Of a stretch of DNA of 58,353 nt, positions 1 to 58,353 are shown piece after piece. Source of the DNA: a virus. A program made the translations under genes and the position numbers. The stretch covers positions 1-58,353 of the IMG/VR virus record IMGVR_UViG_3300021364_001428. One strand, written 5' to 3'. The notes under the pieces are model-generated. The model ran no database searches. It was not told where the DNA came from and saw only the letters and a list, made by a program, of their open reading frames with translations. Each line of letters opens with the position of its first letter. The stretch's first letter is position 1.

Positions 1-440
1 AGATTTTCTTTGAGTGTCGCGATTGCAGTACGCACATTAGCGTGATGGCCGTGCGCGACGTCGATTAAGATGATTTGGCATCCAGCTGCGCAAAGTGCTT
101 GCGCGCGCTCGAGATAATCATCGACTGCCCCGACTGCAGCCATAATAGGAAGATCCCAACAAGATTCAGGAGAATTCATTTGGAAGTGCTTGACTTTTGC
201 AACTTCAGCTGCCTGATCTTCAATGCTCATAAATCGGTGAATACATCCAACGCCTCCCATTTCCATCATTGCGATAGCCATTTCACTTTCACAGACCGTG
301 TCCATGCAAGAAGCTACAATAGGAACTCGAATCTTATAGTTACGAGAAACGTTAGTAGTCAAGTCAATATCTTGACGCGTTACGATATCAGAGAACTTAG
401 GAATAAGTTGAATATCGTCATATGTAAGTGCTTGTTTCAT
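1..440 (-). CDS. guaB: IMP dehydrogenase-like protein, CBS-less (3' part cut by window edge)
   Basis: An open frame starts with ATG at 440 and runs off the window without a stop (146 codons visible). The translation opens with an ALTYDDIQLIPKFSD stretch, then PIVASCMDTV at about residues 40-49, GGVGCIHRFMS at 62-72 and IDVAHGH at 126-132. These are the N-terminal landmarks of the IMPDH/GMP reductase TIM barrel, which converts IMP to XMP (or GMP to IMP) in guanine nucleotide synthesis. In typical bacterial IMPDH two CBS domains of about 120 residues sit between the MSIEDQA helix and the AVGA strand; here only about 20 residues separate them. MSIEDQAAEV and CMDTV are closer to IMPDH than to GMP reductase, but the catalytic Cys loop lies outside the window, so the reaction is not settled. 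It follows the methyltransferase gene by 5 nt and is probably co-transcribed with it. Confidence 0.85.
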   Translation of the reverse strand, partial: MKQALTYDDIQLIPKFSDIVTRQDIDLTTNVSRNYKIRVPIVASCMDTVCESEMAIAMMEMGGVGCIHRFMSIEDQAAEVAKVKHFQMNSPESCWDLPIMAAVGAVDDYLERAQALCAAGCQIILIDVAHGHHANVRTAIATLKEN

Positions 441-445
441 ATTAT

Positions 446-1096
446 TTAAATGTTTAAAATTTTACGTGCTTCATCAAGAGGATACCAATTGAGAGCCTTT
501 GTTCTATTATCATCAAGCCAAGAATAGTTTAGATTCTCAGGCAAGTTTATTTCTTGACCAGCTGGTAATCCTTTAGATATAACTGCAACATCAGCGTCAT
601 TTGGTAATTCAACGCTCATAAGCTGAAGCTCAGGATTAGAAGCTCTATATTTAACAATGCTTTTCCAAACATCTCCGTTCCAACCCATTTGCCTAATTCT
701 GGGTACTATTTGTGCAACTTCATCTTGTGGATTACAATCATGAATCACAATAATACCCCCTTCATTTAAATACTTGAGAGATGATTCAATATCTTTATCT
801 ACTTGTTCATGCTCATGAAGGCCATCAATAAAAATAATATCATATTTTTCAAGATTAGGTGCGTGATTTTCAAAGAATTCATCAGAAGTCATAGGATAAT
901 TAAGGTGTTCATAGGTTACTCCTTTTTTAGCCTCATCATTAGAAATAAATTGATCATCTATGCCTGGATCGACCGCGTCTTTCTCATCAACTTGAATAAG
1001 TTTAAATATTATGCCGGAGCCGGCACCGATTTCTAAATATCTCTTATAACCACGTGTATTAACAAGAGATTGAATTAAATGATATCTTGTATACAT
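446..1096 (-). CDS. class I SAM-dependent methyltransferase
   Basis: A 216-residue protein with a class I (Rossmann) methyltransferase pattern. YLEIGAGSG at residues 20-28 is the SAM-binding glycine loop. The IIFIDGLHEHEQVDKDI stretch near 87-103 followed by GGIIVIHD resembles the Methyltransf_24 family. Substrate cannot be read from sequence; such phage enzymes act on glycans, small molecules or nucleic acid. Its start follows a rho-independent terminator and an A/T-rich leader with no Shine-Dalgarno. It sits directly upstream of the IMPDH-like gene in the same direction. Confidence 0.75.
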   Translation of the reverse strand: MYTRYHLIQSLVNTRGYKRYLEIGAGSGIIFKLIQVDEKDAVDPGIDDQFISNDEAKKGVTYEHLNYPMTSDEFFENHAPNLEKYDIIFIDGLHEHEQVDKDIESSLKYLNEGGIIVIHDCNPQDEVAQIVPRIRQMGWNGDVWKSIVKYRASNPELQLMSVELPNDADVAVISKGLPAGQEINLPENLNYSWLDDNRTKALNWYPLDEARKILNI

Positions 1097-1148
1097 TACT
1101 TTAATTTTTTTATTCTCTATTTATAAGGAAATACATCAATATGTTTCA

Positions 1149-1176
1149 TAAAAAAGGAGTCAATTTCTTGACTCCT
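1149..1176 (-). terminator. rho-independent terminator after tRNA-Gln
   Basis: On the minus strand a 9-bp perfect stem (AGGAGTCAA/TTGACTCCT) closes a GAAA tetraloop and is followed by six T. It ends the transcript that carries the tRNA cluster, just before the methyltransferase gene. Confidence 0.85.
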
Positions 1177-1203
1177 GTAAGCTGATCGCTTGCATGGCAT
1201 GTG

Positions 1204-1274
1204 TCCCCCGACTAAGACTCGAACTCAGACTAGCTGGACCAAAACCAGATGTGCTACCATTACACCATCGGGGA
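1204..1274 (-). tRNA. tRNA-Gln (UUG)
   Basis: Cloverleaf on the minus strand: acceptor TCCCCGA/TCGGGGG, T-arm with loop TTCGAGT, anticodon loop TTTTGGT giving UUG. The outermost anticodon-stem pair is mismatched. Last tRNA of the leftward-read cluster. Confidence 0.9.
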
Positions 1275-1288
1275 ATGTGATTTATTTA

Positions 1289-1522
1289 TCACTGAACAAA
1301 TGTTACTTCGTTAATTTGAACAGAGACATTTTCAATCTCTTCATCTGTTGTCTGATCAAATGCAACCGACGACCAAGTCATTCCTGTACCAGGTGCACTG
1401 AATCGAATATAAAATTGATCAAATTCAACAAAGCCTTCCATTGGATGACCATACTGATTAGTAAATTCCGTAGTGGTCGCATAACCATCTTCGAGCTGAT
1501 AATTAACTTTAGTAACGTACAT
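1289..1522 (-). CDS. hypothetical protein (77 aa)
   Basis: A small open frame between tRNA-Gln and tRNA-His. The protein (starts MYVTKVNYQLEDGY) is rich in beta-forming residues and acidic near its C-terminus, with no signal peptide or membrane segment. No family recognised. The A/T-rich sequence just upstream of the start matches the leaders of other genes here. It is likely read with the tRNA cluster. The antisense frame covering the same bases runs into the tRNA gene and is not credible. Confidence 0.6.
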   Translation of the reverse strand: MYVTKVNYQLEDGYATTTEFTNQYGHPMEGFVEFDQFYIRFSAPGTGMTWSSVAFDQTTDEEIENVSVQINEVTFVQ

Positions 1523-1575
1523 TTTGTTTTGTTTTACAGTACTTATATTTAACTAACTTGATTTGTTTCTATTTG

Positions 1576-1651
1576 GGGTGGCTAATCGGGTTCGAACCGA
1601 CGACCTCCGGAACCACAATCCAGCGCTCTAACCAACTGAGCTATAGCCACC
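1576..1651 (-). tRNA. tRNA-His (GUG)
   Basis: Acceptor GGTGGCT/AGCCACC, T-loop TTCGAAC, anticodon loop TTGTGGT giving GUG, discriminator C as usual for His. The genomic base before position 1 does not encode G-1. Confidence 0.93.
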
Positions 1652-1656
1652 ATATA

Positions 1657-1845
1657 TTATCCAAGAATGTACCAAGGAGGGATTTGACTCTTACGTTTAG
1701 GCAATCGTTTAAAAATCCTTACTTCTGGATATTTAATACCGTTAGGCGTTTCAATATCATATGATTTACTATTATTCTTTTTGATAACTGTGCCGTTTTC
1801 AAGGACTCCAAAAAGATAGAATTGTACTTTATCTCCTACTTTCAT
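1657..1845 (-). CDS. small hypothetical protein, SH3/KOW-like beta fold possible (62 aa)
   Basis: Translation begins MKVGDKVQFYLFGVLENGTV, a pattern of short strands with GDKV and GTV turns typical of small SH3-like barrels. The ATGA overlap with the end of the preceding 56-residue ORF supports translational coupling and hence both genes. Function unknown. Confidence 0.55.
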   Translation of the reverse strand: MKVGDKVQFYLFGVLENGTVIKKNNSKSYDIETPNGIKYPEVRIFKRLPKRKSQIPPWYILG

Positions 1846-2012
1846 GATTCGAGGGCGTCTTTAGGTGCTTCGAAAGCTGTTTTAGGCCTCCCATCTTTAT
1901 TATACGCTATACAGTATTCACAACTTTCTTGATCCTCGCAAAATCCTATTTTATCTTGCCATTCGCCAGTCAAGTCATCATAATAAGCGTCATATTTATA
2001 AGAATAACCCAT
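1842..2012 (-). CDS. small hypothetical protein, four Cys-acidic (56 aa)
   Basis: Start chosen at 2012 (MGYSYKYDAYYDD...), because the longer frame would begin inside the tRNA-Tyr gene. Contains a GFCEDQESCEYCIAYNKDG stretch with three closely spaced Cys. The stop overlaps the next start by four bases (ATGA), a sign of coupling. No family recognised. Confidence 0.55.
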   Translation of the reverse strand: MGYSYKYDAYYDDLTGEWQDKIGFCEDQESCEYCIAYNKDGRPKTAFEAPKDALES

Positions 2013-2026
2013 TGTTTTAAATTTAG

Positions 2027-2108
2027 TGGGGGTAGATGGACTCGAACCACCGATGTCAAAAGACGGCTGATTTACAGTCAGCTGCAATAGCCACTATGCG
2101 ATACCCCC
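2027..2108 (-). tRNA. tRNA-Tyr (GUA)
   Basis: Class II tRNA with long variable arm; acceptor GGGGGTA/TACCCCC, anticodon stem GCTGA/TCAGC with loop CTGTAAA giving GUA, T-loop TTCGAGT. Confidence 0.93.
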
Positions 2109-2119
2109 ATTTTAGTTTG

Positions 2120-2192
2120 TCGGAATAGCAGGACTTGAACCTGCGGCCCCCTGCTCCCAAAGCAGGTGCGCTACCAACTGCGCCATATTCCG
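2120..2192 (-). tRNA. tRNA-Pro (UGG)
   Basis: Acceptor CGGAATA/TATTCCG, anticodon stem CCTGC/GCAGG with loop TTTGGGA giving UGG, T-loop TTCAAGT. Confidence 0.93.
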
Positions 2193-2227
2193 AAAAGTGA
2201 GGTGATGTCTGTTCCCCTCTCTGACCT

Positions 2228-2313
2228 TAAGCCAGCTGGGAATCGAACCCAAAGACATCGACTACTAAAACGCTGCCACGTTTGTTTGTCTTTTACCTCT
2301 TTCTCTCTGGCAG
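2228..2313 (-). ncRNA. degenerate tRNA-like RNA in tRNA spacer
   Basis: On the minus strand a clear T-arm (stem TTGGG/CCCAG, loop TTCGATT, 2236-2252) is followed by CTGGCTT and A, placed like an acceptor 3' strand and discriminator. The 5' partner CTGCCAG pairs at five of seven positions. D-arm and anticodon arm are not convincing. A competing 7-bp pairing (GATGTCT 2204-2210 with AGACATC 2253-2259) exists. Either a decayed tRNA or a stable RNA like the non-tRNA species in T4's tRNA cluster. Confidence 0.4.
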
Positions 2314-2325
2314 GAGAGAAATTGG

Positions 2326-2399
2326 CGTCCCCTCTAGGGCTTGAACCTAGGACCCTCTGATTAACAGTCAGATGCTCTAACCAACTGAGCTAAGGAGAC
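2326..2399 (-). tRNA. tRNA-Asn (GUU)
   Basis: Acceptor GTCTCCT/AGGGGAC, anticodon stem TCTGA/TCAGA with loop CTGTTAA giving GUU, T-loop TTCAAGC, discriminator G. Confidence 0.93.
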
Positions 2400-2401
2400 A
2401 A

Positions 2402-2498
2402 TATAAGAAGCTTCGGGTCTTTCGGGGTTCCTGGTTTGCTGGCCTTACTACGAACCCTTTTTCTTGGTGCCAACCTAACAGCTTCACTACTTCTTATA
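2402..2498 (-). ncRNA. structured spacer RNA between tRNA-Asn and tRNA-Thr
   Basis: A 97-nt spacer closed by a perfect 9-bp stem (2402-2410 with 2490-2498). Inside, GGGTTC (2425-2430) pairs with GAACCC (2452-2457). It has no start codon frame of note and no canonical tRNA arms. Likely a structured RNA released with the tRNAs; identity unknown. Confidence 0.4.
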
Positions 2499-2500
2499 AG

Positions 2501-2574
2501 AGCCGCTAGAGGGATTCGAACCCCCGACCCGCTGATTACAAATCAGCTGCTCTGGCCAACTGAGCTATAGCGGC
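2501..2574 (-). tRNA. tRNA-Thr (UGU)
   Basis: Acceptor GCCGCTA/TAGCGGC, anticodon stem GCTGA/TCAGC with loop TTTGTAA giving UGU, T-loop TTCGAAT, discriminator T. Confidence 0.93.
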
Positions 2575-2615
2575 AACATTTCTTATATACTTCGATCTTA
2601 ATCTGTTTCGATGCC

Positions 2616-2669
2616 GGGGCCCGAAAGCGGTGCTCGTGCTTCCGGACCCCTGCGTTCGCCTCACACGCA
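2616..2669 (-). ncRNA. strong GC-rich hairpins in tRNA spacer
   Basis: A 13-bp stem (2616-2628 with 2638-2650) encloses a 9-nt loop. Two of its pairs are G-U in the minus-strand RNA but A-C mismatches in a plus-strand RNA, so the structure fits a minus transcript only. A second stem (2651-2655 with 2665-2669) follows. GC content is far above the surrounding genome. Role unknown; it may be a processing signal or a stable RNA. Confidence 0.5.
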
Positions 2670-2670
2670 G

Positions 2671-2743
2671 TAGCCCCTCTGGGGTTCGAACCCAGGACCC
2701 ATACATTAAAAGTGTATTGCTCTACCAGCTGAGCTAAGAGACC
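2671..2743 (-). tRNA. tRNA-Lys (UUU)
   Basis: Acceptor GGTCTCT/AGGGGCT with several G-U pairs, anticodon stem ATACA/TGTAT with loop CTTTTAA giving UUU, T-loop TTCGAAC. Confidence 0.9.
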
Positions 2744-2748
2744 ATGTC

Positions 2749-2940
2749 GAGATAAGCTGCGCCTGACCGGCTCAGATCAACAGTATACACGCTTACTTAT
2801 CTCTACCTTGATGGTTATACTCCACAAGGCGTCGGAGCTGACTATAGTTAAATATACTATGGAGAATAATTTATAGTCATCACTATTCTTTGCAACCTCA
2901 GTTTAAATATAATAACAAGACTTATGAGGTATCATCTTGA
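2749..2940 (-). ncRNA. spacer with several long-stem hairpins
   Basis: No ORF. Perfect inverted repeats follow one another: 8 bp (2749-2756 with 2796-2803), 5 bp (2806-2810 with 2825-2829), 8 bp (2839-2846 with 2872-2879) and 6 bp (2895-2900 with 2935-2940). It lies between tRNA-Lys and the next RNA elements in the same transcript. Whether this is one folded RNA or several is not decided. Confidence 0.35.
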
Positions 2941-2959
2941 TTTGTTAGCTTTTACTCCA

Positions 2960-3031
2960 CTTAGACTCCGTCTTTCGACTTGTAGGCGTGAGATTTGACG
3001 CCTCGTTGTTCGGCTGTTAAGCCTATCTAAG
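2960..3031 (-). ncRNA. 72-nt cloverleaf-like RNA, not a canonical tRNA
   Basis: A closing stem of 6 bp (2960-2965 with 3026-3031) encloses three hairpins: GGCT/AGCC with a 4-nt loop (3012-3023), AGGCGT/ACGCCT with an 8-nt loop (2984-3003), and GTC-GAAA-GAC (2970-2979). The size and four-way layout recall a tRNA, but the loops are wrong for D, anticodon and T arms. It abuts the 138-nt tRNA-like gene, three bases after that gene's 3' end. Confidence 0.4.
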
Positions 3032-3034
3032 AGC

Positions 3035-3172
3035 TGGGGAGTGGGGGATTTGAACCCCCACTTCTTCCACACCGGATTTACTTACGCAATGCTAGCTAAC
3101 GCTTTCAATCTTTGTATTTGTGATACTGTCACAAATAGGCGAGAGCGTCATATCCAATTTGACTAACTCCCC
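3035..3172 (-). tRNA. anomalous 138-nt tRNA-like gene with about 62 extra bases
   Basis: On the minus strand the acceptor is perfect (GGGGAGT/ACTCCCC), the D-arm is good (GTCA/TGAC, loop AATTGGATA) and the T-arm is perfect (GGGGG/CCCCC, loop TTCAAAT), followed by discriminator A. Between D-arm and T-arm there are about 86 bases rather than the usual 22-40. They contain a 9-bp hairpin (TATTTGTGA/TCACAAATA) and no obvious anticodon arm. CTCTC follows the D-arm where the anticodon stem should start, but no GAGAG is present downstream. It may be a tRNA with a short insertion, a tRNA-derived structural RNA, or a pseudogene. Isotype cannot be given. Confidence 0.55.
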
Positions 3173-3181
3173 GTATTTTGG

Positions 3182-3255
3182 TAGGGACGACAGGAATTGA
3201 ACCTGTGACCTTGACTGTATAAGAGTCCTGCTCTAACCAACTGAGCTACGCCCCC
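3182..3255 (-). tRNA. tRNA-Ile (UAU)
   Basis: Acceptor GGGGGCG/CGTCCCT with G-U pairs, T-loop TTCAATT, anticodon loop CTTATAC giving UAU. The outer anticodon-stem pair is mismatched. It would read AUA, a codon common in A/T-rich genes. Confidence 0.88.
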
Positions 3256-3398
3256 ATGTTGATCGCACCGTTTTTTTCGTAGAGGTGCAAGACTCGAAAA
3301 GATTAAGACCGAGATGTCAAAGAACTTTCGTTCGTTAGATACAAGGCTAATATACGAAACCTTGCTTAAAGTTTAAAATTTTAAAGTGTTAAAATCTG

Positions 3399-4010
3399 TT
3401 AAATTTTAGCCATAGCCTCCATGATCAGCATCTTGCCACGGCGGATGCGATTCTTAACAGTTTGAAGATTGACATTGTGCTTTTCTGCAATATCTTCATA
3501 CTTCATATTGTTAAGAAGGCGATCTTCGAGAATATCTCGGTACATTGGCTTAAGACCCTTAATGCAAGTCAAAGCCAAAGCATATTGTTCCATCAACTGA
3601 TTCTCTTCTTCGAGATAGTCTTTCTCGGTGCGCTGTTCATAATCATTAAGCAACTCATCGATGGTTTCGTTAACACCATTAGAGGCCGAGACTTCTACGC
3701 CGAAATCTTTCATGCCATCAATACTGTACTTGCGATTACGTTCACGAATCCAACCAAGAGATTCATTAAAGGCAATACGATAGAGCCAAGTGGTGATTTG
3801 ATATTTGGGATCATATTGGTCGATCTTAGTCCACATCTTGATCAATGTGTTGGCCAAAATGTCTTCGGCAGCCTCAGGATCTTTAACAACATTCATAATA
3901 TAGTTACGAAGGCCAGGCTGAACTCGATTGTACAGCAAGTTAAAGTCTTTTTCAGATCGAGTGGCCAAGAAGTTTTCTGCGAGTTCGCGGTAGCTAGCAG
4001 TCTTTTGCAT
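3399..4010 (-). CDS. ECF-type sigma factor
   Basis: A 203-residue protein with sigma-70 region 2 at about residues 22-88 (FNLLYNRVQPGLRNYIM, then AAEDILANTLIKMWTKID and TWLYRIAFNESL). Region 4 lies at about 148-198 (LKPMYRDILEDRLLNNMKYEDIAEK, an HTH, then VKNRIRRGKML). The linker is acidic and there is no anti-sigma gene beside it. It resembles bacterial ECF sigma factors more than T4 gp55, and a separate gp55 homologue is coded at 40259-40630. It may direct a middle or early class of phage promoters or have been captured from a host. A TATATTTA box lies 35 nt upstream of the start. Confidence 0.85.
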   Translation of the reverse strand: MQKTASYRELAENFLATRSEKDFNLLYNRVQPGLRNYIMNVVKDPEAAEDILANTLIKMWTKIDQYDPKYQITTWLYRIAFNESLGWIRERNRKYSIDGMKDFGVEVSASNGVNETIDELLNDYEQRTEKDYLEEENQLMEQYALALTCIKGLKPMYRDILEDRLLNNMKYEDIAEKHNVNLQTVKNRIRRGKMLIMEAMAKI

Positions 4011-4044
4011 ATAAGCTTGTTTTTAAGGGGTGAAAGTTACATGG

Positions 4045-4052
4045 TAAATATA
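4045..4052 (-). promoter_or_regulatory. possible early promoter -7 box (TATATTTA) of sigma gene
   Basis: TATATTTA on the minus strand, 35 nt before the sigma-factor start, follows a T-rich GTG-containing stretch. It fits the Bacteroidota -7 pattern TAnnTTTG loosely. The same 8-mer precedes gp45. Confidence 0.3.
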
Positions 4053-4084
4053 CCACAAAAAAATTAAACTGGAAACTTTAAATG

Positions 4085-4600
4085 TTAAAAATCGTTAAAA
4101 GTTTCTAAAAGTCTCTGTAGTTCTTGAGGCTTATAACCCCAAAGATCGGTAGATGCATTGATAATTCGCTTCTTAGGATCTGACTTATACTTTTTACCAG
4201 GATATCCTATAACTGAATAATATCCGCTAGACGAGCCTGGCCATTCTTGCATAGGCCAATAAGATAGACTACATTCATAATCTTTAAGAGGAGTTATACG
4301 ATTCATCATATAACTATTTCCTGGCAGAAGCTTCTTATTATTTAATAACATAACTGCTGCATCGTGTTCAGCTGGTAGCAAATAAATCTTGCCCTTGAGT
4401 CGTTGTAATGCGTCTTGAGCTGTCTTGGGATCCCAAGCGAAGTTTCCTAAATGATAAACTATATCTTCGTCAGTGACCACTGAATTCCAATTGCCAATTA
4501 ACTCGTTAGTCATATTGTCAACGTCCTTGAATGGTCTCTTAAATTTAGAGATTGCGTTGGGCCTTCCCAACTGTAAGTTAGAAGTCACATATACTTTCAT
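4085..4600 (-). CDS. metallophosphoesterase-fold protein with lost active site
   Basis: A 171-residue protein that follows the layout of small calcineurin-like phosphoesterases, including the RPFKDVDNM, NWNSVVTDEDIVYHLG, ALQRLKGKIYLL and DLWGYKP segments. Nearly every metal ligand is replaced. The SDxHFGH motif reads SNLQLGR (7-13), GDF reads GNF (52-54), GNHD reads AEHD (77-80), SHYP reads SYWP (113-116) and HGHxH reads IGYPG (131-135). The scaffold is kept, so the gene is under selection but almost certainly not a hydrolase. It could bind a ligand, nucleic acid or a host phosphoesterase. It is read in the same direction as the exported proteins upstream. Confidence 0.75.
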   Translation of the reverse strand: MKVYVTSNLQLGRPNAISKFKRPFKDVDNMTNELIGNWNSVVTDEDIVYHLGNFAWDPKTAQDALQRLKGKIYLLPAEHDAAVMLLNNKKLLPGNSYMMNRITPLKDYECSLSYWPMQEWPGSSSGYYSVIGYPGKKYKSDPKKRIINASTDLWGYKPQELQRLLETFNDF

Positions 4601-4630
4601 GTAGCTTTATATGTAAAAGGTAAAATAAGT

Positions 4631-6574
4631 TTATTGTACATCGTAAACACAACGTACTGACATGCCATGACCCTTAGACTTACTTGTTTGCCAAAGATCA
4701 TTATATCTAGCAATGCCATTTTTTGTATCTAAAATTGCTCTTGACCAAGCACTTTCTCTGCGATTTCTTTTTAGCGAGAAATGTGAGTCAGAGGTCCAAT
4801 ATGTTGCTATTAAATCTTGACCATAATATATGCCATCAATGTCTTTGATAACACCAGCATAAACCGGGTCAAATTCACTTGCAAATATTTGAGTATGCAT
4901 ATCTTGTGATTCTCCTCTATTTCCAACTGCGTTTAATTCAGCTGCATTAAGACCCAATTCATCTTCAAGGTTTTTCCAATCTTGATCGCTAGGAACTCTC
5001 CATCCAATTGGACAAACACTTTCATTAATAGCATACCAATTATATAAGAAACCTAAAGTGTCAGTAGCCTGTAAGGGGTTATAATACGCACCTGTTTCAT
5101 CTTCACTCCATTCAGAGCCTTGTCCTAATTCATTAATATTTACGCCTGATGTGTATCTTGTAGTTCTTAGGTTTTCAGTAAACCAACAAGTCGAACCAAA
5201 TAAAGCCAAATCATATTCATAGCCGTGATAATTTTCGCTAACGCAATCTTCTTGGTTATCACACACTCCGTTATTATTTAGATCTTCTACGCAATCACCA
5301 CCACAAACACCAATGGCATCGACCTGGTTTCCATTGCAATCGCAGTCGCCTACCGGGATGTTAGCACAACCACATTCGTAGATCTCACCTGGACCGTTGC
5401 AGACGCCGCATACATCATAAGCACCAACACAGTCGTCGACGTCGTCGCAAATACCATCGCTATCACTATCAAACTGACATGTTCCGTTACAAACGCCTAA
5501 AGCGTCATAACTACCTATACAATCATCAACGTCATCACAAACTCCGTCACTATCAGCATCTACTTGACAAGAACCTCCACAAACACCTATTGCATCATTA
5601 TAGAGACAAGAACCGTCGTCAGCGGTTGCCGAAGAATTATAATTACATGCATTAGAGTCTGTACATCCGTTTGCTGATCCATATAGATTTGCTCCGTTTT
5701 GAATCATATCTAATCTTACAACATCAGCCCAATCATGCATAGCCTCAATTTGGCCGTCTGTGAACTTTAACATATTACAAGATTGAGCATACGACATAAA
5801 GTTTCTAGGGTCATCTCCAATACTATAACACGCTGAAGCCCCACACGAAAAGATAGTAGGAGCTGGTTGAGTATCACAAACTAAATCACCTTGAGTTGTA
5901 CAATCAGTTTCGGTCGCAGCATCGTTACAATCTAAATAATCAGAGTAAGGTCCTCTAGGCCCCTGAGATATTTGCTTATGAAAAGTGTGAAATAGGCCCA
6001 TAAAATGACCTATTTCATGAATATTAGTTTTTCCGCTTGAGCTTTGGAATGTACCTGGTCTAACAAAATAACCCCTATTAGTATAAGCGCTTCTCCATGT
6101 AAATCCAGCAACACTGCCCGCCCATTCTAGCACAAATATATTGAGATAATAATCAAGCTGATATCCAAAGGTATTAGCTATAGAATAACTACTATCTACA
6201 ACTTGTTCATAATCTTGATTTCCAAAAACATCAAGGTTGTAGTCATCTAAATTTATGGATCTATAGCCGTTAAATGTCGAGTTGGTAAATTGATCAGTAA
6301 ATGTATTTCCATTAATATCTCTATCTGCTAAAATAAATGTCATTTGAGCATCAGATTGTTGAGGGTCTACACCATTATTCCAACCCTGTAAAAAACCATC
6401 ATTCATAACCGATATAGCATTGGTTACTTGTTGGTACGATAAATGATCCCCGTAACCCGAAGCCTGATCTCCATCGTGTAGAACAGTAACGACAACTGGA
6501 ACTATTTTATCGGTTGGTTGAGCCAATGCACCTAGAGATACCAACGTTGCTAGTAAAAGTGTATAAAATTTCAT
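4631..6574 (-). CDS. exported pappalysin-like (M43) metallopeptidase with Ca-binding/Cys-rich repeats and FISUMP domain
   Basis: 647 residues. An N-terminal signal peptide (hydrophobic to about residue 18, ending GALAQ) predicts Sec export. The M43 metzincin domain spans about 25-290, with an intact zinc motif [11 protein letters not shown] (186-196) and a Met-turn NFMSY (258-262). Residues 304-445 are Cys-rich, with [14 protein letters not shown]-type units like thrombospondin type 3 repeats and VCGG units. Residues 450-645 form a FISUMP domain ([33 protein letters not shown]). Such proteins are common in free-living Bacteroidota but strange in a T4-like phage. No T9SS sorting tail is seen. 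It may loosen the host surface at lysis or act on the virion-host contact; this is inference. Confidence 0.85.
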
Positions 6575-6592
6575 ATTTTGCTAGATAATATT

Positions 6593-6616
6593 AAGGCAGA
6601 GCTTGCGCCCTGCCTT
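6593..6616 (-). terminator. weak intercistronic hairpin between the two peptidase genes
   Basis: AAGGCAG/CTGCCTT stem with a 10-nt GC-rich loop on the minus strand, followed by an imperfect T-rich tract. It could end transcription partly or protect the upstream mRNA. Confidence 0.45.
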
Positions 6617-6638
6617 ATCTATCATTATTTATTTAAAC

Positions 6639-9600
6639 TTAGTCTTTGATACATCTTACTGACATGCCATGGCCTTTTGAACCACTAGTTTGCCAAGTAT
6701 CTCTGTATCTTCCAATTCCAGAGTTATTACTAAAGATTGCTCTGTGCCAAGCTGAGTTAGCATACCTAGATCTAATTGTATTGTATTGATCAGAAGTCCA
6801 GTAGTATCCGGCTGAGCCAAACTCTCTAAAGCCTCCGTCGTTATCTACTCTAATTCCACCAAATTCGCCTGAGAAATCAGTGGTTCCATTAGGACCAATA
6901 AACTCACCACTAACCTGAGATATGCCTCTATAACTAGTTGAATTTAATTCAGACCTTGGCATTTGTGCCGAAGAAGTTTCTAATAATTTCCATTCGTTAT
7001 CAGTAGGTACATGCCAACCAGTTGGACAAATATTACTATTTTCTATAGCATACCAATTGTATAGATATCCATAGTCAGTAACATTATTGGCATCATTATC
7101 ATAAGAACACCTAGCCGGAGAAGTGGTAGATCTCCATGATTGACCATCTGTTACTTCTACTATAGCTACTCCATTTACGTCTGTAGTCGTTCTTAAGTTT
7201 TCTGTAAACCAGCATTTGGCATCATCGCCGGTTCCAAAAATAGCAACAGAATATGTATGACCATCTAAAGTTGGACTTAAACAATCACTAATTTCTAGTG
7301 CTTGAATATTATCACAAATGCCATCGTTGTTCTCATCTAAATCACAATCACCTCCACAAATTCCTATTGCATCTGGAACGTTGCCTTGACAGTCACACTC
7401 ATCTTTAGGAACACCTAGACCTCCGCAAACTCCGCATTCATCGATTTCTAAAGCTTCTCCTTCTTGTTGAGTAGCCCATGGTTCAAAGTTACAGGAGCTT
7501 GGTTTACTACCATTAGAACCTCCTGTTACGAAAGGATCCATATTACCTAAGACCTCGGGAACTATATTTCCTCCAGTAACACATCTAACTGGATATCCAG
7601 ACGTACTAGAACCAGCGAATGAACCGTCTTCTAAAGGACCAAATTTAAAGCTACCGGAAACAGGGGCTCTAGCTGCTATTTCATGTTCTCTTTTTATATA
7701 GAATGTAGGTATCCACGTTTGACCATGTGGACGATTATATGCATAAGCGTCAGATGCCCAATATCCTCCCCAACCTGCAACTGTTCCAAATCTATCACAT
7801 TTTCCAGTATAAGCTTCAGCGTTAAATTGATATTCATTATCAGTATAACCCCAAGCAAAAACTTGAGTAACTGCGTCTTCTGCCAGAAGCTTACTTCTAG
7901 AATTTTCGCCAGTCACTTCATCTAAATCATGCCAATCTTGCCAAGAAGCAACTCTCCATCCAGTTGGACATAATCCTCTTGCATCTTGAACAGCGTCATA
8001 ACTATAATAAGATTTATTTCTTTCTTTGGCAACAATAGACTCGGGTCTATAATAATATGTCGATACTCCTTCGTCTGCGGCTATTTTAGTTTGCCAAATA
8101 GAATTAACTGTTCCAACGTTAGGATCGCTTATACCACTTGGTAAATCATTGACTGTAGGAATAGAATCTCCGTTAGCATATCTAGTAGTTGTTAATTCAT
8201 TTGCAAACCAACATCTATCTCCAATAGAAACCAAGTCATAGGTTCTTCCATAATATTCTAAAGTAGGAGAAGTACAACTATTTGTTCTAGTAATAAATTC
8301 AGTATCTTCTATTGTTTGACCGAATGTGGTTCTAGCATAGTATGTAGTAGCTTCTGCTAAACCATCTATTACTACATTTGTAACTGCTCTACTTGGGTGA
8401 TTTGTAGGAGAAACAGTTCTAATTTCAAACACAGTATCGGTTACTAGAATTGTTCTTGCTGGAACAGAGAAAATCTCTAAAGATGCCACGTTTTCTAGAT
8501 TGTAACCTCTTTCTCCGAGCGTTATCTTTGCAATAATAGCGTCAGTTCTACGTTCATAGCTGGTAGAAACGCTAGTTAATGTAGTTGAGTATGCATCGTC
8601 ACAAAAACCATTATTAACTAAAGGATCAGCTAAACAAGAAGCCTCAGTAGAAACGAAATCATTTGGAATAGTAAAGTTATGAATACCTTCATTAAATCCT
8701 AAAGCAAATTCTCCATTACTATCTAAATCTACTTCAGTAAAAGTAAACATGGGGGTTGATTCTCCTTCTTTTACTGTAATGTAACATCCATTTGTACATG
8801 AGCTAGACCTAATTATAATAGGGCTATTAGTTATACCCTGCTCCATTTCGAATCTATAGTTGCCGGGCGCTAAGTAATAAATGTTTTCAAACTCAGTTTG
8901 AACATCTTGATCTGTTACCAAGTGACCCGTTATAAATGGAAAAGGTTCATCGTCTGGAGTTTCACCATAATATAAGAATTTAAAATCTTCTCTGTTCTTA
9001 GTTCTATGAGCTTTAAATCCTCCTGCCCAATATTTTCTACCGTCTAAAATTAATTTATCGTTATCGACATCTACAATGTCCATATCTGTATAAACCCTGG
9101 ATCCATTATAACCAGCTGAAATACTTAAGAAACCATCTTGCGTTTTATTAAACTGATGCGTCGCCGTATTATTACCAACATATTCATCATCTAAATTAGT
9201 AACTTCAGCCGTAAAGCTCCAAGTTTGAAAATCAGTCAATTGAACCTCTGGAAACTCAATATTAAATACGCTCCCAACTCCTAAAGTAGAAGTTAGATCT
9301 TGATGATCTATAGTGTAAGTAATACTAGCGTCTTGATCACATGTCACAGTAACAGACCAAGTCGCTTCTGTAAAGTCTCCATTATTTTCTAATTCTATAA
9401 TAGGAGTATATTTATTATAGCCTGTTCTATTAATAGATATGCTATTTATCGCTAAGTCATGAACAGCTTGCGCTGTCCAAACATAATTGGTTAAGTCGCT
9501 TCTTAGAGTAGAAAGAGTAGATCTCATTCTATCTACTTGACCTTGAGTAAACCTCCTCTTGCAAAAATCTCCTGTGTCATCCATGTAGTTATATGTGTCA

Positions 9601-10502
9601 GGCTCTTGGTTAAGAGGAGTACCGTAGAAAACTTCGCAACGATTAGTACAAATATTGCTACAGTTTCTTACAGTAGGCGGAGTATCACAAACAAAGTCTC
9701 CTTGGTTAGAGCAATCCGATTCGGCATCTGCAGCAGCACATGTTGGTGTATTATGCCAAGTCTGATAAAGACCTAGATAAGTAGCTACAGCTTCTATAAG
9801 TTTACCATTTAAACCTCCATTTACGTTATGGAAGTTTCCATAACCCAATCTATTGTGCTGAATAACTACGCCGTCTCTATCTGTTTTATTTTCAACTGGG
9901 AAAATACCAAAGGCTGTACCTCCACAGCCTCCATCGTTGTCGTTAACCTCAGAAGCCACCCAAATGTTTAGGTAGTTTTCTCTAGGCCAACCCGTAGCTG
10001 CTTTAATTTGATTTTCGTTAGGTGTTAAATCTTGATTATCTTCTAAAACCATACCATATTCAGCATATGAAGGATCAGAAGACATATCATGCCTAAGAAT
10101 ACCAGATGTAGGGTTTCCATTAGGGTCTCTATGTGCTAGTTCAAATTGAATACCTGCATCGATCGATATAGCTTCAGCGTCTTCGTCCCAATATGGAAGC
10201 CATGTATTTCTAAATCTTTCGCTTAGATTTTGAACAGCTGTTGTAATTTGCTCTCTAGAAACATTTGCAGAAAGAGGCGTTTCTATAAAACTAGGAGTTA
10301 CGTCAACTACGTCGCCAGTATGTAATACGTGGAAAACAACCGGGATTGTGTAAATATCAGCCGGATCGTAATTAGTAGATACGGACTCAATATTATTAGA
10401 TATAACGGTCTCTGCTTTTTGTAAAGCTATCATATTAGCATCTTGAGAATATCCAACAGATGTGAATATTAAAGCTAAAGTCAAGTTAAATAATTTTTTC
10501 AT
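6639..10502 (-). CDS. exported M43 pseudo-peptidase with CARDB-like and two FISUMP domains
   Basis: 1287 residues with a signal peptide (to about residue 19, SVGYSQ). An M43-like domain covers about 50-340. At the zinc motif, where family members read HEIGHYLGLYHTW, this protein reads EAVATYLGLYQTW (237-249). The catalytic Glu and all three zinc His are lost, while the fold residues and the NYM turn (305-307) stay. A CARDB-like beta domain follows (345-452), then beta-rich regions and a fibronectin-like stretch (640-740). FISUMP 1 is at 745-976, a Cys-rich VCGG region at 1004-1066 and FISUMP 2 at 1074-1287. The last domain is paralogous to the C-terminus of the active peptidase downstream (both end [15 protein letters not shown]). 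It probably arose by duplication, and may be an adhesin or a partner of the active enzyme. Confidence 0.85.
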   Translation of the reverse strand: MKKLFNLTLALIFTSVGYSQDANMIALQKAETVISNNIESVSTNYDPADIYTIPVVFHVLHTGDVVDVTPSFIETPLSANVSREQITTAVQNLSERFRNTWLPYWDEDAEAISIDAGIQFELAHRDPNGNPTSGILRHDMSSDPSYAEYGMVLEDNQDLTPNENQIKAATGWPRENYLNIWVASEVNDNDGGCGGTAFGIFPVENKTDRDGVVIQHNRLGYGNFHNVNGGLNGKLIEAVATYLGLYQTWHNTPTCAAADAESDCSNQGDFVCDTPPTVRNCSNICTNRCEVFYGTPLNQEPDTYNYMDDTGDFCKRRFTQGQVDRMRSTLSTLRSDLTNYVWTAQAVHDLAINSISINRTGYNKYTPIIELENNGDFTEATWSVTVTCDQDASITYTIDHQDLTSTLGVGSVFNIEFPEVQLTDFQTWSFTAEVTNLDDEYVGNNTATHQFNKTQDGFLSISAGYNGSRVYTDMDIVDVDNDKLILDGRKYWAGGFKAHRTKNREDFKFLYYGETPDDEPFPFITGHLVTDQDVQTEFENIYYLAPGNYRFEMEQGITNSPIIIRSSSCTNGCYITVKEGESTPMFTFTEVDLDSNGEFALGFNEGIHNFTIPNDFVSTEASCLADPLVNNGFCDDAYSTTLTSVSTSYERRTDAIIAKITLGERGYNLENVASLEIFSVPARTILVTDTVFEIRTVSPTNHPSRAVTNVVIDGLAEATTYYARTTFGQTIEDTEFITRTNSCTSPTLEYYGRTYDLVSIGDRCWFANELTTTRYANGDSIPTVNDLPSGISDPNVGTVNSIWQTKIAADEGVSTYYYRPESIVAKERNKSYYSYDAVQDARGLCPTGWRVASWQDWHDLDEVTGENSRSKLLAEDAVTQVFAWGYTDNEYQFNAEAYTGKCDRFGTVAGWGGYWASDAYAYNRPHGQTWIPTFYIKREHEIAARAPVSGSFKFGPLEDGSFAGSSTSGYPVRCVTGGNIVPEVLGNMDPFVTGGSNGSKPSSCNFEPWATQQEGEALEIDECGVCGGLGVPKDECDCQGNVPDAIGICGGDCDLDENNDGICDNIQALEISDCLSPTLDGHTYSVAIFGTGDDAKCWFTENLRTTTDVNGVAIVEVTDGQSWRSTTSPARCSYDNDANNVTDYGYLYNWYAIENSNICPTGWHVPTDNEWKLLETSSAQMPRSELNSTSYRGISQVSGEFIGPNGTTDFSGEFGGIRVDNDGGFREFGSAGYYWTSDQYNTIRSRYANSAWHRAIFSNNSGIGRYRDTWQTSGSKGHGMSVRCIKD

Positions 10503-10515
10503 TTTTATGTTTAAT

Positions 10516-11058
10516 TTATTTAATTACAAATTTAATATTGAAATCCTTCCAAAGAAGATCTATAAATTCTGATTCATTTGTACTACCTACAGAATTAGCA
10601 ATACGCTTATCTTCAGTAGTATCTATAAACAAATAAATGACGAAATCAAAATGAGTAGAGTAAATCATAGATTGACCAATACCTGATCTAAGTGCAGATC
10701 CGCTTTCTCCTTTCTTGAATTCAATTCCAATTTTTAAACCTTCGGTTTCTAAAACCATATCGGGTCTATTTTGAGTTCCCATAAAAAGAACGTGATTTAC
10801 TGTAGTATTCACGTTCCCCTCCCATTTTAGATTTTTCTTAACAACTTCTTTAGCTCTATCTTTAGAAATACCCTTTTCTTCGACCATTCTCTCGGCTAAA
10901 GCATCAACAAGATGAGGATAAATGAATTGCTTAATGCTATCCTCATTCTTATTTCGATAGTTTATAGTATGAAAAATATCATTGTGGGTCATAGCCTCGC
11001 TAACCATGTCCAACAATGATATTCTTTTCTTACTTTTACTTGCTTGTCTCATCTGCAA
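10516..11058 (-). CDS. PD-(D/E)XK nuclease-like protein
   Basis: 180 residues. The pattern NRPDMVLETEGLKIGIEFKKG places PD, then a hydrophobic strand ending in ExK, followed by a helix with IGQSMIYST. That is the core of the PD-(D/E)XK nuclease superfamily, found in repair and restriction nucleases. It overlaps the upstream coiled-coil gene by 23 nt; starting instead at the next Met (11052) would cut the overlap by 6 nt. Role unknown: DNA degradation or repair is likely. It lies between the coiled-coil protein and the exported peptidase pair, in the same direction. Confidence 0.6.
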   Translation of the reverse strand: MQMRQASKSKKRISLLDMVSEAMTHNDIFHTINYRNKNEDSIKQFIYPHLVDALAERMVEEKGISKDRAKEVVKKNLKWEGNVNTTVNHVLFMGTQNRPDMVLETEGLKIGIEFKKGESGSALRSGIGQSMIYSTHFDFVIYLFIDTTEDKRIANSVGSTNESEFIDLLWKDFNIKFVIK

Positions 11059-11566
11059 TAAGTTCTACGTCTTCTTCGCTGATTTCTTCAACTCTTGACA
11101 TCTTGTCTATTTCTGAATCAAGCTCTGCTAGTTCAGAATGTACTTTCTGAATCTCGGCATTCATCTCAGCAAGATCAGACATAGCCAAAGTAACTGTTTC
11201 TCCTACAACTGTTAACATCTTAATAAATTTTCTAGCGCTTTCAACGCCAGTTCCTTCAACATTCAATAATGCTTGATACAATCCATTAAGTTCGTGGCCT
11301 CTAAGAGAAACTTCAACTACTCCATCGCTATCGGACTTCGCCAGCGCGGTAGATTGTTCTTTAAGCTTATCATACAATGTAACTAGAACGGCTGCGTTCT
11401 GAGTCTTCCATGTGTATCCCTTGTTAAGGTGATCCATAATAGTTTTAAGCATTTTTCTATCTTCTAAATTGATAACGAAGGCATGCTCTGCCTGGTGGAC
11501 TTGAAGCTCTTCGGCTTTCTTTTCAAGCTCAGTCCTACGAGCTTTTAAATCTTCTAGATTTTTCAT
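11036..11566 (-). CDS. coiled-coil protein of unknown function
   Basis: 176 residues with heptad-rich helices at the N-terminus (LEDLKARRTELEKKAEELQ) and C-terminus (MNAEIQKVHSELAELDSEID), ending in an acidic tail. No signal peptide or membrane segment. A late-promoter-like AATATATAA box stands about 30 nt upstream, so this gene and those behind it (nuclease-like protein, exported peptidases) may form a late operon. No family recognised. Confidence 0.65.
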   Translation of the reverse strand: MKNLEDLKARRTELEKKAEELQVHQAEHAFVINLEDRKMLKTIMDHLNKGYTWKTQNAAVLVTLYDKLKEQSTALAKSDSDGVVEVSLRGHELNGLYQALLNVEGTGVESARKFIKMLTVVGETVTLAMSDLAEMNAEIQKVHSELAELDSEIDKMSRVEEISEEDVELIADETSK

Positions 11567-11595
11567 TTTTTTAAAATTTTAAAAAATTAACTTTT

Positions 11596-11604
11596 TATAT
11601 ATTC
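11596..11604 (-). promoter_or_regulatory. late-promoter-like box (AATATATAA)
   Basis: The minus strand reads GAATATATAAAAAG about 30 nt before the coiled-coil gene start. It matches the box upstream of gp18, gp19, gp20, gp21 and gp23. Confidence 0.45.
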
Positions 11605-12078
11605 TCAAAAATCTTCATTCTTGATGCGAATATCGAAATCACTAAACCTATCAAACTGTTCATCATCAGTTGACATTCTACGCCAAATAGAATCATTGAT
11701 ATCATTTCTATCATTTAAGCGTTGAACTCTTATCATTCTAGGTATATCTAAATAAATAACTAGACATCTATCTCTATATGCCTTAGGCAACATATCTAAC
11801 CCATCTTTAGACATAATCATAACATCGGCCTTTTCAAACTCTTCAATAGAAAGACCATATTTCCAATTATTAAATTCCATCCATTCTAACATTTCACCCG
11901 ACTCTATGATCTGGTCAAATTGTTCTTCGGATACAAAATAATAATCCTCGCCTTCTTTTTCATTTTGACGAGGTTGTCTAGTTGTATAACTAATACCAGA
12001 TTTAAATCCTTTGCTTTCTATTTTCTTTTTAAGATGGTCTTTTCCAGACGCTGCTTTTCCTACTAAAATAAGTTTCAT
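11605..12078 (-). CDS. gmk: guanylate kinase
   Basis: 157 residues. P-loop GKAASGKD at 7-14; GMP-binding SYTTRQPRQNEKEGEDYYF follows, then FDQIIESGEMLEWMEF, all characteristic of guanylate kinase (GMP + ATP to GDP + ADP). It is shorter than the usual 190-205 residues because the lid and C-terminus are trimmed. With the IMPDH-like enzyme, NrdAB and dUTPase it fits a phage programme to feed dGTP and other dNTPs into replication. Confidence 0.88.
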   Translation of the reverse strand: MKLILVGKAASGKDHLKKKIESKGFKSGISYTTRQPRQNEKEGEDYYFVSEEQFDQIIESGEMLEWMEFNNWKYGLSIEEFEKADVMIMSKDGLDMLPKAYRDRCLVIYLDIPRMIRVQRLNDRNDINDSIWRRMSTDDEQFDRFSDFDIRIKNEDF

Positions 12079-12107
12079 TGCTTAAGTTTGTATTTTTATG
12101 GACTGGA

Positions 12108-12515
12108 TTACTCACTGTTTAATGCACCATAAACTTCTCGCAAAAAACCTATTTCTTCCTTATCTTCGAAGCCTATTATTCGAAGGTCTTGATTTAGTTC
12201 ATCAACAATAGGATCTAAAAAACCATTGTCTATTAGTTGAGGCCAAATTTCATTTAACCACCACTTTTCGAAAGTTTCAGTATTGTTCAACATGTCACGT
12301 TTCATACGCTCCAAGTCGTAACCTTGCCCATAAGTATATGGATTGATTATATCAGCGAGACTTTGCGCAGCCTCTTCGTTATCTAAAGTTTCTATCAAAG
12401 ATTTTATGTCATCGATCATAATTTTGCTAATCGAATCATTAAATTCATACATCTTCTTTGACCACGGCTTCGTAATCTCAATGCCGTATTTATAAATCTT
12501 AGGTATCTTAGACAT
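12108..12515 (-). CDS. hypothetical protein (135 aa)
   Basis: Acidic, mostly helical soluble protein (starts MSKIPKIYKYGIEITKPWSK) with no recognised motif. Its start overlaps the end of the preceding 78-residue ORF by 8 nt, so the two are probably coupled. It belongs to a run of small ORFs between tRNA-Ser and guanylate kinase, typical of early accessory genes. Confidence 0.65.
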   Translation of the reverse strand: MSKIPKIYKYGIEITKPWSKKMYEFNDSISKIMIDDIKSLIETLDNEEAAQSLADIINPYTYGQGYDLERMKRDMLNNTETFEKWWLNEIWPQLIDNGFLDPIVDELNQDLRIIGFEDKEEIGFLREVYGALNSE

Positions 12516-12744
12516 TTTTAATTGATGATACTATGTAAGTTTGAACCGCTTCTGGATCATTTATCACTCTTTCAATGTCTATTTTAGTAAAACCAAGTTC
12601 TGCCAAAAATTGGCAAGCTCTATCAAATGCAGGCTCAGGTATACATCCCCAAACAGCATTGTCATTAACAATACTATCAACATACAAGTGCTTAAATTTG
12701 TCTTCCGACATACCTGTATAATCTATGGGGTTAAATGTATTCAT
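12508..12744 (-). CDS. hypothetical protein (78 aa)
   Basis: Starts MNTFNPIDYTGMSEDKFKHL and contains an FLAELGFTKIDIERVINDPE segment that looks like a helix-turn-helical unit. Overlaps its neighbours at both ends, which supports a real tightly packed operon. No family recognised. Confidence 0.6.
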   Translation of the reverse strand: MNTFNPIDYTGMSEDKFKHLYVDSIVNDNAVWGCIPEPAFDRACQFLAELGFTKIDIERVINDPEAVQTYIVSSIKNV

Positions 12745-12883
12745 CTTCGTCTAGCCAATCTTGCCAATTGTTAGATTGCTTTTTAGGTTTTTGTTTTTTG
12801 CTTTTTTGATTCTTTTCGCTTAACTTACGCTTGCGATCGACAGGGTCCACGTCGAAATTACGAACCTTTCCCTTCCTTTTCAT
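12731..12883 (-). CDS. small basic protein (50 aa)
   Basis: The frame from ATG at 12883 to TAA at 12731 gives a very Lys/Arg-rich protein (MKRKGKVRNFDVDPVDRKRK...), ending in a Trp/acidic tail (NNWQDWLDEDEYI). The charge layout suggests a nucleic-acid or RNA polymerase binding factor, but that is only inference. It overlaps the next gene by 14 nt in another frame. Confidence 0.5.
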   Translation of the reverse strand: MKRKGKVRNFDVDPVDRKRKLSEKNQKSKKQKPKKQSNNWQDWLDEDEYI

Positions 12884-12898
12884 TTTAACTAAATTTTT

Positions 12899-13042
12899 TT
12901 AGCTAATGGTAGAATACCAATAATCGTTATTGTTTATATGATACGGAACTGTAACTGTTTTATTTTCTAAAAGAACAGCTGCCTCATCAATTGTTATATG
13001 TCCCCTTTCAAGAAGTTGTCGGACGATAATTTGTTTTGTCAT
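12899..13042 (-). CDS. small hypothetical protein (47 aa)
   Basis: ATG at 13042 to TAA at 12899; sequence starts MTKQIIVRQLLERGHITIDEA. The first 25 residues look like a short helical or HTH-like unit. It overlaps the preceding 47-residue ORF by 35 nt in a different frame. Small ORFs of this kind are common in phage early regions; confidence is limited by length. Confidence 0.4.
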   Translation of the reverse strand: MTKQIIVRQLLERGHITIDEAAVLLENKTVTVPYHINNNDYWYSTIS

Positions 13043-13151
13043 CTTCAATAATTTTATTTAGAGATTGTAAAACTTCATCTCTTGACATATTATCATAATT
13101 TTCTATGATATCTGATACTGCTAATTTGTAATAAAGCCTAGTCTTGTGCAT
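13008..13151 (-). CDS. small hypothetical protein (47 aa)
   Basis: ATG at 13151 to TGA at 13008; sequence starts MHKTRLYYKLAVSDIIENYD and is helical and acidic. It follows tRNA-Ser by about 25 nt and overlaps the next small ORF. No family recognised. Confidence 0.4.
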   Translation of the reverse strand: MHKTRLYYKLAVSDIIENYDNMSRDEVLQSLNKIIEDDKTNYRPTTS

Positions 13152-13179
13152 GTATAATTAATGTAGTTAAATTATGTGG

Positions 13180-13264
13180 CGGAGAGGGAGGGATTCGAAC
13201 CCCCGGTACCGTGAGGTACGCCGGTTTTCAAGACCGGTGCATTCGACCACTCTGCCACCTCTCC
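13180..13264 (-). tRNA. tRNA-Ser (UGA)
   Basis: Class II tRNA; acceptor GGAGAGG/CCTCTCC, anticodon stem CCGGT/ACCGG with loop CTTGAAA giving UGA, long variable arm, T-loop TTCGAAT, discriminator G. The next three bases read CCA, so the 3' CCA may be encoded (to 13177). Confidence 0.95.
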
Positions 13265-13266
13265 GT

Positions 13267-13509
13267 TTAACTATTTATCTTATAAACTACTGATTTACTT
13301 AAAATGTCTCGTGAATATTCTTTGTAAATTCTTTTTGATACTTTTTCTGCAACCGATTTAGCATATTCTAGGTCCCTAAATACTTTCGGGTGTTCTTCCA
13401 TATACATGCGTATTCCTAAGAAATAATGTTTTTCAACTATCTTATACACACATAAATCCTCCTCTAGCCTGTACTCAACTATTTCTACTTTGTACGAAGT
13501 GGCTTTCAT
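13267..13509 (-). CDS. hypothetical protein (80 aa)
   Basis: Start taken at 13509 ([20 protein letters not shown]) because the longer frame begins next to tRNA-Arg sequence. The protein alternates strands and a charged helix ([19 protein letters not shown]). It sits between tRNA-Arg and tRNA-Ser. No family recognised. Confidence 0.6.
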
Positions 13510-13527
13510 CTTAATTTTATTTTTTAG

Positions 13528-13601
<74 letters not shown>

Positions 13602-13615
13602 ATATTATAATTTAG

Positions 13616-13695
13616 TACGGGCGGAGAGACTCGAACTCTCACTCCTAGGAACTAGTGCCTAAAACTAGCGCGTCTACCAATTCCGCCACGCCCGC
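13616..13695 (-). tRNA. tRNA-Leu (UAG)
   Basis: Class II tRNA; acceptor GCGGGCG/CGCCCGT, anticodon stem CTAGT/ACTAG with loop TTTAGGC giving UAG, T-loop TTCGAGT. Confidence 0.93.
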
Positions 13696-13754
13696 ATTTG
13701 TTATTTTCAAAGAACATATCTTATATAGTGTTCTTTGATCAAGTTTCAAATAAA

Positions 13755-16700
13755 TTAAGCTAATTTAGATTGAGCCACTGGATCAAGGTCTGTAATAGTA
13801 ATCTTAGCTTGACCCGATACCAACAGATCGACAAGTTCTTGCATTGCAGCTGCACCTTCGTTAAACCCAGAAGAAGAACCCGCGTTACCGGAAGAAATAC
13901 CAAGTTTACTAGAAAGGCCATCTATTACTTTAGCCATAGCTTCACTAGTATTTTTACTACCTTCGGCTTGTTCGCTAACAGTACCTTCAAAATCTGCTAT
14001 CATTCTTGCTAACTCTTTAATAGCTTCTGTTAATTTTTCGCCAAGTTCTTCCATTGCATTTCTTCTACCGTTTTGATATAAATATGCTAACGCTTTGAAC
14101 ATGTCGGTTGTAGCGTTAATAGCTTCAACGTCCATTGTATTGCTTGAATTAGAAATATCAGCGTATGACTTAGCTATTTTTTCTAATGCTGACGCCTGAG
14201 AATCAAATGAAGATCTAGCTAATTGTCTAGCCATTTTATGAGCCCATTCTATACCATCTATATTAACTCCTCCCATTTTATCTAATGCAGATGCTATATT
14301 TGTCATAGGTCTTGACATTGCCACAATAGATTTACTACTAGAAGCCATAACTTCAAACATTCTAATAAATGCATCAGATCTCATTAATACCATATTTGTT
14401 GATATACTGCTAATTGCAGGCGCAATGCTAAGTAGCATAGCTTCTCCTTGTTTAGTTAAGTCTGATTGAGATAGTGAGTCAAAGACGGCTGCTATTTCTT
14501 TTAAAATTTCTACAGAAATAGCTGACATTAAAACTAAAGCATCGGCAGACATTTTCATACCTACGCCCAATTTATCAGCATTTATAGACATTTTATATAT
14601 AGATGTAGATATAGAACCAATAGGATCTACTAGAGGTGACCAGTTTACATCATTGAATAATTTTATAATCGCATCAATATATTCTTTCTTTAAAGAATTT
14701 AAAGAAGTAACCATTTTTTCCATGCCTGCCGCAACTTTAGTAACTCCATCTCCTGCTAAATTAGCGTTAAGCGCAAGTATAGACATAGAACTGGCAACAG
14801 AAGCCACTGGAGTAAAGATAGAGCTCCAAGAAACATTAGCAAACAAAGCTTCTAATTTCTTGGGAGCATCTGGATCCAGACCGCTAAGAGCGGAAACCAT
14901 ATCCCTTATAGGAGGAGCCATATCTTGAACCGCCTTTATATTAGATGCCTTTGGATCTAACTGCATAAGTTCAAAGAACCTATTTAAAACTTCCATATTT
15001 TGCCCGCCTTGTAAGAAAGAAAATGCATCCCCTAAGATTCTAATAGGCTTAGCTACTTTAGCTATTTCAGGAGCCATAGCTACTATATCTTGTAAAATAT
15101 CAATAGGCCCTTTTGATTTTTCTCCGCCGAATAAAGAAGCCACACCATCAAAAAATGCTTTACCCACATTAGCTATAGAAGAAAATAATCCACCAGCTGC
15201 AACGCCAGCAACCGCTCCTGCTAAAGCTAATAAAGAAACAGAAATTGCAATAATACCACCTGCTAAAGGCAAAAGATTATCGACACCTATTTCATTTTTT
15301 AATCTAGCCAAAATGTCAACTATACCATTAACAGGTGCTAAAAGCGCATCACTTAACATTTCAGCGGTGCTTGAAATATCTGGTAAACTAGCAAAAATGT
15401 TAGCTACAACCCAAATACCAGCTGCTATAATAATCATACCCACAGTTCCCAATAACATAACAGGTAGAGGAATAAGCCCTAAAATTCCTATAATTACTCC
15501 AAATAATCCTATAGCCAATGCAGAACCAAGAACCCAATCTATTGGTAAAGTTTCTCCAGCAGGAGGCAATATACTTAAAATCCAAGCAACTGCTAAAACG
15601 CCTACAGAAATAATAATAGCAGCCAATACTCCCATTGCCAATGTTTTCATTCCCACTGTCTTAGTTATAACACCCAATAAAGTCATACTAACACCGAATA
15701 CAATAAGCGCTAAACCTGTTTTTAAAGTCCAAATAGGATCTGGAGCAGGTCCATAGCCTCCGCCCATTTTAGCGTATATGTCAAATATGAATGCAGTGGC
15801 AATTATACCTAGTGCTATAAAACCAGCTGCGGCTGCAGCCATTCCCATATCTTTCCAAGTAAGACCTCTAACTGCTCTAGCTAAACCAGCAAAAGGTAAA
15901 GCAAAAACTAATAAAGCTAAACCTGACAGTAAAGACCATTTCCAATCAGGCGCATTAAAAGTATCTGGCAATTGCGTAAATATCCAAGCTGTAGCCCATA
16001 TAGATCCAGCAATAAATACTAATGCTGCAGCCGCCATAGCTACTTCTTGTAGTTTAGCGCCTTTAATAGAGTCTAAAACAAGTTTAAAACTATAAGCTGC
16101 GGCGACTAAAGACAAGCCTATTAGAAAAACAGTAGCATATACATATGGATCCTTAATTGGTACAACACCTTGTAAAATAAAGCTAGAAAGTACAATACCT
16201 GCTGCAATAAGAGGTATTGCGGCAGACGCAAGTAGAACATCCTTAAAGGATTTACCTTCTATTTTTTCTAGAACTTGAGCATATGCCCAAGCTGCTCCGG
16301 TTAAAGCGATACCCACTAAAAACGCTGTTATTAGTTTTTCTGCGCTAACTGGCATTATAAGCTGAAAAATTAAAGAAGCTATGACTATACCCACGGCCAA
16401 GCCAATAATAGAAAGCATAGTAGCCCCCATTAAATGCCATATACCATTAGTATTAACTGCCGAAATAGATCCTAATTCACCAGCATCTATAGTATCATTG
16501 CCTTTCATTTTACCTAAAGTCTCGGCTATTTTAACAAATGTCGGTGCCATTACTAATAATGCAGCGGCCATTAAAACGGCTGTCAATAATTGTATTGGAG
16601 ATACCGGCATAATTAACTGCATTATCCAAGAAGAAAATGTTAAAGCCGCTACCATCCCCAACATAGAAAGTAAAGCAGCTCCAGCTGAAGCAAATATAAA

Positions 16701-17213
16701 AGTTGGATCTGCTTTAGAAGCTTCTATGCCTTCATAAGATACGCTAGTTTCACCCTTTAATTTACCTAAAGTTTCTACTATTTTGATAAAACCCGGAGCT
16801 AATAAAGCCATAGTCGCACCAACTACCACCGCAGTTCCTAATTGTGCAAGAGACACTTTTGGTATTAAACTAAATAAACCAGCTGAAGCTACAAGGGCAG
16901 CAGATAAACTTACCATCATAAAAGCAGCTAATCCAGTGTCTTTTACACTAAGCGGTTTGAATCTAGCGGCTTGATCTAAATCGTCAGCTTGTTTACCGCC
17001 TTCACTATTACTCTTAACTTGATCCTTCATTATACTTTTAATATCTCCAAGAATAGTAGTTTGCTTTTTAAGTTCATCTACTGTTTCTTTTTGAAGAGAT
17101 TTGACGTCGACTGTTAACATTTCTATGCTAGTCATTTGCTGAGTTCTCTCCTCAGCCACTGCTTCTAGTCTGTAAATAGGGCTTAATATAGCCTGAAACT
17201 GCTTTTCTGTCAT
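13755..17213 (-). CDS. membrane-rich tail tape-measure candidate
   Basis: 1152 residues. The first 90 are helical and coiled-coil-like. About 90-690 hold a long series of Ala/Gly/Leu/Ile-rich hydrophobic segments arranged in repeating pairs separated by short Pro- or Gly-containing loops. The C-terminal 450 residues are amphipathic helices ending in a Gly/Ser linker. Position supports a tape measure: it lies directly downstream of a gp26-like protein with a probable frameshift extension, and near gp19 and gp18, as tape-measure genes usually do. T4's own tape measure (gp29) is about 590 residues, so this is nearly twice that. An alternative is another large tail-associated membrane protein. 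It has its own late-type box and follows a terminator. Confidence 0.55.
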   Translation of the reverse strand: MTEKQFQAILSPIYRLEAVAEERTQQMTSIEMLTVDVKSLQKETVDELKKQTTILGDIKSIMKDQVKSNSEGGKQADDLDQAARFKPLSVKDTGLAAFMMVSLSAALVASAGLFSLIPKVSLAQLGTAVVVGATMALLAPGFIKIVETLGKLKGETSVSYEGIEASKADPTFIFASAGAALLSMLGMVAALTFSSWIMQLIMPVSPIQLLTAVLMAAALLVMAPTFVKIAETLGKMKGNDTIDAGELGSISAVNTNGIWHLMGATMLSIIGLAVGIVIASLIFQLIMPVSAEKLITAFLVGIALTGAAWAYAQVLEKIEGKSFKDVLLASAAIPLIAAGIVLSSFILQGVVPIKDPYVYATVFLIGLSLVAAAYSFKLVLDSIKGAKLQEVAMAAAALVFIAGSIWATAWIFTQLPDTFNAPDWKWSLLSGLALLVFALPFAGLARAVRGLTWKDMGMAAAAAGFIALGIIATAFIFDIYAKMGGGYGPAPDPIWTLKTGLALIVFGVSMTLLGVITKTVGMKTLAMGVLAAIIISVGVLAVAWILSILPPAGETLPIDWVLGSALAIGLFGVIIGILGLIPLPVMLLGTVGMIIIAAGIWVVANIFASLPDISSTAEMLSDALLAPVNGIVDILARLKNEIGVDNLLPLAGGIIAISVSLLALAGAVAGVAAGGLFSSIANVGKAFFDGVASLFGGEKSKGPIDILQDIVAMAPEIAKVAKPIRILGDAFSFLQGGQNMEVLNRFFELMQLDPKASNIKAVQDMAPPIRDMVSALSGLDPDAPKKLEALFANVSWSSIFTPVASVASSMSILALNANLAGDGVTKVAAGMEKMVTSLNSLKKEYIDAIIKLFNDVNWSPLVDPIGSISTSIYKMSINADKLGVGMKMSADALVLMSAISVEILKEIAAVFDSLSQSDLTKQGEAMLLSIAPAISSISTNMVLMRSDAFIRMFEVMASSSKSIVAMSRPMTNIASALDKMGGVNIDGIEWAHKMARQLARSSFDSQASALEKIAKSYADISNSSNTMDVEAINATTDMFKALAYLYQNGRRNAMEELGEKLTEAIKELARMIADFEGTVSEQAEGSKNTSEAMAKVIDGLSSKLGISSGNAGSSSGFNEGAAAMQELVDLLVSGQAKITITDLDPVAQSKLA

Positions 17214-17252
17214 AAAAGTAAACGGAAACTCCGTATATTATTTTAATCTAAT

Positions 17253-17260
17253 TATATATC
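17253..17260 (-). promoter_or_regulatory. late-promoter-like box (GATATATA)
   Basis: GGATATATAATT on the minus strand, 40 nt before the tape-measure candidate and just after a terminator. Confidence 0.5.
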
Positions 17261-17261
17261 C

Positions 17262-17289
17262 AAAAAGAAAGGGGCTTTAAGCCCCTTTC
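17262..17289 (-). terminator. rho-independent terminator after gp26/extension
   Basis: Perfect stem AAAGGGGCTT/AAGCCCCTTT on the minus strand followed by TTCTTTTTGG. It starts 3 nt after the stop of the frameshift extension and separates it from the tape-measure gene. Confidence 0.9.
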
Positions 17290-17291
17290 TC

Positions 17292-17507
17292 TTATAGTTT
17301 AGGAACCGATAAATTTGGTACCTTCATATTTGGAATTTTAGGCATACTTGTGTTATACGCCTCATTTTGTTTTTCATTTTGCTTATTCTCTTCCTTAAGA
17401 TGTTCGACTAAGTCTTTGACTAAATAATGGAATTCATAATACTCCAAGTTGTCAAGTTCTGAAGGTTGAATATGTAACTTAAGGTATAAATAAAACTTAG
17501 TTTTAAA
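17292..17507 (-). CDS. tail-chaperone extension, probably made by +1 frameshift from gp26-like gene
   Basis: An open frame in +1 relative to the gp26-like gene continues 71 codons past the shift site (FKTKFYLYLKLHIQPS, then YYEFHYLVKDLVEHLKEENK). The YYEF...KDL pattern resembles C-terminal tail-assembly chaperone segments and T4-like gp51-type proteins. It lacks an ATG, GTG or TTG near its own beginning: the only upstream Met codons lie deep inside the gp26 frame and give a meaningless N-terminus, and the next Met is 17 residues from the end. At 17503-17511 the gp26 frame ends CTT CTT TAA. Slipping the P-site Leu tRNA from CTT to TTT enters this frame, as in E. coli prfB (CTT TGA). The predicted fusion is about 392 residues. 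Confidence 0.6.
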   Translation of the reverse strand, partial: FKTKFYLYLKLHIQPSELDNLEYYEFHYLVKDLVEHLKEENKQNEKQNEAYNTSMPKIPNMKVPNLSVPKL

Positions 17508-17511
17508 GAAG
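17503..17511 (-). promoter_or_regulatory. putative +1 ribosomal frameshift site CTT-CTT-TAA
   Basis: The last two sense codons and stop of the gp26-like gene read CTT CTT TAA, followed by AAC. A +1 slip on CTT-T places the ribosome on TTT AAA ACT in the extension frame. TAA is a strong stop, and the motif parallels the prfB shift. No upstream Shine-Dalgarno-like stimulator is expected in this translation background. Confidence 0.5.
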
Positions 17512-18471
17512 TTCTCCAGAGAAATCTTGAATAATGAAAATAGATTTGATGCCGTCGCGAAAGTTAATCGGAACAGAGGCCTCCTCATCCTCCACGACAA
17601 CCTTCATTTCGGGTTGGATGCCGATTTTCATTTTTTCAGCTAATCTATATAATAGCGTATATTTTTTATTATCCCATCCATTCATATCTACTTCGATATC
17701 GAATATTTTCTTTTGATTAAAGTTTCTCCAATCTGTAGAAATAAATGGGATAATTTGAATAAGAGATTGATCAATATTAATTCCCTTCTCTTGTCTTTCT
17801 CTAATATATTTTGTAACCTCTTGCATAACGCCAATTGATGGAGGCTTCATAAAAATTTCGCCATATGACCTGGTTTGAATTACGAATCCCCTAGACGCCT
17901 CGTCGTAATACTTTTCAATATCACCAGGAATCTCAAAATATCTAAAGTAATCTCTCTTTATTTCAATGTCATGAGAGTTACCGCTAGGAGCTGTAAAATT
18001 AACCTTTAATGCATTTTCTGGTTCTGGAAAAGTTAAATCTCTAACTGATAAGATAATAAAAAATCTATCTTCTTCACAAATGTCTTTAAAAGAAACTCTT
18101 TTGCTAGAACATGATACGTTTGTACAAGATTGAACAATAGAATTTAATTTTTCATCTATATCAAGTAGATTATTCTCATCCATTGTTGAGAAATGTCTAA
18201 TTTCTGCAACCTTAGCTGATCTAATTTTTATTTCCATATCCTTTGGATAAAATCTTCCCCTTGAAGGTAAATCTTCCATATTTAGGTTATACCAACCTAA
18301 ATGAATATCAGAATGTGCTGCTTTTTCAGGTCCATAGCTATCCATATTTACAGAACCTAAACCCTGATTAGTTATAGTTTCTTCAATAACATCAGCTTCT
18401 TCAATTGCAGTAGCTTGTGCTTCTTTTTCCGCTAGTATTCTTTCTAGCTCTTTTTCGTTATTATCGCTCAT
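17503..18471 (-). CDS. 26: T4 gp26-like baseplate hub/assembly protein
   Basis: 322 residues. The N-terminal 60 are acidic and disordered; then follows a domain with LPSRGRFYPKDMEIKIRSA, a central ExRFFIILSVRDLTFPEP, and a C-terminal IIPFISTDWRNFNQKKIFDI. This order resembles the T4 baseplate protein family of gp26 (PF12322), which in T4 is about 208 residues. The shared position between gp19 and the tape measure, with a frameshifted extension, suggests it also serves as the tail-assembly chaperone found before tape-measure genes in most long-tailed phages. Starts 5 nt after the small RHH-like gene. Confidence 0.7.
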   Translation of the reverse strand: MSDNNEKELERILAEKEAQATAIEEADVIEETITNQGLGSVNMDSYGPEKAAHSDIHLGWYNLNMEDLPSRGRFYPKDMEIKIRSAKVAEIRHFSTMDENNLLDIDEKLNSIVQSCTNVSCSSKRVSFKDICEEDRFFIILSVRDLTFPEPENALKVNFTAPSGNSHDIEIKRDYFRYFEIPGDIEKYYDEASRGFVIQTRSYGEIFMKPPSIGVMQEVTKYIRERQEKGINIDQSLIQIIPFISTDWRNFNQKKIFDIEVDMNGWDNKKYTLLYRLAEKMKIGIQPEMKVVVEDEEASVPINFRDGIKSIFIIQDFSGELL

Positions 18472-18476
18472 TTCCT

Positions 18477-18704
18477 TTATTTTGATTTAAGGTTTTTAAT
18501 GTTTTCTCTAGTTATAGACATTTGTCGTGGAGTTCTTTGTTTAATCTCGCGCTGAATTAATTCTCTAATAAATGCGCTAACAGATATGGGTCTTGACTCA
18601 CTTTCAATTGCTTCATTTAATATGATTCTATTAACCAGATTTACCTCATCCTCGGTTAAGAGAACTTGTAATTTCTTTGTTAATTTATCTCGTTTATTCG
18701 ACAT
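18477..18704 (-). CDS. small ribbon-helix-helix-like protein (75 aa)
   Basis: A basic 75-residue protein. The segment KLQVLLTEDEVNLVNRIIL followed by ISVSAFIRELIQREIKQ resembles the strand-helix-helix of CopG/MetJ-type regulators, with a basic C-terminal tail. It sits in the tail gene operon ahead of gp26, where a regulator would be unusual. It might act on late gene expression or bind DNA in the virion. Function inferred only from fold resemblance. Confidence 0.55.
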   Translation of the reverse strand: MSNKRDKLTKKLQVLLTEDEVNLVNRIILNEAIESESRPISVSAFIRELIQREIKQRTPRQMSITRENIKNLKSK

Positions 18705-18736
18705 AATATATTGATATTGTAATATATTTATTATTC

Positions 18737-18778
18737 AAAAGAATAGGAGAAGTCTCAAGGACCTCTCCTTATTCTTTT
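18737..18778 (-). terminator. rho-independent terminator after gp19
   Basis: Minus strand AAGAATAAGGAGA pairs with TCTCCTATTCTT (one bulged A), followed by TTTTG. It lies directly after the tail tube gene. Confidence 0.85.
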
Positions 18779-18787
18779 AACTTTTTA

Positions 18788-19348
18788 TTAGTTTAACTCT
18801 TCGCTAAAGACGTCAGCTCTCCAAGTTACTTCTAGAGTTTGAGCATCTGCTGAGCCATAATCTAAAGTACCTGTGAATCCAAGACCCGATGTCATAAAGC
18901 AATCTTCAAGAGTTACTTTTCTGTAAATATCACCCTTTCTGTCGAATTGAACGATAATTATAGTACCCGTGTAATCTCTCTTTAGACCCATTTCACCAGT
19001 ATCTGGGTTATATTGAGATCTGTACCATTGTCTTAACGTTTTGTAAACGTAAGCTTGGTTAGAATCATTTAAGTTTAATGAGAAGTTAACTGTAACATCA
19101 AGCGCAGTTCCATCTGGCATACCAGCATATGATCTGGTAGCAAACTTATACTTTTGCTCAATTGCTGCGACTTCTCTGTGAATACCTTCTAGTCCTGAAA
19201 TTGAATTAACATGCTGAAGTAACATATCAGTTCCTTCGACAACGTCCGGTGCAAGTATAGTAACCTCAAATAGGTTAGCTTGTACTGGCTCAAATTGTCT
19301 GCCTTTCTTACTAGTTTGGTCTTCTCTATAGTGTGGTAAACCTGCCAT
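18788..19348 (-). CDS. 19: tail tube protein (gp19)
   Basis: 186 residues, close to T4 gp19 (163). Contains QANLFEVTILAPDV near the N-terminus, KYKFATRSYAGMPDG in the middle, the YKTLRQWYRSQYNPDTG stretch, and a C-terminal GFTGTLDYGSADAQTLEVTWRADV. These are hallmarks of the phage T4 gp19-like tail tube family. It polymerises into the inner tube around which gp18 contracts. Own late-type box 23 nt upstream; terminator after the gene, giving an abundant monocistronic message. Confidence 0.92.
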   Translation of the reverse strand: MAGLPHYREDQTSKKGRQFEPVQANLFEVTILAPDVVEGTDMLLQHVNSISGLEGIHREVAAIEQKYKFATRSYAGMPDGTALDVTVNFSLNLNDSNQAYVYKTLRQWYRSQYNPDTGEMGLKRDYTGTIIIVQFDRKGDIYRKVTLEDCFMTSGLGFTGTLDYGSADAQTLEVTWRADVFSEELN

Positions 19349-19370
19349 TTTTTAATTTGTATATTTTATT

Positions 19371-19379
19371 TTATATATC
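19371..19379 (-). promoter_or_regulatory. late-promoter-like box (GATATATAA)
   Basis: GATATATAAAAT on the minus strand, 23 nt before gp19. Confidence 0.55.
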
Positions 19380-19384
19380 ACAGA

Positions 19385-22279
19385 TTATGAGAAGTTACCT
19401 GTTGCAATTTCACCAGTGTTTAGAACAGTGACTCTAGATACTAGAATCTCTAAACCTTTGACCGGCTCAACATAAGTATCAAGAATACCCATATTTGCAT
19501 CAATTACCTCATTTGTGTTATTTGTTGTATCCATAATGTTACGGTAGTCGTAAACTCCACCGTCCTTCTTAATCGCCTCCATAAATGCGTCAGCTAGAGT
19601 CTTGATCTCAAGTCTAGTTTGAGCAGTATTAAACTCGAATAAGTAGTTTTGTAGAATAGCTGCTAGACCATCTTCAATGTAAATAAGTGCTTCTCTAACG
19701 TGAGCTGAAGAAAGAGCTGAAGTAATCTTCTGTTGCGCAGTCTTATTGCCTTTAACAACTAGACCAACACCTCTTTCAAATACGATAGGGTTAATACCGA
19801 ATGGCTCAACTACGTCTCTATCAAGCTTATCAAATGCATATTCGACGCTTTGAACATCAACGCCGGTTACAACGCCCCTTCTTGGACCCGCAATGATAGA
19901 CCAAGGCAAAGCATTAGTGTATTTATCAATATAGTTGTTAGAAACATATGCCGCTGGTGGAATAATCTTTCTCTTACCGTTCTCAATGACTACTAGACCA
20001 GGACCATAATAGAAACCATAGTTAGCTCCTTCTAGAACTTCAGGCATTTTGTATATTTCTAATGGGTTTTGATCTAGATTACCTCCAGTTCCAATGTATT
20101 TAGTTTTAAATACGTCATTAGCATCGACAAAAGATGGATTAGAACACTTTCTAAGTTCTGTAACCATAGGCGCGTTCAAGATAGCAGAAGCGTTTTGTCT
20201 TTCTCTTGCAAGTTGGCAGAACTCAACTTTGTTGAAAATTTTATTGTTCTCTAAAGAACCAAAAGTATCAACTAAATATCTGTAAGTGATAGCATCTTTA
20301 TCTACTAATGTGTTAGCGAATCCTTTATCATCTCCAGGAACCAACATCTCTAATAGATTCTCGATCAACTTAGGTTGAATTACGCTGCCAGACAACGGGA
20401 ACGTCTTATAAGAAGTAGTTGCTTCGTCATATGATTTGAAAGAGTACAGTGGTCTTGCATCAATTTGTCTATGACCTACAATCGTAACTTTATGTCTTAT
20501 AACTCCATTTCCTTCTTCTGCTGTAGATTTAGCAATTTGAAGAATTCTAGAAAGCTTTCCACCCGGAATAGACATGTATTGTCCTACTTTAATATCATCA
20601 TTAAATGTAGGAGCTGGGTCACCAGGCTGCTGTGCTTTGTCAAAGATAATAACTCCTGCGCCTTGAATTTCATGAGTCCAGCCATCTTGCTGAGCATCTG
20701 GGAATTCTATAACTCTAGAGTTTAAATCGATTGTATATTTACCAATTTGAGCTGGAGCTACTGTGTTAATAGCTAATGAAAGAGGTTGAGTTAAATCTAA
20801 ATTATTAATCCAGTCTTGTAGACCTTGTGTAATTGTAATATCTAATTGAAGATCTAGTTGACCTGCGTTTTCAGTAACATTAACTATTTCATACCATGCT
20901 CCGTTTAATTCAACGAAGGCTCCAACAACTGCTGAACCTGTATTGAATCCAGTAACGTTCAAAAATCTAAATGTTGTATTTCCGTTTACAAATTGAACAG
21001 GAGTGTCTGCTGAAGCAAAAGAAAGAGGAGTTCCAGATGTTCCGTTTCCTAAATCTGCAACCTCTTCGCCAGAAGTCGTTATAACTGTAACATCAGCTGC
21101 TGCAAAATATTCTACGTTTTCAACTCTTGCAAATTCACCAGATTCTGAAGAAGATATAAAGTCGCCTTCTAGAAGATCTGCTTCTAAATCTTGTCCGTAA
21201 ACTCTAAGTTCATTAACATCAGTTTTATCAATTAGACCAGTAACTGCTATATTTGTAACTTCAGCTGCTCCTAATTGATCAACAGCTGTAGATTGCTTAA
21301 TAATATGAGAAAGAACTTCATAGTCTTGATATGCATCAAAAGAGTCTCCTACTAAATCTACATAAGATGTAGCATCCTCATTAATTGCACAGAAAAGACC
21401 AGTCTTTCTAGTTTCTAAGTTAATTAAAGCCTCAATATACATTTGTCTGCCTTCTAGATCAATAAAGTCTGGAATTAAAGATCCAGTGTAGTTTGCAATT
21501 AGAGAAACTTCTCTTAAGTTAGCAAATGCAGCAAGCTTATTTTTTTCAAGACCGTATTCATCGAAATATGTTCCATAAACTGGATCGTTATTTAATTCAG
21601 AAGCTTCGAATTTACCTTTAAACACAAGCACATCTACCATGTACTCTGAAACGTAGTCCAAAGGGTCAACGCCTTCAGGTTGATTTCCTTCTCCATACCA
21701 CTCTCTCGCTGTAATTTCAAAACCTCTTGTGTCAGCAGCTTGTCTTACAATAACAGTGATTGGATCTTGCTTGATATTAACAAAGTTTAGAGTTCTGTCT
21801 TGCATAGCTGTTTCAGCATCATCTAGACCATATGATTCTCTAACAACTCTTAATAGTTTATCGTCAGTTGGAATCCAAAATCTTTCGGTATCATGGTAGC
21901 TTGCAAAGCTAGACTCTCCATTATCTGAAGAAAGGCCTTGCTTAGAACCATTTGTGACTACAGATGCCCAAGAAGCTTCATCACCTTCTTCGACGTTAAG
22001 TAGATTAACCGCTAAAATTGGTCCTCTTGAAAGAGCCTCTAAAGCAGATCTGTGGAAGTACATTCCTCTTCTTTCTAGGTTCTTATCAACAGAACCGAAA
22101 GCTTGAATAAATTGTTCTGTGTTCTCAATGAACACTGGAGTATTATATGGGCCAGTCTGTGAGTGACCAACGACCAATCTAATAGTCTCCTGTGGAACAT
22201 TTACCGTTTGTGATTTATCAAACTCTAGTCTATAAACACCAGAGCTTTTAAACTGTTGTAGTTCGGGACTTATTGCCAT
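19385..22279 (-). CDS. 18: tail sheath protein (gp18)
   Basis: 964 residues, against 659 in T4. N-terminus SSGVYRLEFDKSQ then IRLVVGHSQTGPYNTPVFI matches the sheath N-terminal domain. The C-terminal 300 residues (QTRLEIKTLADAFMEAIKKDGGVYDY, EVIDANMGILDTYVEPVKGLEI) form the conserved core that binds the tube. Extra residues lie mainly in the middle (about 350-620), beta-rich with repeated VTNIAVTGL and LDLQLDITI-type strands. That is probably an exposed sheath domain. It lies upstream of gp19, as in T4. Confidence 0.92.
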   Translation of the reverse strand: MAISPELQQFKSSGVYRLEFDKSQTVNVPQETIRLVVGHSQTGPYNTPVFIENTEQFIQAFGSVDKNLERRGMYFHRSALEALSRGPILAVNLLNVEEGDEASWASVVTNGSKQGLSSDNGESSFASYHDTERFWIPTDDKLLRVVRESYGLDDAETAMQDRTLNFVNIKQDPITVIVRQAADTRGFEITAREWYGEGNQPEGVDPLDYVSEYMVDVLVFKGKFEASELNNDPVYGTYFDEYGLEKNKLAAFANLREVSLIANYTGSLIPDFIDLEGRQMYIEALINLETRKTGLFCAINEDATSYVDLVGDSFDAYQDYEVLSHIIKQSTAVDQLGAAEVTNIAVTGLIDKTDVNELRVYGQDLEADLLEGDFISSSESGEFARVENVEYFAAADVTVITTSGEEVADLGNGTSGTPLSFASADTPVQFVNGNTTFRFLNVTGFNTGSAVVGAFVELNGAWYEIVNVTENAGQLDLQLDITITQGLQDWINNLDLTQPLSLAINTVAPAQIGKYTIDLNSRVIEFPDAQQDGWTHEIQGAGVIIFDKAQQPGDPAPTFNDDIKVGQYMSIPGGKLSRILQIAKSTAEEGNGVIRHKVTIVGHRQIDARPLYSFKSYDEATTSYKTFPLSGSVIQPKLIENLLEMLVPGDDKGFANTLVDKDAITYRYLVDTFGSLENNKIFNKVEFCQLARERQNASAILNAPMVTELRKCSNPSFVDANDVFKTKYIGTGGNLDQNPLEIYKMPEVLEGANYGFYYGPGLVVIENGKRKIIPPAAYVSNNYIDKYTNALPWSIIAGPRRGVVTGVDVQSVEYAFDKLDRDVVEPFGINPIVFERGVGLVVKGNKTAQQKITSALSSAHVREALIYIEDGLAAILQNYLFEFNTAQTRLEIKTLADAFMEAIKKDGGVYDYRNIMDTTNNTNEVIDANMGILDTYVEPVKGLEILVSRVTVLNTGEIATGNFS

Positions 22280-22305
22280 TTCTTTTTAATTTATTTTTTC
22301 TTTTT

Positions 22306-22314
22306 GTATATATC
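22306..22314 (-). promoter_or_regulatory. late-promoter-like box (GATATATAC)
   Basis: GATATATACAAAAAG on the minus strand, 27 nt before gp18. Confidence 0.55.
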
Positions 22315-22335
22315 TGTCTTCTTAGATGTTTTTAC

Positions 22336-24162
22336 TTATATCAAGTCATAGATGTCATATTGTAAATCACCTGCGTCTTGAGAGTCTCTATATAAAACTT
22401 CTTCCATTTTAGCATGTTTGCTTTCATCGATAAAGTCTAATAATTCTTCTACATAATCTGCATAGTCAGTAGTATTAAAGAATTCTGTTGCCGTAATAGC
22501 TGTCATTATAATATCGTCGTTACCCATTTGAGCACCATAAGAACCATTGGGTAATGTGCCGAATAAACTTGCTTCTTTAATGGTCTCTTCATCAGTAAGT
22601 TTAATTCTATTTGTTTTATGCAATTTAGCAAAGTTTTGACAAAAAATAGCTTTATTATCAGATCTTAACTTAATGCCTGGTTTTAAGGTTTTAGAATCGT
22701 GCCTATGCCTAAAGCGCACAATCATATCGTCATCAAAATCATTTCTTTGAGGGAAAATAGATCTTAAGTATTGTAAAAGGACCGTACCATATGTATTGTA
22801 TTCTATTATCATTTTGACATTTTCAAAATAAAATATATCTATAGCTAAAACATATAATATTTTAGCAAAGTCTTCAATAACATGCTCGTTAGATCTAAAA
22901 ACACATACTTGTTCTAATTTAAAGAAGTCGTACATGGCACCTGGATTGTTAGCATGCTCGATTTCTCTATCTTCCATAGGAGAAACTTTAAATACATTGA
23001 TAACTGAATAGTCACCTCCATTACCCTCTGCAATATCAACAGTAAATAGCCAATAATTTTCACTATATCTAGCGTCCTCTGTATCGAAATCAGGATGAAA
23101 GCCTAAAAATCCTTTAGTATCTAACTTAGCTACATCAAATTCTTCCATGTCATGCCAAACGTATTTCTTCATACCCTTACGCATAACTTTCATGTCAGCT
23201 GGATCTAAAAGTAGATTGGAAGAACTGACGAACTCATTACCATATTGTCTATTAAAGGCTTCTATAGAACCTAAGTTTTTAAGTTCTCTATCGTACCATG
23301 CGTCATCTCTATCTGGGTGCTGCCACCAATCGATGCGCAATGGCGTATATTCATTGTCACCTCTTTCAGCAGCTGAATAAATTTGATAGAATTTATTAAA
23401 TCCATTGGGCGTCGAAGTAATATTAATTCTAGATACCTTAGAAGCTGAAAGCGTTGGATAAACGTTTTCATAAAACGTATCAACGATAGTGTGATGAATG
23501 TGTGCAAACTCGTCTAGATATAGATTATGAATAGTAAAACCAATACCCGCCTTAGCAGTAGTAGCTTGACCAACTAATCGACAACCATTGTCACATTTGA
23601 CATTCATAACGTCGTATTTGATAATACCGGGTTTCATAAAGAACGGTAAATTCTCAATTACAATTTTAGCTTTATCAATGATTTCCTTAGTCGTCTCACT
23701 TTTATTAGCCAAAAGTAGAGTGTTTTTATCATTGTTAAATGTTAAATACCATGCGTTAAAAATAGATGCCGTAACTGTTTTACCCATCTGTCTTGAGGCC
23801 AACACAATATTAAATCTATCATGTTGGAAGTTTCTAAGCATAGTCTTTTGATAATCCCTAAGCTTAACTCGTTGAATACCTTCATCTGTCATAACAACAG
23901 CATACTTTTCTGCAAAATAATTGATATCAGCAGCACATCTAGCCAATTCAGCTATTTCTTCATCAGTATATTCAAAGACAATATTACCCTTCTTTAAGAA
24001 TTGCTTACCTTCATAAAAAGGCATCTTGACTTTAGGTCTATAACCCTGATCAAGAGCAACCATAAGGTCGTTAATTTGTTTGGTTGACCATATAGTTCTT
24101 TCAGATTCTACAGAACTTTCTCCTTTAGGAATCCATTTATTATCTCCAACGTAATCACTCAT
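22336..24162 (-). CDS. 17: terminase large subunit (gp17)
   Basis: 608 residues, same size as T4 gp17 (610). Walker A is ASRQMGKT at 122-129 after a FNIVL strand. Walker B is NLYLDEFA at 213-220. The RNase H-like nuclease domain begins near YWLFTVDIAEGNGGDYSV and ends with the NDDIIMTAITATEF segment. It is the ATP-driven packaging motor and headful nuclease, docking on the gp20 portal. It overlaps the gp16 stop by 1 nt, so the two subunits are coupled. Confidence 0.95.
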   Translation of the reverse strand: MSDYVGDNKWIPKGESSVESERTIWSTKQINDLMVALDQGYRPKVKMPFYEGKQFLKKGNIVFEYTDEEIAELARCAADINYFAEKYAVVMTDEGIQRVKLRDYQKTMLRNFQHDRFNIVLASRQMGKTVTASIFNAWYLTFNNDKNTLLLANKSETTKEIIDKAKIVIENLPFFMKPGIIKYDVMNVKCDNGCRLVGQATTAKAGIGFTIHNLYLDEFAHIHHTIVDTFYENVYPTLSASKVSRINITSTPNGFNKFYQIYSAAERGDNEYTPLRIDWWQHPDRDDAWYDRELKNLGSIEAFNRQYGNEFVSSSNLLLDPADMKVMRKGMKKYVWHDMEEFDVAKLDTKGFLGFHPDFDTEDARYSENYWLFTVDIAEGNGGDYSVINVFKVSPMEDREIEHANNPGAMYDFFKLEQVCVFRSNEHVIEDFAKILYVLAIDIFYFENVKMIIEYNTYGTVLLQYLRSIFPQRNDFDDDMIVRFRHRHDSKTLKPGIKLRSDNKAIFCQNFAKLHKTNRIKLTDEETIKEASLFGTLPNGSYGAQMGNDDIIMTAITATEFFNTTDYADYVEELLDFIDESKHAKMEEVLYRDSQDAGDLQYDIYDLI

Positions 24163-24824
24163 TAAGTGTCAATATCTTCTATTTCTGCGTCTTCAATGTT
24201 TTCGTTGGCATTTGCAATACCAGCCTGAATCTGGGCCATTAGGTCTTTTGTGCCTCTCATGATGTTTGAGTTATCACTACTATTGCCTCCAGTTGCCTCT
24301 TCTATTTCTTTATCGCCAACTCTTTTGTTATAAATTTCAACATCGCGGGCAATTCTTTTAGTTGCTTCTTCGGCCGCCATTAAGTACATGGTCTGTGACT
24401 TAATGATATCAAGCATTGACTTTTGCAAAGTAGCCAAAACTTCAAACATTCTTGGAGCCAATTCACCCCCGTCAATGGTCTCAAGTAAAGTAGTCAAAGC
24501 TCTTTCACCAGCCTGTAGTTGATAGATTAGAGAAGCCATTGTCATCTCATCCATCTTCTTTTTAGCTGCGATATACTCGTCTTTTTCTATGATTTCTGCA
24601 TCAAGATAAAACTTCATTAGGCTAGTAATCGTCTTTTGTGCTTGCTTACTAGCTTTGCCCTTCATCTCAGTATAGTTTACTGATGGCATTAAAGGCTGAT
24701 TGATAATAGGCAAGTCACTTGGATCAGAATCTATATCAAGTTCTTCGTTTCCTCCTATCAAATCATCTAATTCCTTTCGTATCTCGTCAGCTTGTTCAGA
24801 GATTGTTTTCTTATTCTCGCTCAT
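24162..24824 (-). CDS. 16: terminase small subunit (gp16)
   Basis: 220 residues (T4: 164). Central long helices (TMASLIYQLQAGERALTTLLET to MLDIIKSQTMYLMAAEEAT) form the coiled-coil oligomerisation core typical of T4 gp16. Both ends are acidic and probably disordered. It recognises DNA for packaging and regulates gp17 activity. Directly upstream of gp17 with stop/start overlap; late-type box 17 nt before the start. Confidence 0.88.
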   Translation of the reverse strand: MSENKKTISEQADEIRKELDDLIGGNEELDIDSDPSDLPIINQPLMPSVNYTEMKGKASKQAQKTITSLMKFYLDAEIIEKDEYIAAKKKMDEMTMASLIYQLQAGERALTTLLETIDGGELAPRMFEVLATLQKSMLDIIKSQTMYLMAAEEATKRIARDVEIYNKRVGDKEIEEATGGNSSDNSNIMRGTKDLMAQIQAGIANANENIEDAEIEDIDT

Positions 24825-24840
24825 ATTATGATATTATATT

Positions 24841-24849
24841 CTATATATC
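24841..24849 (-). promoter_or_regulatory. late-promoter-like box (GATATATAG)
   Basis: GGATATATAGAAT on the minus strand, 17 nt before gp16. Confidence 0.55.
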
Positions 24850-24883
24850 CCTAGTGGCCAAACTAAGAAATTATAGATTAAAA

Positions 24884-26905
24884 TTATTTACCTTGACTAT
24901 ACTTTCTAAGCATAATGCTCGGTATAGCGTTGTCAGTTAAAATGTTAAGGTGTGAATCTCTAACAACATATTGTTGTAATACATTTGTATGTTGCTCTGC
25001 TCCAATAGTTTTAGTAAAGATCCTGATGTTAGTCATATTCATATAACCTCCTCTTAAAGTATACTGCTTATCAGTTTCCCAAGTTAGGTCAACAGGAATA
25101 GTCGTGGTTTCGTTGAACATTAGTTCTAATCTATTAGGCGCATTTTGAGGTAATCCTTCATTAACCTCACCATTTAGTCTATAAATATTTACAGACATTT
25201 CATTATACTGATTACTTATATTAATCACCATAGAGAACCACATCGTATCTGTAGCCTCAAAGAATGGATTATCTTGACTATCTACTGCACCAAAATCATA
25301 TGTGTAAACTTGATCGTTAAGAGTTATTCTAAATTCAACCCTTGAAGTCTCGATCATAATGCCTTTATCTCCATCTAAGCCATCAAGTAGAGTTTGATGC
25401 GTATTTGCAAATGTCGTGTTTAAGGTTGGCTTAAACCATCCAGTATAAGCTAAATTATTATCGGCAGCCAATGAAGAGTTTAAGTTATAGATGATAGCCT
25501 CATCAAATTCAAAAGCGTATGTACCATCTTGTTGTTCTACCTTATCTCCAGCAGTAGTTAAATCATAGTAGTTTCTAGAAATAACTGTCCATCTATTTCT
25601 TAAATCTATATCGGCAATTTTTAACTTCTTATGAATCGCTGATCTAATTCCATCTTGTACAACATGGAATACTGTTTTATATTGTTGAGGCTTTGTAACC
25701 TTCTCATACTCCTCTTGAATTTCTTCACCAAATACCTCTTCTACCCCAACAACTAAATCATCAACCGTTTGTTCAACGACATCGTCAGTGTGAATACTAG
25801 AGGTTCTGTCCTCGTATTTCTTAAGCTGAACTCTCCAATATGTTAAGCTTCTATTAAACTCGTCGGCAAACGTAACTGAGACAACTTCATACATTCTATT
25901 ATTGAATGGGAAAAATAAGTAGTCTCTGCTTCTAGGCGATGGTCCAATACCAAATACATTGTTAAACTCGGTCTTAGTAATATGAATCTCAAAGTTTTCA
26001 AAACCCATACCGAAAATATCATAACTAAACTCTTCGGTAGGAAATTCATTATCGGGAACCATAATCTTGACCGTGCCTTCTTCTACCACGTTGTAAAGAG
26101 AATATTCCATTAAGATTACATCCTTAGATCTTTGATCAGGCTCAACCCTAAAGTAACGTACTTCATGTCCCCATATAGAAGTAGAAATATCTGTAATTTG
26201 CTTATAAAGATTAACTGGTCTTTGTAATTCGTAAGGATTAAATAAGTTAGTCTCGCACTCTACTGTAATGCCTTCACAACCTACAAACGCCCATGGATCT
26301 TCACAATCTGCACAAAATTGAGGGCATGCTTCGATTGTTCCATCTGCCGTTTCAAGTTCGTATGTTATACTTAATATACTTAATGATTTAACAGATCCGC
26401 CAACTGACATTCTATCGACAGTAGCTCTAACATCTAACCAAAGTGGTAAAGTAGAATTAAAGTTTAGGGTAAATAAATCACCCGAGTTTAAGTCTTCTGT
26501 CAAAGGCTTAAACTCTGACATTTCACCTCCATTAGCATCTTTATTTTGAGACCATCTGTATTCGTAAACAAACTTATTGTTTTCGTTAGTCTCTTCATAG
26601 AACTTGAGGCCACCTGCTGTAAAAGATGGAATCTCTTCAACTTCAAACTGAGTACCGTTAACTGAAGCAATAGTAAAATATTGGTTTCCTACGATGATTC
26701 TTTCACCAGCACTCAATGTAATGTTTTGAGTGGCTTGAACCGTTGTAGATCCTTGTGTAAAAAGTAAGGTTATACCATCGGTTCTATTAGTAGTTAAACC
26801 TGCAACTATCTGCCAACCCAAAACCCTTAGAATCCCGTTATACGGCTCTTTAAGTCTAGCTATTAAAACGTCTCCTACTTCATTTGCTGTAAAGCCAGTT
26901 ACCAT
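24884..26905 (-). CDS. gp14-like neck/structural protein, large fusion
   Basis: 673 residues. About 320-410 (KTEFNNVFGIGPSPRSRDYLFF and then NNRMYEVVSVTF, YWRVQLKKYEDR) resembles the T4 gp14 neck protein family in its FG.G....D.IYFP...LFE pattern. The N-terminal 300 residues are beta-rich with Cys pairs (EACPQFCADCEDPWAFVGC). The C-terminal 250 residues look like a concanavalin/LamG-type beta sandwich (LAYTGWFKPTLNTTF, MWFSMVINIS). If correct it is a neck protein carrying added surface domains that may bind glycans. It lies upstream of gp16, where T4 has gp13-gp15. Confidence 0.5.
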   Translation of the reverse strand: MVTGFTANEVGDVLIARLKEPYNGILRVLGWQIVAGLTTNRTDGITLLFTQGSTTVQATQNITLSAGERIIVGNQYFTIASVNGTQFEVEEIPSFTAGGLKFYEETNENNKFVYEYRWSQNKDANGGEMSEFKPLTEDLNSGDLFTLNFNSTLPLWLDVRATVDRMSVGGSVKSLSILSITYELETADGTIEACPQFCADCEDPWAFVGCEGITVECETNLFNPYELQRPVNLYKQITDISTSIWGHEVRYFRVEPDQRSKDVILMEYSLYNVVEEGTVKIMVPDNEFPTEEFSYDIFGMGFENFEIHITKTEFNNVFGIGPSPRSRDYLFFPFNNRMYEVVSVTFADEFNRSLTYWRVQLKKYEDRTSSIHTDDVVEQTVDDLVVGVEEVFGEEIQEEYEKVTKPQQYKTVFHVVQDGIRSAIHKKLKIADIDLRNRWTVISRNYYDLTTAGDKVEQQDGTYAFEFDEAIIYNLNSSLAADNNLAYTGWFKPTLNTTFANTHQTLLDGLDGDKGIMIETSRVEFRITLNDQVYTYDFGAVDSQDNPFFEATDTMWFSMVINISNQYNEMSVNIYRLNGEVNEGLPQNAPNRLELMFNETTTIPVDLTWETDKQYTLRGGYMNMTNIRIFTKTIGAEQHTNVLQQYVVRDSHLNILTDNAIPSIMLRKYSQGK

Positions 26906-27297
26906 TACTTTTTAGTAATATTTTTCTTGACTTCGTCCTCTGGTTTATAAACTTCTCCTAAAATCCAGCTTGTTACAAAGCCAGATAAAGAAACAAAATA
27001 GACTGTCAAGTCATTTAAGTTTTGATTATACCACATGGTTAATCCGCCGGCAAGAGCCCACAACAATGTTACTATGTATATCATAGCCTCTCTTCTTGAA
27101 GTTGGACCCTTTTTAAAAACACTAGTTTTAACTGAAGGTTTTTTGGTCTCTGACCAAACATAAACACCAACATAAGCCGTTAGTGAACCAAAATAGACTG
27201 AAAGTTCAGATAAAGTTGTTTCTCTAAAAGCTCCTAAAGCTCCTAATATAACCCAAAGAGCAACTACTAAATAAACAAGACCTTCGCGTTTTCCCAT
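26905..27297 (-). CDS. four-TM membrane protein made of two tandem repeats
   Basis: 130 residues built from two similar halves. REGLVYLVVALWVILGALGA...SVYFGSLTAYVGVYVWSE is matched by REAMIYIVTLLWALAGGLTM...TVYFVSLSGFVTSWILGE. Each half has two membrane helices, with a basic linker between. It overlaps the structural gene downstream by 1 nt. A holin or membrane anchor role is plausible, but a second holin-like gene exists at 53422-53628. Late-type box 18 nt upstream. Confidence 0.7.
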   Translation of the reverse strand: MGKREGLVYLVVALWVILGALGAFRETTLSELSVYFGSLTAYVGVYVWSETKKPSVKTSVFKKGPTSRREAMIYIVTLLWALAGGLTMWYNQNLNDLTVYFVSLSGFVTSWILGEVYKPEDEVKKNITKK

Positions 27298-27314
27298 AGT
27301 GTTCGACTTTCTTT

Positions 27315-27322
27315 TATATATC
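27315..27322 (-). promoter_or_regulatory. late-promoter-like box (GATATATA)
   Basis: AGATATATAAAAG on the minus strand, 18 nt before the four-TM protein gene and overlapping no start codon. Confidence 0.55.
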
Positions 27323-27964
27323 TTAGTCGAAATCAGTCACTAATAGCAATTCAGGGTTATCTGTGTGATATTGATCTATTTCTGCCAAAATGGCATTAAC
27401 TGGAGTTGCAATTTCGCTAGAGTTATTTTTAGCCAAAAGAATATCTAGCTTAGTCATAAAATCCTCAACCTTAATAATTGTGAATTGTTGATTAGGCTTC
27501 AATACATTTGCCTTATGTAATATAGTATTGATTAAGGGTAGTTGAGCTGGGTTAAAGATATCGAACATTCTTAATGTACCTCTAACAACTTTGACTGAAT
27601 ACTTGATTGTCTTCATATCATCTATGTCAACGACTCTATTATAAGCTACGTTAGAGTTAAGCGTAAACTTAACCCATCTTAATCCTAAAAGATCTTCCAG
27701 CATTTTCCATAAGAAGTAAACAGATGTTGCTTCTTTATGGACTATAGAGCTATGTAGAGATTCAACTCTATTAATCTCTTTCCTAAAGTGAACTAATAGA
27801 AGTTCTTTAAGTGAATCACTAGAAACCAAAATAGAATGCTTACTCAATTTTTTATGAGCTTCGCTATTCTTAAGTATAGCCCAAATACGATTATCTACCG
27901 AATTATATCGATATAGAGTGATATCTACAACTTCGGCAAAAGTATCTTTATTTTCCGTAAACAT
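27323..27964 (-). CDS. hypothetical protein (213 aa), replication-region
   Basis: Soluble, mainly helical protein (starts MFTENKDTFAEVVDITLYRY). The size and position next to replication genes would suit a helicase loader such as T4 gp59 (217 residues), but I see no convincing sequence match. It overlaps the clamp-loader-like gene upstream by 17 nt. Function is left open. Confidence 0.6.
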   Translation of the reverse strand: MFTENKDTFAEVVDITLYRYNSVDNRIWAILKNSEAHKKLSKHSILVSSDSLKELLLVHFRKEINRVESLHSSIVHKEATSVYFLWKMLEDLLGLRWVKFTLNSNVAYNRVVDIDDMKTIKYSVKVVRGTLRMFDIFNPAQLPLINTILHKANVLKPNQQFTIIKVEDFMTKLDILLAKNNSSEIATPVNAILAEIDQYHTDNPELLLVTDFD

Positions 27965-28376
27965 TGATTTGCTCCTCTATCTTTTTAAGATCGGAGTAAA
28001 GCTCTTCCTTTGCAAATGTAATCAATTCTTGATATTCGCGTTTTCCTATTTCGTTTTTATCTAAATAGAGTTGGACTGCTTCTTCCGATGGAATATATTT
28101 ATCAGGTTTTTGTTTAGCCGCTTTTTTGGTTTTAGTGTAAAACCAACCCGGAACAGATTTAAATCTACCGGCTACCATTGACCAACAATCAATAACCGAA
28201 GCACCATTAATACCATTAACGTTAAATTCGTTAGCATTAGCTGGATACTTAATAGCAAAGAAACGATTAATCATAAAATGATGTCGCTTTTTACTATGTT
28301 GTTTAATTTTAGTATAGTCAGCTCGCTTCGTGAACATAATTTTCACGAAGTCAAAAAGTTTAGTTTCGTCTAGCAT
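27948..28376 (-). CDS. possible clamp-loader small subunit (gp62-like)
   Basis: 142 residues. FDFVKIMFTKRADY then HHFMINRFFAIKYPANANEFN resembles the conserved N-terminal part of phage clamp-loader A proteins (T4 gp62, F.NRxLSYFPDT...aNEMN). The second half (KKAAKQKPDKYIPSEEAVQLYL) parallels their C-terminal helices. The pairing with gp44, two genes upstream, supports this. The gene is shorter than T4 gp62 (187). It begins at a TAATG overlap with the 49-residue ORF. Confidence 0.5.
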   Translation of the reverse strand: MLDETKLFDFVKIMFTKRADYTKIKQHSKKRHHFMINRFFAIKYPANANEFNVNGINGASVIDCWSMVAGRFKSVPGWFYTKTKKAAKQKPDKYIPSEEAVQLYLDKNEIGKREYQELITFAKEELYSDLKKIEEQINVYGK

Positions 28377-28525
28377 TATTTAACCCATTCGTGATATGCA
28401 AACGTATATGCATCTACCTCGTTAAGTTGAGGGTGATCTTGCATCATTTTATTAGCCCAAAGTTTTACCTCTTCTTGAAGGCCGTACGCTGATGCTTCCT
28501 TTAAAATAAGCTCTACTGTTTCCAT
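28376..28525 (-). CDS. small conserved-looking protein (49 aa)
   Basis: ATG at 28525 to TAA at 28376-28378. Begins METVELILKEASAYGLQEEV and ends DAYTFAYHEWVK. Similar short proteins of the type ASEYGLE...EAYxxAYxEWxK occur in marine T4-like phages. The TAATG overlap with the next gene and 10-nt spacing to the exonuclease gene support it. Function unknown. Confidence 0.6.
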   Translation of the reverse strand: METVELILKEASAYGLQEEVKLWANKMMQDHPQLNEVDAYTFAYHEWVK

Positions 28526-28535
28526 ATCTTTATAC

Positions 28536-29804
28536 TTAGAATAAGTCACTTAGTTTTCTAGTTTTAGGATTATTTTCTACCTCCTTTCGACCTTCGACCT
28601 TCTTAATAGGCTCTTCAGGAATTTCCATGTTTGCAAATGGATCAACCGAAGCTGGAGCTGAACTGCCCTTTAACCAATCAGTGCCTTCGAGAATTTTATC
28701 TTTGTCAAGCAAGACCTCAATATTATCAACAGCGCCTTCCCATTCTCTATCAATAGTTTCATAAATAGCGCTTTGAATAGCGTCTGGAATAGTTTTAGTA
28801 TGAAGTAGCATAAGCGAAATATTACTATTTAGATTTGCTTGAATCAAAGCCAAATTACTGTGACCAACTACACGATAAATGATATCACATATAGATTGTT
28901 TAGCTTCTTTAGAAAAGAGATAATCAATCTTAAAGTCTTTATGCTCCTTTAAAAATTGATCAATAATCTTGTTAGCCGTTTTATCAGTAATAGAGTAATT
29001 ACGAAGCTTGCCGTTTTTCATCTCCTTTTGCCATGTAACAACCGAAGGAATATTATCTGACTTATCACCTACTAAAATCTTATTCAAGATAAACAAGTCG
29101 CAATCAACTTCGGTAATTTCAACCTTATTGTCTTTGACCCATTGTAAGATATCTCCTTGATAGCGGTCGCGCATCATATGTTGGCCTCCCATATTAAAAA
29201 GCATATCATCATTTGATAGATCAGAAGAAGCAGAAGCTTCCATCGCTTGAGTAAAACCTTCAAAGGTATACAAGCTTTTTCTAGTGTTGTAGTACCAAAT
29301 AGTGTGAGCGTCGTTGGCTTCTGAATAGTTAACCAACTGAATCAAGTCTCGATCGCCTGTCCAAACAATACATGATTTACCACGACCATTAAGCATTGTA
29401 GACCAGCCAAAAAGTACATCGTCAGCCTCAGCACCTTGGGTTTGATGGATTGTAACACCCTTAGTCTTTAGGATCTCTTGGAACTGCTCATAAGTGCCAT
29501 AGACTGCATTCCAATCTACATCAGAAGATTGCTTTCTAGTGCCTTTATAATCACTCTCAGGATATAGATCTTTACGCCATGATTTAGAGTCAACTGCAAT
29601 AACCACGTCATCAACGAAGGCATTAAGTTTACGCATCTCAGAGGCAAAGTCAATGCATAGCTTTCTCATAAATTGAGCACGAGCTTTATCATCTCCTAAG
29701 AGCTTACCTGATTTTGGTTTAGGCATCACAAAGAGCCTGCTAAAGACGAAGTAGTTTCCGTCTATCAATAGAGTATGTTTTCCCACCTTCATTTCTTCTT
29801 TCAT
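28536..29804 (-). CDS. rnh: 5'-3' exonuclease / RNase H (FEN family)
   Basis: 422 residues. LLIDGNYFVF (D15) begins the nuclease; AEADDVLFG, WTGDRDLIQL and GDKSDNIPSV supply the clustered acidic metal ligands of flap endonucleases, and a helix-hairpin region follows. It removes RNA primers and flaps during lagging-strand maturation. It is longer than T4 RNase H (305), with a flexible C-terminal tail ending RKLSDLF. That tail looks like a sliding-clamp-binding peptide. It lies directly downstream of gp44. Confidence 0.88.
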   Translation of the reverse strand: MKEEMKVGKHTLLIDGNYFVFSRLFVMPKPKSGKLLGDDKARAQFMRKLCIDFASEMRKLNAFVDDVVIAVDSKSWRKDLYPESDYKGTRKQSSDVDWNAVYGTYEQFQEILKTKGVTIHQTQGAEADDVLFGWSTMLNGRGKSCIVWTGDRDLIQLVNYSEANDAHTIWYYNTRKSLYTFEGFTQAMEASASSDLSNDDMLFNMGGQHMMRDRYQGDILQWVKDNKVEITEVDCDLFILNKILVGDKSDNIPSVVTWQKEMKNGKLRNYSITDKTANKIIDQFLKEHKDFKIDYLFSKEAKQSICDIIYRVVGHSNLALIQANLNSNISLMLLHTKTIPDAIQSAIYETIDREWEGAVDNIEVLLDKDKILEGTDWLKGSSAPASVDPFANMEIPEEPIKKVEGRKEVENNPKTRKLSDLF

Positions 29805-29852
29805 TTAAATATAACGAATTCAAGATTAACTTGAAAGCATTTTAACATTTTT

Positions 29853-30809
29853 TTACGAACGAATTATCGTTTGTATGTCATAAACACAACTCAACATTGT
29901 AATTACAGGGTCAATCACATCAACTCTTTGAGCCTGGTGCTTAGCAACCGAAATAATGACTTGTGGAATATGTTTATTACTTTGTGTTTGTTCTTGGTTT
30001 ATGTATTCAATAAATTCTTCTCCAAGTGACTGAAGAACATCATCGACTCGATTAGCATAATTGCTAACCAACATTTGATAGTTTTTAGCTGGATCAGTCT
30101 CGTTAAATATCAACTCAAATACATCTTTAAAGACCGAGTTGAATCGCTTAACATCATCGACCTTAATTGTAGTAGTGCCTTGAGTCTTAAAACCTTGCAA
30201 CTTGTTGAGAGTGCTTCTAAGATCTGGAAAGTTTCTACGAACAAATTCGACAAGAGCGTCTTTCTCAATAGTCAAACCCTCTTGCTTACAGATGTGATAA
30301 ACTCTCTTGATATACTTCTTGGTCAATTCAGACTCTTCTTGCTTGTCGAAGTCAAAGTTAATAACCTCGAATCGACTCAAGACAGGATCTGGAATCTTAT
30401 TAATATAGTTACAAGTAGCAATGAATCGGCTATTAGAAGCAAACTGCTCCATAGTAGCGCGCAAAGCCTTAAAGAATTGATCAGAAACACCATCAACCTC
30501 ATCGAGAATCACAACCTTAAATGCACCCGGGTCATCCATAATAGAGACAGTAGAACAAAAGTCAATGATACGCGTGCGAATCACATCGACCGAAGTATCA
30601 GTTGAGGCGTTAATGTAAAGATACGGTAGATTAAATTGATTAACAACAGCTTTAGCAGTTGAAGTCTTGCCAGTGCCAGGCGAACCTGCAAAAAGCATAT
30701 TTTGAACTAGGCCATCTTTAAACTTGGTCATAACTCGATCTGGCAAAATGAGATCGTCTAGATTTTTAGGTCGGTACTTTTCTGTAAAGAGCTGATTGAT
30801 CGATTGCAT
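29853..30809 (-). CDS. 44: clamp loader large subunit (gp44)
   Basis: 318 residues (T4: 319). Opening FTEKYRPKNLDDLILPDR, Walker A GSPGTGKT at 42-49, Walker B VVILDEVDG near 99-107, arginine-finger region PVLSRFEVINF, and the all-helical C-terminal collar. This AAA+ ATPase loads gp45 on DNA. First gene of the leftward cluster with the exonuclease, divergent from the plus-strand gene. Confidence 0.95.
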   Translation of the reverse strand: MQSINQLFTEKYRPKNLDDLILPDRVMTKFKDGLVQNMLFAGSPGTGKTSTAKAVVNQFNLPYLYINASTDTSVDVIRTRIIDFCSTVSIMDDPGAFKVVILDEVDGVSDQFFKALRATMEQFASNSRFIATCNYINKIPDPVLSRFEVINFDFDKQEESELTKKYIKRVYHICKQEGLTIEKDALVEFVRRNFPDLRSTLNKLQGFKTQGTTTIKVDDVKRFNSVFKDVFELIFNETDPAKNYQMLVSNYANRVDDVLQSLGEEFIEYINQEQTQSNKHIPQVIISVAKHQAQRVDVIDPVITMLSCVYDIQTIIRS

Positions 30810-30869
30810 ATTTATAGCTTTGTAAGTTATATGCTTAAAGGCATAAATTGTTTATATGATAGATATTAT

Positions 30870-31376
30870 ATGATAGATTGGAGAAGGATTAAGATAGAAA
30901 GGACAAATGGGCCTTACCCAAAAAATCGTTACGGTGTTATACTAAGAAATCTATTAAAAGTTCATAGAAAGTTTCTAGTTGAACATAGACACATAAAAAG
31001 ATGGGCTGAAAGCGATCAGTTTATAGAGTGTGCCATAAAAATGCAAAGACCTGGGCAGCGCGATGCTGCCTCAGTTAGGCTTTATTATGACTGGGAAAAT
31101 AAGAAGCCTGTCAGCTTAGAAGAGTTTAAGGAAGTGACCAACTACATAGATTGGCAATGCGCTATAAGCCTAAGACCCATCAAAGCCAAGTTTATGAATT
31201 TTGATTTAGAAAACTTTGTCCATCCAGAGTATCACGATACTTTGAACGCCCCAATGGTGGACAGTCGTATACTTAAAAGTTCAATTGAGTTTCGCAAGAA
31301 ATGCAAAGAACTCCTGCTCAATGAGAGACAGGAGTTCCTTAAAGTTGCAAAGAAAGGCGCTAAACGCCGTCTTTAA
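30870..31376 (+). CDS. hypothetical protein; only plus-strand gene (168 aa)
   Basis: The only frame on the plus strand here that is not antisense to a better gene. Start placed at 30870 (MIDWRRIKIERTNGPYPKNR), because the longer frame begins inside the gp44 start region. The protein is basic (KVHRKFLVEHRHIKRW, C-terminal KKGAKRRL) and may bind nucleic acid. It diverges from gp44 and converges on the coiled-coil head gene. Its 3' end holds a hairpin. No family recognised. Opposite orientation in a one-direction genome suggests separate control or recent gain. Confidence 0.7.
   Translation: MIDWRRIKIERTNGPYPKNRYGVILRNLLKVHRKFLVEHRHIKRWAESDQFIECAIKMQRPGQRDAASVRLYYDWENKKPVSLEEFKEVTNYIDWQCAISLRPIKAKFMNFDLENFVHPEYHDTLNAPMVDSRILKSSIEFRKKCKELLLNERQEFLKVAKKGAKRRL
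31353..31374. terminator. bidirectional terminator at convergent junction
   Basis: GGCG-CTAAA-CGCC with a T-rich run on each side (GTCTTTAATATTT on plus, TTTCTTTGC on minus), at the junction of the plus gene and the coiled-coil gene. A longer 9-bp inverted repeat (GAACTCCTG/CAGGAGTTC) lies just upstream inside the plus gene. Confidence 0.55.
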
Positions 31377-31379
31377 TAT

Positions 31380-33056
31380 TTATAGTAATCTTTTAAATCT
31401 ATCAGCAATAGAGCCTGATTTAAATGCATATGATTCTGTAACGTTTTCATAATTAAAAGATTCTTGAGGTAAATCTCTAAGTTCTTGTTGCTTTTCAGTT
31501 CTTTGATCTTTTAAAGATTCTATCTCTGATTCAAGTGTAGACATTGCTTGACCTAATGAATCGTTTTCTCTAAAATCCTGTTCTATTTGATCCATTTGAT
31601 CTTCAAGAGCTTGCAATTGCTCTTGATGATCGTCTGCTCGATCTGCCTCTGGAGTCGACCTTAAAGAGTCATATTCTGACTGAACCCTTGCATATTCTTG
31701 ACCAGCTTCTGAATTTTGCATTTCTTCTCTTTTAGAGTCTAAATCTGCTTCTTTATCAGTTATCTGTTGATCTAGATCGTCAATTTCTTGTTGTATTTGT
31801 TCTGCTGTACGCTCTTCGCCGCCATCGTCTGCTGGATCTGGTTCTGAATTTGAATCATCTTCTTCATCGTCTGATGATCTTACGCCTGCTTCTGCTTTAA
31901 TAGCCTTATATTTTGACTTTAACTCCTCTGCTCTCTCATTAAATTCAGCCAGTGCATTTGAAGCATCGACGTCGTCTTCATATCCAAAAGCGTCCTTCAT
32001 TGTCTTTTTGCTTAAAGCTTGGTCTGCATTGATAAATCTAGTACTAGCATCGCTCGCTGCTTTCTTTTCTTCAGAAGTAGATTCTTTAGTTAGATTCATC
32101 TTATCGGAGAAATCAAGATATGCATCATTAAATTCCTTAAGTTTATCCAAAGCATCTTTTTCATCCCCTTGAGCATTTGCTATTTTATCGTCTAATTCAG
32201 CCTGAGCTTCTTCAGCATCAGCCTTAGCTTGTGCTAGACGCTCATCGGCTTCTTTAGCATCCTTTTTAGATCTTTCTAGTTGATCTGCTTCTAACCTCTT
32301 TATTCTATCTTCGTCCTCTATAAATTCATCCCATGCATTTCTTTCTGCCTCAATATTTGCATCCTCTATATTTCTATCTATAGTTAGCTTTTGAGCCTCC
32401 CATCTAGCTGACATTATAGGAGACGTAATTTTATTATCTCCCAATAATTTGGTAATTGCAGACTGTGCATCTGCAGAGTCTCTATCAAATTTTTTGTCTT
32501 TATCTTGCTTTTCTCTGTCTATCTTAGCTGAAACTTGAGTCTTTAATGTTTCTAATTTTTTATCTCTTTGCATTCTTAGCCTTTGTTTCTTAGCTGGATC
32601 TTTCTCGGCCTTAATCGCATCATTAAGCTTATCTTTAATTTTATCAAGAGCCACCTCTACCTTTTCTGGCTTCTCTTCAGCAAATTTTAAAGCAAATACT
32701 TTTTTATCAGTATCTATAGACGCTTTGGTAGCCGCCATTTTTTTGTAAGATGCACCTAGTTTTGCAGCAGCTCCCATATCTTTAAACATTTGCATCATCA
32801 TTTCACCAGCTGTGGCTTCATTAAGAGCATTATTTAAAAAATCATTAGTAATAGAATCAATAGCTTCGTCTATATTCTCATCAATTTGCTTGGACAAAGT
32901 CTCTAAATTATTTAAAATGCCATCTACGTCATCTAAAATAGCTGTAGTTTGATTTGATGAAGTCTTTACTGCTCCTTTTGAGTCGATTGTAGTTTCAGTG
33001 TTCTTCTCAGCGGAAGTAAACTCCTCAAACATTTTTAGTTTATTCTTTAGTTTCAT
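31380..33056 (-). CDS. coiled-coil head-region protein (558 aa)
   Basis: Almost entirely charged coiled coil (KEADERLAQAKADAEEAQAE, EEIDDLDQQI-type stretches). An N-terminal KLKMFEEFTSAEK resembles the MKYLRLFEQF leaders of nearby prohead proteins, and the C-terminus ends SIADRFKRLL. It follows gp23 after a terminator and has its own late-type box. It may be a head-internal or second scaffold-like protein. No family recognised. Confidence 0.7.
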   Translation of the reverse strand: MKLKNKLKMFEEFTSAEKNTETTIDSKGAVKTSSNQTTAILDDVDGILNNLETLSKQIDENIDEAIDSITNDFLNNALNEATAGEMMMQMFKDMGAAAKLGASYKKMAATKASIDTDKKVFALKFAEEKPEKVEVALDKIKDKLNDAIKAEKDPAKKQRLRMQRDKKLETLKTQVSAKIDREKQDKDKKFDRDSADAQSAITKLLGDNKITSPIMSARWEAQKLTIDRNIEDANIEAERNAWDEFIEDEDRIKRLEADQLERSKKDAKEADERLAQAKADAEEAQAELDDKIANAQGDEKDALDKLKEFNDAYLDFSDKMNLTKESTSEEKKAASDASTRFINADQALSKKTMKDAFGYEDDVDASNALAEFNERAEELKSKYKAIKAEAGVRSSDDEEDDSNSEPDPADDGGEERTAEQIQQEIDDLDQQITDKEADLDSKREEMQNSEAGQEYARVQSEYDSLRSTPEADRADDHQEQLQALEDQMDQIEQDFRENDSLGQAMSTLESEIESLKDQRTEKQQELRDLPQESFNYENVTESYAFKSGSIADRFKRLL

Positions 33057-33083
33057 GTTAATAATTATTATATTATCGTTTTT

Positions 33084-33092
33084 GTATATATC
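33084..33092 (-). promoter_or_regulatory. late-promoter-like box (GATATATAC)
   Basis: GGATATATACAAAAA on the minus strand, 28 nt before the 558-residue coiled-coil gene. Confidence 0.55.
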
Positions 33093-33114
33093 CTCCTGTT
33101 AAATCTAAATTTGA

Positions 33115-33146
33115 AGCAAAAAGAAAGCCCGCAAATGCGGGCTTTC
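33115..33146 (-). terminator. rho-independent terminator after gp23
   Basis: Minus strand AAAGCCCGCA/TGCGGGCTTT stem with a short loop, followed by CTTTTTGC. Placed after the major capsid gene. Confidence 0.92.
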
Positions 33147-33177
33147 CTTAAAATGTATTGAATTCTAATCTTTAAGA

Positions 33178-34677
33178 TTATAGCTCTAATGTACCATTCT
33201 TAACATTAAACGAGATGTACTGAGTCTCTGGGTGGAAGCCAGCCTCAACTAGTGCGTAGCGAGACTTAACTGCAACCTTAGGAGCCATAGTACCCTCAGC
33301 GATAGTCTGTACTGATTCAGCCATCAAGTAAGGCATGAATACTAGACCAGGACCGTTACCGTCGCCCTTACGACCAACTAGGATCTCGTGGCCTTGAGTA
33401 TCGCCTTCAAATGCCATTAGAGGGTCAGTGTAGACGTTGATACCTGCAACAGATCCAACTGGGTAGATTGCGCCTGCAACCTGGTTGAATGTGTTAGCCA
33501 TTGGGTTTGGTACGAAACCAGCAATACCCTGCATAGCTGAAGCAACTTTAGCGTCAACAACTGCGAAGTTACCAGCACCTCTTCTGCCTCTGTTAGCAAT
33601 TAGGTTAGCAGCAGCTAGAATGTTAGTCAACATTCTTCTGTGAGCTTCACCTCTAGTCTCACCGCCGTAGTTAGTATTTGGGGCTAGATCTAGTTCACCT
33701 TCAGTGTTAGTAGCTGCGTCAGCACCTAAGAATGAGCATGCTTGAGCATTAGTAATAGCTAGTGCTCTCATTGCTCTTAGGATGTGAGCGTTGATAGACT
33801 GAGTTAACTCGTTAGTTAGAACTGACTCAACCTGAGCAACAGCGTCAACGCCGAATTGCTTCAAGTCTTGAACCTGCTCACGAGTAACAGCAGCTGCAAC
33901 TTGGAAAGTTTCAGCAGCAACTGACTTGCTGAATAGGCTCATGCCCATTAGTCTGTCAGCTGTTCTTTCACCGTCTTCTCTTGAGTAAGGAGAACCATCA
34001 GCATTACCAGAGAAACCTGGGATGTGATCGTCAAGAGCCTTAACTAGCTCAACTGAACCAGCGTCTGCACCTGCAGCTTCTAAGTCAGCAGCAACGTTAG
34101 AGTTAGCACCGTCAGTAGAAACTACTAAGTAGATTTGCTTACCGTCGATTCTAGAATCAGCAACATAAGTGTACTCACCGTTAGTACCACCAACTGCTGT
34201 GATGTTAGCTGAGCCAGCGCCAGATGCCTTAACGTATGTTGGGTTTTCAGCAGCGCCTAAACCGTTACCAGTGAAAGTGCCAACTGTACCTCCTTCGTAA
34301 GTGAAGTCTAGGTAAGATAGTAGACCCATAGGACCAGCCATTGGCACAACAGGTACCAAGTCTAGACCGATAGTCTGAGCTGCAACTTGCATCGCCAATG
34401 GCAATAGAGTTGGAGCCTTGTCGCCTGAACCAGGAGTGCCAGAACCTCCAACGTTTGCAGTGTTAGCTGCGCCTGGGAAGGTAACTGCGCCCATACCTGT
34501 TAGGTTCATAGGGCCAGGGTTGTTTCCTAAGGACATGATGTTTGCGTCCTCATATAGCTTGTGATTGTGGCAGTATTCGCTCATCCAAGCTAGCTTGTTA
34601 GAATCAGAGATGCCAGTAGCCTCCTCGATAATTGGAGCCCAAGTATTTCTGATTTCCGCTTCATTAATTTTTTGCAT
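33178..34677 (-). CDS. 23: major capsid protein (gp23)
   Basis: 499 residues (T4: 521). LPLAMQVAAQTIGLDLVPVVPMAGPMGLL (about 91-119) is the conserved gp23 entry to the HK97 fold. The C-terminus contains INVYTDPLMAF and SRYALVEAGFHPETQYI. An N-terminal prosegment is present: by alignment to T4 (FLTE cut), the likely gp21 cut is LYE/D after residue 43. Codon choice is rich in GCT/GTT/ACT as expected for a highly expressed gene. The 5' leader is long (about 90 nt from the late-type box). Confidence 0.95.
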   Translation of the reverse strand: MQKINEAEIRNTWAPIIEEATGISDSNKLAWMSEYCHNHKLYEDANIMSLGNNPGPMNLTGMGAVTFPGAANTANVGGSGTPGSGDKAPTLLPLAMQVAAQTIGLDLVPVVPMAGPMGLLSYLDFTYEGGTVGTFTGNGLGAAENPTYVKASGAGSANITAVGGTNGEYTYVADSRIDGKQIYLVVSTDGANSNVAADLEAAGADAGSVELVKALDDHIPGFSGNADGSPYSREDGERTADRLMGMSLFSKSVAAETFQVAAAVTREQVQDLKQFGVDAVAQVESVLTNELTQSINAHILRAMRALAITNAQACSFLGADAATNTEGELDLAPNTNYGGETRGEAHRRMLTNILAAANLIANRGRRGAGNFAVVDAKVASAMQGIAGFVPNPMANTFNQVAGAIYPVGSVAGINVYTDPLMAFEGDTQGHEILVGRKGDGNGPGLVFMPYLMAESVQTIAEGTMAPKVAVKSRYALVEAGFHPETQYISFNVKNGTLEL

Positions 34678-34764
34678 AATTAAATTTTTATTTTTTTTGC
34701 GGTTTGTTTAAATTCGACATTTACTTGGGCTTTCTGCTTCTGTCGCCCTATTCGTCGATAGTTT

Positions 34765-34772
34765 TATATATT
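34765..34772 (-). promoter_or_regulatory. late-promoter-like box (AATATATA) for gp23
   Basis: AATATATAAAACT on the minus strand, 88 nt before gp23, giving the longest leader of the set. Confidence 0.5.
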
Positions 34773-34780
34773 TTTATTGA

Positions 34781-35194
34781 TTATTTTTCGTATGCTGCTT
34801 TAGCCTTTTTCATTGCAAGCGTAATTACTTTAATTACATCTACCAATTTAGCATCTTGTAAATTAAAAGGTATTGAATAATCATCATCGCCAGCAAAGTA
34901 TTCAATTCTGTCGTTAGCAACATTTACACCCCAATCAAAAGGAGCCTCGTCAACATCACGACCTAACATACCAAATATAGCATCAAGTGTACCGAAAGTC
35001 ATTAAAGGTCCATCCCAATTAGGTGGTTTAGTTTGTACAGTGTAGCTTTCTTGGTAATCTGCGCCGCCTTCGGATTCTTCATCTGCATAGCGTAACATCT
35101 TTTTAGCAAATGCAGGGTCAGTCCTTACTTTATCATGGACGTCAATTGACTTCTCAGTTATGAGAAACTGTTCGAATAATTTTACGTATTTCAT
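34781..35194 (-). CDS. small prohead-region protein with capsid-targeting-like leader (137 aa)
   Basis: Begins MKYVKLFEQFLITEKS, nearly the same leader as the protein at 37202-37540. ITE/K fits a gp21-type (I/L)xE cut. The rest is a small acidic-basic domain ending in a Lys/Ala helix. It overlaps the stop of the gp21-scaffold gene (TAATG) and precedes gp23, so it is probably a head-core protein. Confidence 0.65.
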   Translation of the reverse strand: MKYVKLFEQFLITEKSIDVHDKVRTDPAFAKKMLRYADEESEGGADYQESYTVQTKPPNWDGPLMTFGTLDAIFGMLGRDVDEAPFDWGVNVANDRIEYFAGDDDYSIPFNLQDAKLVDVIKVITLAMKKAKAAYEK

Positions 35195-37143
35195 TATTTC
35201 TTAAATCTCTTCTTTAATTGATCAGCATAAGTAGAGACGTCATACATTGGCTTAGTCTCTTCTTGAACTGACTTATTTTCGTTGACCATTTCAAGTCTTT
35301 CCATATTAGGCTTAGACTCTCTTAGGTCTCTAGTTTGCCAGAAGTTAGCTACTTGATACTCAGTGTTTAGAGTAAAGTACTTAGACTGAGCAAGAACTTG
35401 TGCTTGCTTAGACTCTGACAATGATTCCCACTGCTCTTTGTACTCAGAAGGCATTGCTGATAGAACAAATGGCTCTGCATTTCTGTTTTCAACAATCAAT
35501 TGTGAAGACTCGATTAGAGAAACAATTTGTGATTCAGTCATAAAGCCACGCTTAGCAACAGCTTGTCTAACTTCTTTCTTAGCATCCTCATTCAACTCAT
35601 TGTACTTAGACTGAGTAGAACCAGAAACGATTCTAAAGAATGATGGGTTTTCGTTTTCTTTGATTAGAGCCTTCTCAACTAGAGTGTCAAGCTTAGATGT
35701 GATCTCAGTCTTGTAAGCTTCTAGTGGATCATGGGCTCCGTCTTCACCAACGTCAGACTTAGCTGGATCTTCTCCGTCCTTAGTCTCATCTTCAACTTCA
35801 GAGTCAGACTTTTTAAGATCAGCCTTTAGGTCTTCTGCATCAGTAGTTGCATCTTCAATGTCTTTAGATACATCTCCTTCTTTAGAGTTATCTCCAACCT
35901 CAGTGTCCTTTTCAAGATCTTCAACTTCTTTACCAGCCTCAGTACCTTCTTCTTCGGTAACTAGATTCTCGTTAATAGACTCAGCAATATATTGTGCATA
36001 TTCTGTAACTGACTCTAGGTTCTCCTTCAAGTAGTCGACATATTCAATCAACTTATCGTTCTCAGTAAAACCTTCGTTGCTAGCCTCTGCAATATAGTTA
36101 GCATACTCTTTCAACTTGTTTACTGACTCAGCTACAGTTTCAGTATACTGAATAGACTGATCAACTTTTTCTGCAACATGTTCAGAGTATTGAATACCTT
36201 GATCTGCTTTTTCTGCAATGTGCTCAGAGTATTGAATAGACTGATCTAGCTTTTCTGCAACGTGCTCAGCATATTGAATACCATTATCAGCTTGTTCAGC
36301 GACATACTCTGTGTATTGGATATTCTTATCTAACTGTTCTGCCAAGTACTGCGTGTACTCAGAGATTCTGTTAATGTTTTCAACTAAGTGATCGTTATGA
36401 GCGATAACCTCTTGGATTTGTTCTGTAACTGGAGCGTTATCAGATCCTGTCTTGACTTCATCGATAGAGTTCTTTAGAGTCTTAATCTCTTCAGCCAAGT
36501 ACTCTGTATACTTATTGAAGTCATTTGCGTTTACAAATTCTTCCATTTTTTCAATATTATTTTGATTTGAGTTTGTTGTTTCTAATACTTGAGAAGATCC
36601 GATCTCGTAGATGAATAAATTTTCATCATTAGAGAAACCGTATGACTCATTTACTCTTGAGAGTTCGGCATTCTCGAAACCAGGATCTGCAACTAAGTCA
36701 TAAGTAAATAGTTGCTTGATTTTTACTTTTCCGCTAGACTCCACAGTACCGGCAGCTCTAGAAGAAATTTGCAATGGGACACCAGCATCAACTAGTGCTT
36801 TAGCTTGTCTTCCAGCATCAGTATCAAGTAGTCTAATTCTACCTCTTACCTGCTTAGAGTCTCCATCATAAAAAAGTTCCTCGATCACGTGAGAAACATT
36901 CTTTAATGAAATATCAAATTGCTGAGGGTGGTCTAATTCTCCTAGAAGTTTAGAAGACTTGATTTTATTTTGTAGTGCTTCAATTTGGGGAACGTATTCA
37001 CCTTCTGTATAAATACGATTGTTCTTATTTTTAGAGTCAATTTCTCCAAAAATACCCTCTAGCACATAGTCTTTAGATTCACCAGCAACTGATAAGCTGC
37101 CAGACGATCTCTCGACTATCAATAAATTTTTTAAATCTGCCAT
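35194..37143 (-). CDS. 21: prohead protease fused to scaffold (gp21-gp22 fusion)
   Basis: 649 residues. Residues 1-180 form the prohead protease (S77 type): GEIDSKNKNNRIY, GELDHP with catalytic His72, and QISSRAAG with the Ser at 127/128. From about 200 the protein becomes a long acidic coiled-coil scaffold, including near-exact 14-residue repeats (IQYxExVAEKxDQS) at about 262-392, a Glu/Asp/Lys-rich stretch, and a helical C-terminus ending QLKKRFKK. No separate gp22 lies between here and gp23. T4 codes protease (gp21) and scaffold (gp22) separately. Many (I/L/V)xE sites in the scaffold part would allow self-digestion at maturation. Confidence 0.88.
   Translation of the reverse strand: MADLKNLLIVERSSGSLSVAGESKDYVLEGIFGEIDSKNKNNRIYTEGEYVPQIEALQNKIKSSKLLGELDHPQQFDISLKNVSHVIEELFYDGDSKQVRGRIRLLDTDAGRQAKALVDAGVPLQISSRAAGTVESSGKVKIKQLFTYDLVADPGFENAELSRVNESYGFSNDENLFIYEIGSSQVLETTNSNQNNIEKMEEFVNANDFNKYTEYLAEEIKTLKNSIDEVKTGSDNAPVTEQIQEVIAHNDHLVENINRISEYTQYLAEQLDKNIQYTEYVAEQADNGIQYAEHVAEKLDQSIQYSEHIAEKADQGIQYSEHVAEKVDQSIQYTETVAESVNKLKEYANYIAEASNEGFTENDKLIEYVDYLKENLESVTEYAQYIAESINENLVTEEEGTEAGKEVEDLEKDTEVGDNSKEGDVSKDIEDATTDAEDLKADLKKSDSEVEDETKDGEDPAKSDVGEDGAHDPLEAYKTEITSKLDTLVEKALIKENENPSFFRIVSGSTQSKYNELNEDAKKEVRQAVAKRGFMTESQIVSLIESSQLIVENRNAEPFVLSAMPSEYKEQWESLSESKQAQVLAQSKYFTLNTEYQVANFWQTRDLRESKPNMERLEMVNENKSVQEETKPMYDVSTYADQLKKRFKK
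35968..36360 (-). repeat. 14-residue coding repeats in scaffold domain
   Basis: About nine imperfect 42-nt units encoding EYxxYxAExxDxxIQ-type tetradecapeptides. The central five (IQYTEYVAEQADNG and kin) are the most regular. Fourteen residues equal four heptad-like turns of coiled coil, so the repeats probably set scaffold rod length. Confidence 0.8.
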
Positions 37144-37162
37144 TATATGGGTCTATTTTTGT

Positions 37163-37170
37163 TATATATC
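37163..37170 (-). promoter_or_regulatory. late-promoter-like box (GATATATA)
   Basis: AGATATATAACAAAA on the minus strand, 20 nt before the protease-scaffold gene. Confidence 0.55.
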
Positions 37171-37201
37171 TGCTTTCTTTGTAGTAAAAATCATCAAATG
37201 A

Positions 37202-37540
37202 TTAGATACCTAATCCGCCGTCATCCTCTTCTGCTTCTTTCTCCTCTTTTTCTTTTTCTTTTTCTTCTTCAGCTTGTTCAGCACCATAGTCGTTAAAGGC
37301 TTTTTTTATAGCCGACATAGCTTCAATAGAGAATGATCCCTCGCCATACTTATCATAAAAATATTGTTCAATTTCTTTCTCTGTATCCGAAGAAATAATA
37401 GCCCCTAGAATTTCTTGAGCAGAAATCTTTTTACCCTTTACCGTGATAACGGAATCTACTTCTACTTTAGAGTCATCTCCGGCTAAAACTGAATCTTTAG
37501 CCTCTTTTATAAATTGTTCAAATAGTCTTAAATATTTCAT
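37202..37540 (-). CDS. acidic prohead core protein with targeting leader (gp67/68 position)
   Basis: 112 residues. MKYLRLFEQFIKEAKDS leader with IKE/A matching a gp21-type cut; a compact middle (ISAQEILGAIISSDTEKEIE); then a Glu/Lys-rich acidic tail ending DDGGLGI. It sits between gp20 and gp21, exactly where T4 has the small prohead core genes 67 and 68. Probably an internal core protein removed or trimmed at maturation. Confidence 0.65.
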   Translation of the reverse strand: MKYLRLFEQFIKEAKDSVLAGDDSKVEVDSVITVKGKKISAQEILGAIISSDTEKEIEQYFYDKYGEGSFSIEAMSAIKKAFNDYGAEQAEEEKEKEKEEKEAEEDDGGLGI

Positions 37541-37553
37541 AATTAATTATAAG

Positions 37554-39152
37554 TTAGAAGCCAAATCCCATATCGTCATCGGGTATAGGTGCTTCAGCAT
37601 CTTTTTTGCTTGTTTTTGATTTAGCTGCATCATTAGCTGCAATATCATCAGGTGTTAGATTGAGATAACGCTTGACTAAGAATTCCATATCGAAGTAGTA
37701 TTCTTCTTCCATTGTTTCTTGATTAGTTATCATTAAGCTATCTCTCATAGATGAAATAAAGTCAAGTCGGCGCTCCATAATTTCCATAGTCTTAAGTTCT
37801 GCAAATGCATTATCCTCATTAAATTTCATAGAAACTTGAGTTTTAAACTGAGGATCCTCGGCAAACTCAGGATATTTTAAGCACATTTGAATATAAAGTG
37901 GCTTAACAAGAACCTCTTGGAATACAGAGCGAAGTCTATTAATAAACTTACTAAACTTAATTTCATCTCTAATCATACCATCAGCAGCGAGGTTAAAGTC
38001 TCCTCCTCCATCTTCATATAAGAATCTAGAATAAGGAATCTTAGAAACATGCTTTAACTTATCTGAGAAGTACTTAAGTGCCTCGGTGTCAGATAAGTCT
38101 GGACCTTCACCGCCGAGCGTTTCAATCTCTGGCTGATCTCCATCTTTAGATGGTAACCAATATTCTTTGTTAAACTGAAGCATAGGCTTACCATCTGTTG
38201 CTAAAGTACCGGAATCCCAATCAAAGTCAACTGTTTCTTTATATGAATTCATAAGCTGTGCAAGTGATTGCTTAGCACGAGTCTTAGACTTACCTCCAAC
38301 TGGAATAATAAACTTCATTCTAAATGAAGCATTGGTTACAGCCCAAATAACTCTAGTATGTTCCATAATTCTTAATAGATTGAAAGCTCTAATTAAACGT
38401 TCAACATAAGAAACTCTAGAAGCTGTAGTAATTGAAGAGTAAGATAGGTAAATGATTTGAGAATCATAAAGCTTTCTCTCTTTCATTGGATCATCTTTAA
38501 ATTGGACCCAAACCTTTTTACCATCATCATCGTTATAACCTGGAATCAAAGTAGTTGGGTCTAACTCTTTAAATCCAATAATCTCGGTTTGGTCAGGATT
38601 ATAAACAATCTCAAAGGCTAAATAACCATCTATCAAGAACTTTCTAAAAAAGTACCATGCTGATTGGTCTTGGTTAAAGCCAAAATAGTGATAGATTTGA
38701 TTAAAATATCTAACTAAATCCTTATCAACTTTATCAGAAACTTCCATACCTAAAATCTCTGGCCTAGCAAAGAAATTCTTCTCGTCGTAAACTATAGTTT
38801 CATCACAAAGGATATCTAAAATGTCTTCAACTTCATCATGTAATGAAAATTCTCTAAGCTCATCTCTCTTAGCAACATAATCTTGGTCAAAGAAAGGAAT
38901 ATTCTTTCTAAGCTGCATATCAGTAAGCGACATTGCTGCAAATGCTGAGTAGATATCATCATTATCTACACCCATTGGGTTTATTTGACCATAACCGAAA
39001 AGATCCTCCATTGGACCTATAGCCTGCGATTGGCGTATGACAAGGTCATCGTATCTCATACCAAAAGACGATAGCGTCTTTAGTGAGTCGCGTAACCTAA
39101 ATGGCCTTTTGCCAGTGCTCAAAGGCCCGTTTCTGTCTGTAAATCCTGCCAT
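37554..39152 (-). CDS. 20: portal protein (gp20)
   Basis: 532 residues (T4: 524). Typical segments are the EVEDILDILCDETIVYDE helix, GFNQDQSAWYFFRKFLIDGYLAFEIVYN, GFKELDPTTLIPGY, SRFLYEDGGGDFNLAADGMIRDEIKFSKFI and the YYFDMEFLVKRYLNLTPDDI C-terminal region. It forms the dodecameric DNA gate at one capsid vertex. Late-type box 24 nt upstream. Confidence 0.95.
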   Translation of the reverse strand: MAGFTDRNGPLSTGKRPFRLRDSLKTLSSFGMRYDDLVIRQSQAIGPMEDLFGYGQINPMGVDNDDIYSAFAAMSLTDMQLRKNIPFFDQDYVAKRDELREFSLHDEVEDILDILCDETIVYDEKNFFARPEILGMEVSDKVDKDLVRYFNQIYHYFGFNQDQSAWYFFRKFLIDGYLAFEIVYNPDQTEIIGFKELDPTTLIPGYNDDDGKKVWVQFKDDPMKERKLYDSQIIYLSYSSITTASRVSYVERLIRAFNLLRIMEHTRVIWAVTNASFRMKFIIPVGGKSKTRAKQSLAQLMNSYKETVDFDWDSGTLATDGKPMLQFNKEYWLPSKDGDQPEIETLGGEGPDLSDTEALKYFSDKLKHVSKIPYSRFLYEDGGGDFNLAADGMIRDEIKFSKFINRLRSVFQEVLVKPLYIQMCLKYPEFAEDPQFKTQVSMKFNEDNAFAELKTMEIMERRLDFISSMRDSLMITNQETMEEEYYFDMEFLVKRYLNLTPDDIAANDAAKSKTSKKDAEAPIPDDDMGFGF

Positions 39153-39174
39153 TTTTTACAATATTGTATTGGTT

Positions 39175-39786
39175 TTATATATTCTTCTTTCCGAGGTAGT
39201 TTCTAAACCTCCACTTTATTGAGCCAACAGTAGCTCCGTTTAAATCTATGAAATCACAAAGAGTTATTCTAGGCCATTCTTCATACGCTACAACTGCTTG
39301 ATTAGCCTTTCTATTTGGAATGTATTTTCTAATAGCAAAATCAAAACCAAATTGCTCTAAAAATGCAGAAGCCCCCTCATATGTTAAAGAGAGATGACCT
39401 TGAGTTATGGCATTATTGGCTCCAATGCCCATTGTTTTTGATTTTATCGATCCTTCCAATCTATCATAGACAAAATCTAATAGTTCTTCTTTTACCATAA
39501 TAGGTAATAAATTTAAATTTATGCCTAAATCATTACTATCCTTTGAGTTTAAAGCCAAAACTACTGGATTTCTATCCCACCATTCTAAACTATCTTTATA
39601 CTTAGGGTCATCATACCTAAAAACATATATCTTACCTGGTAAAAATCTAGATGATGTTTTAGCCACGGCCCTTTCATTCATTTTTTTTCTTGAAGTCTCG
39701 AACCAATCTTCAGCTTCTTTTCTAGCTAATCTTTTACCGCCGGCTTCTTTAGATAATTGTCGTATAGTCTTTTTAATATATCCCAT
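39175..39786 (-). CDS. conserved virion-associated protein, unknown (203 aa)
   Basis: Contains PGKIYVFRYDDPKYKDSLEWW and GINLNLLPI, a pattern (strand, YD..P, G.NL..L) seen in structural proteins of marine T4-like phages. The N-terminus is basic and helical. It starts immediately after the gp4-like gene and precedes gp20. A role in tail or head completion is possible, but I cannot name the T4 counterpart. Confidence 0.55.
   Translation of the reverse strand: MGYIKKTIRQLSKEAGGKRLARKEAEDWFETSRKKMNERAVAKTSSRFLPGKIYVFRYDDPKYKDSLEWWDRNPVVLALNSKDSNDLGINLNLLPIMVKEELLDFVYDRLEGSIKSKTMGIGANNAITQGHLSLTYEGASAFLEQFGFDFAIRKYIPNRKANQAVVAYEEWPRITLCDFIDLNGATVGSIKWRFRNYLGKKNI
39176..39183 (-). promoter_or_regulatory. 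late-promoter-like box (AATATATA)
   Basis: GAATATATAAAACC on the minus strand, 24 nt before gp20, inside the end of the upstream gene. Confidence 0.5.
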
Positions 39787-40259
39787 TATTTCAAGCTATT
39801 TTCAGTGAGAACGATAAATCTCCATCCTCTATCTTCTGCCCATCTTTTAGCATATGCATATTTGTCTCTATTCTTAATATACTGTTCAGCTAAAAATTTA
39901 TACGACTTAAGAGCTTTCTTAGAGTTCTTTTTAGGAGGCTCCGGTTTCTTAATCTGTGCTTCCGGTTTTATCTCAACTAAAAAGTCTTCATATGTATCTC
40001 CCTTCTTGACTCTCATAAAGAAATCTGGGTAATATCTATGTTCTTTACTATCTAGACTTGACCAATATTTAATTTCTACTGGCTCACTAGACCATGTCAA
40101 AACCTCATCCTTAGTATCACACATAATCATAAACTTTCTTTCCCAAGAGGATCTGTAAATAATAGGTGTTTTACCAGAATATTTTTCAGGATACTTAGGG
40201 TTAAAATAACCTTGAATGAATCCTGAATTTTTAGTGGGTTTGACATTCTTAATAGACAT
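39786..40259 (-). CDS. 4: head-completion nuclease (gp4-like)
   Basis: 157 residues (T4 gp4: 150). YRSSWERKFMIMCDTKDEVLTWSSEPVEI followed by HRYYPDFF and FLVEIKPEAQ gives the PD...ExK arrangement of the gp4 head-completion nuclease family, related to TnsA-like folds. It acts after packaging, when the filled head is prepared for tail joining. It overlaps both neighbours by one base. Confidence 0.85.
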   Translation of the reverse strand: MSIKNVKPTKNSGFIQGYFNPKYPEKYSGKTPIIYRSSWERKFMIMCDTKDEVLTWSSEPVEIKYWSSLDSKEHRYYPDFFMRVKKGDTYEDFLVEIKPEAQIKKPEPPKKNSKKALKSYKFLAEQYIKNRDKYAYAKRWAEDRGWRFIVLTENSLK

Positions 40260-40630
40260 CAGATATTAAATAATCCTCCTTCACCGTCCGATGAATTGGA
40301 TCTATCAATTGAAAGAGTGTCTTTGTATTTTTGTGGATGAATTTTATTCCATCCTTTAGCATAGCCTCGTTTAGCTATTTCTGTAAAGTACGCAAATGCG
40401 TTAGGGTATTGCGGATTAAAGTTTCTCCAATACTTAAGTAGATCTAAAATAGCAAATTGAAGACAATCTTGTCTATCATCTTCATTCAAATAACTCAATT
40501 TTCTAATAGCTCTTTCAGCTATCATAACCAACATCTTTTCTGCCTTAGGTGTTAGTTTCTCTTGTTCCTTTGATTTTACTATCTCGTCATATAAGTCCCT
40601 ATTGTTTAAGTAATTCTTTTTTCTAGGCAC
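40259..40630 (-). CDS. 55: late-transcription sigma factor (gp55-like)
   Basis: 123 residues. YLNNRDLYDEI at the N-terminus and DDRQDCLQFAILDLLKYWRNF, then PNAFAYFTEIAKRGYAKGW, match the T4 gp55 family (sigma region 2). No region 4 is present, as in gp55. The C-terminus GEGGLFNI is hydrophobic and could be the clamp-contact tail that gp55 uses. It would direct host RNA polymerase to late promoters. Shorter than T4 gp55 (185). Confidence 0.82.
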   Translation of the reverse strand: MPRKKNYLNNRDLYDEIVKSKEQEKLTPKAEKMLVMIAERAIRKLSYLNEDDRQDCLQFAILDLLKYWRNFNPQYPNAFAYFTEIAKRGYAKGWNKIHPQKYKDTLSIDRSNSSDGEGGLFNI

Positions 40631-40663
40631 GTTAATATTGTTAATTTCATTTAATATTATACG

Positions 40664-40695
40664 AAAAAAGGCCGATTTGTTTAAAACCGGCCTTT
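40664..40695 (-). terminator. rho-independent terminator after 390-aa gene
   Basis: AAAGGCCG/CGGCCTTT stem with a 13-nt A/T-rich loop on the minus strand, followed by TTTCG. Confidence 0.85.
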
Positions 40696-40715
40696 AACAT
40701 AAATTTGTTTATATC

Positions 40716-41888
40716 TTAAACTGTTTCACCAGCTGCTAAAGTTATAAATCTTTTTTCAGCTTTAAAAGGCTTATCTTCTACGAAAAAGGTAATTGGATCT
40801 TCAGAGCCTGCGGCAGCATATGCAACTGCATCAACCATAATTTCAGATCCTGAAGAAAGATCTTCAAAATCAACTTCAATTATACCTGGAACATATCCAT
40901 CATTTCTAGTAATACCCTCGTTTTCTAGAATTTTAATTTCCTTTGTCAATCTTTCAATTTCTTGATTAATCATGTGATCTGCTTCTTTAATCTCTTGAAT
41001 GGCCTTATTCGTCCCTGCTAAATCTCCTCTTTTATCCTTTAAAAAAGAAATCATTTCATGTAAGTTAGAAATCTTTTTATCTATTTCTGCCTTATTTTGA
41101 TTAGCTGCGTCTATAACATCTTCAAAAAGATCGGTAACATCAACTCCAGTATTTTCTAAAACATATTCTATTGCTTCAGTAATCGCCATATTTGTTAATT
41201 TTGAAATCTTAGTAGCCGAATTAAATCTATAAACGTATGCTGTATTATCTTTTCTCATAACTGCGTAAGAAATCGCACCTTCTACAATCTCTTTAACAAA
41301 TGGTAATTCTTGATACGCTTTGAAGTTTCTGGCTGCAATTTCAAATAGGCTTAAATATTGCTTATGTTCATATACAACATGGCCGGTTGCAAAAATATGC
41401 TCTGCAATATTTTCATCTAAAATTTCAGTTGTATTAATATACGCTTTATTGTTAGATGCGTCATATGTAAAACTCGTTACCATAGGCATTTTGTTAGACT
41501 CTGATAGCTTATTGTCGACTTCTACTAATTCATTCTCTATATCTTCTAAAACCGAAACGTTATTTGCTAGTTTAACCTCTTTTTTCTTTTCAGTTAAAAA
41601 TTGCTTCATCTCTGTTAACTTAAAGAAATTATTAGAATTATCTAAACTGGTTTGGTCAGCTTGCTTAACAAACATATTATTACGTATGTCATAGTATGCT
41701 TTAATTCCTGATTCGCTAACATCAAACGTGTACATTGCTTCTACTAATGCGTCAAATGTTCTATCCACATTTCTTATTTGTACTATTTGATTTTCATTGA
41801 CAGCAAAGCTTGCTCCAGAAGCATGAAATTGAGCTACGCCTTGATCTCCTAAAACCGGAGAAAATACTCTATTATTTGAATTAGTCAT
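40716..41888 (-). CDS. structural-region protein with coiled coil (390 aa)
   Basis: N-terminal half mixed alpha/beta (HIFATGHVVYEHKQYLSLFE); residues 265-325 form a coiled coil (AEIDKKISNLHEMISFLKDK, MINQEIERLTKEIKILENEG); the C-terminus is a small beta domain (GYVPGIIEVDFEDLSSGSEI). Late-type box upstream and a terminator after it suggest an abundant late protein. No family recognised. Confidence 0.65.
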   Translation of the reverse strand: MTNSNNRVFSPVLGDQGVAQFHASGASFAVNENQIVQIRNVDRTFDALVEAMYTFDVSESGIKAYYDIRNNMFVKQADQTSLDNSNNFFKLTEMKQFLTEKKKEVKLANNVSVLEDIENELVEVDNKLSESNKMPMVTSFTYDASNNKAYINTTEILDENIAEHIFATGHVVYEHKQYLSLFEIAARNFKAYQELPFVKEIVEGAISYAVMRKDNTAYVYRFNSATKISKLTNMAITEAIEYVLENTGVDVTDLFEDVIDAANQNKAEIDKKISNLHEMISFLKDKRGDLAGTNKAIQEIKEADHMINQEIERLTKEIKILENEGITRNDGYVPGIIEVDFEDLSSGSEIMVDAVAYAAAGSEDPITFFVEDKPFKAEKRFITLAAGETV

Positions 41889-41911
41889 ATCTTAAATTTT
41901 ATGATTTTCTA

Positions 41912-41919
41912 TATATATC
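41912..41919 (-). promoter_or_regulatory. late-promoter-like box (GATATATA)
   Basis: GATATATATAGAAA on the minus strand, 24 nt before the 390-residue gene. Confidence 0.55.
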
Positions 41920-42802
41920 AACCGAAATAGTTCTTCTTATCGAATGGGAGTCTAGTAGACTTAACTCTATAGTTTTCTCCAACTGGAGGTAATTGCCCTT
42001 CTTCTACACCGTCGACAGTTGTAACTCTAGTTGTTATACCTCCCACTAAGTCTTTTCCATCTTCAGTTTGACCTATAGGAGTTCCACCTCCAATAGTAAA
42101 CATTCTATTACCAACATGTCTTTCGGTTGAGTAGTCAAATGATGGAATAAATGAATTAATCTCTAGCGAAAAAGTAACTTTATGATTTCCTTTATCGTCA
42201 AATCCGTATTCAATAGGTCTTTCTATACTATAATCATCGGGCATAGCATAATAAGCCGCAAGTCTATAAAGACCTTCTTCAATGTGTCCAACTTCTACAT
42301 TGTAGTAATTAGACTTGTACATTTTTTTAACTATAGCCTCGGTTACTTTAAAAAGATCCAATTGGCTTGATAGAAGTAATTCAACATCCATTCCTATAAC
42401 GACGGGAATCATCTCAAACTCTGAAACGAAGCCTTGCATTTCTCCGTTGGCATCTAATTTTGAATAATGACCCATATTTCTCTTATTCACCAATTTACTT
42501 GGATCAACGTTAAGAGAAGTTAAGTTAACTATGCCTCTTGGTACTTTATCATAGTTACCATCGGCTTTATCCAAATCTGGATCACATCCAACGCCATTAA
42601 TGGTCGAGAATAAGAAATTATCTCTTAAAAAGTTCTCATCGCCAGTAATAGAATAAAAGAATGGTACATCAACAATTATCCTCTCATCATTGGATATTTG
42701 TCTAAAGAAGCTTAGCTTGTCGTTTAAATCTGAAAGTAGTCCAATAATAAGATGCCTGACAACAGAATCGTCCTTGTTAAATTTAAGGTTATAACTGGCC
42801 AT
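41918..42802 (-). CDS. virion structural protein, tail/neck type (294 aa)
   Basis: NLKFNKDDSVVRHLIIGLLSD then VDVPFFYSITGDE, FEMIPVVIGMDVELL and VTFSLEINSFIPSFDY resemble a structural family of marine T4-like phages with repeated V-P-V strands. T4 counterpart not certain. It lies between the AAA+ gene and the 390-residue gene in the head cluster. Confidence 0.5.
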   Translation of the reverse strand: MASYNLKFNKDDSVVRHLIIGLLSDLNDKLSFFRQISNDERIIVDVPFFYSITGDENFLRDNFLFSTINGVGCDPDLDKADGNYDKVPRGIVNLTSLNVDPSKLVNKRNMGHYSKLDANGEMQGFVSEFEMIPVVIGMDVELLLSSQLDLFKVTEAIVKKMYKSNYYNVEVGHIEEGLYRLAAYYAMPDDYSIERPIEYGFDDKGNHKVTFSLEINSFIPSFDYSTERHVGNRMFTIGGGTPIGQTEDGKDLVGGITTRVTTVDGVEEGQLPPVGENYRVKSTRLPFDKKNYFG

Positions 42803-42817
42803 GCATTTTTATTAATA

Positions 42818-44191
42818 TTATAGGTAGCGTTGAGCCATTCTTTTCCAATTAGAAAGTCCAGCCATCTTAAAGCCAGCAGCCTTAACGAAAGTTCTCATAG
42901 AAACATCGTCAGCCTCTTTCATAAACTCATAGATTTCTTCCTTTTCATTTAAAGCCATATCTTTTGGCTCTAAATGAGGTAGAAGCTTTCTCATTCTTTC
43001 CATTAGAGTCGCATCGTCAGGATTAACATCAACAAGAATAGATCTAGATCTAATGGCTCCGTCAGGATCGGCCTTATCTTTATCTAGGTTAGAGATAAAA
43101 ATAACTCTACCTGAGAACTCAAAATATGCTGGTACTAAGCCGTTTTCAATTGCTTCATATTCTCCTTGTGGATCATTCTCAAAATCCTTTGGATCAAAAA
43201 CTAAGCTAGATCTTTTTAAGTATGAAATCTTTCTAATCTTCTTGGTATCGAGAGCAGCCTTCAACATATTACGGCCGTTCTCATCTCTAAATACTGCATC
43301 ACAGTCGTCAAAGATAAGAGTCTTATCTCTATATTGATACATTTTCTTATACATCATAATAACTGAAACAGCGCCTGAAATTAACATAAAGTCGTCTTCT
43401 TCAACTAGACCTTCGTCTTTCATTGCTTTTTCAACATTATATGTCTTACCTGTACCGGCTCTACCCGAAATAAATAGAGAGTTAAAAGCCCCAGCCGCAA
43501 CTTTTCTAGAGATCTGATAGATATCTTCCATTGTCTCCTCAAGAAACTTTACTTTATCTTCTAAAGTTTCTTCATTCATAGCAACTACAGGATGATCTTT
43601 AGTAGTTACTGGAGCATTCTTTCTAATTTTAAGAATCTTATAATAAGGAACTCCAAGATCCTGTGAAATTTGCTTAGCTGATTTTCCAGCCTTAAGCTGC
43701 TGAGAAACCATTTTAACCTCTTCTGTAGTTAATTTAGCAGAAGCTTCATTTACTATAGACTCGTTCATTGCGGCCTCGGCCTCAGCTGCATATTTTTTAT
43801 CGCTTATAATTCTAGCAGCCTCAGTAACTAATTGTACAATTGGAAAACTTTCTGATGAAAATACAAAATCGCATTGAGTATTAGGTCCAATCTCAGAATA
43901 ATATTCAATTTGTCCAACAATTCCAGGTCTATTAGCATTGCTATTTGCGACAACTCTTATTGCTGGAAAGCTACCTTTGTCGCTAACTGCTATATTTCCA
44001 ACCGTCTCTGTACCATCAAATAGAGCTATCTCGTCAAATTGAATAGCTTTAAAATTCATCTTAGTGTGCTTATTCATATAAGCAAAAATAAGGTCTGCTG
44101 CTTTGCGTAGCTTCGGATCAGAAGCCATAGTAATAGCTTCATTAATTGAATTTGATTCGTTTACAAATTGGTTAAAATCTAAATAACGCAT
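42818..44191 (-). CDS. AAA+ ATPase with HTH segment and targeting-like leader
   Basis: 457 residues. MRYLDFNQFVNESNSINEA resembles the MKYLRLFEQF leaders of the prohead proteins, with INE/A as a possible gp21 cut. A helix-turn-helix (EVKMVSQQLKAGKSAKQIS to YYKILKIRK) is at about 158-191. The AAA+ core has Walker A SGRAGTGKT (242-250) and Walker B LIFDDCDAVF (292-301), then FSGRVIFISNLDKD and an arginine-finger-like RSRSI. It is unlike gp44, gp41 or terminase. An ATPase in the late/head cluster with both DNA-binding and targeting features is unusual. Late-type box 26 nt upstream. Confidence 0.75.
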   Translation of the reverse strand: MRYLDFNQFVNESNSINEAITMASDPKLRKAADLIFAYMNKHTKMNFKAIQFDEIALFDGTETVGNIAVSDKGSFPAIRVVANSNANRPGIVGQIEYYSEIGPNTQCDFVFSSESFPIVQLVTEAARIISDKKYAAEAEAAMNESIVNEASAKLTTEEVKMVSQQLKAGKSAKQISQDLGVPYYKILKIRKNAPVTTKDHPVVAMNEETLEDKVKFLEETMEDIYQISRKVAAGAFNSLFISGRAGTGKTYNVEKAMKDEGLVEEDDFMLISGAVSVIMMYKKMYQYRDKTLIFDDCDAVFRDENGRNMLKAALDTKKIRKISYLKRSSLVFDPKDFENDPQGEYEAIENGLVPAYFEFSGRVIFISNLDKDKADPDGAIRSRSILVDVNPDDATLMERMRKLLPHLEPKDMALNEKEEIYEFMKEADDVSMRTFVKAAGFKMAGLSNWKRMAQRYL

Positions 44192-44216
44192 TTATATTAT
44201 AGTATTTTATTTGCTT

Positions 44217-44224
44217 TATATATC
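44217..44224 (-). promoter_or_regulatory. late-promoter-like box (GATATATA)
   Basis: TTGATATATAAAGC on the minus strand, 26 nt before the AAA+ gene, abutting the cysteine synthase stop. Confidence 0.55.
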
Positions 44225-45095
44225 AAAGACACGACATGTATCTTTCACCTCTATCGCATAGAATAGTCACTATGAAATCAATGTCATTCTTTTTAGCATA
44301 CCTTACGGATGCTAAAACATTAGCGCCTGCTGAAATACCAACAAAATACCCCATTTTTGCAAGTTTTCTTGCCATTTCTTTAGCATCTTCAGTTGATATA
44401 ACCTCTATATCGTCGACTTCATCTAATTCAACCAAATATTTAGATCCATCTCCAATACCTTGAATGCCATGAATATTTGGATCTCCACCTGACATGACAG
44501 GAGACTCAGCTGGTTCAACTGCTACGACTTTAATGTCATGATACCATTCTTTAAGATATCTTCCTGTTCCCATAATAGTGCCTCCTGTTCCGGTCCCGGC
44601 CACAAAGGCTTGAGGAATCCAATCACTTGCATCAACCTCTTTTCTAATTTCAGGGCCCGTTGTATCATAATGTGCATCAATATTCCATTGAGTATGAAAT
44701 TGATTACAATTAAACCATCCATGTTCTTCAGCCAATTGATCCCTAACTACAATAGCTCCTTCAAAATCACCAGCTCCAACCTCAATTAACTCAGCGCCAT
44801 AGTATCTAAACATTTGCTTACGCTCTTCACTCATGTTACTAGGCATAACTATTTTCATTTTATAGCCTCTTAAAGCCGCGAACATAGCAAAAGCAATACC
44901 TGTATTTCCACTGGTGGCCTCAACTAGAGTATCCCCTTGAAAGATTAGGCCTCGTTCTTCGGCCTCGGTAATAACTCGTGAAACCAATCGATCCTTAACA
45001 GATCCACTTGGATTTAAAAACTCTGCTTTGCCTAAGATGGTAACTCCATCCACCTTAAACTTAATAATTGGGGTGTTTCCTACGTATTCAATCAT
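44223..45095 (-). CDS. cysM: cysteine synthase (O-acetylserine sulfhydrylase)
   Basis: 290 residues. PLP lysine in NPSGSVKDR (K34), the TSGNTG substrate loop at 61-66, GTGTGGTIMGTGRYLKE binding the PLP phosphate, GIGDGSKY and the final CDRGERYMSCL. All key residues of CysK/CysM are present. It makes cysteine from O-acetylserine and sulfide (or thiosulfate for CysM). It is placed directly after gp46 in the recombination operon, 1 nt from its stop, so it is expressed with DNA metabolism genes. An auxiliary metabolic gene rarely seen in phages. Confidence 0.93.
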   Translation of the reverse strand: MIEYVGNTPIIKFKVDGVTILGKAEFLNPSGSVKDRLVSRVITEAEERGLIFQGDTLVEATSGNTGIAFAMFAALRGYKMKIVMPSNMSEERKQMFRYYGAELIEVGAGDFEGAIVVRDQLAEEHGWFNCNQFHTQWNIDAHYDTTGPEIRKEVDASDWIPQAFVAGTGTGGTIMGTGRYLKEWYHDIKVVAVEPAESPVMSGGDPNIHGIQGIGDGSKYLVELDEVDDIEVISTEDAKEMARKLAKMGYFVGISAGANVLASVRYAKKNDIDFIVTILCDRGERYMSCL

Positions 45096-46766
45096 TTATT
45101 CTATTGTTTCTATTGCGAACTTTGAAAAACCATTCTCACGATAAATCTGCAACTTTTTATCAAATATTTCATGTGGCAGAACCGTGTGGTTGATAACGAA
45201 TGTATTTATCTTATGCTCTGTGATAACTTGCTTTAGAATCTTTAGTATATTATAGACTCCATCGTGATCGACAGAACTTAGTAGCTCATCTAAAAACAAT
45301 AGATTGATTTGAGGGAACCTTAGCTTAAGTATCTTTATGATTGCAATCACAATGATAAAATCAGCCTTCTTTCTCTCTCCAGTAGAAAGAGTCATGGGAT
45401 TGATCTCCTCGCCTAAGTGGTTGATGATACAATTAAACTTTTCATCAAACCTAATTTGAAACGGTAAGTGCATGGTCTGAGCCATAGCTGCAATATTAGT
45501 GTTAAGACCTGGTAAAATAGTCTTAACTGCCAAGTTCTTAACTCCGTCTTCACCAAGAACTTGCTCTACAATCTCCATAAAATTGTAGTCTCCGTCTAAG
45601 CCATCTCTTAATGATGACTTTTCTTTTTCTTTTTCTTCAAACTCCTTAATCAAATTCTTAAGGTGTTGGAATTCTTCTTCATCAGTAGAAGTAGAAAGCT
45701 TAGTAAATTCAGCTTTCATATTTTTCATTTGATATTTAATATCAGAGACCTTTGTCTCGATGTCACCCTTAGACTCCTTTAAGCTTTGCATATGAGCAGT
45801 AATATCATCTATGGTTTCTTTCAAAGCTTTGATCTGATTAGTCTTATCACTAATCTGTGACTGAAAGCCACCAAGTTGTTGAGTATGCCAATCTGTATCT
45901 AACTTAGTTTCACAAGTTGGACAATGGCCTCCTTCATATAAAGAAACCTTTTTCTTAAGATATTCAATTTCATGCTTAAGAGAAACAGCAGATGAACGAT
46001 TGTTGTCGTAGTCTTTTTTATTACTACCTATTTGCTTTTCAATATCACCCTTTTCGACTAAAAGTTCTTTAGCCTCTTCGCCCATTGACATAAGCGTTTC
46101 TTTTAAAAATTCAAGCTTCTTTTTATTCTTTTCGCTAGACTCCTCGATAAGAGTATTTAGTTTAAGCTTAACAGACCCAATAGAATCCATAATCTGATTT
46201 AGTTCAGAGTCGTAAACTTCGATATCCATTTTGACAGACTTTCTTTCATCTTTAATACTTCTTTGCATATCATTTAAGATAGAAAAACCAAACATTCTAT
46301 CAATGATTTGCTTCTTATCAGAAGGCGTCATAGTCAAAAAAGACTTAAAGTCATTAATCGAAAGAATAATAATATTCTTAAAGACATGATATGGAATACC
46401 GTAAACCTCTTCTTCTAAATAATCTTGAACTGACTTTTTACCTGCTTTGTCAAATTCTACTCCATTAATTAAGACTTCAAATTTACTAGGTGCCAAGCCA
46501 CGTTCTATCTCAACTTGCATAGTACCACATTGTAGCTTAACTCGAACCCAAAGTTCACCGTTAATTCTATTGGGTAAATCAGATAATCTAACGCCTTCGA
46601 CTTTACCATACAATGCAAAAATGATTGCATTTGCAATAGTGGTTTTGCCATCACCATTCTTACCAAGCGTCAAGAACAATTCTGACTTATCATCTTCAAA
46701 GTTTAGGGACTGAACCTGATTACCATAAGATGCAAAATTCTTAAACTCTATGGAGGTTATTCTCAT
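45096..46766 (-). CDS. 46: recombination endonuclease subunit gp46 (Rad50/SbcC-like)
   Basis: 556 residues. Walker A GKNGDGKTT at 35-43, a long coiled coil with a zinc hook CPTC (282-285), the ABC signature LSTGERKK and Walker B LLFLDELLSSVD. With gp47 it resects DNA ends for UvsX-driven replication. Overlaps gp47 by 4 nt (ATGA). Size equals T4 gp46 (560). Confidence 0.95.
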   Translation of the reverse strand: MRITSIEFKNFASYGNQVQSLNFEDDKSELFLTLGKNGDGKTTIANAIIFALYGKVEGVRLSDLPNRINGELWVRVKLQCGTMQVEIERGLAPSKFEVLINGVEFDKAGKKSVQDYLEEEVYGIPYHVFKNIIILSINDFKSFLTMTPSDKKQIIDRMFGFSILNDMQRSIKDERKSVKMDIEVYDSELNQIMDSIGSVKLKLNTLIEESSEKNKKKLEFLKETLMSMGEEAKELLVEKGDIEKQIGSNKKDYDNNRSSAVSLKHEIEYLKKKVSLYEGGHCPTCETKLDTDWHTQQLGGFQSQISDKTNQIKALKETIDDITAHMQSLKESKGDIETKVSDIKYQMKNMKAEFTKLSTSTDEEEFQHLKNLIKEFEEKEKEKSSLRDGLDGDYNFMEIVEQVLGEDGVKNLAVKTILPGLNTNIAAMAQTMHLPFQIRFDEKFNCIINHLGEEINPMTLSTGERKKADFIIVIAIIKILKLRFPQINLLFLDELLSSVDHDGVYNILKILKQVITEHKINTFVINHTVLPHEIFDKKLQIYRENGFSKFAIETIE

Positions 46767-47881
46767 CTATCAGTTATATCATAATTATACGCACATTGTG
46801 TGTATAGATCTTTTAGCTTTTCTTTTAGCTTTTGTTTCATTTCATCATCATGACTAAGACCATCTATGTAAGTATTACACAAGTTCATAATGTTATAATT
46901 CTTATACATTTCTTCAATCTCGTCAATATCATAAAAATCCTTATCGATATAGTCATCTTCATTATAAATCGTAGGATCTAAGCGACGGCTTATTTTTTGA
47001 ATCTTATTGACAAGATGCGATAGTGCATTAGTTGTTGCAATTCTAGATGGAACAAATAAGTCAACAAAGTTGTTTCTAATTTGATTCTTAAATTGACCAA
47101 GAGGCATATCGTAAAGCTGCGTCACGTTGTACTTAAGAAACTTTGGAGAAATGTGATTCTCAAAGAATGTCTCTTCCATGGTGGCCAAGTCAGTTAGATA
47201 GAAACCCTTAGAATTGCCTCGGTCTGATCTGGTCAACTCGTATGGAGTACCAACTAATAATAACTTACCTTGTTCTTGGCGATAGTGAATGTGCCCTGAA
47301 TAAACTCTAGTAAAGTTCTTATATGAATTAGTAGAAGTGCCATGTTCGTTCTTAACCTTTGAGTTTAGTTTAACACCTGCTACTTCAGAGTGGCAAAAGA
47401 CAATATCAGTCGTTGGATGATCTGCAAGTGTTTCAGCCTCGTGATCTGAATCTCTTCTCCATGGCATCAATAAAATCTTTTTATCATACCACTCGTACGT
47501 TTGACAATCAGTGTAAATATGAACGTTAGGAATCCACTTAAGAGAGTCGATAGAAGTTATTTCATTAGACTTCTTGGCCCAAATATCATGATTGCCTACA
47601 ATAATGTGAACTGGCAGCATGTTACCCAATCTTTCAAATAGATTAACAGCATAGTTTAAGACTCGAATATTAATCGATTGTCTATTATCAAATGTATCAC
47701 CAACTTGAACCAACACATCACCAGGCTGAACATGTTTTTCAAGAGTTGGAATAAAATAATTCTCAAAGAAGTCTTTTTGAATATCTAACCATTCTAAAGA
47801 GTTGGCTCTAACGCCAAAGTGAATATCTCCAAGAATCCAAACTCTCTTTACTGGTTTACTTAAAGTAGAGTTGTCTATCAT
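46763..47881 (-). CDS. 47: recombination endonuclease subunit gp47 (Mre11/SbcD-like)
   Basis: 372 residues. Phosphoesterase motifs GDIHFG (18-23), GDTFDNRQ (61-68), GNHD (96-99), FCHSEV and SGHIHY are all intact, in contrast to the dead phosphoesterase-fold protein at 4085-4600. Forms the nuclease complex with gp46. One-base overlap with the gp33-like gene before it. Confidence 0.95.
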   Translation of the reverse strand: MIDNSTLSKPVKRVWILGDIHFGVRANSLEWLDIQKDFFENYFIPTLEKHVQPGDVLVQVGDTFDNRQSINIRVLNYAVNLFERLGNMLPVHIIVGNHDIWAKKSNEITSIDSLKWIPNVHIYTDCQTYEWYDKKILLMPWRRDSDHEAETLADHPTTDIVFCHSEVAGVKLNSKVKNEHGTSTNSYKNFTRVYSGHIHYRQEQGKLLLVGTPYELTRSDRGNSKGFYLTDLATMEETFFENHISPKFLKYNVTQLYDMPLGQFKNQIRNNFVDLFVPSRIATTNALSHLVNKIQKISRRLDPTIYNEDDYIDKDFYDIDEIEEMYKNYNIMNLCNTYIDGLSHDDEMKQKLKEKLKDLYTQCAYNYDITDR

Positions 47882-48318
47882 CAGAATAGTTTTTTAATGT
47901 TCTTCTTATCAAGAATATTTGTCTTTTTGTCAAGCTCTGCAACAAGTTCTTCCTTATATGCGTTTGACAAAGAGTTATAGAACTTAGATGGGTTGATGTC
48001 GAAGTAAACACACATTTCACTAAAAATGTCAATGAGAGTGTAATCTTTGGCTATCTCATCAATGATATATCCGTAAACTTCGTTGATGTCGACCTTCTTA
48101 AGTTTAGCTGTTTTACCTTGTTCATCAACTTCGTTAAAAACCTTAAATCTAGAAACCTCGATTAATTGATGAATATCTCTAGAAATCATTTCGACTTGTA
48201 TCTTTTCTTCTTCGGATCTTAAGTCTTTATGGACTGGATCTAGATCAAATGTAAAGTTAGATAGGTACTCAAATTCTGGACTATCGAAATTATTATCAAA
48301 TATTTTATCTCTTCTCAT
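47881..48318 (-). CDS. possible late-transcription coactivator (gp33-like)
   Basis: 145 residues. The segment YGYIIDEIAKDYTLIDIFSE, followed by FDINPSKFYNSLSNAYKEEL, parallels the helical core of T4 gp33. The C-terminus NIKKLF could serve as the clamp-binding tail that gp33 ends with (LDFLL in T4, from memory). The N-terminal half is unmatched. Placement between gp47 and gp41 is compatible with the rearranged order of distant T4 relatives. The assignment is tentative. Confidence 0.4.
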   Translation of the reverse strand: MRRDKIFDNNFDSPEFEYLSNFTFDLDPVHKDLRSEEEKIQVEMISRDIHQLIEVSRFKVFNEVDEQGKTAKLKKVDINEVYGYIIDEIAKDYTLIDIFSEMCVYFDINPSKFYNSLSNAYKEELVAELDKKTNILDKKNIKKLF

Positions 48319-48319
48319 T

Positions 48320-49636
48320 TTAAATACTGTGTAAATTGCTGTTTGTTATATCATCGGTCTCAGTCAATCGCATATAGTTGTAGTTAATATTCAACTTACA
48401 TTTGACGCCTTTACCTTCTCCATCTCTAATCTTCAAGATCTTTAACCAATATTCCTCGCTCGCTCTCATTAGGTCATCTTGAATAATACCTAACATAACG
48501 TCTGCAGTATGTGACAAGCCTGCTGATTCTGCAATATCTGTCATGGTAATATCAGATGCGTTATAGCCAGATCGTGTAATCTGAGTAGCCGTAACTATAA
48601 GCCAATTATTTCTGATGCCCATAGCTCTCAAATCCTCTGCGATCTGTTTAATTTTCATATATGTGTTTTCAGTATTTTGGTTTCTGTAGTTAGCCAAAAT
48701 ATTGATATAGTCAATAACTACTGCACCCAACTTAATTTGTCTCTCCTCCTCGATTTGATTTAGATAAGCTTCAATATCAAGAACAGTGGCTTGAGAAGTT
48801 GGAAATTGCTTAACAAATAGTTGACCAGGAGGAGTGAATCCATCACCCACGGTTTCTAGTCTTCTCTTAATGTATTCAGAGTTCTTGGCCTTCTCAGCAT
48901 AGTCATTGATAGGTACACTAAGTAGATTAGCACCAATACGCTTGACGAACTTATGGGCTGCCATCTCGGCTGTAATCACCGCTGTATTTGTACCCATCTT
49001 AACAAAGTTAGCTGCATCATTGGCCAAGTAAATCGACTTACCAATGTTTTGCTCACCTGCATAAACGATTAAGTTTCCACCCTTATCATAACCACCACCT
49101 AAAACTCTATCTAAGAAGTTGTAACCAGTAGAAACCTTTTCTTCTTCTCTTTGCGAGTGCGATTCTACATCAAAGAAGTCAAGGCCAAGATCAGAGTTAA
49201 AGTTAAGATTATTGCGATCATTGATAAGACCCTTAACTTTAGTAATAATTGACTCAGCGTTCTCTGGAGTTACTTTAGTTGTCTTAATAAACTCAATTGT
49301 ATCAATAAGAGAAGTGTCAAAGTTTCTCCACTTAATCCATGATTCTGCTGTACCTGAAAGCCATTCTTCATCGTATTGATCAAGGTCAACATCAAATATC
49401 ATGTTTAAGATATCGTCACTAACCTTTTCTCTAGCTTTATCTGATCTTTGAATAAGAAGCTTAAGTTGGTCCTTTGAAGGAGTCTCATTAAACTTAGCAT
49501 AAAATGCATTGGCCAAATAGCTTAACGTATCAATCTCATCAGACGTATAGAATCCTGTCTTAATAGACTGTAAATACTTTGGCTTTTCAAGTGAAAGCCT
49601 AAAGAATGTCTTTTCAAAGTCTTGACCGAACTGCAT
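48320..49636 (-). CDS. 41: replicative DNA helicase (gp41, DnaB-like)
   Basis: 438 residues. Walker A GEQNIGKS at 194-201, VVIDYINIL (Walker B-type strand), VTATQITRSGY (motif near the arginine finger) and IAESAGLSHTADVMLGI are DnaB/RecA-fold helicase landmarks; the N-terminal domain is helical. It unwinds the fork. It follows the 99-residue ORF with a TAATG overlap. Confidence 0.93.
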   Translation of the reverse strand: MQFGQDFEKTFFRLSLEKPKYLQSIKTGFYTSDEIDTLSYLANAFYAKFNETPSKDQLKLLIQRSDKAREKVSDDILNMIFDVDLDQYDEEWLSGTAESWIKWRNFDTSLIDTIEFIKTTKVTPENAESIITKVKGLINDRNNLNFNSDLGLDFFDVESHSQREEEKVSTGYNFLDRVLGGGYDKGGNLIVYAGEQNIGKSIYLANDAANFVKMGTNTAVITAEMAAHKFVKRIGANLLSVPINDYAEKAKNSEYIKRRLETVGDGFTPPGQLFVKQFPTSQATVLDIEAYLNQIEEERQIKLGAVVIDYINILANYRNQNTENTYMKIKQIAEDLRAMGIRNNWLIVTATQITRSGYNASDITMTDIAESAGLSHTADVMLGIIQDDLMRASEEYWLKILKIRDGEGKGVKCKLNINYNYMRLTETDDITNSNLHSI

Positions 49637-49935
49637 TATTCAAATGGATTTATTAGTATTTTATATGACTCCTTGCCTTCTTCTTGATTGACTTGTTCTA
49701 TCAATCCTTCATTTAAGAGATCCTCAATAGAAGTCTTGAGATGCTCTTTTGTTGTATCAGGAAAATGATACTTGTTTAACGCGTGAAGCGTAAACTTACC
49801 TTTATATCTGTCAGGGTGCCTTTGACATAAAGTCACCTCGTGATGCAAAACATCTAGTCCAGTTGGATAACCTTCGAGTGTTGATTCTATACCGAGAATG
49901 TACTTTATGGGCAATTTATCCTCATTAATTCTCAT
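49636..49935 (-). CDS. hypothetical protein between uvsX and 41 (99 aa)
   Basis: A small protein with KEHLKTSIEDLLNEGLIEQV, which looks like the wing-preceding helix and strand of a winged-helix fold, and a basic middle (CQRHPDRYKGKF). Overlaps uvsX by 11 nt and gp41 by one base, so it is embedded in the recombination-replication operon and may help load the helicase. No family recognised. Confidence 0.6.
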   Translation of the reverse strand: MRINEDKLPIKYILGIESTLEGYPTGLDVLHHEVTLCQRHPDRYKGKFTLHALNKYHFPDTTKEHLKTSIEDLLNEGLIEQVNQEEGKESYKILINPFE

Positions 49936-51037
49936 CTTCAGCTTCGATTAACTCATCTACATCAATTTCAGTATTTGTACTGTAGTTAAATAGATCGTGA
50001 ATTTTCTTATCAATCTTTTGTAGAATCTCTTTGGTAAATACCTTTTCACTAAAGAATTCAGAATTAGGAACTGTCTCATCAAGATGCTTGCAAATCCAAC
50101 CACGAGCAGTCTTTTTGGGAACCTTTTTTCCCTTTTCAATTACACCTTTAGTAATACCAATGTCTTCCCAGTCAATATAGTTTTCAAGGCCAACAAAGCG
50201 ATTCATACCTTCGGTATAGTGCAGATGAAACTTAATATTTTGTGGCTTGGCAAAACGATTCTTATTTGGTTTTGCTGTTACAATAATGCCTGCCTTATCA
50301 CCGCTTGAATCCTTAAGTTGAGCCTTGTTCAAAAATAGAACAATAGAGGCTGCGTATTCTGGTCCTGTTCCACCACCAGCAACTTGACGTGAAATAAAGT
50401 CTTGCGTCTGATATGTGTGATTTGTAAAAATAAATGGAATCTTAAGGTCAGCCATAGGCGTCATAATGATTCTAAAAATAGACTTAAGAATCTTAGATCG
50501 AGTCATGTCAGCCTTTTCATTACCAGACACTGCATCGTCAATCTCTTTTTGAGTTGCCAAGTTACCTGCTGAGTCAAGAATAATCATAACCTTTGGAATA
50601 TCTGCGCCATCTCTTTTAGCCTCTTGCATACGACGAGTAATAGTCGTAACCGATTGTCTAAATTCTTGAACAGTATTGACCGGCTGATAGTTAACCCTAG
50701 TTGTATCAATACCAAACTTCTCCATAGTTGACTTATCTACTGCAGCCTCTGAATCATAGTAAATTATGCTATAGCCCATATTAATAGCCTGCTTAATAGA
50801 GTTTAAGACTAAGAATGTTTTACCAGTTCCTGAGGGTCCAGCGACCGAGCAAGATCTATTGTTTGGCCATCCTCCAAAAAGAGAACCTGAAATACATGCA
50901 TTTAGATGATAGTTGCCGGTGTCAATCCATTCGGTAACTTCACTAAAATTAGATTGCTCCATAACAGAGCCCAATGGATTTAGATTAGCTAGTTCGCTGT
51001 TAATATCATCGAAGCTAAATTCTTTTTTCTTTGCCAT
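49925..51037 (-). CDS. uvsX: RecA-like recombinase (UvsX)
   Basis: 370 residues (T4: 391). Walker A GPSGTGKT at 67-74 after the CSVA strand, IIYYDSEAAVD, IILDSAGNLATQKE (Walker B) and the NHTYQTQDF/GGTGPEY loop region fit UvsX. It catalyses strand invasion for recombination-dependent replication. C-terminal tail acidic, as in RecA proteins. Confidence 0.95.
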   Translation of the reverse strand: MAKKKEFSFDDINSELANLNPLGSVMEQSNFSEVTEWIDTGNYHLNACISGSLFGGWPNNRSCSVAGPSGTGKTFLVLNSIKQAINMGYSIIYYDSEAAVDKSTMEKFGIDTTRVNYQPVNTVQEFRQSVTTITRRMQEAKRDGADIPKVMIILDSAGNLATQKEIDDAVSGNEKADMTRSKILKSIFRIIMTPMADLKIPFIFTNHTYQTQDFISRQVAGGGTGPEYAASIVLFLNKAQLKDSSGDKAGIIVTAKPNKNRFAKPQNIKFHLHYTEGMNRFVGLENYIDWEDIGITKGVIEKGKKVPKKTARGWICKHLDETVPNSEFFSEKVFTKEILQKIDKKIHDLFNYSTNTEIDVDELIEAEDEN

Positions 51038-51044
51038 AATTTTA

Positions 51045-51218
51045 TTATTTTTCTAGAGACTGTTCGTAATCTCTTAATTGTTGTAGTTCTTCTATTAATA
51101 CTTGAGAACGTTCGTTTAGTTTCTTTATATCCTTTTCAATAGAGCCCAATTCATCATGGATTCTCTTGTATTTAGTTATAATTTTAACTTGATCAGGAGT
51201 TAATTTGCTGAGATCCAT
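51045..51218 (-). CDS. small coiled-coil protein (57 aa)
   Basis: ATG at 51218 to TAA at 51045; protein starts MDLSKLTPDQVKIITKYKRI and is a continuous charged helix (SIEKDIKKLNERSQVLIEEL). It overlaps the preceding 55-residue ORF by 26 nt. It lies just before uvsX. Function unknown. Confidence 0.55.
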   Translation of the reverse strand: MDLSKLTPDQVKIITKYKRIHDELGSIEKDIKKLNERSQVLIEELQQLRDYEQSLEK

Positions 51219-51360
51219 TGAATAAGTTTAATTGGCCTTTGACCATGTTTTGACTCTCGAGAGCCTTCTTCTTTTCATAGTACATCATTCTAATGACTTG
51301 ACCCAATTCCATATTGTTTGGGTACTTGAGTACTAGTTGTTCTAATTCTTGTAAATCCAT
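51193..51360 (-). CDS. small helical protein (55 aa)
   Basis: ATG at 51360 to TGA at 51193; starts MDLQELEQLVLKYPNNMELG and ends KGQLNLFNGSQQINS. The QLNLF string is close to the bacterial clamp-binding QLxLF motif and may contact gp45. Starts 1 nt after the stop of the polymerase C-terminal gene, so it is probably co-translated. No family recognised. Confidence 0.55.
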   Translation of the reverse strand: MDLQELEQLVLKYPNNMELGQVIRMMYYEKKKALESQNMVKGQLNLFNGSQQINS

Positions 51361-51361
51361 A

Positions 51362-52567
51362 TTAAAATAGCGCTGTTGCGTAAATTAGGTTAGTGTCCAA
51401 TTTTTGAAGACCAATAGCCTTAAGTACTCTATTAAGTGGATCAATCATGCACTTTTCAAATTGCACATCATAATCGACAGGTGGAGCAAACTCATAAGGA
51501 TAGTCACCTGGTAAATAAGAGAACATATCACTTAAGGCTGTATCTGCACAATGATAAATTTTTAGCTTTTCACCATTTCCAATTAAGCGATACTTATTCT
51601 TGTATTTCTTATTTTGATTAAGCAAGTAGTTGTAATAACCTGCAGCTTTTACGTTTGGTGGACACTTTAGGCCAAACTGAAGCTCTATTTGGTCATCAAC
51701 AATATACTTATCAATATTATTAGTTCTCTTATTGAATGAAATATCATCTACGTTACAAAGCTTAAATTGCTTTTTGGTTTCTTTCATGAATTGAACCAAT
51801 TCCTGTAGATCTTCTGGCGAAGGCTTATCTTGTTTCTTAAATAGAATCTTAAGTGCTTCAACCAACTTTTCACGAGCAAACTTAGGAGTTGACGATTGAA
51901 TAGTATCGAAACCGATCGTTTTGACCTTTTTAAGAGAAGGATGTCGATCTGTTGTTTCAAGCTTATCGTCCCATGCAATGTTTTGAATGTACTTCTTCTT
52001 GCTCATCCAAATGCCGTTATACGCAATTGTCTCTAGTTCAAATATAAGAAAGTTATCTGTATTTCTACTAGCAGCATATTTTTCCATACACTTGACAATA
52101 TAGTCTTTAATTCTAAAGGCATATATTTCAAGAATAAAAGTATCAATATCTAACTTTTCATCAAGCCATTCAATAGAATTATACATTTCTTCGAATTGTA
52201 CGTAACACGAATCAGTATCAATATAGATGACAGCCGGACGTTCTGGCCTGTATTTTACTTTTATGTTAAAGTGGTCATGAACTACAGTATCTTTGTAAAA
52301 GAATTCGTTGAAATACTTGTTAAGTATAGTTTCAGAATAAAGAATTGCATTTTGACCTTGTAAAGTAATGGATTCTGCGATATTAATATCAAAGAAGTGA
52401 AACCATTTATTACCAAATGCTCCGTAAATACTATTCAAAGAAAGTTTTACAGCCTGTTCATATGCTGTATATTTAGCAGCTAGCTGCTCATAATGTGCGA
52501 CGAGAGCTTTCCCCTCATCAGGAGAAAGCTCTTCAATCGCTTTTTCTTCTAGTAGTTCTACATTCAT
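51362..52567 (-). CDS. 43B: DNA polymerase, C-terminal part (gp43B)
   Basis: 401 residues carrying the second half of a family B polymerase. Motif B is KLSLNSIYGAFGN (41-53) and motif C is YIDTDS (115-120); thumb and C-terminal tail follow, ending IYATALF, a probable clamp-binding peptide. It begins MNVELLEEKAIEELSP, just before the second fingers helix. Together with gp43A (56735-58162) it totals 876 residues against 898 in T4. No intein-like ends are visible, so the halves must associate as two chains. Directly downstream of gp45. Confidence 0.92.
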   Translation of the reverse strand: MNVELLEEKAIEELSPDEGKALVAHYEQLAAKYTAYEQAVKLSLNSIYGAFGNKWFHFFDINIAESITLQGQNAILYSETILNKYFNEFFYKDTVVHDHFNIKVKYRPERPAVIYIDTDSCYVQFEEMYNSIEWLDEKLDIDTFILEIYAFRIKDYIVKCMEKYAASRNTDNFLIFELETIAYNGIWMSKKKYIQNIAWDDKLETTDRHPSLKKVKTIGFDTIQSSTPKFAREKLVEALKILFKKQDKPSPEDLQELVQFMKETKKQFKLCNVDDISFNKRTNNIDKYIVDDQIELQFGLKCPPNVKAAGYYNYLLNQNKKYKNKYRLIGNGEKLKIYHCADTALSDMFSYLPGDYPYEFAPPVDYDVQFEKCMIDPLNRVLKAIGLQKLDTNLIYATALF

Positions 52568-52568
52568 A

Positions 52569-53318
52569 TTATGCAGTCTGACAAGTAGAGATTGTTAGCA
52601 ATGTTTCAGACTCGTTAGACGAGAACACTACCTTTGAATCAGACACATAAACATTTTGTTCTTCTTTGTCAAGTAGGGACAAATACTTTTTATAAACTGT
52701 TACATCACCATTACCAGTTGATTCTGGGTTGATAACAACACTAAATGTCTTGCCCTTAACATTAACTCCGCTACCATTTGCATTGATAGAGAATGTCTCA
52801 TCTTTATCGAGGCCAAACAGATTTTTTACTTTACCGATCATGTGAGTGTCGAGCTCAAAGTTAAACTTACTTCCGTCTTTACTAAAGATGGCGGAGATTT
52901 GTTCTTTGGTTAGATCTTTGTAACCAAGAGAAGGCTCAGAACATGCAAGAGTAATCTCGAGTTCATCGTTAAAGATACGGAAGGTAGAAGCTACAAAGTC
53001 TTCTTCATTCTCTACAAACTCAATTTCACCTTGAATAGCGTCGCTTTCAAAGTGCTTAATGGCTTCAATGACTTTACCTCCATCAAAGAAAGCAATCTTC
53101 ATTTCTTTATCACCTTGTGTCCAAGATGCTTCATCAATTTGAAACAAATGACTTGTCTCAACTGAGTGATACTTAACTGCATCTCGCTGTGGAAGATAGA
53201 CTGCAGAAGTTGTACGATTTTGATCCATCTTCATGTAAATGAAGGAATCAATAAGCTTAACTCGATTAATAAAAGAGGAAAGCGCGTGTTGGTCAATGCG
53301 ATTAACTACTAGTTTCAT
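52569..53318 (-). CDS. 45: sliding clamp (gp45)
   Basis: 249 residues (T4: 228). Start MKLVVNRIDQHALSSFINRV and the two-domain layout with LACSEPSLGYKDLT match gp45-type clamps, though divergent. Processivity factor for gp43 and, in T4, activator of late promoters. The stop is 1 nt from the gp43B start. It has its own probable promoter after a terminator. Confidence 0.8.
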   Translation of the reverse strand: MKLVVNRIDQHALSSFINRVKLIDSFIYMKMDQNRTTSAVYLPQRDAVKYHSVETSHLFQIDEASWTQGDKEMKIAFFDGGKVIEAIKHFESDAIQGEIEFVENEEDFVASTFRIFNDELEITLACSEPSLGYKDLTKEQISAIFSKDGSKFNFELDTHMIGKVKNLFGLDKDETFSINANGSGVNVKGKTFSVVINPESTGNGDVTVYKKYLSLLDKEEQNVYVSDSKVVFSSNESETLLTISTCQTA

Positions 53319-53346
53319 TTTTGAAATAATTTATTCTTTCTACTAT

Positions 53347-53354
53347 TAAATATA
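53347..53354 (-). promoter_or_regulatory. possible early promoter -7 box (TATATTTA) of gp45
   Basis: TATATTTA on the minus strand, 29 nt before gp45 and after ATGAAACAAATTG. The same 8-mer precedes the ECF sigma gene. Confidence 0.35.
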
Positions 53355-53367
53355 CAATTTGTTTCAT

Positions 53368-53396
53368 AAAAAAAGGGGACCCCAATGGATCCCCCC
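53368..53396 (-). terminator. rho-independent terminator after holin-like gene
   Basis: Minus strand GGGGATCC/GGGTCCCC stem (one G-U pair), loop ATTG, then seven T. Separates the holin-like gene from gp45. Confidence 0.9.
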
Positions 53397-53421
53397 TTAA
53401 TTTACGAAAAACGTTACTTGA

Positions 53422-53628
53422 TTACTCGGTAGCACCTTCTTCGATTTCAGCTGGAGCTTCGTCCTTCTTAATCGCAGCTGACCAAACAACACCGATTAGA
53501 GTAACTAAAGCACCTACAGCCTCAGTTAGCCCAGCCTCATCGATAACTCCTTTTGCGACTAATGCACCACCAGCTGCAGTTAAAGCGTGTCTGATGATAC
53601 CGAAAATCTGTTCTTTTGTTAAAAACAT
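53422..53628 (-). CDS. holin-like small membrane protein (68 aa)
   Basis: MFLTKEQIFGIIRHALTAAG, then GGALVAKGVIDEAGLTEAVGAL and a second hydrophobic segment LVTLIGVVWSA ending in a short charged tail (KKDEAPAEIEEGATE). The layout matches small phage holins of the Pam3-gp28 type: AAGG-type helix, GxxDE turn, second helix W(S/A). It would form membrane lesions at lysis. It has a late-type box and a terminator of its own, fitting timed expression. Confidence 0.65.
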   Translation of the reverse strand: MFLTKEQIFGIIRHALTAAGGALVAKGVIDEAGLTEAVGALVTLIGVVWSAAIKKDEAPAEIEEGATE

Positions 53629-53671
53629 GGTTTTATGGTTTTATTCGTAGACCCTTCATTGAGTCTTATCC

Positions 53672-53679
53672 TATATATC
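53672..53679 (-). promoter_or_regulatory. late-promoter-like box (GATATATA) of holin-like gene
   Basis: GGATATATAGGAT on the minus strand, 44 nt before the holin-like gene. Confidence 0.55.
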
Positions 53680-53692
53680 CTTTTAAAGGAGT

Positions 53693-53768
53693 GAGGCCGG
53701 GAAGTAGCGAACCCCCGGCCTCTGTTTCCGAGAACTATCCCGGTCCTAAGAAGAGGTCTTCAAACCTC
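53693..53768 (-). other. GC-rich hairpins after nrdA
   Basis: A 9-bp perfect stem (GAGGCCGGG/CCCGGCCTC, 53693-53701 with 53714-53722) and a smaller stem (53753-53757 with 53764-53768) lie between nrdA and the late box of the holin-like gene. No T-run follows the large stem, so it is not a classic terminator. It may be an mRNA-end protector or structured RNA. Confidence 0.5.
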
Positions 53769-53775
53769 GACTTCG

Positions 53776-55599
53776 TTAGCCATCACAACTTAGACAATCT
53801 GGGTCTGTTGCTGCAGTGGCAATATCTCCTCTTAATACACTTTCCGTTCTCATGTAGTATAGAGTCTTAATGCCTTGACTATATGCCTCTAAGTGAACTT
53901 GATTAATAAACTTAGGACTTGCCTCTTTTGGAAATGCTAGATTTAGTGAAACTGATTGATCAACGTATTGTTGTCTAACACCGGCTTGCTTAACCAATTC
54001 AAGTTGATTTATCTCCTTAAAAGTCTTGTAAACATCAGCCATTGGAATAAAGTTATCAGTCGTTGCTTGTGGAGCTTCCTTCAATTTATCAGAGTGAATC
54101 GGTAATCCCCATTCAGAATCATGTGATTCACCGGCATGTACATAATAATCCTTGATCCAATTAAGACCTTGAACTGATCCACCATCAATTAATATTTGAT
54201 CCCATGTTTCTTTATCATTTTTACCTATGTGATCTAGCGCGCGTTCCAAAGACTTATTCTTTCTAATGAAAGTACCTTTAGCCGTTTGTTCTGTAAATAC
54301 ATTTGCTGCCCATGGTTCAATGCCCGGTGAAACGTTACCGCTAAGCTTAGAGTTGGAAACCGTTGGAGCAACTGCTCTTAAGTGCGAGTTTCTCATACCA
54401 GTACCAACACACCAAAGTGGTTCGCCATACTCATGAGCTAGATCTCTGCTTGCCTTTTCAGATTCTGTCTTGATCTGGCTAAAAATCTTTCTAGTCTCAA
54501 ACTGCGACATTAGACCTTCAAAGGGAATATTATTGTCTTGTAGATATGTATGCCATCCGAGAACTCCAAGACCAATTGCTCGACCTTTTTCTGCAGATCT
54601 AACTGCATTTTCAAAGCCTCTCATGTATTTAGCTTTAGTAATGAACTCTTCAAGTACACCATCTAAGAACCATGTTGCTGTATAAATCAAGTCGGTGTCT
54701 TTCCACTCGTTATACTTAGCTAGATTTACAGAGCTTAGACAACAGACAAAAGAATGAGACTCGTCTGTATGAAGAGTAATCTCCGAACAAATATTAGTCA
54801 TATAGACTTTGAGCCCATTCTTTTTATACGCGTCTGGGTTAACGTTATTTACATTTCCTTTAAACATGATGTATGGCTCGCCAGTTGCTCTACGCTTACG
54901 AAGTACTGCGGCCCAACGCTTTCTAGCCTCTTTCTCACCAGCTTCAATACGTTGCATAAATCCATCGGAAACAACTACGCATTGGTGCATATTCAAACAC
55001 TGTCTATTAACATCTCCTTTAGGCTCTCTAATTTCTAGCCATTCCCAAAAATCATCATGTTCTATATCGATATTAACAGAAGCTGCTCCGCGACGAACTG
55101 AACCTTGGTTTGTGGCCAAAATAGCGGAATCATAGATCTTACAAAAAGGTACAACACCGTCTGAAGTGCCATTTTGAGAAATGGTTGCTCCAGCTGGTCT
55201 AATTTGATTTACACCAATACCAACTCCTCCACCATGTTTGGCTAAAAGCATCATTTCAAGATTCTTGTTGCCAATATCGTGTATTGAGTCGGCTACATCA
55301 ATGCCAAAACATGAAATAGGCAAACCTCTTTCAGTTCCTGTATTCGAAAGAACTGGAGAAGCTAAGTTTAGCCAACCCTTCCAAATATAATCAAAAAATT
55401 TAGAAGCCAATTCAGGCTTACGTAATCTTTTTGCAATTGCAGTTGCAACTCTCCAATAAGCATCTTTAGGTGTTTCTCCGCTTAAAAGATAACCTCTGCT
55501 AATTGTTTTGACATAAATCTCTGTATTTCCCCAAGTTGGAAAGTCTACGCCTAATTCCCAACCCAATTCTTGTCCGTGATTAATTGTTTCTTCTTCCAT
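53776..55599 (-). CDS. nrdA: ribonucleotide reductase large subunit, class I (NrdA)
   Basis: 607 residues, shorter than T4 NrdA (754) because the N-terminal ATP-cone is missing. That implies no overall activity control by dATP. Active-site elements are present: ASPVLSNTGTERGLPISCFG, NICSEI (N-C-E), CCLSSVNL, the radical-relay YYMRTES, and the C-terminal CLSCDG redox pair. It reduces NDPs to dNDPs with NrdB. It sits downstream of nrdB, between the two halves of DNA polymerase. Confidence 0.93.
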   Translation of the reverse strand: MEEETINHGQELGWELGVDFPTWGNTEIYVKTISRGYLLSGETPKDAYWRVATAIAKRLRKPELASKFFDYIWKGWLNLASPVLSNTGTERGLPISCFGIDVADSIHDIGNKNLEMMLLAKHGGGVGIGVNQIRPAGATISQNGTSDGVVPFCKIYDSAILATNQGSVRRGAASVNIDIEHDDFWEWLEIREPKGDVNRQCLNMHQCVVVSDGFMQRIEAGEKEARKRWAAVLRKRRATGEPYIMFKGNVNNVNPDAYKKNGLKVYMTNICSEITLHTDESHSFVCCLSSVNLAKYNEWKDTDLIYTATWFLDGVLEEFITKAKYMRGFENAVRSAEKGRAIGLGVLGWHTYLQDNNIPFEGLMSQFETRKIFSQIKTESEKASRDLAHEYGEPLWCVGTGMRNSHLRAVAPTVSNSKLSGNVSPGIEPWAANVFTEQTAKGTFIRKNKSLERALDHIGKNDKETWDQILIDGGSVQGLNWIKDYYVHAGESHDSEWGLPIHSDKLKEAPQATTDNFIPMADVYKTFKEINQLELVKQAGVRQQYVDQSVSLNLAFPKEASPKFINQVHLEAYSQGIKTLYYMRTESVLRGDIATAATDPDCLSCDG

Positions 55600-55644
55600 T
55601 TAATTTATTCTATAAGCTTTTATATGTGTTAAACTGTTAATTGT

Positions 55645-56643
55645 TTAGAAGATATCATCTTCATCCCAATTTTCATCTTCACCTGCTTTAGAATAATCAG
55701 TTGGTCTAACGGCAAAGAAATCAGTGTGAGTATGTCCTCCAGTTAGATGATAAAACCAATCAAGTTCAGCTGCTGATTTTTCATCATATTGCATTTTAGG
55801 TTCATATCCTAATTCGACTAGCTTTTCATTAGCTCTTTTTAGAATAAAGTTCTTGAGATCAGCTGCTTTCATATTATCTAAATCGCCCATCTCAAACATC
55901 TTATCAATAAACTTATGTTCCATTTGAACCATTAATTCAGCAGCGTGTTCAACTTCTGGTCTAACTAATTCCTTTAGCTCCTCATATTCTTCACACATGT
56001 GACGGAAAAGCTGGCAACCCATCTTAGAATGCAATGACTCGTCGCGAACAGACCACTTCATTTGTTGACCAATGCCCTTCAAAAGATTTCTCATTTGGAA
56101 TGAGTAAAGAACCGCAAATGAAGAGTAAAGAGAAACTCCTTCAGCAAAAGCAGAAAAAATAGCCAATGATCTGGCAACATCCTTTCTTGCTCTAGCGTCT
56201 TTAGCCAAATCCTCATGAGTCCAATCAGCTTCAGTACTGGTCAACATCTCAAATTTATCAGCAGTTGCTGGCTCGTGCAAGAAACCAGAGAAATCCTCTA
56301 GTCCTAATGTTTCGTTTAAATATGAATATGCCGTCGCGTGGATAGTCTCTTGTGAACCAAACATCATTGCCATTTGCTTAATCTCATGCTTAGGAAACCA
56401 TTGCGTAACCATAGTCGTCCAATAATCAGATACTGCACATTCGGTTTGAGCGAAACCCAAAAGAATATTGCCAACTAGATTTTTTTCATGTGGCATTAAG
56501 TTTTCGTTCCAGTCCTTCACATCGCCTTGCATGGAAATCTCAGTGTGAAGCCAAAAAGCTTGAGCTTGTTTTAGCCAACCTTCAGTATAGTAGACTGGGT
56601 ATTCAAATGGTTTGTATTCTATTCTATCTTTAAATAATGACAT
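55645..56643 (-). CDS. nrdB: ribonucleotide reductase small subunit, class I (NrdB)
   Basis: 332 residues. Iron ligands and radical Tyr appear in order: D in GDVKDW, E in AQTE, QETIHATAY (E..H...Y), FAEGVSLYSSF and RDESLH. The C-terminus NWDEDDIF is the NrdA-docking tail. Provides the tyrosyl radical. It begins after a terminator that closes the gp43A gene. Confidence 0.95.
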   Translation of the reverse strand: MSLFKDRIEYKPFEYPVYYTEGWLKQAQAFWLHTEISMQGDVKDWNENLMPHEKNLVGNILLGFAQTECAVSDYWTTMVTQWFPKHEIKQMAMMFGSQETIHATAYSYLNETLGLEDFSGFLHEPATADKFEMLTSTEADWTHEDLAKDARARKDVARSLAIFSAFAEGVSLYSSFAVLYSFQMRNLLKGIGQQMKWSVRDESLHSKMGCQLFRHMCEEYEELKELVRPEVEHAAELMVQMEHKFIDKMFEMGDLDNMKAADLKNFILKRANEKLVELGYEPKMQYDEKSAAELDWFYHLTGGHTHTDFFAVRPTDYSKAGEDENWDEDDIF

Positions 56644-56673
56644 ATTGTTTGTATTTTTTTATCCTAGAAGTCT

Positions 56674-56699
56674 AAAAAAGGCCTATCGTGAGATCGGCC
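56674..56699 (-). terminator. rho-independent terminator between gp43A and nrdB
   Basis: GGCCGAT/ATAGGCC-type stem (one internal mismatch) on the minus strand followed by six T. Separates gp43A from nrdB. Confidence 0.8.
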
Positions 56700-56726
56700 C
56701 ATTTAGATGTATTTTAGTAAGTGTTT

Positions 56727-56734
56727 TATATATT
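56727..56734 (-). promoter_or_regulatory. late-promoter-like box (AATATATA) after gp43A stop
   Basis: AATATATAAAACAC on the minus strand directly after the gp43A stop codon and upstream of the terminator. It is 84 nt before nrdB and may be fortuitous or drive a short RNA. Confidence 0.35.
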
Positions 56735-58162
56735 TTAGGCAGCTGACTCTCCGACTTTTTTCTCATTTAATTTTTTTTTCAGCTCTCTTGCCTTTTCATA
56801 ATAATCGTACGAAGTTTTCTTATATTGTTTACGTTGGGCATAAAGGTCGGAGAGAATCTTCTTCAAGATTGAGTCTTCTTTTTCATAAACAACTCCGTTT
56901 TCGCACACAATGACGCTTTCATCCTTTCGACGACTATTTATCTGTGTAGTAGGTATCATTTCGACATATGAGTCAGGCGAAATATTAAACTGTCTCATAA
57001 TAGAAGGATACAGCGACGCAAAGTCAAAGGCACTAACTCCGCTATAATAACCAGAAATAGGCTCTTTAACAAATGCACCAGCATACTTACCGTCTTTTTG
57101 ACTATCCTCTTTATCGTATTCAACACCAACTCGTTTATTTTGCGCAACCAATTTACGAGCAATCAAAGCTTCTGTCATAGCAACAGGCGATGCTGCTTTA
57201 TAAAGAGGCATTTTTGTAATAGTTGCAAGAGTCAACAAGACCTCCATGCTTTTTAGCTTCTCATCTATATAATAAACCAAAATAGAGTCAACCACGTTAT
57301 AGAAAACATACTTCTTAAAGTCATTTTCGTATAGATCTTGTAGACCACCTTGATACTTAATCTTCTTAACATTAAGAACTTGACCAGAAACATAATCAAG
57401 TGTATTCGATTCTTTGACTTTAACCGAGCGATCATACTTATCATATAATTGCATGTAGTCTAGAATACCCATATGAAGTGGTCGACTATCATTACGATCA
57501 AGTGAACCAGTGATAGCTACTTCAGTCAAATCGATCTGTAAGTGTTTACAGCGATTAACGATATATTGCCAGTCATAGTTGATGAAGTTCCAACCCGTCA
57601 TCATAGGGAACTTTGGCAAAAACTTATGCAAGAAGTTGTAAAGCATGTCATACTCGTTCTTGAACTTGTAATAGCTAAATTCCCAATCTTGATCGTAACC
57701 TTCGAAATGATCGTTAGTGTCCTTCTCAATAGAAGCTATCTGTTCAGACGAAAGATCATCTAGACCTAGTACAATAGCTTTTCTCTCAGGTGTGATTATA
57801 GAGAATGTGAGGATCCTAGATTTAGCTTCTTCTGGCTTTGGGAAACCATCGACAATCTCTGTCTCAATATCAACAAAATAAGTACGTGGCACGTTAAACT
57901 CAAAGATTTCTTCTCGATCCTTTTCAGGAAGATTATCCATAAAGTAAATCAATGAAAACTTATTATACGAGCGAGATCGATTCTTCTTAACCGGGCGGCC
58001 ATCCCAATTCAAAATTTCAGGATGCTTATAACGATCTTTTTCGTCGGTGACAACCCAATTTTCAAATTGAGAAATAGGATATCTCTTGAAATCAACTTTA
58101 CCTTCTCTATTATAGTAGCTTACGATAAGCTCATTTTCTCTTTGTTCAATGTCAAGCAGCAT
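56735..58162 (-). CDS. 43A: DNA polymerase, N-terminal part (gp43A)
   Basis: 475 residues carrying the N-terminal and 3'-5' exonuclease domains plus the start of the palm. Exo I YFVDIETE (D98, E100), Exo II NFINYDWQ (N192, D197), Exo III YNVVDSIL (Y288, D292), and polymerase motif A DFASLYPS (380-387). The chain ends inside the first fingers helix (ELKKKLNEKKVGESAA), with a normal stop and a terminator after it. Motifs B and C are coded 4.1 kb away at 51362-52567. The start overlaps the dUTPase stop (TAATG). Confidence 0.95.
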   Translation of the reverse strand: MLLDIEQRENELIVSYYNREGKVDFKRYPISQFENWVVTDEKDRYKHPEILNWDGRPVKKNRSRSYNKFSLIYFMDNLPEKDREEIFEFNVPRTYFVDIETEIVDGFPKPEEAKSRILTFSIITPERKAIVLGLDDLSSEQIASIEKDTNDHFEGYDQDWEFSYYKFKNEYDMLYNFLHKFLPKFPMMTGWNFINYDWQYIVNRCKHLQIDLTEVAITGSLDRNDSRPLHMGILDYMQLYDKYDRSVKVKESNTLDYVSGQVLNVKKIKYQGGLQDLYENDFKKYVFYNVVDSILVYYIDEKLKSMEVLLTLATITKMPLYKAASPVAMTEALIARKLVAQNKRVGVEYDKEDSQKDGKYAGAFVKEPISGYYSGVSAFDFASLYPSIMRQFNISPDSYVEMIPTTQINSRRKDESVIVCENGVVYEKEDSILKKILSDLYAQRKQYKKTSYDYYEKARELKKKLNEKKVGESAA

Positions 58163-58353
58163 TAGTATCCTCGGTTTTGGCGGTCGTGATTCTCTGCGTT
58201 CTTAGCCATATAGAGGTTTACTATATCTTCTGCTGTCATGCCGATTGAAATAGCGAAGTTCATATAGAAGTGAAGACCATCAATCCATTCATAAAATAGT
58301 TCGAGGCGATCTGCTTCAGAAAGGTCAGCTACTGTCATAGTAGCAGCCTTAAC
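58162..58353 (-). CDS. dimeric dUTPase, C-terminal fragment (5' part outside window)
   Basis: 63 visible codons ending at TAA 58162-58164. DRLELFYEWIDGLHFYM, GMTAEDIVNLYMAKNAEN and the final RQNRGY match the C-terminal helices and KNxxNxxRxxxGY signature of all-alpha (type II) dUTPases. They hydrolyse dUTP to dUMP and PPi and keep uracil out of phage DNA. TAATG overlap with gp43A. Confidence 0.8.
   Translation of the reverse strand, partial: VKAATMTVADLSEADRLELFYEWIDGLHFYMNFAISIGMTAEDIVNLYMAKNAENHDRQNRGY

Follow-up and report, generated by a model that had tools for sequence, protein, structure and literature searches.

A predicted family of non-decoding tRNA-like RNAs with a folded 3' domain in large T4-like phages

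Comparison with its homologs indicates that the tRNA-like gene at positions 3035-3172 on the minus strand of the window (the whole 58,353-nt stretch of IMG/VR record IMGVR_UViG_3300021364_001428 analyzed here) almost certainly belongs to a conserved, structured RNA that does not decode. The whole RNA is called RNA-A, its tRNA-like domain the TLD, and the part behind the discriminator base the 3' domain. We propose RNA-A as a new family of non-decoding tRNA-like phage RNAs, whose architecture is well supported and whose function we infer only. The best explanation overall, which has about an even chance of being right, is that large T4-like phages carry a functional non-decoding tRNA-like RNA which is dimeric and acts on a tRNA-binding host factor.

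Architecture of the tRNA-like domain

The features of RNA-A in the window are as follows.

3035..3172 (-): TLD, 138 nt including the discriminator base A (3035); Rfam tRNA model 43.4 bits, model R2 56.5 bits
3166..3172 (-): acceptor stem 5' strand GGGGAGT, paired with 3036-3042
3147..3163 (-): D-arm GTCA-AATTGGATA-TGAC, loop GG retained; compensatory changes in relatives
3138..3143 (-): extended helix at the anticodon position, 5' strand CTCGCC; its partner is GGTG-T-GG at 3067-3073, read by inspection; the homologous helix covaries
3115..3137 (-): extra 9-bp hairpin, a variable insertion; counterpart in L050, other members without
3075..3110 (-): conserved module GATT-GAAA-...-GTA-AATC, closed by GATT/AATC; aligned with L121, L124, L125, L127 and L128
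3091..3096 (-): hexamer GCTAGC, self-complementary, a proposed site of kissing-loop dimerisation; palindromic in 14/14 aligned relatives
3067..3073 (-): extended helix 3' strand GGTGTGG, partner of CTCGCC at 3138..3143
3043..3059 (-): T-arm GGGGG-TTCAAAT-CCCCC; Rfam tRNA match
3036..3042 (-): acceptor stem 3' strand ACTCCCC, paired with 3166..3172
2955..3034 (-): 3' domain; model R1 107.4 bits, compensatory changes

The 138-nt gene reads GGGGAGT TA GTCA AATTGGATA TGAC ... GGGGG TTCAAAT CCCCC ACTCCCC A. All acceptor (7/7), D-stem (4/4) and T-stem (5/5) pairs form, and the Rfam tRNA model (RF00005) matches with an E-value of 5.8e-6 and a score well above its gathering score of 29. These values bear out a preliminary description of the gene as having perfect acceptor, D- and T-arms without a normal anticodon arm. 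The extent it gave, 3035-3172, holds for the TLD itself, yet leaves out the attached 3' domain, which runs 80 nt further (2955-3034). RNA-A thus measures about 218 nt in the window, and about 190-240 nt across the family. The predicted fold of the gene is more stable than those of 200/200 dinucleotide shuffles (z = -4.2).

RNA-A has the acceptor, D and T stems of a tRNA, together with the D-loop GG and a TTCRANT-type T-loop, and lacks the 5-bp anticodon stem, 7-nt loop and U33 of a decoding tRNA. The Rfam alignment bypasses 78 nt, from the end of the D-arm to the variable region, and ARAGORN called 11 tRNAs within the window, 3035-3172 not among them. Such RNAs are overlooked by tRNA gene finders: ARAGORN misses RNA-A, and Rfam labels it a plain tRNA.

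IMG/VR was searched for homologs using the sigma-factor neighbour and DNA patterns as queries, which yielded about 30 contigs with 21 distinct TLD sequences of 110-144 nt; given the scans used exact patterns, this distribution is a lower bound. The three tRNA arms (acceptor, D and T) are retained by all 21 sequences, and each arm shows compensatory changes.

In place of the anticodon stem, the window has an extended helix with one bulge (CTCGCC / GGTG-T-GG), whose support comes via relatives. In the ten relatives with a clean helix, all seven consecutive pairs from position 27 (7/7) show compensatory change, the sixth and seventh being the equivalents of positions 32-33 (TT/AA, TC/GA, TC/GG, CT/AG, CC/GG, TT/GA). 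Because these equivalents pair Watson-Crick and covary, a decoding loop, spliced or unspliced, is excluded for RNA-A on comparative grounds. The window's subfamily, the window included, has a shorter helix with a bulged base, as read by inspection (CTCGCC/GGTG-T-GG; CCAAC/GTT-A-GG; CCAACC/GGTTGG), and the module GATT-GAAA-...-AATC above it is common to the window and distant members. Between helix and module lies the 9-bp hairpin TATTTGTGA/TCACAAATA (3137..3129 with 3123..3115). This hairpin, pointed out in the preliminary description, does exist, but it is a variable add-on outside the conserved core, found here and, with 11 bp, in L050 only.

The same pairs bear on a decoding tRNA with a removable intron in the anticodon region, a very improbable reading. 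The insertion is in the right place for one, group I introns can occur in tRNA genes of phages, and strings resembling anticodon loops occur in some members, e.g., CTTCTAA in L121 and CTTTTAA in L128. However, the positions equivalent to 32-33 form covarying pairs with the 3' side, U33 is not kept across the relatives, and the insertion is present in all homologs among the loci examined. It is also much too short for a group I core, as had been anticipated, its size lying far below. When the covariance-model check proposed earlier was run on RNA-A, the tRNA model matched and the group I and group II intron models did not (E<=5). Hence the covariation at 32-33 and the absent intron-model match rule out an intron-bearing tRNA, and the earlier suggestion of a tRNA with an unusual insertion finds no support.

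A minimal tmRNA without its mRNA-like part is an even fainter prospect. tmRNA shares with RNA-A the tRNA-like acceptor and T arms at its ends and a long helix replacing the anticodon arm, and one of the contigs with RNA-A also carries a tmRNA-type mini RNA (L130:6437-6500). In contrast with tmRNA, which is without a D-stem, RNA-A has a full one, and it has no G3.U70, tmRNA D-loop motif, tag reading frame or match to the tmRNA model (RF00023).

Among Rfam families in the same orientation at E<=5, RF00005 was the sole match to RNA-A; the only other match was a sub-threshold one to a plastid 3'UTR model on the opposite strand. Together with the conserved, covarying homologs, this supports the other earlier suggestion, a new tRNA-derived RNA. 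Within open-licence papers, no description of RNA-A was found.

The 3' domain and genomic setting

The 3' domain (about 80 nt, 3034..2955) abuts the discriminator base without a linker in every homolog. Directly after that base, every member has the order GCTCTTRRATAGG-hairpin-CCGAACAACGAG-hairpin-CTACAA-hairpin-GAGTCYAAGTGG. In the window, the closing helix P1 (3031..3026/2965..2960) encloses hairpin A (3023..3012), hairpin B (3003..2984) and hairpin C (2979..2970, with a GAAA loop). P1 reads CTTAGA/TCTAAG, with variants CTTGGA/TCCAAG and CTTAAA/TTTAAG.

In the alignment of the domain, 95.1% of cells are paired and 9/19 pairs have both partners changed; the score for covariation is 0.168 versus 0.098 for shuffles (0/500 reach it) and at most 0.062 for slid structures, values obtained on an alignment fitted to the model and so biased toward its structure. 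Model R1 matches the window's 3' domain with 107.4 bits and an E-value of 1.9e-30, a figure to be read in light of the window being part of R1's training set and of covariance-model E-values being rough. Model R2, built without the window, gives the window's TLD 56.5 bits, versus 46.2 for the best ordinary tRNA (74 sources).

All full 3'-domain matches with E < 1e-10 are preceded by a TLD, and all R2 matches above 46.2 bits in the 74 sources are a TLD joined to a 3' domain. Barring one truncated contig end, the sources searched held neither a 3' domain without a TLD nor a long TLD without a 3' domain. TLD and 3' domain are probably one molecule.

This linkage also weighs on the idea of a decaying tRNA pseudogene, whose probability is close to nil. 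The lack of a usable anticodon would suit decay; against it stand compensatory changes across the 21 distinct sequences, obligate linkage to a conserved 3' domain, and the close relative L001, whose TLD is identical at 138/138 bases while the surrounding 2.8 kb is 90.7% identical (0 changes in 138 nt versus 9.3%). Covariation, the L001 identity and the linkage thus rule out tRNA decay; simple decay of an ordinary tRNA at this place, named earlier as what would refute a new RNA, was looked for in relatives and not found.

RNA-A is found mostly in tRNA arrays, the window's lineage included, and sometimes alone. In record-wide searches each positive record had exactly one copy, even where the contig measured 167-212 kb; of the 50 records sharing the sigma factor, only 4 have RNA-A. 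Two close relatives, L011 and L012, are without it at the corresponding site, which lies between tRNA-Ile and the conserved element that comes next; therefore, RNA-A was gained or lost as a unit. BLAST found 0 homologs in 50,697 phage records. Three genome contigs matched by DNA patterns (L138-L140) were rejected as chance, with P1 and TLD both missing.

In other lineages, solitary copies adjoin gp32-like, ligase-like or CCA-enzyme genes. With the sigma factor, gp32-like, CCA-enzyme and ligase-like neighbours differing by lineage, there is no constant gene partner, which argues for a stand-alone RNA gene. A cis-acting element, in which RNase P would enter at the TLD and the 3' domain would shape processing, stability or expression of the following genes, is unlikely, though it retains some weight. 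RNA-A is co-directional with its neighbours; in six related contigs, the gene for a gp32-like ssDNA-binding protein follows about 300 nt downstream of it, and T4 gene 32 has a regulated leader. However, downstream genes differ by lineage, the next gene is an ordinary tRNA in many members, and the conservation of the TLD arms far exceeds what a processing site needs.

A link to the phage CCA-adding enzyme, suggested by L128, was rejected: the enzyme occurs in 12/33 records without RNA-A versus 3/28 with it. Proteins with Poly A polymerase/CCA-enzyme head domains are common in this phage group (15/61 records, e.g., L128:7616-8339 (+)), and such phage-encoded proteins fit tRNA genes without an encoded CCA.

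The window itself encodes T4-like parts: a split DNA polymerase, portal, head protease, SbcCD-like pair and ribonucleotide reductase. Its portal protein is nearest to those of uncultured phages of 462-735 kb, followed by Sphingomonas phage PAU and Prevotella Lak phages. Two large minus-strand proteins (4631-6574 and 6639-10502) have FISUMP (Fib_succ_major) domains, the second judged by eye; in the first, Pfam also detects an M43 peptidase domain.

Palindromic loop and proposed mechanism

At one aligned position, a hexamer is palindromic in 14/14 short-module members, in three kinds (GCTAGC, ACTAGT and GATATC), and two of these three self-pairs are changed on both sides. Only 8/200,000 column shuffles retain palindromes as well, a figure to which shared descent may contribute, since the shuffles ignore it. 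The loop hexamers of other subfamilies are TGATCA, TCGCGA or TAATTA; there, a complementary second copy in the same RNA permits intramolecular pairing, so that the palindrome is weaker evidence of a dimer.

Pairing between two molecules is a plausible account of the retained palindrome and the simplest one. Homodimerisation of RNA-A by kissing loops, judged from these sequences, could equally well prove true or false. A somewhat less probable reading is that RNA-A acts as a monomer, with the palindrome serving as an intramolecular pseudoknot or helix strand or as a protein site. For this reading, GTTAGY at positions 6-11 could pair with the hexamer in many members, and a complementary second copy lies downstream in L094, L126, L131, L132, L137 and L120. 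However, GTTAGY, the sole candidate partner within short-module members, fails there in L049 and is imperfect in L124, and across the family it also fails in L094, L120, L126, L130, L131, L132 and L137. Palindromicity holds in all members despite these failures, and an intramolecular partner needs no palindromic loop.

A mechanism can be proposed. Host RNase P would cut the transcript at the tRNA-like 5' end, and P1, which starts about 4 nt past the discriminator base, would keep 3' tRNA processing away, so that both domains stay joined. The palindromic loop would pair with its counterpart in another copy of RNA-A to give a dimer, and the resulting particle may then occupy a tRNA-binding host factor as mimic or scaffold, be it a processing enzyme, EF-Tu, the ribosome or a tRNA-cleaving defence nuclease. 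This last step, taken from resemblance only, is the most tentative: that RNA-A mimics the ligands of tRNA factors is suggested by analogy and is rather doubtful.

The discriminator base (position 73) is A, C or T among members, and four members have acceptor A.A mismatches at 3-70 or 4-69. With the acceptor stem and the discriminator base both variable, no one synthetase identity stands out; this variation speaks against a charged-tRNA role and for elbow recognition. A particle presenting two tRNA mimics, in which the outer shape of the tRNA is retained, the anticodon arm has become a self-dimerising arm and the 3' end is a folded cap, is possible at slightly less than an even chance; if true, it would be a kind of tRNA-like RNA not previously described. 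At about 190-240 nt, RNA-A is easy to produce, and dimerisation, aminoacylation, CCA addition and protein partners are directly assayable.

Comparison with known RNAs and neighbouring structured RNAs

The nearest known systems are T4 stable RNAs C and D and the GOLLD and ROOL RNAs, and RNA-A enlarges this small set of noncoding RNAs from phage tRNA arrays. The T4 species 1 and 2 RNAs (rnaC, 139 nt; rnaD, 119 nt) are likewise small and stable and come from within a T4-like phage's tRNA cluster, and toward its 3' end rnaC has a canonical T-arm; we know of no function assigned to them. However, rnaC is missing a canonical D-arm and has weak acceptor pairing, neither RNA has the conserved module, and their folds differ from that of RNA-A. 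Under strict filters, R1 matched nothing in T4 (a run without positive control), three huge uncultured phages, PAU or Lak-B4.

GOLLD and ROOL, encoded by phages or prophages near tRNA islands, assemble into homo-oligomers via kissing loops; covariation of the palindrome hints at a similar assembly in RNA-A. They measure about 660 to over 800 nt, versus about 190-240 nt for RNA-A. An identity with GOLLD or ROOL was rejected, given no Rfam model of either matches and RNA-A falls short of the size criterion of >600 nt.

YrlA bacterial Y RNAs are modular noncoding RNAs that, like RNA-A, combine a tRNA-like part with another folded part; in RNA-A, by contrast, the tRNA-like part precedes the other domain and its acceptor ends are closed, and there is no Rfam match. 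Self-complementary loops pair between two copies of one RNA in the HIV-1 dimer initiation site and in tRNA-Asp anticodon dimers. Their sequence and setting are unrelated to those of RNA-A, and the analogy is limited to the proposed contact.

Further tRNA-like or structured RNAs were observed in these phages. Downstream of RNA-A, a second unannotated structured RNA lies at 2744-2922 (-) in the window, L012:4840-5032, L011:4838-5028 and L050:7450-7634, four phages only. Among these four sequences, 8/34 predicted pairs show compensatory change; there is no Rfam match, and an H-type pseudoknot is probable (CTCC/GGAG with CCTTG/CAAGG, CCCTG/CAGGG). Directly after RNA-A, L118:1990-2100 (+) is a tRNA-like stretch with a TAGTCAAG...CTTGACTA acceptor and a GAGAG-TTCAAGT-CTCTC T-arm, whose D-arm and anticodon arm are not clear and for which Rfam makes no call. 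Also after RNA-A, L093:about 9945-10190 (+) has a leucine-tRNA-like start (ATGGTGGAATTGGAAGACACGAG), about 150 nt of unrelated sequence and a tRNA-like end; it may be a tRNA that is interrupted or decaying. The mini RNA at L130:6437-6500 (+) consists solely of a 62-nt tRNA-like domain of tmRNA type (59.5 bits with the Rfam tmRNA model, mRNA-like part absent), with a TGGGTTCGAC motif and G3.U70 as in alanine acceptors.
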